64,000 nucleotides of DNA from Bacillota bacterium (GTDB lineage: Bacteria; Bacillota; Ch66; Ch109). Within the stretch, counting starts at the first letter, position 1, and every line of letters begins with the position of its first letter. Position numbers and translations under genes: made by a program. Where the stretch lies: the NCBI GenBank assembly GCA_013178275.1, contig JABLWZ010000019.1:62001-126000 (forward strand), given 5' to 3'. A model generated the notes under the pieces. The model worked only from the letters and a program-made list of their open reading frames with translations, did not search any database and had not been told where the DNA came from. Below are positions 1-64,000 of the stretch, one piece after another.

Positions 1-2
1 AC

Positions 3-323
3 CTGCGCTTCCAGCGGGGCTGCCTGGCTGGGCTGTCTTACTGCATTATCGGGCCCCGGGGCATGGTACAGCCGTGCGCCTACCTGGACATGGAACTGGG
101 AAGCGTACGGGAGCGTCCCTTCGATGAGATATGGAGAGACAGCCCGGTGCTGAATCGACTGCGAACCCAGGAGTATGGCGGGAAGTGCCGCCTCTGCAAG
201 TATATCGGCGCCTGCGGCGGGTGCCGGGCTCGGGCCGCTTACTATCACGAGGGTGACTTCATGGCCGCTGACGACTGGTGCCGCTACCCCGGCGGTCTCG
301 CCCGGGACGAGGCCCAGGACTAA
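3..323 (+). CDS. Radical SAM/SPASM protein, C-terminal part (AhbC/AhbD/NirJ-like heme biosynthesis), truncated by window start
   Basis: Frame open from position 3; Cys-rich SPASM-like C-terminus (CRLCKYIGACGGCRARA) and position directly upstream of two AhbA/B-like genes and hemL. Confidence 0.75.
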   Translation: MRFQRGCLAGLSYCIIGPRGMVQPCAYLDMELGSVRERPFDEIWRDSPVLNRLRTQEYGGKCRLCKYIGACGGCRARAAYYHEGDFMAADDWCRYPGGLARDEAQD

Positions 324-373
324 ATTACCTGCTACAAAAGAGGAAAAGAGGGAGGGCGTTGAGCGATACCGCT

Positions 374-817
374 ATGGACCAGGACGACCGAAGGCTTTTG
401 AACCTGCTCCAGTCCGACCTGACGTTTATCTCCCGACCGTTCGACGAAATCGCTAAAATGATGGGTTTGGAAGAGTCGGAAGTAATAGAGCGCATCAATA
501 AAATGAAAAAAAATGGTATAATAAGGCGGATAGGTGCTGTGCTGGATTCCCGCGGCATGGGCTTCAGCAGCACCCTGGTGGCCATGAAGGTGCCGCCCGA
601 GGACCTGGAAGCGGCTGCCATGCGTATCAATGCGTACTACGAGGTCACCCACAACTACCTGCGGGAACACGAATGGAACCTGTGGTTTACGCTGATAGCA
701 CCCGATCGGGAAAGGATCGCGGCTATACTGGACGAGATCAACCCTTCCCAAAGGTGGCCGATGATGAGCCTGCCGGCGGAAAGGGTTTACAAGATAAGGG
801 CCGAGTTTAAGATCTGA
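374..817 (+). CDS. ahbA: Siroheme decarboxylase subunit (AhbA/NirD-like, Lrp/AsnC fold)
   Basis: MDQDDRRLLNLLQSDLTFISRPFDEIAKMMGL..IIRRIGAVLD..HNYLREHEWNLWFTL, typical AhbA/B motifs; start could be TTG at 359. Confidence 0.8.
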   Translation: MDQDDRRLLNLLQSDLTFISRPFDEIAKMMGLEESEVIERINKMKKNGIIRRIGAVLDSRGMGFSSTLVAMKVPPEDLEAAAMRINAYYEVTHNYLREHEWNLWFTLIAPDRERIAAILDEINPSQRWPMMSLPAERVYKIRAEFKI

Positions 818-854
818 CAGATTCTTAGCTTTTTTACACGAGGTGAATCCAGGG

Positions 855-1340
855 TTGGACGATCTGGACCGCGAAATACTCAAACGGCTGCAGGGCGACA
901 TCGCTGTCGCTCCACGGCCGTTTTTAGAGATGGCCGAAGCGATGGGGATAGATGAGGTTGACCTGCTGGACCGGGCTGCCCGGCTGCAGTCGCAGGGGGT
1001 GATCCGCCGCTTCGGGGCTATACTGCGTCACCGCCAGTCGGGGATCGGCGGCAACGCCATGGTGGTATGGGCCGTCCCTACTGACGAGGTTGACCGGCTG
1101 GGTGTGATGTTTTCCATGAACCCGTCGGTTACCCACTGCTACGCGCGCCCGACCAGGCCCGGTTGGAGATACAACCTATACACCATGATCCACGCCGCTG
1201 ATCCGGCCGGGTGCGAGAAGCTGGCGCGACAGATGGCGGATGAGGCCGGGGCCTATGATTTCGAGATGCTGTTCGGAACCAGAGAGTTCAAGAAGACCAG
1301 CATGAACTATTTTGCCCACCTGGACAAGCAGGACGAATAA
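855..1340 (+). CDS. ahbB: Siroheme decarboxylase subunit (AhbB/NirD-like)
   Basis: LDREILKRLQGDIAVAPRPFLEMAEAMG..VIRRFGAILRH..RPGWRYNLYTMIHA; TTG start at 855 after GAGGTGA (ORF track extends to 843). Confidence 0.8.
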   Translation: MDDLDREILKRLQGDIAVAPRPFLEMAEAMGIDEVDLLDRAARLQSQGVIRRFGAILRHRQSGIGGNAMVVWAVPTDEVDRLGVMFSMNPSVTHCYARPTRPGWRYNLYTMIHAADPAGCEKLARQMADEAGAYDFEMLFGTREFKKTSMNYFAHLDKQDE

Positions 1341-1359
1341 CTTTTAAAGGGTGATTTGC

Positions 1360-2679
1360 GTGGAACAACCTTCTCAGGAGCGATCAAAGGCTCTCTATGA
1401 ACGGGCCCGGGAGGTTATACCCGGCGGGGTCAACAGCCCGGTTCGCGCCTTCCGCGCGGTAGGCGGCGACCCGCTGTTCTTCGCCCGGGGCGAAGGTCCC
1501 TACCTCTGGGACGTCGACGGGGTCCGGTATATAGACCTGGTCGGATCGTGGGGGCCGCTCATCCTGGGGCATCGTCCGCCAGCGGTCGAGAAGGCGCTGA
1601 TGGAGGCGATAAAGATCGGGACCAGCTTCGGGGCTCCCACCGAGCCCGAGGTGCTGCTTGCCGAGATGATACTTGAAGCCTTCCCCGACATGGAGATGGT
1701 GCGGATGGTGAACTCCGGCACCGAGGCGACCATGACCGCGCTTCGCCTGGCTCGGGCCTTCACCGGGAGGGAGCGGGTGGTCAAGTTCGAGGGCTGCTAC
1801 CACGGCCACTCCGACCCGCTGCTGATCAAGGCCGGTTCCGGGGCGCTGACACTCGGTGTGCCTACCAGCCCGGGGGTGCCGTTCGGCCTGCTGAACTCGA
1901 CAATCGTGGCGCAGTACAACAACCTATCAGGCCTGGAGGAGATTTTCAGCAGCGTGGGCAGCGAGATAGCTGCGGTCATCGTCGAGCCGGTGGCCGCGAA
2001 CATGGGGTTGGTGCTTCCAGCGCCGGGCTTCCTGGAGGGACTGCGTGAGATAACGAAGAAACATGGAGCGCTGCTGATATTCGACGAGGTGATAACCGGG
2101 TTCCGGATCGAGTATGGAGGCGCCCAGACCAGATACCGGATATCCCCCGACCTGACCTGCCTGGGCAAGATAATCGGCGGCGGCCTGCCGGTGGGGGCCT
2201 TTGGCGGTCGGAGAGAGGTCATGGAGATGCTGGCCCCGTCCGGGCCGGTGTACCAGGCGGGCACCCTCTCGGGGAACCCTCTGGCCATGGCGGCCGGGAT
2301 CGCGATGCTGAAGGAGCTTAAGCCGGAGAACGTATATCTGGACCTGGCCTCGAAATCCGAGTACCTGATCGGCGGGATGAAGCAGGCCGCGTCAGATGCC
2401 GGGGTCGGAGACATGGTGTGCTTCGCGGGAGTAGAATCCCTGCTGGGGATGTTCTTCACCCCCGGCCCGGTCACCGACTACGCCGCCGCCACGAAATCCA
2501 ATATCGAGGCCTACGCGAGATTCTTCCGGGAGATGCTGCGGCAGGGGGTATACATGGCTCCCGCGCAGTTCGAGGCATTTTTTGTGAACCTGGCGCTTAC
2601 CCGGGAAAACCTGGACTCGATAATAAAAGCGTCGCAATCAGCATTTAAGGAAGCGGGGATAGTTCTGCATGGAGGATAA
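1360..2679 (+). CDS. hemL: Glutamate-1-semialdehyde 2,1-aminomutase
   Basis: [58 protein letters not shown] track start 1351, GTG at 1360 better spaced from the SD. Confidence 0.95.
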
Positions 2680-3442
2680 GTACCCGTGGCTGATCAGGAA
2701 GGTCAAGCAGATAACCGGGATCGACCTGGAAAGCTACAAGCGTCCCCAGATGGAGCGCCGGATAAACAGCTTCATCAACGTCCGCGGCATGAGAACCTAC
2801 GAGGAGTGCGTAAGAGAACTGACCGAAAACGAGGACTTCCGCCGCAAGTTCATAGATCACCTGACAATCAACGTCTCCGAGTTTTTCCGCAACCCCTCGC
2901 AGTGGAAGGTCCTGGCGGATGAGGTAGTCCCCCTGCTGCTCAAGGAGAGAGGCCGCATCAAGGCCTGGAGCGCCGGCTGCTCCACCGGCGAGGAACCATA
3001 CACCCTGGCCATGCTGTTGATGGAGATCGCCCCCGGCAGGTTCGACAACATCATGGCGACCGATATCGATAAACAGGTGCTGGCCAAAGCGCAGGCGGGC
3101 GTTTACGGTTCCCGCTCGGTGTCCGGTCTTACCCCGGCCCAGATCAAGAAGTATTTTAACCAGCAGAACGAAACCTACACCATCAAGGATGAGGTAAAGC
3201 GGAACGTCACCTACAAACAGCACGACCTTTTGAAGGACCCGTTCCCCGGCAGCTGCGACCTGATACTCTGCCGCAACGTTGTGATATACTTTACCGAAGA
3301 GGCCAAGACCGTCCTGTATGAACGTTTTTACCAGTCGCTCCGCCGGGGGGGAGTGCTGTTCATCGGCAGCACCGAACAGATATTCCAGGCCCGGGAGATA
3401 GGACTGCAGTCGCTCGCCACCTTCTTTTACCAGAAGCTGTAG
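2669..3442 (+). CDS. cheR: CheR-type protein-glutamate O-methyltransferase
   Basis: [44 protein letters not shown]. Confidence 0.9.
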
Positions 3443-3591
3443 CAGCTTTCACCTCGGACCGTCTAGGATTTTAGATATTTACTTAAGGCTGTTTTTAATA
3501 TAATCTATATAAAGATTCACACACAAAACCGGTAGATATAGATAAAGTATCCAGCTTAGACATTACAGGATACTACAGGGGGTAGGGTAAA

Positions 3592-4509
3592 ATGACAGAG
3601 AGTTTTGTGGAGACGGTTTATAAGGACAACCGTCCGGGTTTTTTTGATGTCGTCCGCGCTTACCTGGAGGTTACCAAGCCGATATCCGTTCTGCTGCTGG
3701 TTTTCACCGCGGTAGCCACCATGGTGGTGGCCATCGCTTTCAATGGACCGATGGCCACCCGCGACATAGCCATCGCCATCGCTGCCGTTACCCTCGCCTG
3801 TGCCGGCTCAAACGCGGTAAGCTGCTACGTCGACCGCGACCTCGACGCCACCATGGAACGCACCCAAAAACGCCCAATCCCCCAGGGACGGATCAGCCCC
3901 CCCATACGGGCCCTGTACTGGGGGATGCTGCTGTTTATCGCATCCCTGGCACTGGCACTCCTGCTGAACCCGATTTCATTCGTCTGGCTTTGCGGGGGTA
4001 TGTTGGGATACGTCGGGGTGTACAGCCTCTGGCTGAAACGCAAGAGTTCCTGGAACATCATCCTGGGAGGCTTCTCGGGCGGACTGCCGGCCCTCTTTGG
4101 CTGGAGCGCGGCTACCGGAACCGTCTCCTGGCTGCCGCTCGCGATCGCGGCGCTGGTGGTGCTCTGGATACCGAACCACATCTGGAGCCTGGCCATCTAC
4201 TACCATGACGACTACGCCAAGGTGAAGGTACCGATGCTGCCGATAACCTGCGAGACCAAGCGGGCGCTGCACTGTCTGCTGAGCACGGTCGTGCTGATGG
4301 TTATCTGCTCGGTCCTGATATACTTTTTGGGCAGCTGGGGTATGGTATACCTGGTCACCGCGATCATCACCGGCATAACCGTGCTGCTGGTGAGTATATG
4401 GGTATACCTGCGGCCTACCCGGAAGAACGCCTGGGTCCTTTTTAAGTTTTCCAGCCCGTACCTTTTCTTTCTTTTTCTGGGTATGATGATCGATGTCCTG
4501 GCGAGATGA
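3592..4509 (+). CDS. ctaB: Protoheme IX farnesyltransferase (UbiA/CtaB family)
   Basis: Multi-TM; NAVSCYVDRDLDATMERTQKRPIPQGRI and WNIILGGFSGGLPALFGW motifs. Confidence 0.85.
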   Translation: MTESFVETVYKDNRPGFFDVVRAYLEVTKPISVLLLVFTAVATMVVAIAFNGPMATRDIAIAIAAVTLACAGSNAVSCYVDRDLDATMERTQKRPIPQGRISPPIRALYWGMLLFIASLALALLLNPISFVWLCGGMLGYVGVYSLWLKRKSSWNIILGGFSGGLPALFGWSAATGTVSWLPLAIAALVVLWIPNHIWSLAIYYHDDYAKVKVPMLPITCETKRALHCLLSTVVLMVICSVLIYFLGSWGMVYLVTAIITGITVLLVSIWVYLRPTRKNAWVLFKFSSPYLFFLFLGMMIDVLAR

Positions 4510-4730
4510 CCGGTCCTTTGGCTTATTCAACCATGAGGCTCCGAGACTGGCGTTTTACAACGGCTTAAGGATACGCACCAGTCTGCCCAACGCTTTTTGG
4601 CAATTATTACCAGCGATCTGCCTCAGATTTTTTGCTCAAAATAATCCCTTTAGGGACAAAAATTTTTCGTTCAGGCAGGAATTTTCCTTATAAATGTAGA
4701 AATAAATTTCGCGTAAAAACTTGATGAGGT

Positions 4731-4756
4731 GCCCTCCGATTGGGCTTTTTTTGTGT
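4731..4756 (+). terminator. Rho-independent terminator candidate
   Basis: GCCCTCCGATTGGGC followed by TTTTTTT. Confidence 0.5.
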
Positions 4757-5013
4757 AACTTACGCCGAGGTCAACGTCGGCCTGAGTTTTTTAGTCTGTT
4801 TTAGGAATAATCGGGGGTCGCTTGTAATTGTTTTTATATTGGGAGTCTTGGTGAGTAAACCAAGGTTGGTTGCTTTTGATCAACCTTTATAAAGAATATG
4901 GGGGTGATTTAAGGCGTTCGTTCTTTAGAAGGAGGGTTAGACAAGATTTCTATTTAGGGTATGTTGGGGACTAATAGTTTAAGAGGTAAATCAATCCAAA
5001 GGAGGAAAGAGCT

Positions 5014-5757
5014 TTGAACATAGCTGTATGTGTAAAGCAAACTTTTGACACCGAAGCCAAGATAGCATTAAAAGATGGAAAAGTCAGTGCCGATGGGGTG
5101 AACCTGATCATCAATCCTTACGATGAAGTAGCGGTTGAAGAAGGACTTCAGATTAAAGAAAAGCTGGGCGGAGAGGTGACCGTGGTATCCGCCGGCAGCG
5201 AAAAGGCTCAGGACGCTATCCGTCAGGCTCTGGCGATGGGCGCCGACAAGGGCGTTCTCATCGATGCTCCCACCGATGCGGACGAGTACGCCAGGGCGGT
5301 TATCCTGGCCGAAGCGCTGAAGAAGCTCAACGCGGAACTCATCCTCTGCGGCCACGTGGCGGCTGACGACGGATCTTCCCAGGTGCCGACCCGGGTAGCC
5401 GAGATCCTTGGTCTCCCCCATGTAAACGTTGTACGCAAGATCGAACTCAACGGCAACACCGCTACCTGCACCCGTGAAACTGACGGCGGCAGCGAAGTCA
5501 TTCAGGTAACCCTCCCGGCCATTATCACCTGCCAGGTCGGTCTGAACGAGCCCCGCTATCCTTCCATGAAGGGTATCATGCAGGCCAAGAAGAAACCGGT
5601 TGACAAAGTAGCCGCGACCGCGATTGCCAACAAAGCCAATGTAGTCACCTACTTCATTCCTCCGCCAAAGGCTGCTGGCAAGCGGGTTGAAGGCGATGCC
5701 AAGGATACCGCCGCGGCACTGGCTAACTGGCTGAAGAACGAAGCCAAGGTTATATAA
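5014..5757 (+). CDS. etfB: Electron transfer flavoprotein beta subunit
   Basis: MNIAVCVKQTFDTEAKI..DGVNLIINPYDEVAVEEGL; TTG start after AGGAGG. Confidence 0.95.
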   Translation: MNIAVCVKQTFDTEAKIALKDGKVSADGVNLIINPYDEVAVEEGLQIKEKLGGEVTVVSAGSEKAQDAIRQALAMGADKGVLIDAPTDADEYARAVILAEALKKLNAELILCGHVAADDGSSQVPTRVAEILGLPHVNVVRKIELNGNTATCTRETDGGSEVIQVTLPAIITCQVGLNEPRYPSMKGIMQAKKKPVDKVAATAIANKANVVTYFIPPPKAAGKRVEGDAKDTAAALANWLKNEAKVI

Positions 5758-5794
5758 TGGCCAAGAACAATTCGTAGAAGGAGGAGTTACTCTA

Positions 5795-6751
5795 ATGGCA
5801 AAAGGTACTTGGGTTTTTGTTGACCAGAGAGACGGAAAGATTCGTAAAGTCACCTTTGAATTATTAGCTAAAGCCATGAGCTTTGGCGATGAAGTAACCG
5901 CGGTAGTCATGGGCAAGGGAGTAGAGGGACTGGCTGCGGATCTCGGAAAATACGGCGCGGACAAGGTATTGGTCGTTGACGACGACAAGTTTGCCGCGTA
6001 CAACACCGGCGCGTTCGCTGCCCAGTTCGCCGCGATGGCGAAAGAACTGCAGCCCGCTGCCATCCTCTTCGGACACACCGCCATGGGCAAAGACCTGGCT
6101 CCCCGCCTAGCTCAGAAGCTGGAAGCCGGCCTGGCCACCGACTGCACCGCGGTCGATCTGGAAGGCGGCAAACTGGTATTCACCCGCCCGGTATACGCTG
6201 GTAAAGCCTTCGCCAAGGTTGTAGTGGAAGGCGAACCGGTCATGGGCACCATCCGCGCCAACATTTTCGACGTGGTCGAAGCCAACAAGGCTGGCGCCGT
6301 GACCAAGTATGACTTGAAAGTTACCGATGCCGACCTGTACCAGAAGGTTGTGGAATTCATCCCGATGGTATCCGCTCGTCCAGAACTCACTGAAGCGAAC
6401 TTCGTCGTATCCGGCGGCCGTGGCGCCAAGGGTGCCGAAGGCTTCGCAATGATCGAGCAGCTGGCTGACATCTTCGGCGCTGCCGTGGGCGCTTCCCGCG
6501 CGGCGGTAGACTCCGGCTGGATCGACAACCAGTTCCAGGTTGGCCAGACTGGTAAGGTCGTCAACCCGGTGCTCTATGTCGCAGCCGGTATCTCCGGGGC
6601 CATTCAGCACATTGCAGGAATGTCCTCCTCCAAGAACATCGTGGCCATCAACAAAGACCCCGAGGCCCCGATCTTCGCGGTGACTGACTTTGGCGTGGTA
6701 GGAGATATGTTCCAGGTTATCCCCGCTCTCATAGACGAACTCAAGAAGTAG
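5795..6751 (+). CDS. etfA: Electron transfer flavoprotein alpha subunit
   Basis: C-terminal FAD motif GQTGKVVNPVLYVAAGISGAIQHIAGMSSSKNIVAINKDPEAPIF. Confidence 0.95.
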   Translation: MAKGTWVFVDQRDGKIRKVTFELLAKAMSFGDEVTAVVMGKGVEGLAADLGKYGADKVLVVDDDKFAAYNTGAFAAQFAAMAKELQPAAILFGHTAMGKDLAPRLAQKLEAGLATDCTAVDLEGGKLVFTRPVYAGKAFAKVVVEGEPVMGTIRANIFDVVEANKAGAVTKYDLKVTDADLYQKVVEFIPMVSARPELTEANFVVSGGRGAKGAEGFAMIEQLADIFGAAVGASRAAVDSGWIDNQFQVGQTGKVVNPVLYVAAGISGAIQHIAGMSSSKNIVAINKDPEAPIFAVTDFGVVGDMFQVIPALIDELKK

Positions 6752-6829
6752 CATGGATGTGGAAGTTGGGCCGGCCTATAGATAAAAAACCGGTCCAACT
6801 TCCAAACTTCCAATAAACAAGGGGGGTAA

Positions 6830-9034
6830 ATGATGGAGTGGTTATTGCATTTCTTTAGCTATTCGGCAAGCTTCAAAGAAAGCGCCGAAGAAGCGGTAAA
6901 GGTTATTACCCGTATCTCCCCCACCAACGTTCCTTGGGCCCACATCTACATGTTCATCATGTTGATTCCTATCCTCGCAGTGCTCTGGGGTTTTTACTGC
7001 AAATACCGGCTTTATAAAGTAGGCAAACCCACCAATCGCTGTGACAATATAGGGGCAAGGATCGGCTCGTGGTTCGGGTACACCTTCGGCCACAGCCGGG
7101 TGACCAAAGATACGGTTCCCGGGTGGATGCACTTTTTAGTATTCTGGGGATTCCTGCTGATGTTCTTCCTGACTGGCACAGTAGCCATGACCTCCACCGG
7201 CCGGGAGTTCGCGGAGCTTATCGGAATCCATATACCTAAATTCGCCGGCGGTTTCTATGTCGGCTTCAGTGCCCTGGGAGACATCGCCGGGGTTTTGGCT
7301 ATTGTAGGGGTGCTATTTTTTATCTATCGCCGTTACGTCACCAAGCCCGACCGTCTTAACGACACCAAGTCGGAAGACGGCTGGATCCTTGCCCTGCTGC
7401 TGATTATCCTGCTCACCGGCTTCCTGATCGAAGGTCTGCGGATAACCGGCCAGTTGATGGCGATCAGTGGAGGAGCAGGGGTCAGTGCTTACGCGCTGAG
7501 CCAGTTCTCCAACGAGATCGGTGCGGCGCCGGTAGGCTATTTTGTCGGCAAGATGTTCTGGGGGATACCATACGAAACCGTTGTCATCTGGCACCGGATG
7601 CTCTGGTGGTTCCACCTGTTCATCGCTTTCCTGGCCCTGGGCATGTCCCCCAACACCAAACTGTGGCATGTCTTCGCGGGCCAGTTAAACTACTTCTTCC
7701 GTTACCTTGGCGCCAAAGGCGGCATCATCCAGCCGATACCCAACATCGAAGAAGCCGAGACCTTCGGGGTAAGCTCTCTGGAAGAGTATACCTGGAAGGA
7801 CATGATGGACTTCGATGCCTGCATCCGCTGCGGCCGCTGCCAGGATAACTGTCCGGCCTACCTGACCGGGAAAGAACTCAATCCCAAGATGTTGATTCAG
7901 GACCTCAAGGCCCACTGGCTGGAAAAGGGCCCGTACCTGCTGGCCCAGAAGAAAGAAGCGGCGCCGGAAGAGGCCGGGGCTATGACCGACGACGCGGCCG
8001 CCGAGGTGATGGAAAAGAAACTGATCGGGGATGTCATCTCCGAGGACGTTATCTGGGCCTGCACCAACTGCCGCGCCTGTATGGAAGTCTGTCCGATGTT
8101 TATCGAGCACTTCCCCAAGCTCACCGATTTGCGGCGCAACCTGGTCATGTGGGAGAGCAACTTCCCCAGCGAGGCACAGTTGGTGTTCCGGGGCATGGAA
8201 AACAACAGCAACCCCTGGAACGTCGGTTGGGCTGACCGGGCGAAGTGGGCTGAAGGACTGGATGTCAAGCTCTGGTCCGAGATCCCAGAAGAAGAACGCA
8301 AAGACTACTACCTCTACTACACCGGTTGTTCGGGCGCCTACGATGATCGCAACAAGAAGGTTTCCAAGGCGATGGTCCAGATCCTCAACGCGGCGGGAGT
8401 CAAGTTCGCCATCCTGGGCGAAGAAGAGAAATGCTGCGGTGACTCTGTAAGGCGCTTAGGCAATGAGTACCTGTTCTACTCCATGGCTTATGAGTTTGTG
8501 GAGATCCTTAACGGCTATGGGGTTGAAAAGATAATTACCGCCTGCCCACACGGATACACCTGCTTGAAGAGCGAGTACCCGCAGTTTGGCGGTAACTACC
8601 AGGTATTCCACCACACCGAAATCATCGCTCAGCTGCTGAGCAGCGGCAAGCTCAAGCTGACCAAACCCGTCAGCATGAGTTTTGCTTATCACGATTCCTG
8701 CTTCCTCGGCCGTCACAACGACATCTATGAAGAGCCTCGGAAGATCCTGAACTCCATCCCGGGGTTGAAGACCCTGGAAATGGAGAGGAACCGTGACAAA
8801 GGCTTCTGCTGCGGTGCTGGCGGAGGTCGGATGTGGCTGGAAGAGCATGTCCACGAAGGACAAAAACGCATCAACATCGAACGTGCGGAACAGGCCCTGG
8901 CCTTGAATCCTGACGCGATCGCGGCCAACTGCCCCTTCTGCATCCAGATGTTCGAGGACGGGGTCAAGTCCAAGGACATGGAAGACTTCAAGGTCTTCGA
9001 CCTGTCTGAACTGGTTGTTCAAGCTATGGAGTAG
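6830..9034 (+). CDS. Membrane-bound FeS oxidoreductase (NarI-like cytochrome b domain, 4Fe-4S ferredoxin, two CCG domains); EtfAB:menaquinone oxidoreductase type
   Basis: N-terminal TM helices, CIRCGRCQDNCP, CTNCRACMEVCP, CCGDSVRR and CCGAGGGRMW; directly after etfBA. Confidence 0.9.
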   Translation: MMEWLLHFFSYSASFKESAEEAVKVITRISPTNVPWAHIYMFIMLIPILAVLWGFYCKYRLYKVGKPTNRCDNIGARIGSWFGYTFGHSRVTKDTVPGWMHFLVFWGFLLMFFLTGTVAMTSTGREFAELIGIHIPKFAGGFYVGFSALGDIAGVLAIVGVLFFIYRRYVTKPDRLNDTKSEDGWILALLLIILLTGFLIEGLRITGQLMAISGGAGVSAYALSQFSNEIGAAPVGYFVGKMFWGIPYETVVIWHRMLWWFHLFIAFLALGMSPNTKLWHVFAGQLNYFFRYLGAKGGIIQPIPNIEEAETFGVSSLEEYTWKDMMDFDACIRCGRCQDNCPAYLTGKELNPKMLIQDLKAHWLEKGPYLLAQKKEAAPEEAGAMTDDAAAEVMEKKLIGDVISEDVIWACTNCRACMEVCPMFIEHFPKLTDLRRNLVMWESNFPSEAQLVFRGMENNSNPWNVGWADRAKWAEGLDVKLWSEIPEEERKDYYLYYTGCSGAYDDRNKKVSKAMVQILNAAGVKFAILGEEEKCCGDSVRRLGNEYLFYSMAYEFVEILNGYGVEKIITACPHGYTCLKSEYPQFGGNYQVFHHTEIIAQLLSSGKLKLTKPVSMSFAYHDSCFLGRHNDIYEEPRKILNSIPGLKTLEMERNRDKGFCCGAGGGRMWLEEHVHEGQKRINIERAEQALALNPDAIAANCPFCIQMFEDGVKSKDMEDFKVFDLSELVVQAME

Positions 9035-9725
9035 TGTAACTGTTCTGTGCAAATGCATTATGTGGCGGCGCGCACCGTGACGTATACGATATCCAAAAGG
9101 TAATGCATGAAGTACTGCTGAGGTCGGTTTAAGTTAGTACAGGAATGCACCACCTTCAAACCTAGTCTGCAATAGTGCGGAGGCAGCAGCAGTTGACCTC
9201 GGTACGCGGAAGGGTAGCAGCGAACGGTGCGCTAAGAAAAGATCAGGTTAAAAAGAGAGAAATAGATATAAAGCCAGGGAAAATCAGAGATAACCTGATA
9301 CTTAGAGAAAAACCAGTGTAATGAGTTCAAAGCGTTCCGGGTTCAACTGACTTGGATGGGGAAATTTTAAAGGATTACCTGCTGTAGCTGTAAATAGAAA
9401 AAGGGCTGCAGCAGGGGTCCTGGAATCCCTAAAAACTAGTGGGCAAAGCGGGGATGATGTATTCCTTCTCTATCGGGTCAGGAACCAGACCATTGCCAGA
9501 CTAGTGAAGAAGGTAGGCGTGATGGTTTAACTTAATATCGGCTAGGTAAAACGAAGTAAAAATAATAATCTATATGCTAAGCAGGATATCGACGTCGCGG
9601 AGATTCATTACGCGTTTCGAGGGGCTAGGAGAAATAGAAGTTTAGACTAGAAATGCTTCCAGACGCTAGAAAAAGAGGGCTGTACCCTCTACTCGATCCA
9701 AAATTTTTGAACGGAGGTCGGGTTA
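9035..9725. other. ORF-poor, structured/decayed region (possible mobile-element or group II intron remnant)
   Basis: No long ORF; GAGGTC/GACCTC, ATGCATTA/TAATGCAT and CTGCA/TGCGG pairings; short open stretch LPAVAVNRKRAAAGVLESLKTSGQSGDDVFLLYRVRNQTIARLVKKVGVMV* of unknown identity. Confidence 0.3.
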
Positions 9726-10353
9726 TTGGATTTCATTCTCAGCGACGATCACAAATTGCTTAGGTAGACGGTAAGGGATTTTGCCGAAAAGGAAGTGGCA
9801 CCTACCGCAGCAGAACGGGACGAGCACAGCAAATTCGACCGTGAGATCTTTGACAAAATGGGGGCCCTGGGGGCGTACGCGATCGCAAGGTCCCCGCAGC
9901 GAATCTGCTGGGTAAAGAAGGAGAAGGTTTCCGCATCGCCATGCGCATCCTGGACGGCGGGCGCAACGGAATCGCTTCCCAGGCACTGGGTATCGCGCAG
10001 GGTGCCTTCGACTTCGCTTTGGACTACACCAAGACCAGGGTACAGTTTGGCAAACCGATCTTCGCCAACCAGGCGCTCATGGCGATCAAGATCGAAGCCG
10101 CAAGACTCCTGGCCTACCAGGCCGCATGGCTGGAAGGCGCTGGGGAACCCTACGGCAAACAGAGCGCAATGGCCAAGCTGTATGCCGGTGACATCGCTAT
10201 GGAAGTTACCACCGATGCTGTTCAGCTTCTGGGCGGGTAAGGCTATGTAAAGGAGTATCCGGTGGAGCGTATGATGCGCGACGCCAAGATTACTCAGATC
10301 AAGGGACCAACCAGATTCAGCGGATGGTTATCGCTGGTTTCCTGGCTAAGTAA
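9726..10353 (+). pseudogene. Acyl-CoA dehydrogenase (butyryl-CoA dehydrogenase-like) pseudogene
   Basis: [48 protein letters not shown], internal deletion, then [75 protein letters not shown], frameshift, then remnant reading IQRMVIAGFLAK*. Confidence 0.9.
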
Positions 10354-10398
10354 ACAAGAAAAATCGAAATTACAAAAAAAGCTGGGAGGTATATTAGA

Positions 10399-11580
10399 AT
10401 GGCAGACGTGTTTATAGTAAGCGCAGCCCGTACCGCCGTAGGTAGTTTTGGCGGATCCTTGAAAGACGTTCCTTCCAGGACCCTGGGGGCCATCGTTATC
10501 AAAGAAGTTCTGAAGAGGGCAAACGTAGCGCCGGAAATGGTCGACGAAGTGATCATGGGCTGTGTGCTCCAGGGCGGCCTGGGCCAGAACATCGCCCGTC
10601 AGAATCTGATCGACGCTGGCATCCCGGTCAGCGTACCGGCCTACACCGTAAACCGGGTCTGCGGCTCCGGCGTACAGTCGGTCGCCACCGCTGCGATGGG
10701 GATCAAAGCTGGAGACTACGATATCGTGGTCGCCGGCGGTGTCGAGAACATGTCCCAGGGCATCTACTTCAACTCGGGAGCCCGCTGGGGACTCCGCATG
10801 GGCAATGCCCAACTCGTTGACGACATGGTCTTTGACGGCCTGACCGACATCTTCAACAAGTACCACATGGGTATCACCGCCGAGAACCTGGCGGAGAAAT
10901 ACGGCATCACCCGTGAGATGCAGGACCAGATCGCTCTGACCAGCCAGCTGAATGCGGTTGCCGCTATCGCTGCCGGCAAGTTCAAAGAAGAGATCGTTCC
11001 GGTCGAAATCGCTTCCAAGAAGGGCACCGTGGTGTTCGACACCGACGAGTTCCCCAAGGCTGGCGCCACCATGGAAGGTCTTGCCAAGCTGAAACCGGCG
11101 TTTAAGAAAGACGGGACCGTCACCGCTGGCAACGCTTCAGGGATCAACGACAGCGCTTCTGCGGTACTGGTAATGTCCGAAGCCAAGGTCAAAGAACTTG
11201 GCGTCAAGCCGATGGCCCGCATCGTTTCCTACGATGTAGGCGGATGCGATCCTTCCATCATGGGCTACGGCCCGGTTGAAGGGGTCACCAAGGCCCTCAA
11301 GAAGGCCGGCATGAACCTCGGCCAGATCGATCTGATCGAAGCCAACGAAGCTTTCGCGGCTCAGGCTGGGACGGTTGCCAAGGTGCTGGGCTTCAACATG
11401 GACATCGTCAACGTAAACGGCGGCGCGATCGCTATCGGTCACCCGATCGGTGCCAGCGGGAACCGCATCCTCAACACCCTGCTGTACGAAATGCCCAGAA
11501 GGAAAGCCAAGTACGGCCTGGCTACCCTCTGCATCGGCGGCGGGATGGGCATCGCTATGATCGTCGAGAATCTGAGGTAG
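10399..11580 (+). CDS. Acetyl-CoA C-acetyltransferase (thiolase)
   Basis: [49 protein letters not shown]. Confidence 0.95.
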
Positions 11581-11615
11581 TATAGATAAAACTTAAGATC
11601 TAAATACTTAGAAAA

Positions 11616-11668
11616 AAGAGAGGGTATTCTCCTGATATGAGGTATCATTGCAGAGGATACCCTCTCTT
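11616..11668. terminator. Long perfect inverted repeat, probable bidirectional terminator
   Basis: AAGAGAGGGTAT ... ATACCCTCTCTT. Confidence 0.65.
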
Positions 11669-11747
11669 AAAATCATTTAGTACTTGTACCAATCCGTAAT
11701 TATATTTACTATTTATAAAAGACAGGTATTTTGAAGGGGGATGCAAA

Positions 11748-12242
11748 TTGAGGATCGGCGTCTACCCGGGGAGCTTCGATCCGGTAACCAATGGACACCT
11801 GGATATACTGGAGCGTTCGTCCAAGCTGTTTGACCGGGTTGTTGTCGCGGTTATCCACAATCCGCAAAAACGCGGCTTCTTCACTATCGAAGAGCGGGTG
11901 GATATACTGAAGAACATCACCAGCCACAACCCCAAGGTTTCAGTCGACAGCTTCAGCGGCCTGCTGATGGACTACGTTAAAAACCAGGGGGCACAGGCTG
12001 TGATCCGCGGCTTGCGGGCAGTAAGCGATTTTGACTATGAAATGCAGATGGCGCTCATGAACAATAAACTGAGCCCAGAGATAGAAACAATCTTTATCAT
12101 CTCGTGTCCCCAATATATCTACCTTAGCTCTACCAAGATCAAGGAGGTAGCGATCCTGGGAGGTTGCATCCACGGTCTGGTGCCCTCGTTGGTTGAAGAA
12201 AGGCTCAAGGAGAAAATCAAGCTGCTTGGTTCGGGCAGTTAA
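11748..12242 (+). CDS. coaD: Phosphopantetheine adenylyltransferase
   Basis: YPGSFDPVTNGHLDILER, SSTKIKEVA. Confidence 0.95.
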   Translation: MRIGVYPGSFDPVTNGHLDILERSSKLFDRVVVAVIHNPQKRGFFTIEERVDILKNITSHNPKVSVDSFSGLLMDYVKNQGAQAVIRGLRAVSDFDYEMQMALMNNKLSPEIETIFIISCPQYIYLSSTKIKEVAILGGCIHGLVPSLVEERLKEKIKLLGSGS

Positions 12243-12259
12243 TCCAGGCATTATTTGAT

Positions 12260-12288
12260 GCGGGCTTGGGGAAGCCCGCTGAATTTTT
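12260..12288 (+). terminator. Rho-independent terminator
   Basis: GCGGGCTTGGGGAAGCCCGC then TTTTT. Confidence 0.7.
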
Positions 12289-12367
12289 AATAATATAAAC
12301 CGGGATCACCCGATACCGGAGGGCGGATCGTACGATCTGAGTCTATCTGCAACCGGTATCGACAGCA

Positions 12368-13114
12368 ATGCCGTTTCGTTATTATTATGTTAACAATCAT
12401 TTTTACAGCAGGAAAATGTTCCCTTTTGTAGAATTTCAAATGGGTATCATTATTTTGGGGTTGAAGTTACCAGTGGAAGAAAAGGCAAGGCCCAGAAGAC
12501 GAAATGTCAGCATCAAGATCGACCAGACCTTAAACTACGATTTCCCGAGGGAAGAAAGAAAAAGACGGGGACCATCGGTTTCGCGCTCATTTTTCTCGGG
12601 CTTGACCCGTGCTATCAAGGCTCCGTTTTCCGCTATCGTAGAGGCCAGCCATTACCGAAAGGAGATTAAGCGGGCCGAGGCGAACTATCAGCGCCGGGAC
12701 CCCTCCCGGCAAGAACCGGTGAAGCTGATAAGCACCGATAACATCTACTGGAAACTGATATACCCCCTGCCGGTCAGTTCAGAACTGGAAAAGATATCTT
12801 CTGACCTGGAAAGGATAAGGTCCCGGCTCAAGGGATTCGACACCGAACAGCTGAGGTACCTGAGAATACACGCCCAAGGCGTGGAAAGCCGCTTCCAGGT
12901 GGTCTGGGCGATTTATGTCATACTCCTGTTCGCGATAGGGCTGTACGGTCACAGCTATATCAACCAGCCCTATTTTCTGGCCTTCTTTCTGCTGTGCCTG
13001 CTGGCGGTGATTGTACTGTTCTATAGATACGTCCGGTCCCGGTTCCTGGTGACCATCGTCAGGGAGGTCATCAACGACATACTGAGCGAGGATAAAAAAA
13101 CTACCGTGCAGTAA
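12368..13114 (+). CDS. Hypothetical membrane protein, two C-terminal TM helices (true start may be internal)
   Basis: Long ORF with VVWAIYVILLFAIGLYG and YFLAFFLLCLLAVIVLFYRY hydrophobic segments. Confidence 0.6.
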   Translation: MPFRYYYVNNHFYSRKMFPFVEFQMGIIILGLKLPVEEKARPRRRNVSIKIDQTLNYDFPREERKRRGPSVSRSFFSGLTRAIKAPFSAIVEASHYRKEIKRAEANYQRRDPSRQEPVKLISTDNIYWKLIYPLPVSSELEKISSDLERIRSRLKGFDTEQLRYLRIHAQGVESRFQVVWAIYVILLFAIGLYGHSYINQPYFLAFFLLCLLAVIVLFYRYVRSRFLVTIVREVINDILSEDKKTTVQ

Positions 13115-13171
13115 ACATTATCCGGAGTCTTGACATCGGAAAGTGTAGCGTTTATACTATACCTTGTCGAT

Positions 13172-13259
13172 GCGGCAGTGGCGGAATTGGCAGACGCGCT
13201 AGATTCAGGGTCTAGTGATCTTTGGGGTCGTGGGGGTTCAAGTCCCTTCTGCCGCACCA
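13172..13259 (+). tRNA. tRNA-Leu (anticodon CAG), CCA encoded
   Basis: GCGGCAG/CTGCCGC acceptor stem, CTAGA-TTCAGGG-TCTAG anticodon arm, long variable arm, GGTTCAAGTCC T-loop, ACCA end. Confidence 0.95.
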
Positions 13260-13275
13260 ATCAATCTGAAAGACC

Positions 13276-13310
13276 GAGATAGAGCTTGCAAGAAGCTCTA
13301 TCTTATTTTT
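13276..13310 (+). terminator. Rho-independent terminator after tRNA-Leu
   Basis: GATAGAGCTTGCAAGAAGCTCTATC then TTATTTTT. Confidence 0.75.
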
Positions 13311-13416
13311 ATGTAAATATTTCTCTCCTGCCGTGGATTATCTTTTCCGCATAGCGAGCCCTGTTTTCTCAAAAAATACAAGAGTCGAAATAACATCTCA
13401 CCTGGAGGATGACCAG

Positions 13417-14502
13417 ATTAAACGCCTTATTCTCGCATTAACAGCAACCATACTGCTTATCGCCTCCCGGCCGGCCGTCGGGGCACCGCTCGTTACAGCG
13501 GATTCCGCTGTACTGATCGAGGCCTCCTCGGGTCAGGTGCTTTATTCGAAGAACGCCTATCAACCCCGTCCACCCGCCAGCACCACCAAGATCCTCACCG
13601 CGCTTATCGCCATCGAGACCTCGGACCCAGAGGAAGAAGTGATGATCGGCAAAAGGCCGACCAAGGTGAGCGGGAGCATTCTGGGAGTACGATACCAGCA
13701 GGTATTCGCGATGGAGGATTTATTGAAGGCGGCGCTTATCATCTCCGCAAACGATGCCTGTCTCGCGATCGGGGAGTATATCGGGGGGGATGAGGAAACC
13801 TTCCTCAGGATGATGAACCTCAAGGCCTTTACCCTCGGAGCGAGAAGCTCCGTTTTTAAAAACACCAACGGGCTTACAAACCCGGGGCATTACTCCAGCG
13901 CCTACGACCTGGCGATGATGGCCCGTTACGCGCTTAACAACCCCTACTTCGCTAATATCGTCAGATCCCCCCGCGAAAGCCTCCGATCCGGGCAGCCTAT
14001 AAACAATACCAACCTCCTGCTGCAGGGATTTCAGGGGGCTGACGGGGTAAAGACCGGGACCACCAATGCCGCCGGGCAGTGTCTGGTGGCTTCAGCTACC
14101 CGAGACGGCCGCCAGCTTATCTCCGTGGTGCTGCACAGCCGCCAAAGGTTTGTCGACTCGGCCCGGCTATTGGAGTACGGCTTTCAGAACTGGTCAGAGG
14201 AGGTAAATCTCCCGGCCGGAGGGGTGGTAGCGGTACTCCCGGTTAAAAACGGCAACCCCAGAACGGTGGAGGTGGTCCTAACCGAGCGGCTGGGGGCATC
14301 GATCCTCAAAAACAGCGGACCGGCCGTCTGCGAGCTGCTGCTCCCACGGAATGAAATCGACCCGCTGCCGGCGGGAAGCCAGGTGGGGGAAGCGGTTCTG
14401 ACCTGCCAGGGCCAGGAACTGCAGCGGGTGAGCCTGGTAACCCGGCAGGGGTCCGTCCCGACTTCCAGATTGCGGAAAATATTATATTGGAAGGATTTTT
14501 AA
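13417..14502 (+). CDS. dacF: D-alanyl-D-alanine carboxypeptidase (DacF-like, S11)
   Basis: SGQVLYSKNAYQPRPPASTTKILTALIA, SANDACLAIGEYIGG, GVKTGTTNAAG; signal peptide (I/M)KRLILALTATILLIA begins at ATT 13417 (ORF track start 13333). Confidence 0.9.
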   Translation: MKRLILALTATILLIASRPAVGAPLVTADSAVLIEASSGQVLYSKNAYQPRPPASTTKILTALIAIETSDPEEEVMIGKRPTKVSGSILGVRYQQVFAMEDLLKAALIISANDACLAIGEYIGGDEETFLRMMNLKAFTLGARSSVFKNTNGLTNPGHYSSAYDLAMMARYALNNPYFANIVRSPRESLRSGQPINNTNLLLQGFQGADGVKTGTTNAAGQCLVASATRDGRQLISVVLHSRQRFVDSARLLEYGFQNWSEEVNLPAGGVVAVLPVKNGNPRTVEVVLTERLGASILKNSGPAVCELLLPRNEIDPLPAGSQVGEAVLTCQGQELQRVSLVTRQGSVPTSRLRKILYWKDF

Positions 14503-14548
14503 GATATTTCGCGAATTAATCCGTGGGAGTTATTAAGGAGGATAATAG

Positions 14549-15805
14549 ATGCTGAATTACCAAAAAGAGGTATTTAACAACGGTATCCGACTGCTGACCG
14601 AGGAGGTTCCGCACGTCAGATCGGTATCCCTGGGCATCTGGGTGCAGGTGGGATCACGCGACGAGGACCCGGAGATCAGCGGCATCTCTCATTTTATCGA
14701 ACACATGCTGTTCAAGGGCACGGAGAAGAGGTCGGCCAAGGACATCGCCGAGTCGCTGGAGGCGGTGGGAGGCCAATTGAACGCTTTTACCACCAAGGAG
14801 TACACCTGTTTTTACATCCGGCTGCTGGACGAGCACCTCGATCTGGGGTTGGATGTCCTCAGCGATATGTTCTTCAACTCGCTTTTCAATCCCAAGGAGA
14901 TAGATACCGAACGCAATGTCGTTTTAGAAGAGATAAAGATGTACGAGGACTCTCCAGATGAGATAATCCACGACCTGTTCGCACGCACCGCCTGGAAGGG
15001 CCATCCCCTGGGCCGGCCGATCCTGGGCAGCGTCGATGCCATCAACGTTATCGATGAGTCAAAGATAAGGGAGTACTTCAGTCGCTATTACTGTCCCAGC
15101 AATACCATCATATCCGCCGCAGGCCGCATCGATCAGGAGATCCTGAATCAAAAGCTGCGCCGCGTCTTTGAGGGCTGGGAGCAGCCCCGGAAACCTAACC
15201 ACTATCATTCCCCGCTGTTTCAAAGCTCGGTCCTGGCTCAAAAAAAGGATACCGAGCAGGTGCAGATCTGTCTGGGGGTACCGGGCCTCAAGCAGAGCGA
15301 TGACCGCATCTACGAGCTGTATGTCCTGAACAATGTTCTGGGAGGCGGGGTCAGTTCCCGTCTGTTTCAGGAGGTGAGGGAGCAGCGCGGCCTTGCGTAC
15401 TCGGTCTACTCCTACCATTCCTCTTATCGGGACAGCGGCCTTTTCTGCGTCTATGCCTGTACCAGCCCGCGCAACCGCGACGAGGTGATCAGGCTGGTGA
15501 TCGATGAGCTGCAGAGCATCAAGACCTCCGGTATCACACCCGAAGAACTGAAACGCAGCCAGGACCAGATCAAGGGCAATATCTACCTGGGGATGGAGAG
15601 CGTCAGCAACCGCATGACCCGCCTGGGCAAGTCCGAAATATACCACGACCGGGTCATCGATCCCGACGAGGTGATCGAAAAGGTGAGCCGGGTAACCCGG
15701 GATCAGGTGACAGCGCTGGCTGAACAGATGATCAGACCTGAGAAGATGGTCCTGACCACCATCGGTCCCGAACAGGCGCCAGCGGTGCTGGAGGACTACT
15801 TTTAG
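14549..15805 (+). CDS. M16 family zinc peptidase (YmxG/MlpA-like)
   Basis: GISHFIEHMLFKGTEKR (HxxEH), GGGVSSRLFQEVREQRGLAYSVYS. Confidence 0.93.
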   Translation: MLNYQKEVFNNGIRLLTEEVPHVRSVSLGIWVQVGSRDEDPEISGISHFIEHMLFKGTEKRSAKDIAESLEAVGGQLNAFTTKEYTCFYIRLLDEHLDLGLDVLSDMFFNSLFNPKEIDTERNVVLEEIKMYEDSPDEIIHDLFARTAWKGHPLGRPILGSVDAINVIDESKIREYFSRYYCPSNTIISAAGRIDQEILNQKLRRVFEGWEQPRKPNHYHSPLFQSSVLAQKKDTEQVQICLGVPGLKQSDDRIYELYVLNNVLGGGVSSRLFQEVREQRGLAYSVYSYHSSYRDSGLFCVYACTSPRNRDEVIRLVIDELQSIKTSGITPEELKRSQDQIKGNIYLGMESVSNRMTRLGKSEIYHDRVIDPDEVIEKVSRVTRDQVTALAEQMIRPEKMVLTTIGPEQAPAVLEDYF

Positions 15806-15887
15806 CCGCTGGCTGCGGAGGACGGTTTTTTAATCCTGCCGAGCGTTCTTAAAAGAGGGTGGGAAATGTGGCATAGACAGCCGGAAC

Positions 15888-15932
15888 GCGGTCGAATAAT
15901 CTGGGGTAACGGCATCCTTTGGATTCGACCGC
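15888..15932. other. Strong intergenic hairpin
   Basis: GCGGTCGAAT ... ATTCGACCGC perfect 10-bp inverted repeat, flanked by GCATAGACAG/CTGTGCTATC partial pairing. Confidence 0.5.
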
Positions 15933-16010
15933 ACAGTCTGTGCTATCTTGCCGATTCAAAGCGGTAATTTTTTTTTATCCACTGCAATAGGGTTAATTGG
16001 GGGTGGTCGA

Positions 16011-16178
16011 ATGGATCGCAAGGCTCAGTTAGCCAGAGAAATCGAGGCGTTGAGAAAAAAGCTCAACCGCGAAAGCAGTGGGGAAAACCGAAAGTTCTCG
16101 CGAAGCCAGGAATCTCTCAGCTGCAAACTGGACCAGCTTATCGTCGAGTATACCCGGATCAAGGAAGGAAACCGATAA
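16011..16178 (+). CDS. Spo0E-family aspartyl-phosphate phosphatase-like small protein
   Basis: MDRKAQLAREIEALRKKLNRESS..SQESLSCKLDQLIVEYTRIK: Spo0E-like S.ELDxLIxxY motif; lies in sporulation cluster. Confidence 0.7.
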   Translation: MDRKAQLAREIEALRKKLNRESSGENRKFSRSQESLSCKLDQLIVEYTRIKEGNR

Positions 16179-16198
16179 TTATAATTAGGAAGCTGGGG

Positions 16199-16477
16199 GT
16201 GATTTCAGTGCGGTTGAGCGAACTGGTGGGAAAACAGATTATCAACCTCTATGACGGTGGAAGATTGGGTACGGTGGGTGAATCCGATCTGGTGATCGAC
16301 CTGGAATCGGGACAGATCCGGTCGCTTATCCTCCCAAGCCGGTCCAATCTGGTCAGTTTTTGGGGTGATCAGCAGCAGATGATTATACCCTGGGAAGCGG
16401 TTCGGAAGGTGGGAACCGAGGTAATCATCGTGGACATCGACCAGACCAACCTCAGGAGCCGAAAGCACCTTTTATAG
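16199..16477 (+). CDS. YlmC/YmxH family (PRC-barrel) sporulation protein
   Basis: LSELVGKQIINLYDGGRLGTVGESDLVIDLESGQIRSLIL. Confidence 0.85.
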   Translation: MISVRLSELVGKQIINLYDGGRLGTVGESDLVIDLESGQIRSLILPSRSNLVSFWGDQQQMIIPWEAVRKVGTEVIIVDIDQTNLRSRKHLL

Positions 16478-16552
16478 CAGCCAGGTTGACATGCATCCAC
16501 CATAATACGACAATAGATTAAGCAGCTTGTTCGAAAAGGGAGTGGGGATGCA

Positions 16553-17359
16553 TTGAAAGAGAGAGTCAAGGTGGCAGTGAGCGGTGCCCTGGGGAAGATG
16601 GGCCGGGAGTGTCTGCGGGCGATTATCGGCGATGAACAGCTCGAGCTGGTGGGAGGAATAGACATCCGGGGCAAAGGGGTCGACCTGGGGGTGCTTGCCG
16701 GCGGCACCGAGATCGGACACGCGATCGAGCTGGATCTGGATAACCTCCTGAAGCGGGGCGGCGTACAGGTGCTGGTGGACTTTACCAATCCCCAGTCGGT
16801 TCGCCGCAACATCAAGACTGCGCTGGAAAACCGGGTCTGCACCGTGGTCGGCACTACCGGCCTGACCGAAAGCGATATTCAGGAGATAGGGGCAGCGGCC
16901 GAGAAGAGCCAGGTGGGGGTGTTTATCGCTCCCAATTTTGCTTTAGGGGCGGTCTTGATGATGCGGTTCGCCCAGGAGGCGGCACGCTACTTCCCCAATG
17001 TTGAGATAATAGAGCTTCACCACGACCAAAAACTGGATGCCCCTTCCGGCACCGCGCTCAAGACCGCGGAGATGATCATGCAGAGCCGCGCCGTCTTCCG
17101 TCAGGGGGCGGAGAAGGAATACGAGAAGCTAGCCGGGGCCAGGGGCGCTGATTTCCAGGGGATGAGGGTTCACAGCGTCAGGCTCCCGGGACTGGTGGCG
17201 CACCAGGAGGTGCTCTTCGGCGGCTGGGGACAGACCCTCTCTATCCGACACGATTCTATCAACCGGGAGTCTTTTATGCCCGGTTTGATCCTGGCCATCA
17301 AGCAGGTTACCAGACTGAAGGGACTGGTGGTGGGCCTGGAACAACTGCTTGACCAATGA
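16553..17359 (+). CDS. dapB: 4-hydroxy-tetrahydrodipicolinate reductase
   Basis: VAVSGALGKMGRE, IIELHHDQKLDAPSGTALKTAE. Confidence 0.95.
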   Translation: MKERVKVAVSGALGKMGRECLRAIIGDEQLELVGGIDIRGKGVDLGVLAGGTEIGHAIELDLDNLLKRGGVQVLVDFTNPQSVRRNIKTALENRVCTVVGTTGLTESDIQEIGAAAEKSQVGVFIAPNFALGAVLMMRFAQEAARYFPNVEIIELHHDQKLDAPSGTALKTAEMIMQSRAVFRQGAEKEYEKLAGARGADFQGMRVHSVRLPGLVAHQEVLFGGWGQTLSIRHDSINRESFMPGLILAIKQVTRLKGLVVGLEQLLDQ

Positions 17360-17435
17360 TGTTCGCGCCGTACACATTAACATTAATTCCGCCATATACT
17401 ATCACGACTAGGGATAGTTTGGAGGGGGTGGTCTT

Positions 17436-18362
17436 TTGGAATTGTCAGGAGTAAAGATCGCCGTCCTTGGCGGTGATGACAGGGATCTGGTACTGATACC
17501 CGAGCTGATAAAATCGGGTATGAAAATAAATCTGGTTGGTTTTCCGGAGCTGCCCGAGCTGGCCGGGGTCAATCGATGCGAATCGATAGACGACGCGCTG
17601 CTCGACGTACAGGCGGTGCTCATGCCGATGCCGGGAACCGATGCCTCGGGGGTTGTACGAGCGGTCTACGCCAAACAGCCCCTGGTTCTGCATGAGAAAC
17701 ACATGCAGCAGCTTCCGCCGGATACACCGCTGATAATCGGGGTGGCCCGGCCTTTTTTACGCGAATGGACAGCCAGGTATCGCCTGCGGCTGACCGAGAT
17801 AGCTGAGCTGGATCACGTGGCGATAATGAACTCTATTCCTTCCGCTGAAGGCGCCATCCAGATCGCGATGCAGGAACTGCCGATAACCATCCATGGAAGC
17901 AGTTCGTGGGTGCTGGGTTTCGGCAGGGTGGGCCAGACCTTGGCCCGGATGCTCAGCGCATTGGGGGCCCATACCACGGTGTGCGCCCGTAAAAAGTCCG
18001 ACCTGGCGCGTATCTGGGAGATGGGATACCAGCCGGTCGGTTTCGATGAACTCGAGGAAAGGGTTGGTCAGGCGGAAATCCTTTTTAATACCGTCCCCTC
18101 CCTGGTGCTGAAGGAAAACGTCTTAAAGCGGTGTTCCCCGGAGGTCCTGATAATCGATCTGGCATCCCAGCCGGGAGGCACCGACTTCCAGGTCGCCGAG
18201 AGCCTGGGCATCAAAGCCATCCTGGCCCCCGGCCTGCCGGGCAAGGTCGCTCCCAAGACCGCAGGCCGGATACTGGCGCGGCTGCTTCCGGAGCTTATCT
18301 ACAACGAGATCAACCGGGGGAAAAAGACTTCAGCCGAGAGCGTCGAATCGGGAATAGTGTAG
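17436..18362 (+). CDS. dpaA: Dipicolinate synthase subunit A
   Basis: SpoVFA-like; SWVLGFGRVGQTLARMLSALGAHTTVCARK; synteny with dpaB-asd-dapG. Confidence 0.92.
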   Translation: MELSGVKIAVLGGDDRDLVLIPELIKSGMKINLVGFPELPELAGVNRCESIDDALLDVQAVLMPMPGTDASGVVRAVYAKQPLVLHEKHMQQLPPDTPLIIGVARPFLREWTARYRLRLTEIAELDHVAIMNSIPSAEGAIQIAMQELPITIHGSSSWVLGFGRVGQTLARMLSALGAHTTVCARKKSDLARIWEMGYQPVGFDELEERVGQAEILFNTVPSLVLKENVLKRCSPEVLIIDLASQPGGTDFQVAESLGIKAILAPGLPGKVAPKTAGRILARLLPELIYNEINRGKKTSAESVESGIV

Positions 18363-18387
18363 AACCCAAGCAACGTTGTTCATCCAG

Positions 18388-18416
18388 ACTGGGCTGCATA
18401 TCAGGCCCAGTCTTTC
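18388..18416 (+). terminator. Hairpin between dpaA and dpaB (attenuator or terminator-like)
   Basis: AGACTGGGC TGCATATCAG GCCCAGTCT followed by TT. Confidence 0.45.
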
Positions 18417-18541
18417 TGCTCTCTGACGCGGGTTTGTCCTCCTGCACCGGGGAGGACTATTGTTCATATATTAGATTACCGAATCAACGAACGGGTCATT
18501 GATCCGATGTGATAACGCCTCTCAGCGAAGGAGGGTTGAAC

Positions 18542-19165
18542 ATGGCTTTAAACGGTTTGAAAATCGGGCTGGTGGTAACAGGTTCTTTCTGTACCCTGGA
18601 TGAACTGACCCCGCAGATAACTAAACTGGTTCAAGCCGGAGCGGAGATTTATCCTATCCTGTCCTATTCGATCAGCAGTATGGACACCCGGTTCGGCACC
18701 GCCGAAGAATGGCGCAGCACCTGGGAGACTCTGACGGGCCAGGAATGTATAACGACTATCCCGGAAGCGGAACCGATCGGCCCTAAAAAGCTTTTCGACG
18801 TGGTGGTGGTCGCTCCCTGCACCGGGAATACGATGGCTAAACTCGCCAACGGCATCACCGACACACCCGCCCTGATGGCGGTGAAGGCGCACCTGCGCAA
18901 TCAGCGCCCGGTGGTCCTGTCGATCTCCACTAACGACGGTCTGGGGATGAACGCCAAAAACCTCGGACTGCTGCTGAATGCCAAGAACATCTTTATAGTT
19001 CCTTTTGGGCAGGATAACCCACAGGAAAAAACCAACTCCCTTGTTTCATACCTGGAACTGCTTCCAGCTACCATCGAAGCGGCGATGGATAACAAACAGC
19101 TCCAACCGCTGCTGTTAAGTCCCCGCGAGGTCTGGCTGCATATTAAATCCGAGCCCTCCGCCTAA
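18542..19165 (+). CDS. dpaB: Dipicolinate synthase subunit B (flavoprotein)
   Basis: LKIGLVVTGSFCTLDELTPQITKLVQAGAEIYPILS, VVVAPCTGNTMAKLANGITDTPALMAVKAHLRNQRPVV; ATG after GGAGG (ORF track start 18509). Confidence 0.93.
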   Translation: MALNGLKIGLVVTGSFCTLDELTPQITKLVQAGAEIYPILSYSISSMDTRFGTAEEWRSTWETLTGQECITTIPEAEPIGPKKLFDVVVVAPCTGNTMAKLANGITDTPALMAVKAHLRNQRPVVLSISTNDGLGMNAKNLGLLLNAKNIFIVPFGQDNPQEKTNSLVSYLELLPATIEAAMDNKQLQPLLLSPREVWLHIKSEPSA

Positions 19166-19241
19166 AAAGTGAAAATAAGTTTTTTCTTCCCGCGTCCGGT
19201 TTGTGCTAAAATAGTGAGAAACGACGGGCAAGGCCTGTACG

Positions 19242-20267
19242 ATGGGGGGTAATCGTATGAAGAAGTATAACGTAGCTGTGGTTGGAGCAACCGGGGCGGT
19301 AGGGACGGAAATGCTTAAGGTGATGGAGGAGCGAAAATTTCCGGTCGCTGAACTTAAAGCCCTGGCAGACCCCAGAGAGGCGGGCGCGATTGTAAAGTTC
19401 CAGGGGCGTGATTACGTGGTCGAGGGTGCGTCGCCGGACTCTTTCGAGGGTGTTCAGATCGCCCTTTTCGCGGCCGGCGACGTGGTCAAGACCCTTGGGC
19501 CAGAAGCGGTCAAACGCGGCGCGGTGGTAATAGATAACAGCAGCACCTTCCGTATGGCCCCGGAGGTCCCCCTGGTGGTGCCGGAGGTAAATCCCGAGGA
19601 TGTGAGATGGCACAAGGGAATCATAGCCAACCCGAACTGTTCCACCATCATAATGGTGGTGCCTTTAAAAGCCATCCATGACGCCGCGCGCATCAAACGG
19701 GTCGTGGTCTCGACCTACCAGGCGGTGTCCGGGGCGGGGATAGCCGGGTTGAAGGAACTCGAACAGCAGACCCGACAGTGGGCCAACGGGGAAAAACTGG
19801 TTCCCGATGCTTTCGCTTATCAGATCGCCTTCAATGTGATACCGCACATCGATGTGTTCGAGCCCAACGACTATACCAAGGAAGAACTGAAGATGGTCTT
19901 CGAGACCCGCAAGATAATGCACGAACCCGAAATGAAGGTCAGTCCCACCGCGGTGCGGGTGCCGGTCTTCAGGAGCCACTCCGAATCGATCAACATCGAG
20001 CTGGAGAGCCCGCTGGATGTGGAAACCGTTAAAGAACTGCTCAGAAAAGCGCCGGGGATCGTGGTGCAGGATGAGCCTGCCAGCAAGGCCTACCCGATGC
20101 CCCTTTACACCGCCGACCGGGACGAGGTCTTCGTCGGGCGCATCCGACGCGACGATACGGTCGAGAACGGCATCAACCTCTGGGTGGTCGCGGACCAGAT
20201 CAGAAAAGGGGCCGCCACCAACGCTGTCCAGATCGCGGAAGTACTGATAGGCGAGAGGCTGATCTAA
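19242..20267 (+). CDS. asd: Aspartate-semialdehyde dehydrogenase
   Basis: VAVVGATGAVGTEML, IANPNCSTI, YQAVSGAG. Confidence 0.95.
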   Translation: MGGNRMKKYNVAVVGATGAVGTEMLKVMEERKFPVAELKALADPREAGAIVKFQGRDYVVEGASPDSFEGVQIALFAAGDVVKTLGPEAVKRGAVVIDNSSTFRMAPEVPLVVPEVNPEDVRWHKGIIANPNCSTIIMVVPLKAIHDAARIKRVVVSTYQAVSGAGIAGLKELEQQTRQWANGEKLVPDAFAYQIAFNVIPHIDVFEPNDYTKEELKMVFETRKIMHEPEMKVSPTAVRVPVFRSHSESINIELESPLDVETVKELLRKAPGIVVQDEPASKAYPMPLYTADRDEVFVGRIRRDDTVENGINLWVVADQIRKGAATNAVQIAEVLIGERLI

Positions 20268-20290
20268 ATACTCGAAAGAGGGGATGGCCC

Positions 20291-21514
20291 TTGCGTATAA
20301 TCGTTCAGAAGTTTGGGGGCACCTCGGTAGCGTCCGAGGAGAACCGGCGCCGGGTGGCCCAGAGGATCATCGAGGCCCGGGAGTCCGGCCTCGCCCCGGT
20401 GGTCGTTATCTCGGCCATGGGACGGTCGGGGGATCCGTATGCCACGGATACCTTGCTGTCACTGATAAAAGACTATGGCGAACTCCCGAAAAGGGATATC
20501 GACCTGCTGCTCTCCTGCGGGGAGATAATATCCTGTTCGGTCATCGCTGCCACCCTGAACCGGATGAACCAGAACACGGTGGTCCTGACCGGCCGTGAGG
20601 CGGGCATCATCACCGACGACCACTACGGCGACGCACGGATAGTCCGGATAGAACCCCACAAGGTGCTGAACCATCTGCGGGAAGGCAGCGTGGTCGTGGT
20701 GGCCGGGTTCCAGGGGGTCAACGACTCGGGCGAGGTCACCACCCTCGGCCGGGGAGGCAGCGACACCACCGCCTGCGCCCTCGGGTCGGCCTTAAACGCC
20801 GAGGTTATCGACATCTTCACCGACGTCGAGGGGATAATGACCGCTGACCCCCGGATAGTCGACAGCGCCCGTCTTTTGGACCGGATTACCTACAACGAGA
20901 TCTGCAACCTAGCTTACCAGGGCGCCAAGGTGATCCACCCGCGTGCTGTGGAGCTGGCGATGCAGAAGAATATCCCGATCAGGGTCCGCTCGACCTTTAC
21001 CGATACCCCGGGGACGCTGGTGTGCGCCCATGGAGAGGCGACTGAAAACGGCCACAGCATCCGCTGCGACCGGGTGATCACCGGCATTACCCAGATGGCC
21101 AACGTATTCCAGATCAAGGTGGAGACCGCCTCCTATCCAGACCCGGCCGCGGCCCCGTCGATGATCTTCCGCAGCCTGGCGGATGCGGGGATCAGCGTCG
21201 ACCTGATCAATATCCAGCCCGAGGTGGTCGCCTTCACGGTCGACAGTGGGGAAGGCCCGAGGTCCAAGGCGATCCTCGAAGCGCAGGGCTTCCAGGTCAG
21301 GGTGCTGCCCGGTTGCGCCAAGGTATCGGTGGTCGGCGGAGGGATGGCGGGGCTGCCCGGGGTAATGGCATCGATCAGTGAAGCCCTTCGCGAACAGGAC
21401 ATCGCCATCCTGCAGTCGGCCGACTCGCACACCACCATCTGGTGCCTGGTGAAGAACGAGGACATGAATCGGGCGGTGAAGGCTCTCCATGACAAGTTCT
21501 CCCTTGATAAGTAG
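20291..21514 (+). CDS. dapG: Aspartate kinase
   Basis: IVQKFGGTSVAS, LGRGGSDTTACALG, ACT domains; position after asd. Confidence 0.93.
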   Translation: MRIIVQKFGGTSVASEENRRRVAQRIIEARESGLAPVVVISAMGRSGDPYATDTLLSLIKDYGELPKRDIDLLLSCGEIISCSVIAATLNRMNQNTVVLTGREAGIITDDHYGDARIVRIEPHKVLNHLREGSVVVVAGFQGVNDSGEVTTLGRGGSDTTACALGSALNAEVIDIFTDVEGIMTADPRIVDSARLLDRITYNEICNLAYQGAKVIHPRAVELAMQKNIPIRVRSTFTDTPGTLVCAHGEATENGHSIRCDRVITGITQMANVFQIKVETASYPDPAAAPSMIFRSLADAGISVDLINIQPEVVAFTVDSGEGPRSKAILEAQGFQVRVLPGCAKVSVVGGGMAGLPGVMASISEALREQDIAILQSADSHTTIWCLVKNEDMNRAVKALHDKFSLDK

Positions 21515-21636
21515 GCGGTCTAAAATAAAACGCTTTAACGTGATACCGATAAGGTAGATAAATAAACCAGATTGCCAATACCCGGTCGGATGCATTATAA
21601 TAATAATCAGATAGGCGTTCGGTGTACCTTTTTGCG

Positions 21637-21666
21637 TGTCCCGGAACTTCCGGGCTCATTTTTATT
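21637..21666 (+). terminator. Terminator-like hairpin upstream of rnj
   Basis: TCCCGGAACTTCCGGGCTCATTTTTATT. Confidence 0.45.
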
Positions 21667-21768
21667 CTGGGATTCCAGAATCGACCGGGCGGAACGGCTG
21701 CGTCTGGTCAAGCAAATTCAAGGCACTATTCTAACGACGTCAGGTAGCCAAACTGGAGGTGTATTATT

Positions 21769-23431
21769 GTCGTCTAACGGAAAACTGCATATCATCCCAC
21801 TGGGCGGCCTTGGAGAGATAGGAAAGAACATGACCGTTATCCGCTACGGTTCGGATATACTGGTCGTCGACTGCGGCCTGAAGTTCCCGGAGGATGAGTT
21901 GTTGGGTATTGACATCGTCATCCCCGATATATCTTATCTGAAGGAAAACCGCGAGATGGTCAGGGGCATCGTACTGACCCACGGCCACGAGGACCATATC
22001 GGCGCTCTGCCCTACGTCCTGAAGGAGTTGAACGTGCCGGTCTACGGAACCCAGCTGACGCTCGGGCTCCTGAAGCAGAAACTGACGGAGCACGAGATGC
22101 CGGAGGTAGAGCTGCGGACCGTCAGCTTCAAGGAAGAGCTGCGCCTGGGATGTTTCAAGGTCGAGTTCTTCAGGGTCAGCCACAGTATACCCGACTCGGT
22201 TGGCATCGCTATCCACAGCCCTATCGGAATGATCGTCCACACCGGGGACTTCAAGATCGACCAGACCCCGATCGACGGTGAGGTTATGGACTTTCACCGC
22301 CTGGCGGAGTTCGGCAACCAGGGGGTTCTGGTCCTGCTTTCCGACAGCACCAACGCTGAACGCCCCGGGTTCACCTTGTCCGAGCGGGTAGTGGGAGAGA
22401 CCTTTGACAATACTTTTAGAAAAGCCAGCGGAAGGATCATCATCGCGACCTTCGCCTCCAACATCCACCGCCTGCAGCAAGCCATTAAAGCCGCTGAAAG
22501 GTACGGACGCCAGGTAGCGGTGGTGGGAAGAAGCGTAGAGAACGTGGTCCGCATCGCGGAGGAACTTGGATACATCAAGCTGCCCCCCGGGTTATTGGTG
22601 GATATAGGAGATATCAGCCGATACCCGCCCGAACGTCTGGTCATATTGACCACCGGCAGCCAGGGGGAGCCGATGTCCGCGTTAACCAGAATGGCCATGG
22701 GAGACCACCGCTGGGTGGAAGTAATGCCGGGAGATACCGTTGTCATATCGGCGCTGCCGATACCCGGCAACGAAAAAATGGTGGCCCGCACCATCGACCT
22801 GCTGTTTAAACTGGGGGCCGAGGTTATCTACGAGGCTATGCTGGGGATTCACGTTTCCGGACATGCCAGCCAGGAAGAGCTGAAGCTGATCCTCAACCTG
22901 GTTAAGCCCAAGTACTTTATCCCCATCCACGGGGAGTACCGTCACCTGATCAAGCACGCCCGCATCGCGCAGTGCACCGGGATACCGCAGCAGAACGTGT
23001 TCGTGGCGGAAAACGGGCAGATACTGGAGTTTACCCGAAAAGGGGCTGCGGCGGCCAACGGCAGGGTCACCTCGGGCCGGGTCCTGGTGGACGGCCTGGG
23101 GGTCGGGGATGTTGGCAACATCGTACTGCGAGACCGCAAACAGCTTTCCGAGGATGGCATCATGATAGTCGTGGTGACCATTAACAAGGAAACCGGGGCG
23201 GTTCTGGCCGGGCCCGATATCGTATCCCGGGGCTTCGTCTACGTGAGGGAATCCGAGCACCTGATGGAAGAGGCCAGAGAGCGGGTACGACAGGCCCTGG
23301 ATAAGGGAGAAGGACAGGGCGTCACCGAATGGGCGGCGATCAAGAACAGCGTCCGCGACGCCCTGGGCAAGTTCCTGTTCGAGCGGACCCGCCGCCGTCC
23401 GATGATCATCCCGATAGTGATGGAGCTTTAA
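21769..23431 (+). CDS. rnj: Ribonuclease J
   Basis: LHIIPLGGLGEIGKNMTVIRYG, LTHGHEDHIGALPY, HVSGHASQEELKLIL; TTG start after GGAGGTG (ORF track starts at 21572). Confidence 0.95.
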
Positions 23432-23450
23432 AAAGACATCCGAGCAGAAA

Positions 23451-24108
23451 AAGAGCAGCGGTCCGAATCGGACCGCTGCTCCATACTGTAGACCAAACTC
23501 AGCTCCGCAATTTGGTAGCTTCGCTACATCGCGGCGCGCAGTTCAGCTAACGGCTTAGATACGCTCTTTCCAGAATTATTAACGGCGTGCTTTTCCTAAT
23601 GCAGTTGGCGCTGCTGAAGGGCCTATTTTCAGCGGCTGTTATGGTGGTGCGGGACACGCCCCGGGTGTTTTAACGGCGGTTTAGGGCCCTAGCTCCGTAC
23701 TTGTTTACCATACCCCGCTGGAAACTCCGTTGCACCAGCATTCAATCAGCCTCAAATAGTGGGTGAGCCCTGCGGGGTCAGGAGCCCGTTATGGTGCTCT
23801 GCGTCTTACTGCCCTGCGAATGCTGACTGGTAGATGAGGGGCGAGCGACAGGAGGTCGCGAGAAGGCCGAGTGCATGGATTGCATATTCGCCTTATTACC
23901 CCATCTACCCGAAGCATGAGCAGTTGGCAGTACAGCAGAGGGAGTATGGAGCGACAGGACACCGCAGGGTGAGGCCCAGCCCTAACCAAGATTGAATGCG
24001 TCCTTGACCGTCGCCGCGTAAGTCCTAATCTTTTTCGTTTATTGTGGTGCCAATAGGTATGACGATTTGTAGACAGACTGGAGCAGCGGTCGATTCGACC
24101 GCTGCTCT
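23451..24108. ncRNA. Candidate large structured non-coding RNA bracketed by near-identical palindromes
   Basis: No plausible ORF over ~640 nt; GAGCAGCGGTCCGAATCGGACCGCTGCTC at the left end and GAGCAGCGGTCGATTCGACCGCTGCTC at the right end; internal CCCTGCGG/CCGCAGGG, GTAGAT-GAGGGG/CCCCATCTAC and GCGAC-AGGAG-GTCGC stems. Confidence 0.55.
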
Positions 24109-24215
24109 TCGTTCTATAATTTTTCCGTTTTAGGCAAATACTAAGCGGGAGATTGCATAGCCTTCATCTGAAAGGGGGTTGCGGTACCGTACCGTTTTGG
24201 TCGGTATCCAGGTTA

Positions 24216-25037
24216 GTGAGCGACAAGAGCAAAAGTTACGAGGAATGGGGTGAATATCCCAGCTTGATACCCTTCTGGGAGTTCGAAGACAAAGAGGCTC
24301 CGGCCCAGGAAGAGCCTTCGCCGTCGGAGGCGCCTCCCAGCCGCGACCGCAAGAAACAGACGGGAAAGAAACTGGAGTCGATCAAGGAACTGGGACAGAG
24401 CGAGATACCCGAGATGCGGGGGAACATCCACTGCCTGCCCATAGTCGGCCAAATCGAGGGCCATATCATAATGCCGCCGCAGAACAAGACCACCAAGTAC
24501 GAACACGTTATACCGCAGCTGGTGGCGATCGAACAGAACCCGGAGATTGAGGGGATGCTGGTCATTCTTAACACCATCGGTGGAGACGTCGAGGCCGGGC
24601 TGGCCATCGCCGAGATGATCGTCACCATGTCCAAGCCGACCGTATCTCTGGTCCTGGGCGGCGGCCATTCGATCGGGGTGCCTATCGCGGTGGCTTCGAG
24701 CTATTCCTTTATCGCGGAGACCGCCACCATGACCATCCACCCGATAAGGCTCACCGGACTGGTGATCGGGGTCCCCCAGACCTACGAGTATCTCGATAAG
24801 ATGCAGGACCGGGTCGTGAGGTTCGTGACCCGCCACTCCAAGGTGACGGAAAAGAAGTTTCGGGAATTGATGTTCCGCACCGGGGAACTGGCCCGGGATA
24901 TCGGTACGGTTCTGGTGGGTAAGGACGCGGTGGAGGTCGGAATGATCAACGAGGTGGGGGGGCTGGCCGAGGCGGTCGCGAAGGTTAAGCAGCTTATCAA
25001 CCAGACCAAGCCCGCCGCTGGGGGGAGGAAGCATTGA
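24216..25037 (+). CDS. tepA: ClpP-family serine protease, TepA-like (translocation-enhancing protein)
   Basis: [67 protein letters not shown]; rnj-tepA-ylzJ-spoIIIE order (ORF track start 24153). Confidence 0.9.
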
Positions 25038-25291
25038 TCCACTACACCCTGCTCGATCCCGAAACCGTCTGGGAGGAGTGGCCATCCAAACCGATCCCCC
25101 TGGAGCAGCACACCATAAACGGCGTCCCGCTGCTGATGAGGCGCATCGACCAGCAGAGCTGGAGGGTGGAGCAGGTGCTCAGCACTGACCCCAGTGACTT
25201 CCTGCTTCCCCAGTACCAGCCGGGGGTGATCTACGGGCTGAACCCTGAGCTGCAGCCGGCTGAGGCTCCCGCGGTCCTCACGATGAGTTGA
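25034..25291 (+). CDS. YlzJ-like protein
   Basis: [16 protein letters not shown]; overlaps tepA stop; conserved position. Confidence 0.75.
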
Positions 25292-25375
25292 GCACCGGGT
25301 TCCGAATAGTGACAGGCTTGTTTTAAACGAGAATCTGAACCCCAGTGTTAATGTTAGAAAAAATATCCTGTTAAA

Positions 25376-25406
25376 AGACATCCCGACGAAGGATGTCTTT
25401 TTATTT
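25376..25406 (+). terminator. Rho-independent terminator
   Basis: AGACATCCCGACGAAGGATGTCT then TTTTATTT. Confidence 0.8.
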
Positions 25407-25654
25407 AAAATGGGGTATATATCCCGATGATAATATAACCGTGACCCGAAACCCTTGATGGTCTAAGATTTTTAAAAATAATTGTAGGTTTATGCCTATT
25501 ATTGTAAGTTTTATGTTAAAAACCCCTCTGGCATTGGAGAGCCGGGAGGCATATGGTATAATTAGCCATGAATAAAAACACGGGTATATCCGATTAAACA
25601 AAATGGAATAAGTAATTATTCCATAATTTCTTTTATTCCGGAGGGTGGGAAAAA

Positions 25655-27961
<2,307 letters not shown>

Positions 27962-28021
27962 TTCGAACCGGTATAATAAGCACAAGTTGTTAACTACTAA
28001 ACTATCATCAAGGTCAAAGGC

Positions 28022-29068
28022 ATGGAACGACTTACTGATAGGGAAAAGGAAATACTGGCTCACCTGCAGACCAACCCCATGATCACCCAGGACGAATTGG
28101 CCAGCCGTTTTAACATCTCGCGGTCTTCAGCCGCCGTACACATCTCCAACCTGATGCGTAAAAAGGCCATCCTGGGCCGCGGTTACGTCTTCAACGAGCG
28201 TACCAGCGTGGTGATCCTGGGCGAGATCTACAGCTGGATCGATGGACAGGTCAAGGACGCCATCGAGGTTATCTCCCAGCCCGCGGTGGCCGGGAGCATC
28301 GACCAGGAGTGGGGAGGGAGCGGCCTGCTTATCGCGGAGCGGCTGGCGGCGATGAAGGTCCCGGTGCTGCTGCTGAGTACCCTGGGGCTGGATGAAGAGA
28401 GCGAACAGGTACTGGGACAGCTGCGGAGGGCCGGCATCGATACCCGTTACATTGTCCGCTCCAACAGCTATCGAACTCCTCGCGTGATCAGGGTTGCCCG
28501 GCAGCAGGAAGAAAAGTCGGTCATAGAGATTCACGACCTGGAGGGGCTCAGCCTGGTATCCTCCGAGCTGGTGCAGCAGCGGGAAAACCTTTTCGAAGGC
28601 GCTCAGGCGGCTTTCGTGTCATCCTGCCTTCCAGCCGAAACCATAAACCAGTGCCTGAACATCGCCCGGGGCCGGGAGCTGGCTCTCTTTATAGCTGCCA
28701 CTGTGAATATCCAGCCCTTGAAAGAGGTATCCAGTTTCGATGGTCTGGACTACCTTATCATCGATTCTTTCCGCCTGGCCGAACTTACCCACATGAGGGT
28801 GGCGGGTGAAGACGGCATCCTTCGAGGGGCTGAATTCATGCGCGCGAGAGGGGTGTCTAATATCGTGGTGGTGGATTCCCAGGAGGGGGTCTTTTTGTTT
28901 TTCGCCGATGACTCGATACGGCTGCCGCGGCTTCCCGGCCAGGACCTGCTGTCCCGCGGCTTGATCCACGAACTCACCGCCGGCCTGATCTACGGCGCGA
29001 TCAACGGATACTCGATACGGCAGTCGGCAAGAATAGGTATGCGGGCGATAGCGGGATTAAGAAAGTAA
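28022..29068 (+). CDS. Winged-HTH plus PfkB-like carbohydrate kinase-fold protein (regulator or kinase)
   Basis: MERLTDREKEILAHLQTNPMITQDELASRFNISRSSAAVHISNLMRKKAILGRGYV then ribokinase-like body. Confidence 0.8.
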   Translation: MERLTDREKEILAHLQTNPMITQDELASRFNISRSSAAVHISNLMRKKAILGRGYVFNERTSVVILGEIYSWIDGQVKDAIEVISQPAVAGSIDQEWGGSGLLIAERLAAMKVPVLLLSTLGLDEESEQVLGQLRRAGIDTRYIVRSNSYRTPRVIRVARQQEEKSVIEIHDLEGLSLVSSELVQQRENLFEGAQAAFVSSCLPAETINQCLNIARGRELALFIAATVNIQPLKEVSSFDGLDYLIIDSFRLAELTHMRVAGEDGILRGAEFMRARGVSNIVVVDSQEGVFLFFADDSIRLPRLPGQDLLSRGLIHELTAGLIYGAINGYSIRQSARIGMRAIAGLRK

Positions 29069-29113
29069 AAAAACTGTAAAAACACACTGCTTTATAAAGG
29101 ATTTTATCCGATA

Positions 29114-30154
29114 GTGAAGAAAGACATAAGTACGACAGAGGCATTAAAACTAGGCAACGCTGTTTTTGTCGACCTGCGTTCAGAGGACGAGCACAATGAA
29201 GCTACCATCCCGGGAGCGATAAACCTGCCGCTTTTCAACAACCAGGAAAAAGCGGTCATTGCTGACGTATACAGAAACGTCGGGCCTTCGGCGGCCCGTT
29301 TCCTTGGCCTCGAGATTTCAGCACCCAAACTGCCGTCTATTGTCGGGCAGTTGAGCGAACTGGCCCATAAGCAGCCGGTAGTCATCTTCTGCTGGCGGGG
29401 AGGAATGAGGAGCGAATCCATCGCTACCGTGTGCCAGCTGATGGGGGTCCCGGTTTACCGCCTGGAGGATGGCTACAAGTCTTACCGGAAAGAGGTTTAC
29501 CGGTCGCTCTGGCAGACCCCGCTGCAGCGCGAAGCGGTTGTGCTGCACGGATTGACCGGGGTCGGCAAGACCGAGGTGATAGGAATCCTTAAAGAGAACG
29601 GGGCCGCGGCTGTAGACCTGGAAGGCCTGGCTGGCAACCGCGGTTCGGTTTTTGGCGGGATCGACCTGCCAGCCGCACCCAATCAGAAGCGGTTCGAATC
29701 GGCCCTAGCGTCGGAGGTCTGGGCGACCGAAGGTTTCCCCTATCTGCTGGTGGAGTGCGAAAGCCGGAAGATCGGGCGGGTCAACCTGCCCACCCCCCTT
29801 TTCGATGCGATGTCCCGAGGACGTAAGTTGCTGCTTTATGACACCCTGGAAAACCGTGTAAAAAGGTTGAACAATATCTACGCAAATAATCCGGAAAAGG
29901 TCTATAATGGTGTCATGAGGGCTCTGGACTGTTTGAAGGACCGTTTGGGAAAGTCCATGGTCGAAAAACTCCGCGGCAGATATCAGGCTGGAGATTACGA
30001 GTCCTTTACCAGAGACCTTTTGACATACTACTATGACCCATTATACCGTTACCCCAGCGGGCCAGACGACGCCTTCGAGTTGTGCGTCGACACCGGTGAT
30101 GCCCGGTCGGCGGCCATGCTGATTTTGGAGTACCTTAAGAGGGTTTACGGTTAA
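29114..30154 (+). CDS. mnmH: tRNA 2-selenouridine synthase (rhodanese domain plus P-loop)
   Basis: VFVDLRSEDEHNEATIPGAINLPLF, VVIFCWRGGMRSESIA (MnmH CWRGGxRS), LHGLTGVGKTEVI. Confidence 0.92.
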   Translation: MKKDISTTEALKLGNAVFVDLRSEDEHNEATIPGAINLPLFNNQEKAVIADVYRNVGPSAARFLGLEISAPKLPSIVGQLSELAHKQPVVIFCWRGGMRSESIATVCQLMGVPVYRLEDGYKSYRKEVYRSLWQTPLQREAVVLHGLTGVGKTEVIGILKENGAAAVDLEGLAGNRGSVFGGIDLPAAPNQKRFESALASEVWATEGFPYLLVECESRKIGRVNLPTPLFDAMSRGRKLLLYDTLENRVKRLNNIYANNPEKVYNGVMRALDCLKDRLGKSMVEKLRGRYQAGDYESFTRDLLTYYYDPLYRYPSGPDDAFELCVDTGDARSAAMLILEYLKRVYG

Positions 30155-30183
30155 TCCTAAACCATCCAGAAGGGGGAACAGTA

Positions 30184-30951
30184 TTGGAAATTGGAAGAAT
30201 ACTCCGAGAAACCCGCGAATATAAAAACCTGTCCCTGGCTGAGGTGGAGGAGGCTACCAAGATCAGGAAGTTTTACCTCTCCGCGCTGGAGAACGAGGAC
30301 TATCAGTCGCTCCCGGGACAGGTCTACACGATAGGCTTCATCAAGGCCTATGCCCGATACCTGGGGTTGGACCATACACCGATGGTGGAGCAGTTCAAGT
30401 CCCGCGGCGAGTCCCCGGTGCCGGTGGTGAACAAAACCCCGCGGAAAAAAAGGAAGCCGAATAAAAAGGAGGAGAACAAGGGATTCATCGAAAAACACGG
30501 CTGGAAGGTCCTTCTGCTTATAATCGCGGCCTTGATGGTCGTGTTCGTGATGTACCAGAACGGGGCCCTGACTTTGAGCCGCCAGTCCATAAACCCCGCT
30601 CCCGAGGCGGGGAATCCGACCGCGCCGAACGTTCCCTCGCCCACGCCCGGAGAACCGGCGGCCGAACCGAATACCCCGCCGCCCAATACAGAGGCAGCGG
30701 AAAAAGAGCTGCGCATAGAGATGGTAGCGCATGGCGACTGCTGGACAGTGGTGAGCGCCGACGGCAAGAACGTGTTCAACGGGACCCTCAAGAACGGGGA
30801 CAAGAAAACGATAACCGCCAAAAACAAGGTGGTTTTGACCCTGGGCAGCGCCGGAGCCGTCGAGGTTTTCAGGGACGGCAAGAGCCTTGGCTACCTCGGG
30901 GCTATAGGTGAAGTAGTAAGGAATAAGGAGTTTGTACTGGGTAGTGGATAA
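30184..30951 (+). CDS. RodZ-like helix-turn-helix/DUF4115 membrane protein
   Basis: LRETREYKNLSLAEVEEATKIRKFYLSALENEDYQSLPGQVYTIGFIKAYARYLGL, single TM. Confidence 0.88.
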   Translation: MEIGRILRETREYKNLSLAEVEEATKIRKFYLSALENEDYQSLPGQVYTIGFIKAYARYLGLDHTPMVEQFKSRGESPVPVVNKTPRKKRKPNKKEENKGFIEKHGWKVLLLIIAALMVVFVMYQNGALTLSRQSINPAPEAGNPTAPNVPSPTPGEPAAEPNTPPPNTEAAEKELRIEMVAHGDCWTVVSADGKNVFNGTLKNGDKKTITAKNKVVLTLGSAGAVEVFRDGKSLGYLGAIGEVVRNKEFVLGSG

Positions 30952-32287
30952 CCTTGAAGGAATAACGGTTTATTTGGAGAGCCTGGGGTGTTCTAAAAAC
31001 CTGGTCGATTCTGAGGTTATGCTGGGGTTGCTGGTCGGTTCCGGCTGCCGGATAACCTTTGACCCCGGTGAAGCTGACGCGATAGTTGTGAATACCTGTG
31101 GTTTCGTATCTGACGCCCAGCGGGAATCGATAAACACCATCCTGGAACTGGGGCTCCAGAAAAAGACCGGAAGGGCCCGCGCCCTGGTAGTGGCCGGGTG
31201 TCTAGCACAGCGTTTTGAAGACGAGTTAAGGCGTGAAATACCTGAAATAGACGTACTGGTGGGAACCGGTGAGTTTTATCGGATAGCGGAGGTTTTATCC
31301 AACACCCTAAGCGGCACAAATCAACGCTATGTCGCCGAGCCCGCTTTTATTTATGACCACCGGTCTCCCCGGATCATCTCCACCCCCGGCCATTACGCCT
31401 ATCTAAAGGTGGCTGATGGTTGTGACAATCGATGCAGCTTCTGCGCCATACCCTCTATTCGCGGCGCCTACCGCAGCCGGGATATGGACTCGGTGGTCCT
31501 GGAGGCTCAAAGACTCGCCGGGCAGGGGGCGAAGGAGTTGATCCTGATCGCCCAGGATACCAGCCGCTACGGCGAAGACCGTTATGGCCGCTACATGCTG
31601 CCCGAGCTGCTGAGGCGTATATGTGAAGTTCCCGAGGTATCCTGGGTGAGGTGGCTGTATGGCTACCCCGGCCGGATAAGCGACGAACTTATCCGGGCCA
31701 TGAGTGAAGAGGCGAAGGTCTGCCCCTATGTCGACCTTCCGCTGCAGCACGCTGCGCCTCAAGTTCTCAGGCGGATGAATCGACCTTCGGACCAGGGGAA
31801 GATGCTCAGGCTGATAGAGAAGCTGCGGAGGGAGATACCTGATCTGGCCCTGCGCACCACCTTTATGGTGGGGTTCCCGGGAGAGACCGATTCGGACTTT
31901 TCCCTGCTGCAGGACTTCGTCGCCGAGGTAGGGTTCGATCGGATGGGGGTTTTTAAGTACTCTCCAGAAGTTGGAACCCCGGCCTATATAATAGAAGGTG
32001 AGGTACCCGAAGAAATCAAGGAAATACGTTATGACGCACTGATGCGCCAGCAGCAGGAAATCTCAATGCGGCTGAACCAGAGGCTGATCGGGCGAGAGTT
32101 CGATGTTCTGGTCGAGGGTTCTGAGGACGGGCGTTTATACGGCCGCAGTGCAAGGGAGGCCCCGGAGATCGACGGGCTTATCTATTTCGATGACCGTCCA
32201 GAATGCGGCTGGCGGATTGGCGATATGATTAAAGTAAGGATAACCGCAGCGGACTTTTACGACCTGTCAGGGGAGGGTAAACCATGA
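30932..32287 (+). CDS. rimO: Ribosomal protein S12 methylthiotransferase
   Basis: VYLESLGCSKNLVDSEVMLG, KVADGCDNRCSFCAIPSIRG. Confidence 0.95.
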   Translation: MYWVVDNLEGITVYLESLGCSKNLVDSEVMLGLLVGSGCRITFDPGEADAIVVNTCGFVSDAQRESINTILELGLQKKTGRARALVVAGCLAQRFEDELRREIPEIDVLVGTGEFYRIAEVLSNTLSGTNQRYVAEPAFIYDHRSPRIISTPGHYAYLKVADGCDNRCSFCAIPSIRGAYRSRDMDSVVLEAQRLAGQGAKELILIAQDTSRYGEDRYGRYMLPELLRRICEVPEVSWVRWLYGYPGRISDELIRAMSEEAKVCPYVDLPLQHAAPQVLRRMNRPSDQGKMLRLIEKLRREIPDLALRTTFMVGFPGETDSDFSLLQDFVAEVGFDRMGVFKYSPEVGTPAYIIEGEVPEEIKEIRYDALMRQQQEISMRLNQRLIGREFDVLVEGSEDGRLYGRSAREAPEIDGLIYFDDRPECGWRIGDMIKVRITAADFYDLSGEGKP

Positions 32288-32844
32288 ACTTGCCTAATAT
32301 TCTAACCATAACCAGGGTTTTCCTGATTCCCATATTCCTCTTCGTGCTGTTTGTGAGGGTATTTCCACACCCGTACGGGCAGTACCTGGCCGCCCTGATC
32401 TTTATCGTCGCCGCGATCACGGATGGGCTCGACGGGTATCTGGCCCGTAGCCGCCGACAGATCTCACGCTTCGGTAAGTTCATGGACCCGGTCGCGGACA
32501 AACTGCTGATCTCCTCGGCCCTCATCTCCCTGCTGGCGCTGGGCAAGATCCAGTTTCTGCCGGTGATCATCATAATCAGCCGGGAGATAGCCGTGAGCGG
32601 TCTGAGGTCGATGGCGGCTTCCGACGGAAACATCATCGTCGCCAGCCGCTGGGGGAAGTACAAGACCATCTCCCAGGTGATTGCCATCACCGCGCTACTG
32701 GTGAACGATCTCTACCCGTTCGACCTGATAAGCCCCGTCGACCAGGTAGCCCTCTGGATAGCGGTTGTCCTTACCATCTTTTCGGGACTGGAGTACTTTT
32801 ACCGCTACAAGAGCACCATCATCCGCGACGGCGAAGTCCTCTAA
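32284..32844 (+). CDS. pgsA: CDP-diacylglycerol-glycerol-3-phosphate 3-phosphatidyltransferase
   Basis: LPNILTITRVFLIPIF, DGLDGYLARSRRQISRFGKFMDPVADKLL. Confidence 0.95.
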   Translation: MNLPNILTITRVFLIPIFLFVLFVRVFPHPYGQYLAALIFIVAAITDGLDGYLARSRRQISRFGKFMDPVADKLLISSALISLLALGKIQFLPVIIIISREIAVSGLRSMAASDGNIIVASRWGKYKTISQVIAITALLVNDLYPFDLISPVDQVALWIAVVLTIFSGLEYFYRYKSTIIRDGEVL

Positions 32845-32952
32845 CCCCTTCCGACCGCCGTTCGGCCGCGTATTCCCAGATGAATCCTAAGGTCCCATAA
32901 ACGCCTTTGTTGTATAATAATCGTGTTCTAAACGACACGGAGGTGGATCGGT

Positions 32953-33507
32953 TTGTCTTTCCGGGAACTGCGTTGGGCCCCGGTCCTGGTAATCCTTACG
33001 CTCACCGTCGGTCTGTTGATGGGGGCCAACAGTTTTTACCACCGGGCCTATATCGATACCCCAATGAAGCGCATAATGGATGCCCACCCCGAGGTAAAGT
33101 CGTGGTCGCTCGATAAAGAGGGAAAGCAGAACACCCTCACTGTGAAACTCGGGACCGTCGACAACCTTCTGGAGACCTGCACTATCATCCAGAAGGAGGT
33201 CGAGCCATACCTGGGCAAAGACGGATGGCAGATGCGGGTCACCGATGAGAGGTCCGACGATCTCGAACAGGTTTTCTACTCCATGCAGTACGTGGTTTAC
33301 GAAGCCCTGACCCAGGGCAACTTTACATTTTTGGCCGACACCTTAAAGCGGGAAGCGGCCAGGGCCGGATTGGACAGCAGCGCGATCTACGTCAACAGCT
33401 ACAACCTTTACATCCAGATGAAAAAGGACGGAGTCAGCCTGTACGAGGTACTCCCCCGCAAGGTGGATGATAAACCGCCGGTACTGATTATAGGCGGCAG
33501 CGAATAA
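32953..33507 (+). CDS. Hypothetical exported/membrane-anchored protein
   Basis: TTG start after GGAGG; N-terminal TM (WAPVLVILTLTVGLLMGANSF). Confidence 0.65.
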   Translation: MSFRELRWAPVLVILTLTVGLLMGANSFYHRAYIDTPMKRIMDAHPEVKSWSLDKEGKQNTLTVKLGTVDNLLETCTIIQKEVEPYLGKDGWQMRVTDERSDDLEQVFYSMQYVVYEALTQGNFTFLADTLKREAARAGLDSSAIYVNSYNLYIQMKKDGVSLYEVLPRKVDDKPPVLIIGGSE

Positions 33508-33525
33508 TAGGAGGATGGAAAGCCG

Positions 33526-35022
33526 ATGCAAAACCGGAGGGTGGGCGAGGTGCTCGTCGGTGCTGGTCTGGGAGTGCTTCTTTACCTGTTGGTAACTGGA
33601 TATAACATCATTCCGCTGCTGGCCGTAATCGGGCTCGGCGGGCTGCTGTACTTTTTCCTGGAACAGAAGGGAGTACTGCACAACTCCAGCATGGTCAACA
33701 GCGCCCCCCGGGTGGAACTCCCCTTCGAGGACATCGGCGGGCAGGAAACTGCCAAGCAGGAGATCAAGGAGGCCCTGGAGTTCATCCTGCACATGGACCA
33801 GGTACAGAAGATGGGTATCCGGCCGCTGCGGGGGATACTCCTGACCGGTCCGCCAGGGACCGGCAAGACCCTCCTGGCCAAGGCCGCGGCTTCCTATACC
33901 AACTCGGCCTACGTCGCCGTCAGCGGTAGTGAGTTCATAGAAATCTACGCGGGCGTTGGCGCGCAGCGGGTTCGCAACCTTTTTAAGTCTGCGCGTGAAA
34001 TGGCCAAGAAAATGGGGAAATCGAGTTCCATCATCTTTATCGACGAGATAGAGGTGCTCGGCGGCAAGCGTGGATCGCACGCCAGCCACCTGGAGTACGA
34101 CCAGACCCTGAATCAGCTGCTGGTAGAGATGGACGGCATCGCCACCGAGGACAAGACCCGCATCCTTTTGATAGGAGCAACCAACCGTATGGACCTGCTG
34201 GACCCGGCACTGCTCAGACCAGGCCGGTTTGACCGTCAGGTGAGGGTGGAACTCCCTGACCGGCACGGACGGCTGGAGATACTTAAGCTTCACTGCCGCA
34301 ACAAACCGCTGGCGGATGATGTGAACCTGGAACAGATAGCCAAGGAGGCTTTCGGGTTTTCCGGCGCGCACCTGGAGAGCGTGGCGAACGAGGCGGCGGT
34401 CCTGGCGCTCAGGGAGAACTCGCCCCAGATACACCAGGAACACCTGCGGGAGGCCATCGAAAAGGTTATCATGGGAGAGAAAATGGACCGCACCCCCTCG
34501 GACGAGGAGCTTCAGCGGGTGGCGGTTCACGAGGCGGGACACGCTATTATCAGCGAGCTGGTACGTCCGAACTCGGTGGCGAGGGTGACCATCACACCTC
34601 GGGGTTCGGCGCTCGGATACGTAAGGAGGACCCCGGAACAGGATCAGTACCTGTACACCCGCTCCTTCCTGGAGAAGCAGATCATGATCTGCCTGGGCGG
34701 GGCGATAGCAGAAGAGATAATCATGGGCGAGAGGAGCACCGGGGCGACCGGTGACTTCGAGGAGGCTGTACGAATGGCCCGGAGGATCATCACCTCCGGC
34801 ATCTCCCACCTGGGGATAATCTGTCAGGAGTCTATCTCGCAGGAGGTGCTGAGCCAGGCCATCCGATCCATCATCACCGCTCAGGAACAGGTGGTGCGGC
34901 AGCTGCTCTACAACTGCCGCAGCTGCAACGCCGCCATAGCCCGCCTGCTGGTCGAGAACGAGACCGTGGCCGGGGAACAGCTGCGCCAGTACCTGAGTCC
35001 CGGCCTGCAGATAGGCGCCTAA
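33526..35022 (+). CDS. FtsH-like AAA ATP-dependent zinc metalloprotease
   Basis: GILLTGPPGTGKTLLAKA, SIIFIDEIEVLGGKR, RPGRFDRQVRVELPDRHGR, HEAGHAI; two short N-terminal TMs. Confidence 0.9.
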   Translation: MQNRRVGEVLVGAGLGVLLYLLVTGYNIIPLLAVIGLGGLLYFFLEQKGVLHNSSMVNSAPRVELPFEDIGGQETAKQEIKEALEFILHMDQVQKMGIRPLRGILLTGPPGTGKTLLAKAAASYTNSAYVAVSGSEFIEIYAGVGAQRVRNLFKSAREMAKKMGKSSSIIFIDEIEVLGGKRGSHASHLEYDQTLNQLLVEMDGIATEDKTRILLIGATNRMDLLDPALLRPGRFDRQVRVELPDRHGRLEILKLHCRNKPLADDVNLEQIAKEAFGFSGAHLESVANEAAVLALRENSPQIHQEHLREAIEKVIMGEKMDRTPSDEELQRVAVHEAGHAIISELVRPNSVARVTITPRGSALGYVRRTPEQDQYLYTRSFLEKQIMICLGGAIAEEIIMGERSTGATGDFEEAVRMARRIITSGISHLGIICQESISQEVLSQAIRSIITAQEQVVRQLLYNCRSCNAAIARLLVENETVAGEQLRQYLSPGLQIGA

Positions 35023-35038
35023 AATATTAGACCCGGCA

Positions 35039-35135
35039 GCAGATGATCCCGTATGCGGGATCATTTGTATTTTATGGAAGTTTTTCTATAGATGATCCCG
35101 TACGGATTATTTGTATTTTATGGAGTCTTTCTATA
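35039..35135 (+). repeat. Tandem imperfect duplication of a terminator-like unit
   Basis: AGATGATCCCGTATGCGGGATCATTTGTATTTTATGGAAGTTTTTCTAT / AGATGATCCCGTACGGATTATTTGTATTTTATGGAGTCTTTCTAT. Confidence 0.75.
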
Positions 35136-35175
35136 AAATTAGGATAAAGTTGTTATTTCATTTCGAGGTGAATCG

Positions 35176-35673
35176 ATGCCGTTCTATGATGACCCTATAG
35201 ATGAACTAGCCTTGAGGCTGGGGGAGAAGCTGCGCTCCAGGGGGCTCACCATCTCCCTGGCCGAGTCCTGCACGGGCGGTTGGCTGTCGGCCGCTGTCAC
35301 CTCCGCTGCCGGCAGTTCGGACTACTTTTTCGGCTCCCTGGTCACTTACAGCAACCAGGCCAAAATCGGACTGCTGGGGGTTGACCCTCTCACCCTGGAA
35401 AGGCAGGGAGCGGTGAGCCCGGACACTGCGAGGGAGATGGCGGACAATGTGCGGGCGCGCTGCGGCACCGATATCGGCCTTTCCATCACTGGGATAGCCG
35501 GCCCCAGCGGAGGCAGCCCCGAAAAACCGGTCGGACTGGTCTACCTGGGTATCTCAGCCAAGGACTCCATCCTGGTGCGCCGGGAGCTGTTTCAGGGGTC
35601 GCGGCGGGAAATCCGCCGCTCCTCGGTAAAAACGGCCCTGTGCTGGCTTATAGAACTTGTAGACGGGTGGTGA
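35176..35673 (+). CDS. CinA C-terminal (nicotinamide-nucleotide amidase) family
   Basis: SLAESCTGGWLSAAVTSAAGSSDYFFGSLVTYSN, GIAGPSGGSPEKPVGLVY. Confidence 0.93.
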   Translation: MPFYDDPIDELALRLGEKLRSRGLTISLAESCTGGWLSAAVTSAAGSSDYFFGSLVTYSNQAKIGLLGVDPLTLERQGAVSPDTAREMADNVRARCGTDIGLSITGIAGPSGGSPEKPVGLVYLGISAKDSILVRRELFQGSRREIRRSSVKTALCWLIELVDGW

Positions 35674-36257
35674 AAGCTATTTCGAATCCACGTTTGTTTA
35701 TCGCCATCAACCCACCTTTAGCGGTCCGTGAGCTGCTTTTCAAATGGCAGTCGCGCCTACACGTATCCGGCCTCCTCGTCAAGTGGGTGGAGAAGCAGAA
35801 CCTTCACCTCACCCTGGAATTCCTCGGGGATACCGAGTGGGAGAAGGTCGAAGGGCTCAAGGAGGTATTATCGAAAGCGGCCGGTCAGTCCTCGGCTTTC
35901 TCGCTCGCTGTAAAGGGTATGGGCACCTTCCCCAACCTGAAACAGCCCAGGGTCATCTGGATGGGCCTGACCGGCCAGCTGGAAGAACTCACCCACCTGC
36001 AGCGGAATGTCCGCCAGGGGCTTACCGAGCAGGGATACTATTTCGATAAAAAACCTTTTCGGCCCCACCTTACCCTGGGCCGGGTCCGGGACGCGGCTCC
36101 CGCTTTCGACCGCCAACTGCTGCAGGAGGTATTCACCTCCGCTGGAGCCATCGATTCCCCGGAGTGGAGGGTCGAACGGATAGACCTGATGCAGAGCGAG
36201 CTGGGGAGGCCAGGCCCCAGGTACACCGTCCTGGAAAGTTTTCCGCTTCGGACTTGA
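35670..36257 (+). CDS. thpR: RNA 2',3'-cyclic phosphodiesterase (ThpR/LigT)
   Basis: RLFIAINPP, HLTLEFLGDT and HLTLGRV (two HxTx motifs). Confidence 0.92.
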   Translation: MKAISNPRLFIAINPPLAVRELLFKWQSRLHVSGLLVKWVEKQNLHLTLEFLGDTEWEKVEGLKEVLSKAAGQSSAFSLAVKGMGTFPNLKQPRVIWMGLTGQLEELTHLQRNVRQGLTEQGYYFDKKPFRPHLTLGRVRDAAPAFDRQLLQEVFTSAGAIDSPEWRVERIDLMQSELGRPGPRYTVLESFPLRT

Positions 36258-36303
36258 CAATACTATCCAGGGCTGTCTATAATATACTACGAACACATGT
36301 TTT
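36254..36303 (+). promoter_or_regulatory. recA promoter with LexA/DinR box
   Basis: TTGACA-N18-TATAAT followed by CGAACACATGTTTT (36290-36303), near Gram-positive SOS box CGAAC-N4-GTTC. Confidence 0.7.
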
Positions 36304-36337
36304 GTTTTAAGGTATAAATATTTGAGGAGATGAGGGC

Positions 36338-37366
36338 ATGTCAGATAAACAGAAGGCGCTGGACGCGGCACTGAGTTCCATCGAAAAGCAGTTTGGCAAG
36401 GGATCGATCATGAAGCTGGGAGAGTCCACCAAGTTGAACGTGGAGATAATCCCGACCGGTTCGCTTTCCCTCGATATGGCCCTGGGGGTGGGCGGGGTGC
36501 CCCGGGGAAGGGTGATCGAGATATTCGGCCCGGAGTCCTCGGGGAAAACCACGGTGGCCCTGCACGTGGTTGCCGAAGCGCAGAGGGCCGGCGGGCTGGC
36601 TGCCTTTATCGACGCTGAACACGCCCTCGACCCGATGTATGCCCGTAAGCTGGGGGTGGACATCGAGAATCTCCTGGTTTCCCAGCCCGATACCGGGGAA
36701 CAGGCCCTGGAGATCGCGGAAGCCCTGGTGAGGAGCGGCGCCATCGACGTTGTGGTGATCGACTCGGTCGCCGCACTGGTTCCACGGGCGGAGCTGGAGG
36801 GCGAGATGGGGGATTCCCATGTCGGGCTGCAGGCCCGCCTGATGTCGCAGGCCCTGCGCAAGCTCACCGGCTCCATCTCCAAGTCCAGAACCAGCGCCAT
36901 CTTTATCAACCAGATCAGGGAGAAGGTAGGGGTCATGTTCGGCAACCCGGAGGTGACCCCCGGGGGACGCGCACTCAAGTTTTACGCCTCGGTCCGCCTG
37001 GAGGTCAGGAAGGTGGAGTCGATAAAGCAGGGATCGGATATAGTGGGCAACCGGACCCGGGTCAAGGTGGTCAAGAATAAGGTTGCGCCTCCCTTTCGTC
37101 AGGCGGAGTTTGACATCATGTACGGCGAGGGTATCTCCCGGGAAGGCGGGATCATCGATATCGGGGTAGAACTCGACATTGTCAACAAGAGCGGGACCTG
37201 GTACTCCTACGAGGGCGACCGGCTCGGCCAGGGTAAAGAGAATGCCAAGGATTTCCTTCGGGAGCACCCGGAAACCGCCGCCCGAATCGAAGAAAAGATT
37301 CGACAGTCTATCGGTCACTCCAATGTAACGCTGATAGCCGGCGAGAGCGGTTCCTCCCCCGACTGA
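36338..37366 (+). CDS. recA: Recombinase RecA
   Basis: [57 protein letters not shown]. Confidence 0.98.
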
Positions 37367-37381
37367 TTAACGATTGCAGGC

Positions 37382-37410
37382 TTGACAGAATTTGCAAAAC
37401 GTTCTAAAAT
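37382..37410 (+). promoter_or_regulatory. Strong sigma-A promoter
   Basis: TTGACA-N17-TAAAAT directly upstream of the structured 37.4-37.67 kb transcript. Confidence 0.65.
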
Positions 37411-37416
37411 AGCACG

Positions 37417-37670
37417 AGAGAGCGGGGGTTAGAATCCGAAAATCACCGGGTATGGTTTCTTATATATATACATTCCTTATATACGGCTATAAGAAGTTTT
37501 CTATCGGGGTCAGAGACCAGTGAATTGGCGAGTGCCGATAGAATAAGAATGTATGGTGGGGTATAATCATATAAGAACCGGACTAAGGCATAAATATATC
37601 CTTAGGTCGCTACGCAACCCTAGTGAAAGGCTTCTAACACAACCGAGTTCTGGCTCGGTTTTCCTTTTTT
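37417..37670 (+). ncRNA. Candidate rod-like structured RNA (6S-like architecture) with own promoter and terminator
   Basis: Nested pairings GTTAGAA/TTCTAAC, GGTTTCTTATAT/ATATAAGAACC, ATACATTCcTTAT/ATAAGAATGTAT, TTCTATCGG/CCGATAGAA; terminator AACCGAGTTCTGGCTCGGTTTTCCTTTTTT at 37641-37670. Confidence 0.5.
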
Positions 37671-37713
37671 CTCGAAACATTCGCCCATCAGGCTGTAGAA
37701 TAGGAGGTGAAGG

Positions 37714-39246
37714 ATTATAGACTTTCTTGTTTACGGAATAGTATTTTTAATTGCTATCGCACTTGGATACCTGGGTCGCAAGTTCCTGGCAGAGTCTAAG
37801 ATGAAGTCGGCCGAAGAGGCATCGAAGCGTTTGGTGGAGGAAGCCGAGAAGCAGGCGGAGGCCAAAAAACGCGAAGCCCTCCTGGAGGCTAAAGAAGAGG
37901 CTCACCAGTTAAGGACTGAGGTCGAACGCGAAAACCGCGAGAGACGAAGCGAACTGCAGCGACTGGAACGTCGCCTGCTGCAGAAGGAAGAGTCCCTGGA
38001 TCGAAAGACCGAGGCCATAGAACGCAAGGACGACGCATTACAGAAGCGTGAAACCGAGGTAGAAAAGATCAAGGAAGACCTTTCCCAGTTGCAGCAGAAA
38101 CAGTTGGTCGAGTTGGAGCGGGTATCGGGCCTTTCCTGGGAAGATGCCCGGCAGATGCTTTTGGATAAGGTCGAAAAAGAGATCCGGGTTGAAACCGCGG
38201 TGATGATCAAGGAACTGGAGAGTCAGGCCAAAGAGGAAGCGGATAAGAAGTCCCGTGAAATCGTGACCCTGGCGATTCAGAAGTGTGCTGCCGATGTGGT
38301 CGCGGAAACCACCGTTTCCGTGGTGGCGCTGCCCAACGATGAGATGAAGGGCAGGATAATCGGGCGCGAGGGAAGAAACATCCGTACCCTGGAGACCCTT
38401 ACGGGAATCGACCTGATAATTGACGATACCCCAGAGGCCGTGATACTGTCAGGTTTTGATCCCATCCGGCGCGAGGTGGCGCGGATCGCCCTGGAAAAGC
38501 TGATCCATGACGGCCGGATCCACCCGGCCAGAATCGAGGAGATGGTAGACAAGGCTCAAAAAGAGGTGGATCAGAAGATAAGGGAAGAGGGAGAACAGGC
38601 TGCATTCGATCTTGGTGTGCACAACCTGCATCCCGAACTCCTGAAACTCCTGGGCAGGCTGAAGTTCAGGACCAGTTACGGCCAGAATGTGCTCAAGCAC
38701 TCGGTCGAGGTCGCTCACCTGGCGGCTTCGATGGCGGCTGAACTGGGCGCTGACGTGGTTCTCGCCAAACGGGCCGGTCTGCTGCACGACATCGGGAAGG
38801 CGGTCGACCACGAGGTGAGCGGCCCGCACGTCACCATCGGCGGTGATCTCGCGAAAAAACACCGCGAGGGGCCGGAGGTCATCCATGCGATCATGGCTCA
38901 CCACGGGGACGTCGAGCCTCAGACCATCGAGGCGGTCCTGGTGCAGGCCGCAGATGCAATCTCCGCCGCTCGTCCGGGAGCGCGCCGGGAGACACTGGAG
39001 GCCTACATCAAGCGTCTGGAGAAGCTGGAACAGATCGCAGATTCCTTTGACGGGGTGGAGAAGTCGTACGCTATTCAGGCCGGTCGTGAGATCAGGATCA
39101 TGGTCAAACCGGAGCGCGTGGACGATGCCACTTCTATCCAGGTGGCGCGTGATATAGTAAAACGGATCGAGAGCGAACTCGAATACCCCGGTCAGATCAA
39201 GGTGATGGTGATCAGGGAGACCAGGGCGATAGATTACGCGAAATAG
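37714..39246 (+). CDS. rny: Ribonuclease Y
   Basis: KH domain ([31 protein letters not shown]), HD domain ([14 protein letters not shown]); N-terminal [24 protein letters not shown] encoded upstream of ORF-track ATG 37801, apparent ATT/ATA start after AGGAGGTGA. Confidence 0.93.
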
Positions 39247-39290
39247 AACTGGCTTAGACCAAATCTAATATGTCTTAACTGGAAAACATT

Positions 39291-39323
39291 ACGGGGCGGG
39301 ACTGCTTTCGCCCCGTATTCTGT
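39291..39323 (+). terminator. Rho-independent terminator after rny
   Basis: ACGGGGCGGGACTGCTTTCGCCCCGT. Confidence 0.55.
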
Positions 39324-39421
39324 TTCCAGCACCATTAAAAAAGAGGATTTTAAGCCGTTTTCGCGAATTTGTACAGGATGTCTTGTTATATTACTCGGTC
39401 TCGAAAGGAGCATTCGGTGGA

Positions 39422-39931
39422 ATGACAGCATTATTCAAGAACAACGGCGCCAGGGCTTTGAGCATGGATGACCTTTTAATCTCGATCATGCTTCGATATC
39501 CGGAGATCGGGACCGTGAAGTACAACCCCCGGTACAAGTTTCTGCAGTTTACCTTTATCATCCTGGAGAGTCTCGATAGGCAGCGGCTGGAGGATTTTGC
39601 CGTACTGCTTCCCAAGGCGCTCGATGCATACAGCTACTTGGAAAAGCGCCGGCCGGGTAAAATAAAGGTGGAGTACAGTATCGAAGGCGGTGTAACCCTC
39701 GTGATGGTGACACGCGATGTCGATACCCTTAACCCCGATGAGATAACCTTCGTGGTGGAGTTCTTCAAGGACTGGTTCGATACCGAATCGCGGGAAGACG
39801 TTTTCGAAGAGGAAATACTGTTCCAGGAAGAGATCATCCGCCAGTCCCTGGAGCAGACCAAAAAGACCAGGAACAGCAGGTCCACCATCGCCCTGAGGGA
39901 AGAAGGACAGGTTATTGTTTACAACAAGTAG
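39422..39931 (+). CDS. Hypothetical conserved protein
   Basis: ATG with upstream AAGGAG; between rny and ymdB (ORF track start 39383). Confidence 0.6.
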   Translation: MTALFKNNGARALSMDDLLISIMLRYPEIGTVKYNPRYKFLQFTFIILESLDRQRLEDFAVLLPKALDAYSYLEKRRPGKIKVEYSIEGGVTLVMVTRDVDTLNPDEITFVVEFFKDWFDTESREDVFEEEILFQEEIIRQSLEQTKKTRNSRSTIALREEGQVIVYNK

Positions 39932-39961
39932 CTCCACCGGCTGGAATGGAGGAACGGTCTC

Positions 39962-40741
39962 TTGAACATAATGCTGATCGGTGACATCGTCGGTCGCCCG
40001 GGAAGAAGGATAGTCAAGGAACTCCTCCCCGGCCTGATAGACGAGCACCAGCTCGACCTGGTTATAGCCAACGGCGAGAACGCCGCCGGCGGGAGCGGCA
40101 TAACCGGCGAACTCGCGGAAGAGCTTTTTTCCAGCGGCATAGACGTGATCACCACCGGCAACCACGTCTGGGATAAAAAAGAAATCATCCCCTACCTGGA
40201 AACAGAAGAGAAGATAATACGCCCCGCCAACTACCCCCCGGGCACCCCCGGGCAGGGTAGTCTCGTCATAACCGTTAACCGCAACTCCCGGATCGGCATC
40301 ATCAATCTCTCGGGGAGGGTTTTTCTAAACGCCCTGGACTGTCCCTTCCGAAAGGCCGACACCCTGATCGAACAGATAAAACAGCAGACCCCGGTCATCA
40401 TCGTCGATTTCCACGCGGAAGCTACATCTGAAAAGCAGGCCTTTGGCTGGTACCTCGACGGGAGGGTGAGCGCGGTCGTCGGGACTCACACCCATATACA
40501 GACCGCGGACGAGAGGATTCTCCCCGGGGAGACCGCCTATATCACCGATGTGGGAATGACCGGCCCCCGCGATTCGGTCCTGGGGGTGAAAACCGAGATG
40601 GTTATCCAGCGATTCATCACCCAACTGCCCAACCGCTTCGAGGTAGCGGGCGGGGTCAACCAGTTGAACGCGGTGGTCGTCGGAGTCAATGCCGCCAACG
40701 GCAGGGCTCACTTCATAAAGCGCATTCAGCGCTACCTCTGA
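39962..40741 (+). CDS. ymdB: YmdB-family metallophosphoesterase (TIGR00282-like)
   Basis: IMLIGDIVGRPGRRIVKELLPGL, ANGENAAGGSGIT, GNHVWDKKEI, VGTHTHIQTAD. Confidence 0.93.
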   Translation: MNIMLIGDIVGRPGRRIVKELLPGLIDEHQLDLVIANGENAAGGSGITGELAEELFSSGIDVITTGNHVWDKKEIIPYLETEEKIIRPANYPPGTPGQGSLVITVNRNSRIGIINLSGRVFLNALDCPFRKADTLIEQIKQQTPVIIVDFHAEATSEKQAFGWYLDGRVSAVVGTHTHIQTADERILPGETAYITDVGMTGPRDSVLGVKTEMVIQRFITQLPNRFEVAGGVNQLNAVVVGVNAANGRAHFIKRIQRYL

Positions 40742-40804
40742 TGGTCTTATTTAAAAATATAAGCACTATTGTAATAAAATTATCTAAAAAACCACTGGTC
40801 GAAA

Positions 40805-40830
40805 AAGGATTTTTAAACGGTTCCTAGAAT
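40805..40830 (+). promoter_or_regulatory. Candidate SigH promoter of spoVS
   Basis: AAGGATTT-N12-TAGAAT upstream of spoVS; close to the SigH consensus (RnAGGAwWW / RnnGAAT). Confidence 0.5.
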
Positions 40831-40897
40831 ATAATAAAGTGGGTGCAAACGTAGAAAAATTCGAACAATTATACCAAGTTCTGAGGAGGGCAGCCCG

Positions 40898-41158
40898 ATG
40901 GAAGTTTTAAAGGTCTCAGCCAAGTCCAGCCCCAACTCGGTAGCGGGCGCACTGGCCGGAGTTTTAAGAGAAAAAGGGTCGGCTGAAATCCAGGCCATAG
41001 GCGCCGGTGCCCTGAATCAAGCAGTAAAGGCTGTGGCTATCGCGAGGGGATTTGTCGCTCCGAGTGGTGTGGACCTGGTATGTATACCAGCGTTTACTGA
41101 CATAGTTATTGACGGACAGGAGAGGACTGCCATTAAGTTGATCGTTGAACCCCGATAA
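40898..41158 (+). CDS. spoVS: Stage V sporulation protein S
   Basis: MEVLKVSAKSSPNSVAGALAGVLREKGSAEIQAIGAGALNQAVKAVAIARGFVAPSGVDLVCIPAF. Confidence 0.97.
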   Translation: MEVLKVSAKSSPNSVAGALAGVLREKGSAEIQAIGAGALNQAVKAVAIARGFVAPSGVDLVCIPAFTDIVIDGQERTAIKLIVEPR

Positions 41159-41182
41159 CCGTCCGTAATCAATAAAAATATT

Positions 41183-41213
41183 CCAGGGCGAAGAGCCTTG
41201 GGATATTTTTTTA
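41183..41213 (+). terminator. Terminator after spoVS
   Basis: CCAGGGCGAAGAGCCTTGG then TATTTTTTTA. Confidence 0.6.
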
Positions 41214-41245
41214 CGCTATCAGAAAGTATATAAGGGAACTTTCTG

Positions 41246-41332
41246 ATGCAAGTAAGTGCAACTAAGGCTCTCGCCTTCGTCAATGACTTGGCGAAAGACA
41301 AGTTTTTCTTTGCGTTCTATGGAGGTTTTTAA
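41246..41332 (+). CDS. Candidate 28-aa upstream/leader ORF MQVSATKALAFVNDLAKDKFFFAFYGGF, stop overlapping dipeptidase start (TAATG)
   Basis: ATG after AAGGGA; homologous segment at 46096-46161. Confidence 0.4.
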   Translation: MQVSATKALAFVNDLAKDKFFFAFYGGF

Positions 41333-42288
41333 TGGATAAGACCAGACCGGTCGATTCTTATTTCATCTGCGACGCCCACGCCGATACCCTGAGCCGGGGG
41401 GTAAAAAAGCGGAGCGACCTGTACGATTTTCCCGAGGCCCAGCTCGATCTCCGGAGGCTCGAGGAGAGCGGGGTACGGCTCCAGTTCTTCGCGGTATTCG
41501 TAAACCCCGCCCAAAACCCGGCCGGGGAGAAAAAGCCTTACCTGGAACAGATAGACTACTACCGCGAACAGCTTATAAAACACCGTAAACGGCTGAAGCC
41601 GGTCCTGAGCAGCGACGACCTTCCGACACCTTCCTCGCCTTTCCTGGTCCACAGCCTGCTCTCGGTGGAGGGAGGGGAATGCCTGGAAGGTCAGGTTTAT
41701 AACCTGGATCTGCTGTACGAACAAGGGGTGCGCAGCCTGGGATTGACCTGGAACTACAACAACCAACTCGGTCACGGGGCCTCGGACCGCAGCGGCCAGG
41801 GGCTGACCGGATTCGGCCGCCGGGTCATCGCCGCCATGAACAACCGGGGCATGCTGGTCGACGCGGCCCACCTCTCGGAAGCGACCTTCTGGGAGACCCT
41901 GGACCGCTCTGAGGTGCCGATAATCGTCTCCCATTCCTGCTGTCGGGCCCTGAACGATCACCCCCGCAATCTATCCGACCGCCAAATGGAGGCGCTGGCA
42001 GGGCGGGGCGGCCTTATGGGCATAACCCTGGTCAACGATTTCTTAGGCGAGGAACCCGGCGTCGAGCGGTTTATCGATCACATCATTCATGCCGTGCGGG
42101 TCATGGGCCCAGAGCATGTGGCCATCGGCAGCGATTTCGATGGGGTGGAGGTGCCGGTGCCGGGCCTGGAGGACGCGAGCCGGCTGCCGTCGATAGCAAC
42201 GGGTATGCTCCGCCGGGGTATAAGGGCCGAAACCGCTGCCCAAGTACTGGGAGGCAACCTCTTACGCCTCCTGGGATCGATCATCTGA
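41332..42288 (+). CDS. Membrane dipeptidase (renal dipeptidase family, M19)
   Basis: CDAHADTLSRG, VDAAHLSEATFWETL, ISHSCCRAL, IGSDFDGV. Confidence 0.93.
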   Translation: MDKTRPVDSYFICDAHADTLSRGVKKRSDLYDFPEAQLDLRRLEESGVRLQFFAVFVNPAQNPAGEKKPYLEQIDYYREQLIKHRKRLKPVLSSDDLPTPSSPFLVHSLLSVEGGECLEGQVYNLDLLYEQGVRSLGLTWNYNNQLGHGASDRSGQGLTGFGRRVIAAMNNRGMLVDAAHLSEATFWETLDRSEVPIIVSHSCCRALNDHPRNLSDRQMEALAGRGGLMGITLVNDFLGEEPGVERFIDHIIHAVRVMGPEHVAIGSDFDGVEVPVPGLEDASRLPSIATGMLRRGIRAETAAQVLGGNLLRLLGSII

Positions 42289-42344
42289 TCCATACCCCCA
42301 AAAGGCTTGTAGTTTAAGATCTTTAGTGATAGATTGTTTTCGAG

Positions 42345-51512: not shown

Positions 51513-53876
51513 TCAGTATTCCCGGGTAATCGCGTGATAAACTGTCTCGTACACCAGCCGGAGATCCCGTTCCGAACGGGCAAGCCGGCTCAGGTAGTCG
51601 AAGCCCTGGAAACACCCCACCGGCGCAGACGCCGGCATGTTTCTGAATTCCCGGATGGTGTCGTAGAGCCTCGCCCGTACCGATACCGGCTCCACGTCAT
51701 AGGGCAGCTCGATCAGGAACCCGGTGTTCTCTTCCCGGGCGATGATCGAAGCCTCGTCCAGGAAGACCCGGGGATAACGCTGGGACGGTTCGTTAAACAC
51801 ATGGGAGGACTGTATCATAACGGTATCGTAACCGTCTTTTTTGAAGTTTAACGGGTAGGAGGAGGTGACCCCGGGTATGGCGATCGACTTTAAACCCAGG
51901 TACCGGCACATTAGGGGGAAGCTCTCCTGGACCGTATCTCCCGGGTATCCCTGCTCGGTCTGGTAATAGAACCCAGACAGCTTCAGGTGCTGGTACCCCT
52001 GCTTCTGAAAGCGCTCGTACAAACCTTGCATTCCCCACCACACGGCGTACACCTCCGGCACCCTGAAATCGTTCTTCACTGTCGGTACACCGACGGGGCT
52101 CAGTTCCTTCCAGTCCGATGCCTTGGGGTTGGGTGTGGGTATCCCGAGGTAAACCTCCACCTGATAGTCGTCACGTCCGATCGCCTTCGACACTTCCTCT
52201 ACCGTCGCCTCCAGCGCGTCAAGGTTCATCTGGTCGGCAAAATACTCGTCGAAGACCGCCTGCCAGTCCTTGGCCCCGGCCGGTCCACCTCCCAACTCGG
52301 GAAGGTCGCGCCCCAGCGGCCGCCCGTTGAGCAGCGGGGAGTACTGCGAAAGCATGATGAAACCGCTGAAGAAGGGTTTTTTGATCCTTCCCTCGGAGTC
52401 CACGTAAGCCGCCAGCGGCAGTATTTCCTCACGGGTGTATCTTTTTAATTCATCCTTTCCCATCCCGCCGCAGTAAAGCAGGCAGTAACGTCCCGGGCCG
52501 CTGCTGGATGCAGCAGCGGCTTCCTGATTCACCGGGGTGGAGGGGACGGATTTTTCCCCGGGAATCACCGCCGGTTCGGATTTACCCGCCTGGCCGCTGG
52601 AGGGCAGGGGGTAGTATATTGGACGCAGGCGGTACCACTCGTTCAGGGTCTGATTATAGGCGAGGATCGACCTGCCGTCGCCGGACAGGGTGTCTATCTT
52701 CAGCCACTCAGGAACCTCCAGGGTCTCACGGTGGGTCCCCCCGGTGTCAAAGAGGAAGATCTGCCGATGATAGGGGGCGTAAACCCAGAAGGCCCGGCCG
52801 TCGAACGCCACCGACCGGGGGCCCTGGATGGGGTATAGGTTGTGATACAGAAACGCGAATGGGGGGTCGGTAAGCTGCACCGCGTTGTCCGGTGCGTCCA
52901 TGGCGAGGACCAGGTAGTCGGCCACGTCCAGCCAGCCCTGGGTGGTCTCCGTCGCTTCGGCGACCTGGCCCGCATCGGATTCCAGCAGCTCCAGGTTGCT
53001 GACCTCCCGGTTGTCATGCAGCATCAGCAGGGCCGGTCTGCCGACGGCGATCTCCTCCAGCCCGATGTTCCTCCCCTGGTCGGTAATCGCGGCCCACTGG
53101 TTGAGGTAGTACCAATCGTTTTTCCCGCTTCCTTCTTCGGATATCAGGACGTTCCTCTGAATCACGGCAGCTACCCGGCCCTTCACTATCTGGCTGCCCT
53201 TCCCATGCCGGTAGGCGGTCCGGGTCAGAAGCCGCGCCAGGCTGTCGAAGCTTAGCGCCTCCGCTGGACGGAAACTGCCGTCGGGATATCCCGACATCAA
53301 ACCCAAATCCCGCGCCGCCGCGACGTATTCCCGAAACTCCGGGGTTATCTTACCCGAGTCGTTATAATCGGGCAGCGCCGGGCCGGCGCTGGACTTCTTG
53401 GCCTCCAGCAGGGTGACGATCCACTTAGCGGTCCATTCGCGGGACGCCGGTCGATCCCACCAGCCGGGCTCGTTTTTACCGGTCCCCGGACCCAGCCGGT
53501 CCAGGAGACCTATTTCACGGGCGGTCTCCAGGTAGCGGTCCGGGGATGAAGATCCGCCGGCCTTCCTTTCGAGGCCCAGAAGCCTTATACCGATAACCAC
53601 CGTGTCTCTTCGGGAGACCCACTGCCGGCCGGGATCATCCCTCGCCGGATAAACCCCGGCAAAGAGGTAGCTCCGCTGCATCCAGGAAAGAGATGCCAGC
53701 CCTTCTTCGGTATCGGTCACAGCGGCCGTTGATGTTCCAGGGGCCGAAGCGGTAAGTACTAAAAACAAAGAGATCCCGATAATTGCTTTCTTCCAGCACT
53801 GATTCAGGGACATCGGTTCCGGTCTCCTTTTGGTTGCAGAATAGCCATTTTCTGGGCCTGGTGCCAGCACATTCAT
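51513..53876 (-). CDS. S-layer homology (SLH) domain plus DUF4855-like exported protein
   Basis: Signal peptide; SLH-like EFREYVAAARDLGLMSGYPDGSFRPAEALSFDSLARLLTR; C-terminal YCLLYCGG..FSGFIMLSQYSPLLNGR..YQHLKLSGFYYQTE. Confidence 0.8.
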   Translation of the reverse strand: MNVLAPGPENGYSATKRRPEPMSLNQCWKKAIIGISLFLVLTASAPGTSTAAVTDTEEGLASLSWMQRSYLFAGVYPARDDPGRQWVSRRDTVVIGIRLLGLERKAGGSSSPDRYLETAREIGLLDRLGPGTGKNEPGWWDRPASREWTAKWIVTLLEAKKSSAGPALPDYNDSGKITPEFREYVAAARDLGLMSGYPDGSFRPAEALSFDSLARLLTRTAYRHGKGSQIVKGRVAAVIQRNVLISEEGSGKNDWYYLNQWAAITDQGRNIGLEEIAVGRPALLMLHDNREVSNLELLESDAGQVAEATETTQGWLDVADYLVLAMDAPDNAVQLTDPPFAFLYHNLYPIQGPRSVAFDGRAFWVYAPYHRQIFLFDTGGTHRETLEVPEWLKIDTLSGDGRSILAYNQTLNEWYRLRPIYYPLPSSGQAGKSEPAVIPGEKSVPSTPVNQEAAAASSSGPGRYCLLYCGGMGKDELKRYTREEILPLAAYVDSEGRIKKPFFSGFIMLSQYSPLLNGRPLGRDLPELGGGPAGAKDWQAVFDEYFADQMNLDALEATVEEVSKAIGRDDYQVEVYLGIPTPNPKASDWKELSPVGVPTVKNDFRVPEVYAVWWGMQGLYERFQKQGYQHLKLSGFYYQTEQGYPGDTVQESFPLMCRYLGLKSIAIPGVTSSYPLNFKKDGYDTVMIQSSHVFNEPSQRYPRVFLDEASIIAREENTGFLIELPYDVEPVSVRARLYDTIREFRNMPASAPVGCFQGFDYLSRLARSERDLRLVYETVYHAITREY

Positions 53877-53944
53877 AATGCGCGACGGGTTGTCGTTATC
53901 TATAATGGTAACACAGACAATTTATTGAAACGGAGGGGGAATAT

Positions 53945-54709
53945 ATTAAATCTTGTTGGGCCTTCCTCGGCATGTTGATCCTGGTTCCGATTCTGACAGT
54001 CTTCCTTTTCGCGTCAACGGCTATGGCCGCAACCTGCCAGGTCCGACCCGGCGACACCCTGTACCTGGTTTCCAAGCGGGTCAATACCACGGTTACCGCG
54101 TTGAAGATGGTGAACCACCTGTCTTCAGAGATAATTTACCCGGGACAGTCGCTCGAGATACCTTTGTCTTACCAGGTCCGGCCCGGCGAAAGCTGGTACC
54201 TGATCGGGAAAAAATACGGTTTATCCCCGGATCAGTTGAAGCGGGCCAACGAAACCGGCAGCAACAGCCTGTATGCGGGTCAGACGATCACTATCCCGAT
54301 CAAGGGCGGCAGTTCCAGCCCTTCCACAGCAGCACCGAGCCGCGGTTCCAGCTACAGTCGTGAGGACACCAGCCTTTTGGCCCGTTTGATAAACGGCGAG
54401 GCGAGAGGGGAACCTTACGTCGGACAGGTCGCGGTCGGGGCGGTAGTGCTGAACCGTGCCAAAAACGGCAGGTTTCCAGGAAGCATCAACGGTGTCGTCT
54501 TCCAGCCCGGGGCTTTTACAGCGGTTGACGATGGACAGATCTGGCTCTCCGTAACCGACTCGTGCATGAAAGCGGCCGCGGCCGCCCTTAGCGGGTGGGA
54601 CCCCAGTGGGGGAGCGATATACTACTACAACCCCTGGACCGCTACCAACCAATGGATTAGGACCCGCCCGGTGACCGTTAAGATCGGAAATCACATCTTC
54701 GCTAAGTAG
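53945..54709 (+). CDS. LysM-domain cell wall hydrolase, SleB-like
   Basis: Two LysM repeats; LLARLINGEARGEPYVGQVAVGAVVLNRAKNGRFPGSINGVVFQPGAF; apparent ATT start (ORF track start 53972). Confidence 0.92.
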   Translation: MKSCWAFLGMLILVPILTVFLFASTAMAATCQVRPGDTLYLVSKRVNTTVTALKMVNHLSSEIIYPGQSLEIPLSYQVRPGESWYLIGKKYGLSPDQLKRANETGSNSLYAGQTITIPIKGGSSSPSTAAPSRGSSYSREDTSLLARLINGEARGEPYVGQVAVGAVVLNRAKNGRFPGSINGVVFQPGAFTAVDDGQIWLSVTDSCMKAAAAALSGWDPSGGAIYYYNPWTATNQWIRTRPVTVKIGNHIFAK

Positions 54710-54723
54710 CCATACATACCTTT

Positions 54724-54760
54724 AAAAGCTGAGAACCATGAGGTTCTCAGCTTTTTATTT
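54724..54760 (+). terminator. Rho-independent terminator
   Basis: AAAAGCTGAGAACCATGAGGTTCTCAGCTTTTTATTTT. Confidence 0.85.
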
Positions 54761-54954
54761 TGAGGCCCGGCCGATTATCACCCTTAAGCGGGAGCTTTTG
54801 TAATCGTTTTTTATATTCTAGGTACTGTTTTAATTTTCCTCTCGTGTTTTCACTAAATCGATATTTTATTCATTACTCGACTCCTTTTTGATTATTCCGT
54901 CCGGGTACAATATAATTAGGATGAGTTTTTAGAGAATTTTGGAGCTGATATCGA

Positions 54955-56277
54955 TTGCCTAAAAAATACCTGCTTCTGACCTACGGCTGTCAGATGAACG
55001 AGAGGGACTCGGAGACCATCGCCGGGATACTGGAAGTCCTGGGGTACCGGCCCGCAGACAACAAGGACGACGTCGATCTGGTCATACTGAATACCTGCAG
55101 CGTCCGACAGACCACCGAAAACCGCATCTTCGGCAAGCTGGGCGAGCTGAAGCAGTTTAAACGGCTGAACCCGGACGCCGTTCTCGCGGTATCGGGCTGT
55201 ATGGCCCAGCAGCCGGGGATACTGGACAAGATGAACCGCCTGGCTCCGCACGTGGACCTGGTCCTGGGGACCCACAACCTGCACCGGCTCCAGGAACTCC
55301 TGGCCCGGGTGAACTCAGGGGAGAAGGTGCGGGAGGTCTGGGAGCACGAGGGGGAGATCGTTGAAGAACTCCCCGCTGTCCGCGGCTCAGGAATCCGGGC
55401 CTATGTAAACATCATGTACGGCTGCGACAACTTCTGCTCCTACTGCATCGTCCCTTACGTGCGGGGGAGGGAGAGGAGCCGCGACCCGGAGGAGATCGTC
55501 AGGGAGGTCGACGGCTTGATCCAGCGGGGGTTTAAGGAGATTATGCTGCTGGGGCAGAATGTAAACTCCTACGGCAAGGGGCTCTGCGCCGGCATTGGAT
55601 TCGCGGGGCTGCTGCGGGAGCTGGACGGGCTGGAGGGTGAGTTCCGCATCCGCTACATGACCTCTCACCCCAAGGACTTCTCCCTGGACATCGTCGATGC
55701 GGTGGCCGGCTCCCGGCACATATGCGAGCACTTTCACCTCCCGGTGCAGGCGGGGAGCAACCGCGTACTGAAGCGGATGAACCGTCACTACAACCGGGAG
55801 GCTTACATGGACCTGATCAGTCAGGTCCGCGAGCGAGTCCCCGGGGCCAGCGTCACCACCGACATCATCGTCGGTTTCCCGGGTGAGGACGAGGCCGACT
55901 TCGCCGACACCATGGACCTGATAGAAAAGATGCGTTTCGACGCCGCCTACACCTTCGTCTACTCCCCGCGTGCCGGCACCCCGGCCGCCAGGCTGGAGGA
56001 CGCGGTTCCCCCGAAGGACAAAAAAGAAAACCTGGCCCGCCTGATGAATGCGCAGAACCGCATCAGCCTGGAGCTTAACCGTGAACTGGAGGGTAAAACC
56101 CTGGAGGTCCTGGTTGAGGGTGGGAGCCGCACCAACCCCAAGACCCTGAGCGGCCGGACCCGGACCAACAAGATCGTGCTGTTCGAGGGCCCCCCGGAGC
56201 TTGCCGGCCGTCTGGTGGACGTGATAATAACCGAGGCGCGGACCTGGACCCTTTTCGGTTCGCTCCCTCCCAAATGA
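54955..56277 (+). CDS. miaB: tRNA-2-methylthio-N6-dimethylallyladenosine synthase
   Basis: TYGCQMNERDSETIAGIL, NIMYGCDNFCSYCIVPYVRGRERSR, TRAM domain. Confidence 0.96.
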   Translation: MPKKYLLLTYGCQMNERDSETIAGILEVLGYRPADNKDDVDLVILNTCSVRQTTENRIFGKLGELKQFKRLNPDAVLAVSGCMAQQPGILDKMNRLAPHVDLVLGTHNLHRLQELLARVNSGEKVREVWEHEGEIVEELPAVRGSGIRAYVNIMYGCDNFCSYCIVPYVRGRERSRDPEEIVREVDGLIQRGFKEIMLLGQNVNSYGKGLCAGIGFAGLLRELDGLEGEFRIRYMTSHPKDFSLDIVDAVAGSRHICEHFHLPVQAGSNRVLKRMNRHYNREAYMDLISQVRERVPGASVTTDIIVGFPGEDEADFADTMDLIEKMRFDAAYTFVYSPRAGTPAARLEDAVPPKDKKENLARLMNAQNRISLELNRELEGKTLEVLVEGGSRTNPKTLSGRTRTNKIVLFEGPPELAGRLVDVIITEARTWTLFGSLPPK

Positions 56278-56328
56278 TGGTTCTCGTGCTATAATTACTT
56301 AAGCTTAACTTGTGCAGGGACTGATGAT

Positions 56329-59025
<2,697 letters not shown>

Positions 59026-59053
59026 GGCGTGCTATTTGAAAGGCGGTGAAGCG

Positions 59054-60766
59054 ATGTTAATTGGTATTGATGTGGGGGGTACTTTTACAGACGCGGCCCT
59101 GATCCAGGAGGGTCAGGTGAAGAAGTGGTCCAAGATTCCCACCCGCCCCGAGATTCTCTCCTCGCTGCTGGAAGCCCTGGACCAGGTGACAGAGGGGATA
59201 GACCCTGGGGACATCAGCCGGGTCGCCCTGAGCACCACCCTGATCACCAACCTGATAGCCGAAAACCGGTCTGACCCGGTCGGGCTGATCGCCATACCGG
59301 GACCGGGCGCCAACCCGCACGACTTTCCGGTGTTCGAAGAAGCCAGCATCATCAACGGGGCGATCGACTACCGGGGCCGGGAGACCCAGCCCCTGGATAT
59401 GCTGGAGGTAAAAACCGCCCTGCGCAGCTGCGAACTGAACGGGCTGCGGAAGGTTGCGGTGGTCGGCAAGTTCTCGGTCCGCAACAACCGCCACGAACAG
59501 CAGATCGCCCAGCTGGCGGAAAAGGAGTTTCCCCAGCTCGAACTGGAGCTTGGGCACCGTGCCGCCGGGCAGCTGAACTTCCCGCGCCGCGCCGCCACCT
59601 GCCTCCTCACCGCCGCCACCCGGGCGTCCTTCTCGAACTTCTCCGAGCAGGTTCGTACTGCGCTGAAAGAACGGGGCGTCAAGGCCCCGGTTTATATCTT
59701 GAAGGCTGACGGAGGGACCCTCCCGCTGGCCAACGCGGTCTCCTCGCCGGTAGAAACCATCTTCTCGGGACCGGCCGCCAGCACCATGGGGGTCATCGCG
59801 CTAACCACCCCGGGCCAGACCTCGGTAGTGGTGGATGTGGGAGGCACAACCACCGACCTGGCGTTGATCCTTTCTGGCAGGCCCCTGCTGTCGTCGAAGG
59901 GGGTCAGGATAAACCAGAACCTGACCCAGGTCCGGGGATTCGCTGTGAAATCGGTCGCGCTCGGGGGCGACAGCCAGGTCATGGTGGTGAACTCCCGGGT
60001 CAAGCTATCTCCGCAGCGGGCGGGGGTCGCCATGTGCCTGGGAGGACCCGAACCAACTCCCACCGACGCGCTGCGGCTGCTGGGGCTCACCGACCTGGGC
60101 GACCTGTCCCTGGCCCAGGCGGCCATGGAGAAGGTGGCTGACCAGCTGGGTGCCAAGTTATCCGCCGTGGAAGCCGCGGGCGAGGTCGTCAACCAGGTCA
60201 TCGAAACCCTGTCCGCCGAGATAAACGAGATGTTCCTGGAATGGGAACAGGAACCCGCTTACCGGGTCTGGGAGGTCATGCAGAAGGAGAAGGTCAAGCC
60301 CCAGAACGTGGTCGGAGTCGGCGGTTCCGCTCCCGCCCTGGTTCCCCTGGTGGCCAAGGAGATTGGCTGCCGCTCCCTGATCCCGCCCTACGCACCGGTA
60401 GCCAACGCGATCGGGGCGGCGGTCGCCCGTCCGACCATCTCCGCCTCTCTGCGCGCCGACACCGAGACCGGGGTCTGCACCATGGCGGAGGGCGGTTACC
60501 AGCATACCCTGCGGCCGGGAGAGAAGGAGAAGTTTCACCTGGATCAGGCCGAATCGCTGGCCCGGGTGCTGCTGGAGGAAAAGGCTGTGAGTATAGGACT
60601 GGGTGATTATCGAAGCGAGGCTGAGGTCACCCACCGCGAGGTCTTCAACGTCATCCGGGGATGGAGCCGGGCCGGCCGGATCATCGACATCAGCATCCAG
60701 GTGACCTCGGGACTGATCCCGGAGTGGAAGACCCCGGCGGAAGAAAAGGAGGGGGGACCGGCATGA
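59054..60766 (+). CDS. Hydantoinase/oxoprolinase (HyuA-like) family protein
   Basis: MLIGIDVGGTFTDAALI, TTLITNLIAE, VDVGGTTTDLALI. Confidence 0.92.
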   Translation: MLIGIDVGGTFTDAALIQEGQVKKWSKIPTRPEILSSLLEALDQVTEGIDPGDISRVALSTTLITNLIAENRSDPVGLIAIPGPGANPHDFPVFEEASIINGAIDYRGRETQPLDMLEVKTALRSCELNGLRKVAVVGKFSVRNNRHEQQIAQLAEKEFPQLELELGHRAAGQLNFPRRAATCLLTAATRASFSNFSEQVRTALKERGVKAPVYILKADGGTLPLANAVSSPVETIFSGPAASTMGVIALTTPGQTSVVVDVGGTTTDLALILSGRPLLSSKGVRINQNLTQVRGFAVKSVALGGDSQVMVVNSRVKLSPQRAGVAMCLGGPEPTPTDALRLLGLTDLGDLSLAQAAMEKVADQLGAKLSAVEAAGEVVNQVIETLSAEINEMFLEWEQEPAYRVWEVMQKEKVKPQNVVGVGGSAPALVPLVAKEIGCRSLIPPYAPVANAIGAAVARPTISASLRADTETGVCTMAEGGYQHTLRPGEKEKFHLDQAESLARVLLEEKAVSIGLGDYRSEAEVTHREVFNVIRGWSRAGRIIDISIQVTSGLIPEWKTPAEEKEGGPA

Positions 60767-62166
60767 GCAGTCTCTTGAAGCCATGGAAACAGAGAAGGTT
60801 CAGCGGGGAGGAAAACGGAGGCCGCACCGGCCTGGTCTTCTTCCCGGCGTTCGACTGGGCGATCTCTCCGACCCATCCAGAAAGGGAGGAGCGGCTGCTC
60901 TACACCAAGGACCAGATCTTCGAGGAGGGCCTGATGGACCTTCCCCAGGTCATAGAGTACAAGGCCGGGGTGGCCGCCAAAAAGGACATCGCCCGGGTCC
61001 ATTTCTGCGTCCCCGATGTCCGCAGCCAGATCACCGACGCCCACCTGATAGCTGTAGGCGGGGCTCTGGTCCTGGCCGACGCCTTCATGCTGGGCGAGGT
61101 TAACAACGCCTTCGCGCTGGTCAGGCCCCCGGGACACCACGCCATGCAGGTGGTCCACGGAAACCGGGGCTTCTGCAACATCAACAACGAGGCGATAATG
61201 GTCGAGTACCTGAGGCACCACTACGGCATCCGGCGGATAGCCATCGTCGACACCGACGTACACCACGGGGACGGCACCCAGGAGATATTCTACCACGACC
61301 CCGACGTCCTGTTCATATCCTTTCACCAGGACGGCCGGACGCTCTACCCCGGCTCCGGTTTCATCAACGAGTTCGGCGGGCCGGGAGCCATCGGCTCGAC
61401 GGTGAACATCCCGCTCCCGCCAGGGACCACCGACGCGGGCATCCACTACGTCCTGGACAACCTGGTCATGCCCATGCTGAAAGAGTTCGACCCCGACCTG
61501 GTGGTGAATTCTGCGGGCCAGGACAATCACTTCACCGACCCCCTGGCCAACATGGCCTGGACCGCTGGCGGCTACGCCCTCTTGAACCAGAAGCTGCACC
61601 CCGACATCGCGGTGCTGGAGGGAGGTTACGCGGTAGAGACCGCGCTCCCCTACGTGAACACCGGGATAATCCTGGCCATGGCCGGTCTCGACTACTCCTG
61701 GGTCAAGGAGCCGGAGCTGATGTCGAACCGCCGTTCATCGAGCGACAGCGTAAGTTCCCAGGTCAAAAAGGTGGTCGAGGACATCCAGAAGCTCTGGGAG
61801 TCCAGAAAAGAGTTGGGAGCGGCGATGCGTGAAAAGGTAGGCAGCATGTACTTCCAGGAAAAACGGATCTACTACGATACCGACAACATCTCCGAGGAGC
61901 AGAAAGTCTGGGTCCGCATCTGCGAGCGGTGCCCCGGCTACATGAAGATACAGTCCCGGGCCTATCCCGGGCACGGGAGTTTCGGCCAGATACTGGGGAT
62001 CTCGGTGTCTAAGTACGCCTGCCCCCACTGTCAGGAAGAGGGGACGGCAGCTTACCAGGAGGCCAAGGAGAATCAGAGGAACACCGATTACCTGTACCTC
62101 CAGGATAAATCGACCGAGACCTACTTCAGGTATGACACCGAGATAAAACGCGAGGAAAAGTACTAG
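60763..62166 (+). CDS. Histone deacetylase-superfamily (AcuC/HDAC-like) protein with C-terminal Cys-rich extension
   Basis: ALVRPPGHHAMQVVHGNRGFCNINNEAI, VDTDVHHGDGTQEIFYHDPDVLFISFHQ; C-term CERCPGY...YACPHCQEEG. Confidence 0.92.
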   Translation: MSSLLKPWKQRRFSGEENGGRTGLVFFPAFDWAISPTHPEREERLLYTKDQIFEEGLMDLPQVIEYKAGVAAKKDIARVHFCVPDVRSQITDAHLIAVGGALVLADAFMLGEVNNAFALVRPPGHHAMQVVHGNRGFCNINNEAIMVEYLRHHYGIRRIAIVDTDVHHGDGTQEIFYHDPDVLFISFHQDGRTLYPGSGFINEFGGPGAIGSTVNIPLPPGTTDAGIHYVLDNLVMPMLKEFDPDLVVNSAGQDNHFTDPLANMAWTAGGYALLNQKLHPDIAVLEGGYAVETALPYVNTGIILAMAGLDYSWVKEPELMSNRRSSSDSVSSQVKKVVEDIQKLWESRKELGAAMREKVGSMYFQEKRIYYDTDNISEEQKVWVRICERCPGYMKIQSRAYPGHGSFGQILGISVSKYACPHCQEEGTAAYQEAKENQRNTDYLYLQDKSTETYFRYDTEIKREEKY

Positions 62167-62200
62167 TCCAGGATTCTCTGATTTACAGGGGGGATAACCT

Positions 62201-64000: not shown

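Follow-up and report, generated by a model that had tools for sequence, protein, structure and literature searches.

CsrB, RsmY and RsmZ are sponge RNAs of Gammaproteobacteria, each encoded by a regulated single gene, and their binding of CsrA is proven. TwoAYGGAY (RF01731) was described in 2010 as a probable RNA whose function was not known (PMC2864571) and was predicted in 2015 to bind CsrA (PMC4333381); in the literature searched, we found neither a published test of that prediction nor a published link between TwoAYGGAY and a high-copy, terminator-targeting mobile element. Among mobile elements, IS1272, of the IS1182 family, inserts at stem-loops, often terminators, with no sequence preference (PMC5678879, PMC4923244); its transposition usually removes the hairpin (PMC4923244), and the stem-loop transposition model drawn for it includes a duplication variant (PMC5678879). 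QMITE1 and QMITE2 of Coxiella burnetii give rise to small RNAs, and one QMITE is the target of an IS110/IS1111-type element (PMC5896051). Here, we analyzed a 64,000-nucleotide stretch of DNA from a Bacillota bacterium (the window), in which the insert between rnj and tepA is most likely a 599-bp copy of a MITE-like, non-autonomous DNA transposon, one of about 50 in the genome. Taken as a whole, our reading is that of a hairpin-duplicating, MITE-like family carrying a conserved, TwoAYGGAY-related RNA, and we assign it a probability of roughly 70%; within it, the anatomy of the element and the fold of the RNA have good support, and a role as CsrA sponge is predicted.

In the window, rnj stops at position 23431 and tepA starts after about 24150. 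The original prediction saw in positions 23451-24108 a candidate large noncoding RNA, free of ORFs, rich in long-range pairings and marked at both ends by near-identical palindromes. Much of that description stands: 23453-24107 holds no credible ORF, the only two of at least 60 amino acids across the gap (73 and 66 amino acids) having no Pfam match; the palindromes, 29 and 27 nt long, are indeed near-identical; a minus-strand TTTT run is present beyond the left one; and both proposed pairings are found, that is, CCCTGCGG (23768-23775) with CCGCAGGG (23962-23969) and GTAGATGAGGGG (23830-23841) with CCCCATCTAC (23899-23908). We rejected a decayed protein gene, given the short ORFs and their lack of a Pfam match, and likewise a genome-wide palindromic repeat, as a search of the 4.77-Mb genome places the window palindromes at the rnj-tepA locus and nowhere else. 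What changes is the meaning of the ends. Where the fetched stretch of a relative includes both genes, the distance between them is shorter and a single plain terminator hairpin follows rnj, so the extra bases of the window are an insertion at the rnj terminator. Judged by these relatives and by the alike flanks of other copies (see below), the palindromes, rather than bounding an RNA gene, are two copies of a terminator hairpin, left by the insertion of a mobile element. One minor correction concerns the limits: the mobile unit proper lies between the palindromes, which are outside the RNA (Table 1).

The insert is not confined to this locus. A BLAST search of the own genome with the gap region gave 54 matches, many of them at contig ends, and at least 45 copies of the element are present, at unrelated sites and with flanking hairpins that differ from copy to copy. 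The copies form subfamilies with about 90% and about 75% identity to the window copy, and some of them (L024, L029, L046 and L053) bear additional internal modules, about 100 nt long and without counterpart in the window copy, at fixed places of the rod-like structure. The family has the features of a MITE, namely, dispersed copies, CAGNCNGTNGACAAA terminal inverted repeats, a duplicated target, and, in the window copy, no transposase gene. The original prediction had named recognition as a known IS among the outcomes that would count against it; this holds only in part, as the repeat is mobile but corresponds to no known IS and contains a conserved RNA.

This copy number also bears on whether the locus instead houses a large noncoding RNA gene standing on its own, be it OLE or another. 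Such a gene would suit the length, the structure and the terminator-like hairpins seen on either side, and OLE (RF01071) had been suggested by name, but no Rfam family, OLE included, reaches gathering level over the region, and at E ≤ 10 the sole match to the window copy is a weak, chance-level riboswitch family; all other Rfam families were rejected, with nothing beyond chance. Set against at least 45 copies at unrelated sites, duplicated flanking hairpins that vary among these copies, and relatives that carry only the plain rnj terminator at the locus, a stand-alone gene is contradicted, and we regard it as extremely improbable.

Table 1. Features of the insert between rnj and tepA, in window positions
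Feature	Position	Strand	Sequence or basis
Left copy of duplicated rnj terminator hairpin (target duplication)	23453..23481	.	GAGCAGCGGTCCGAATCGGACCGCTGCTC; only one rnj terminator in relatives
Non-autonomous mobile element, 599 bp	23482..24080	+ (RNA strand)	Own-genome BLAST matches, copy boundaries, end pairs
Left terminal inverted repeat, 15 bp	23482..23496	+	CATACTGTAGACCAA; family consensus CAGNCNGTNGACAAA
Structured core	23735..24000	+	Closing helix GCATTCAATC (23738-23747) / GATTGAATGC (23990-23999); z = -6.8
Conserved RNA domain, model R1, 128 positions	23807..23934	+	Window copy 138.5 bits; relatives; covariation
Hairpin 1	23845..23859	+	GCGAC-AGGAG-GTCGC, GGA in loop
Hairpin 2, AUGGAU loop	23863..23894	+	GGA site 2, 26 nt away from that of hairpin 1
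Right terminal inverted repeat, 15 bp	24066..24080	-	Reads TTTGTAGACAGACTG on +
Right copy of duplicated terminator hairpin	24081..24107	.	GAGCAGCGGTCGATTCGACCGCTGCTC; loop inverted, one C-G pair fewer than in the left copy

The flanks of the copies show how the element sits in its sites. We compared the 45 bases to the left with the 45 bases to the right of 45 candidate end pairs, taken from the own genome and from G114 (same phylum, different family), with mismatched pairs as the control. The mean flank score was 31.4 for true pairs compared to 14.3 for mismatched pairs, and 31 of the 45 end pairs exceeded the 99th percentile of the mismatched ones; several of the others resemble false end matches. 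What the two flanks have in common is a terminator-like hairpin, about 16 to 33 nt long and different in sequence at every site (at L109, for example, AAAGGTGCCTTGCGGCACCTTA flanks both sides), and the likeness is mostly in direct orientation, loops included. On the comparison of flanks, we regard this as clear evidence for hairpin-sized target duplications, an outcome only drawn as a variant in the published IS1272 model. Alternatively, the hairpin pairs might not be target duplications at all, with recombination or selection having placed the element between tandem terminators. That view would account for the unlike left and right hairpins of some copies (L002 and L058), for the one hairpin shared by the left flank of L002 and the right flank of L069, and for the few cases (the window, L065, and the L066/L051 pair) with opposite loop orientations left and right. 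These exceptions are also compatible with false end matches or with copies having recombined later, however, and the hairpin common to L002 and L069 suggests just such an exchange of flanks. Given the number of pairs that are alike, loops and all, in mostly direct orientation, tandem terminators strike us as a quite improbable origin, and we keep to target duplication. G114 also contains an abundant element of about 142 bp that shares these ends, likewise duplicates the hairpin and is free of the RNA (L120:1036-1177, L130:562-703, L132:364-506, and others).

None of the copies examined codes for a transposase of its own, and no autonomous partner with the same ends was found among the sites examined in G000 (the own genome) and G114, where many contigs are broken within copies; near end-like sites of G114, the large ORFs checked are housekeeping genes, with no partner transposase among them. 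The IS1182-type element of the own genome was rejected as a partner: at L055, L056 and L057 there is no end-like site with up to 2 mismatches, and the end-like sites with 3 mismatches are not located at the ends of these loci. Two different IS110-family transposases (PF01548/PF02371) lie within repeat copies (L073:3300-4511, L075:383-1594, and L064:1855-3072), and the same foreign junction occurs at an identical site in at least four copies. These genes look like secondary, later insertions into the repeat, which IS110 elements seem to use as a target. For the movement of the element itself, we propose that rho-independent terminator hairpins would be recognized by shape and not by sequence, that a transposase supplied in trans would recognize the element ends and join them to the two feet of the hairpin, and that gap filling would then leave a full hairpin copy on each side, so that about 16 to 33 nt of target are duplicated. 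On the rnj strand, the left hairpin copy would be cut off from its U-tract, so that transcription could conceivably read through from rnj into the element.

Covariation, distant relatives and folding energy give strong support to the structured noncoding RNA domain of the original prediction. The core (23735-24000) folds at -127.5 kcal/mol, with none of 200 shuffles as good. A T-run on the minus strand had led to the suggestion that the RNA might be antisense to its neighbors, which was not borne out: the consensus fold is better on the + strand (-83.9 kcal/mol and 75 pairs) than on the - strand (-69.6 kcal/mol and 64 pairs). The full 599-nt fold has z = -3.1 on the + strand and z = -1.3 on the - strand. 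Across 21 own-genome copies, 22 of the 75 consensus pairs are doubly compensated; AAGGCCGA/TCGGCCTT in one subfamily, for example, becomes AAAGCAAA/TTTGCTTT in the other.

A covariance model, R1, with 128 positions was built from own-genome copies only. The RNA is a three-way junction in which a long rod bears two GGA-loop hairpins. With R1, the own genome yields 54 matches, of which about 45 are strong, and G018 yields 20. Of 300 genomes sampled from the phylum, 18, belonging to 13 genera, contain full-length relatives. Among 20 representatives, in an alignment fitted to the model, 35 of 40 R1 pairs covary and 91.7% of cells pair, compared to 34 to 42% with slid partners; in the helix of hairpin 2, all 13 model pairs are doubly compensated. 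When 15 foreign copies were aligned by sequence only, the outer helix and the stems of the two inner hairpins were recovered, and 20 of the 24 pairs predicted had changes on both sides. The exact core was absent from viral contigs. A gammaproteobacterial MAG contains the exact 23-base core, GGCGAGCGACAGGAGGTCGCGAG, which adjoins tRNA-like sequence (L076:7481-7503), with the rest of the fold absent; just 21 model positions are matched there, and we did not count it as an R1 relative. At L104:1129-1320, a cobalamin riboswitch lies immediately upstream of an R1 match.

The R1 RNA is akin to TwoAYGGAY. One R1 relative (L100) scores 54.5 bits to RF01731, whose gathering score is 43 bits, at the same place and on the same strand as R1, and G114:1359098-1359251, with 43.7 bits, is also an R1 match (L143). 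RF01731 further matches loci in G114, G018 and G135, and the fetched G114 loci are R1 matches too. Checked for AYGGAY-type loops, the window copy has AUGGAU in loop 2 and ACAGGAGG in loop 1, and RF01731 gives no match to it at E ≤ 10 and none in G000. Because RF01731 fails to detect the window copy, we call its RNA a distant relative of TwoAYGGAY and not a member. In Syntrophomonas (L101, L102, and L077-L085), the same RNA core lies within elements with different ends, ACTGCAAAAA... / ...TTTTTGCAG, so elements of at least two kinds have carried the RNA.

GGA is found in both hairpin loops of 18 of 20 sequences, with a spacing of 25 to 29 nt, and the letters of the stems vary. Paired GGA loops on variable stems are the pattern expected of a protein-binding RNA. 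Both features looked for in a CsrA sponge, that is, at least two GGA hairpin loops and a CsrA encoded by the host, are present here, the own genome having csrA. All 18 R1-positive genomes encode CsrA versus 204 of the 282 R1-negative ones, with p = 0.004 by genome and 0.018 by genus; these values are uncorrected for kinship and cover only about eight families, and the association is weak once kinship is allowed for. We consider it possible, at somewhat less than even odds, that the R1 RNA binds CsrA. The fold might instead serve the element itself, its self-complementary strand acting as a transposition signal or keeping the insertion harmless, with GGA loops meant for another protein or for none. 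The RNA domain does sit within a mobile element with inverted arms, and the Syntrophomonas elements carry it between unrelated ends. The 142- and 200-bp elements, however, share the ends, are without the RNA and still insert at hairpins with duplication, so the domain is unnecessary for targeting; moreover, it is mainly the GGA loops that are conserved, with letters changing in the stems. A fold that serves only its element is therefore unlikely in our judgment, if far from negligible. Since these RNA-less elements target hairpins as well, the RNA looks like cargo and may be a passenger.

No consensus promoter was recognized for the RNA, and it is co-directed with the upstream gene in just 18 of 36 cases (crude ORF calls), which shows no orientation bias and disfavors simple readthrough; transcription is therefore a step that we infer. 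If transcribed, the R1 RNA would bind CsrA dimers through its paired GGA loops, like CsrB and RsmZ, and the element family would amount to a mobile, multicopy CsrA-binding RNA. That a transposable element has its own CsrA-sequestering RNA, with some 50 copies titrating the CsrA of the host as a mobile RNA sponge, is a tentative proposal that we ourselves hold to be rather doubtful. If true, such a sponge would rewire post-transcriptional control in Clostridia, and siting at terminators would make insertion harmless while readthrough could express the RNA. The link between TwoAYGGAY and high-copy mobile elements in many Clostridia offers dozens of natural variants per genome; it would explain the scattered distribution of TwoAYGGAY, and the CsrA prediction becomes directly testable.

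Compared to the systems described so far, the rnj-tepA element shares its stem-loop target with IS1272 and other IS1182-family elements. Yet, IS1272 has its own transposase gene and usually removes the hairpin, whereas the rnj-tepA element has no transposase gene and its hairpin is duplicated; the IS1182-type copies of the own genome also have ends unlike those of this element. QMITE1 and QMITE2 resemble the present family in their roughly 50 non-autonomous copies (PMC5896051) and differ from it in having short direct repeats in place of a duplicated hairpin; no CsrA motif is mentioned for them, and they are not backed by a wide RNA family. TwoAYGGAY, like the R1 RNA, has two GGA-loop hairpins on a longer stem and occurs in Clostridia, although its Rfam model does not detect the window copy. 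CsrB, RsmY and RsmZ, finally, share with the R1 RNA the GGA in hairpin loops, the paired sites and a CsrA-encoding host; they are regulated single genes of Gammaproteobacteria for which binding is proven (PMC4333381), whereas the R1 RNA belongs to dispersed repeats of another phylum, and its binding is predicted.
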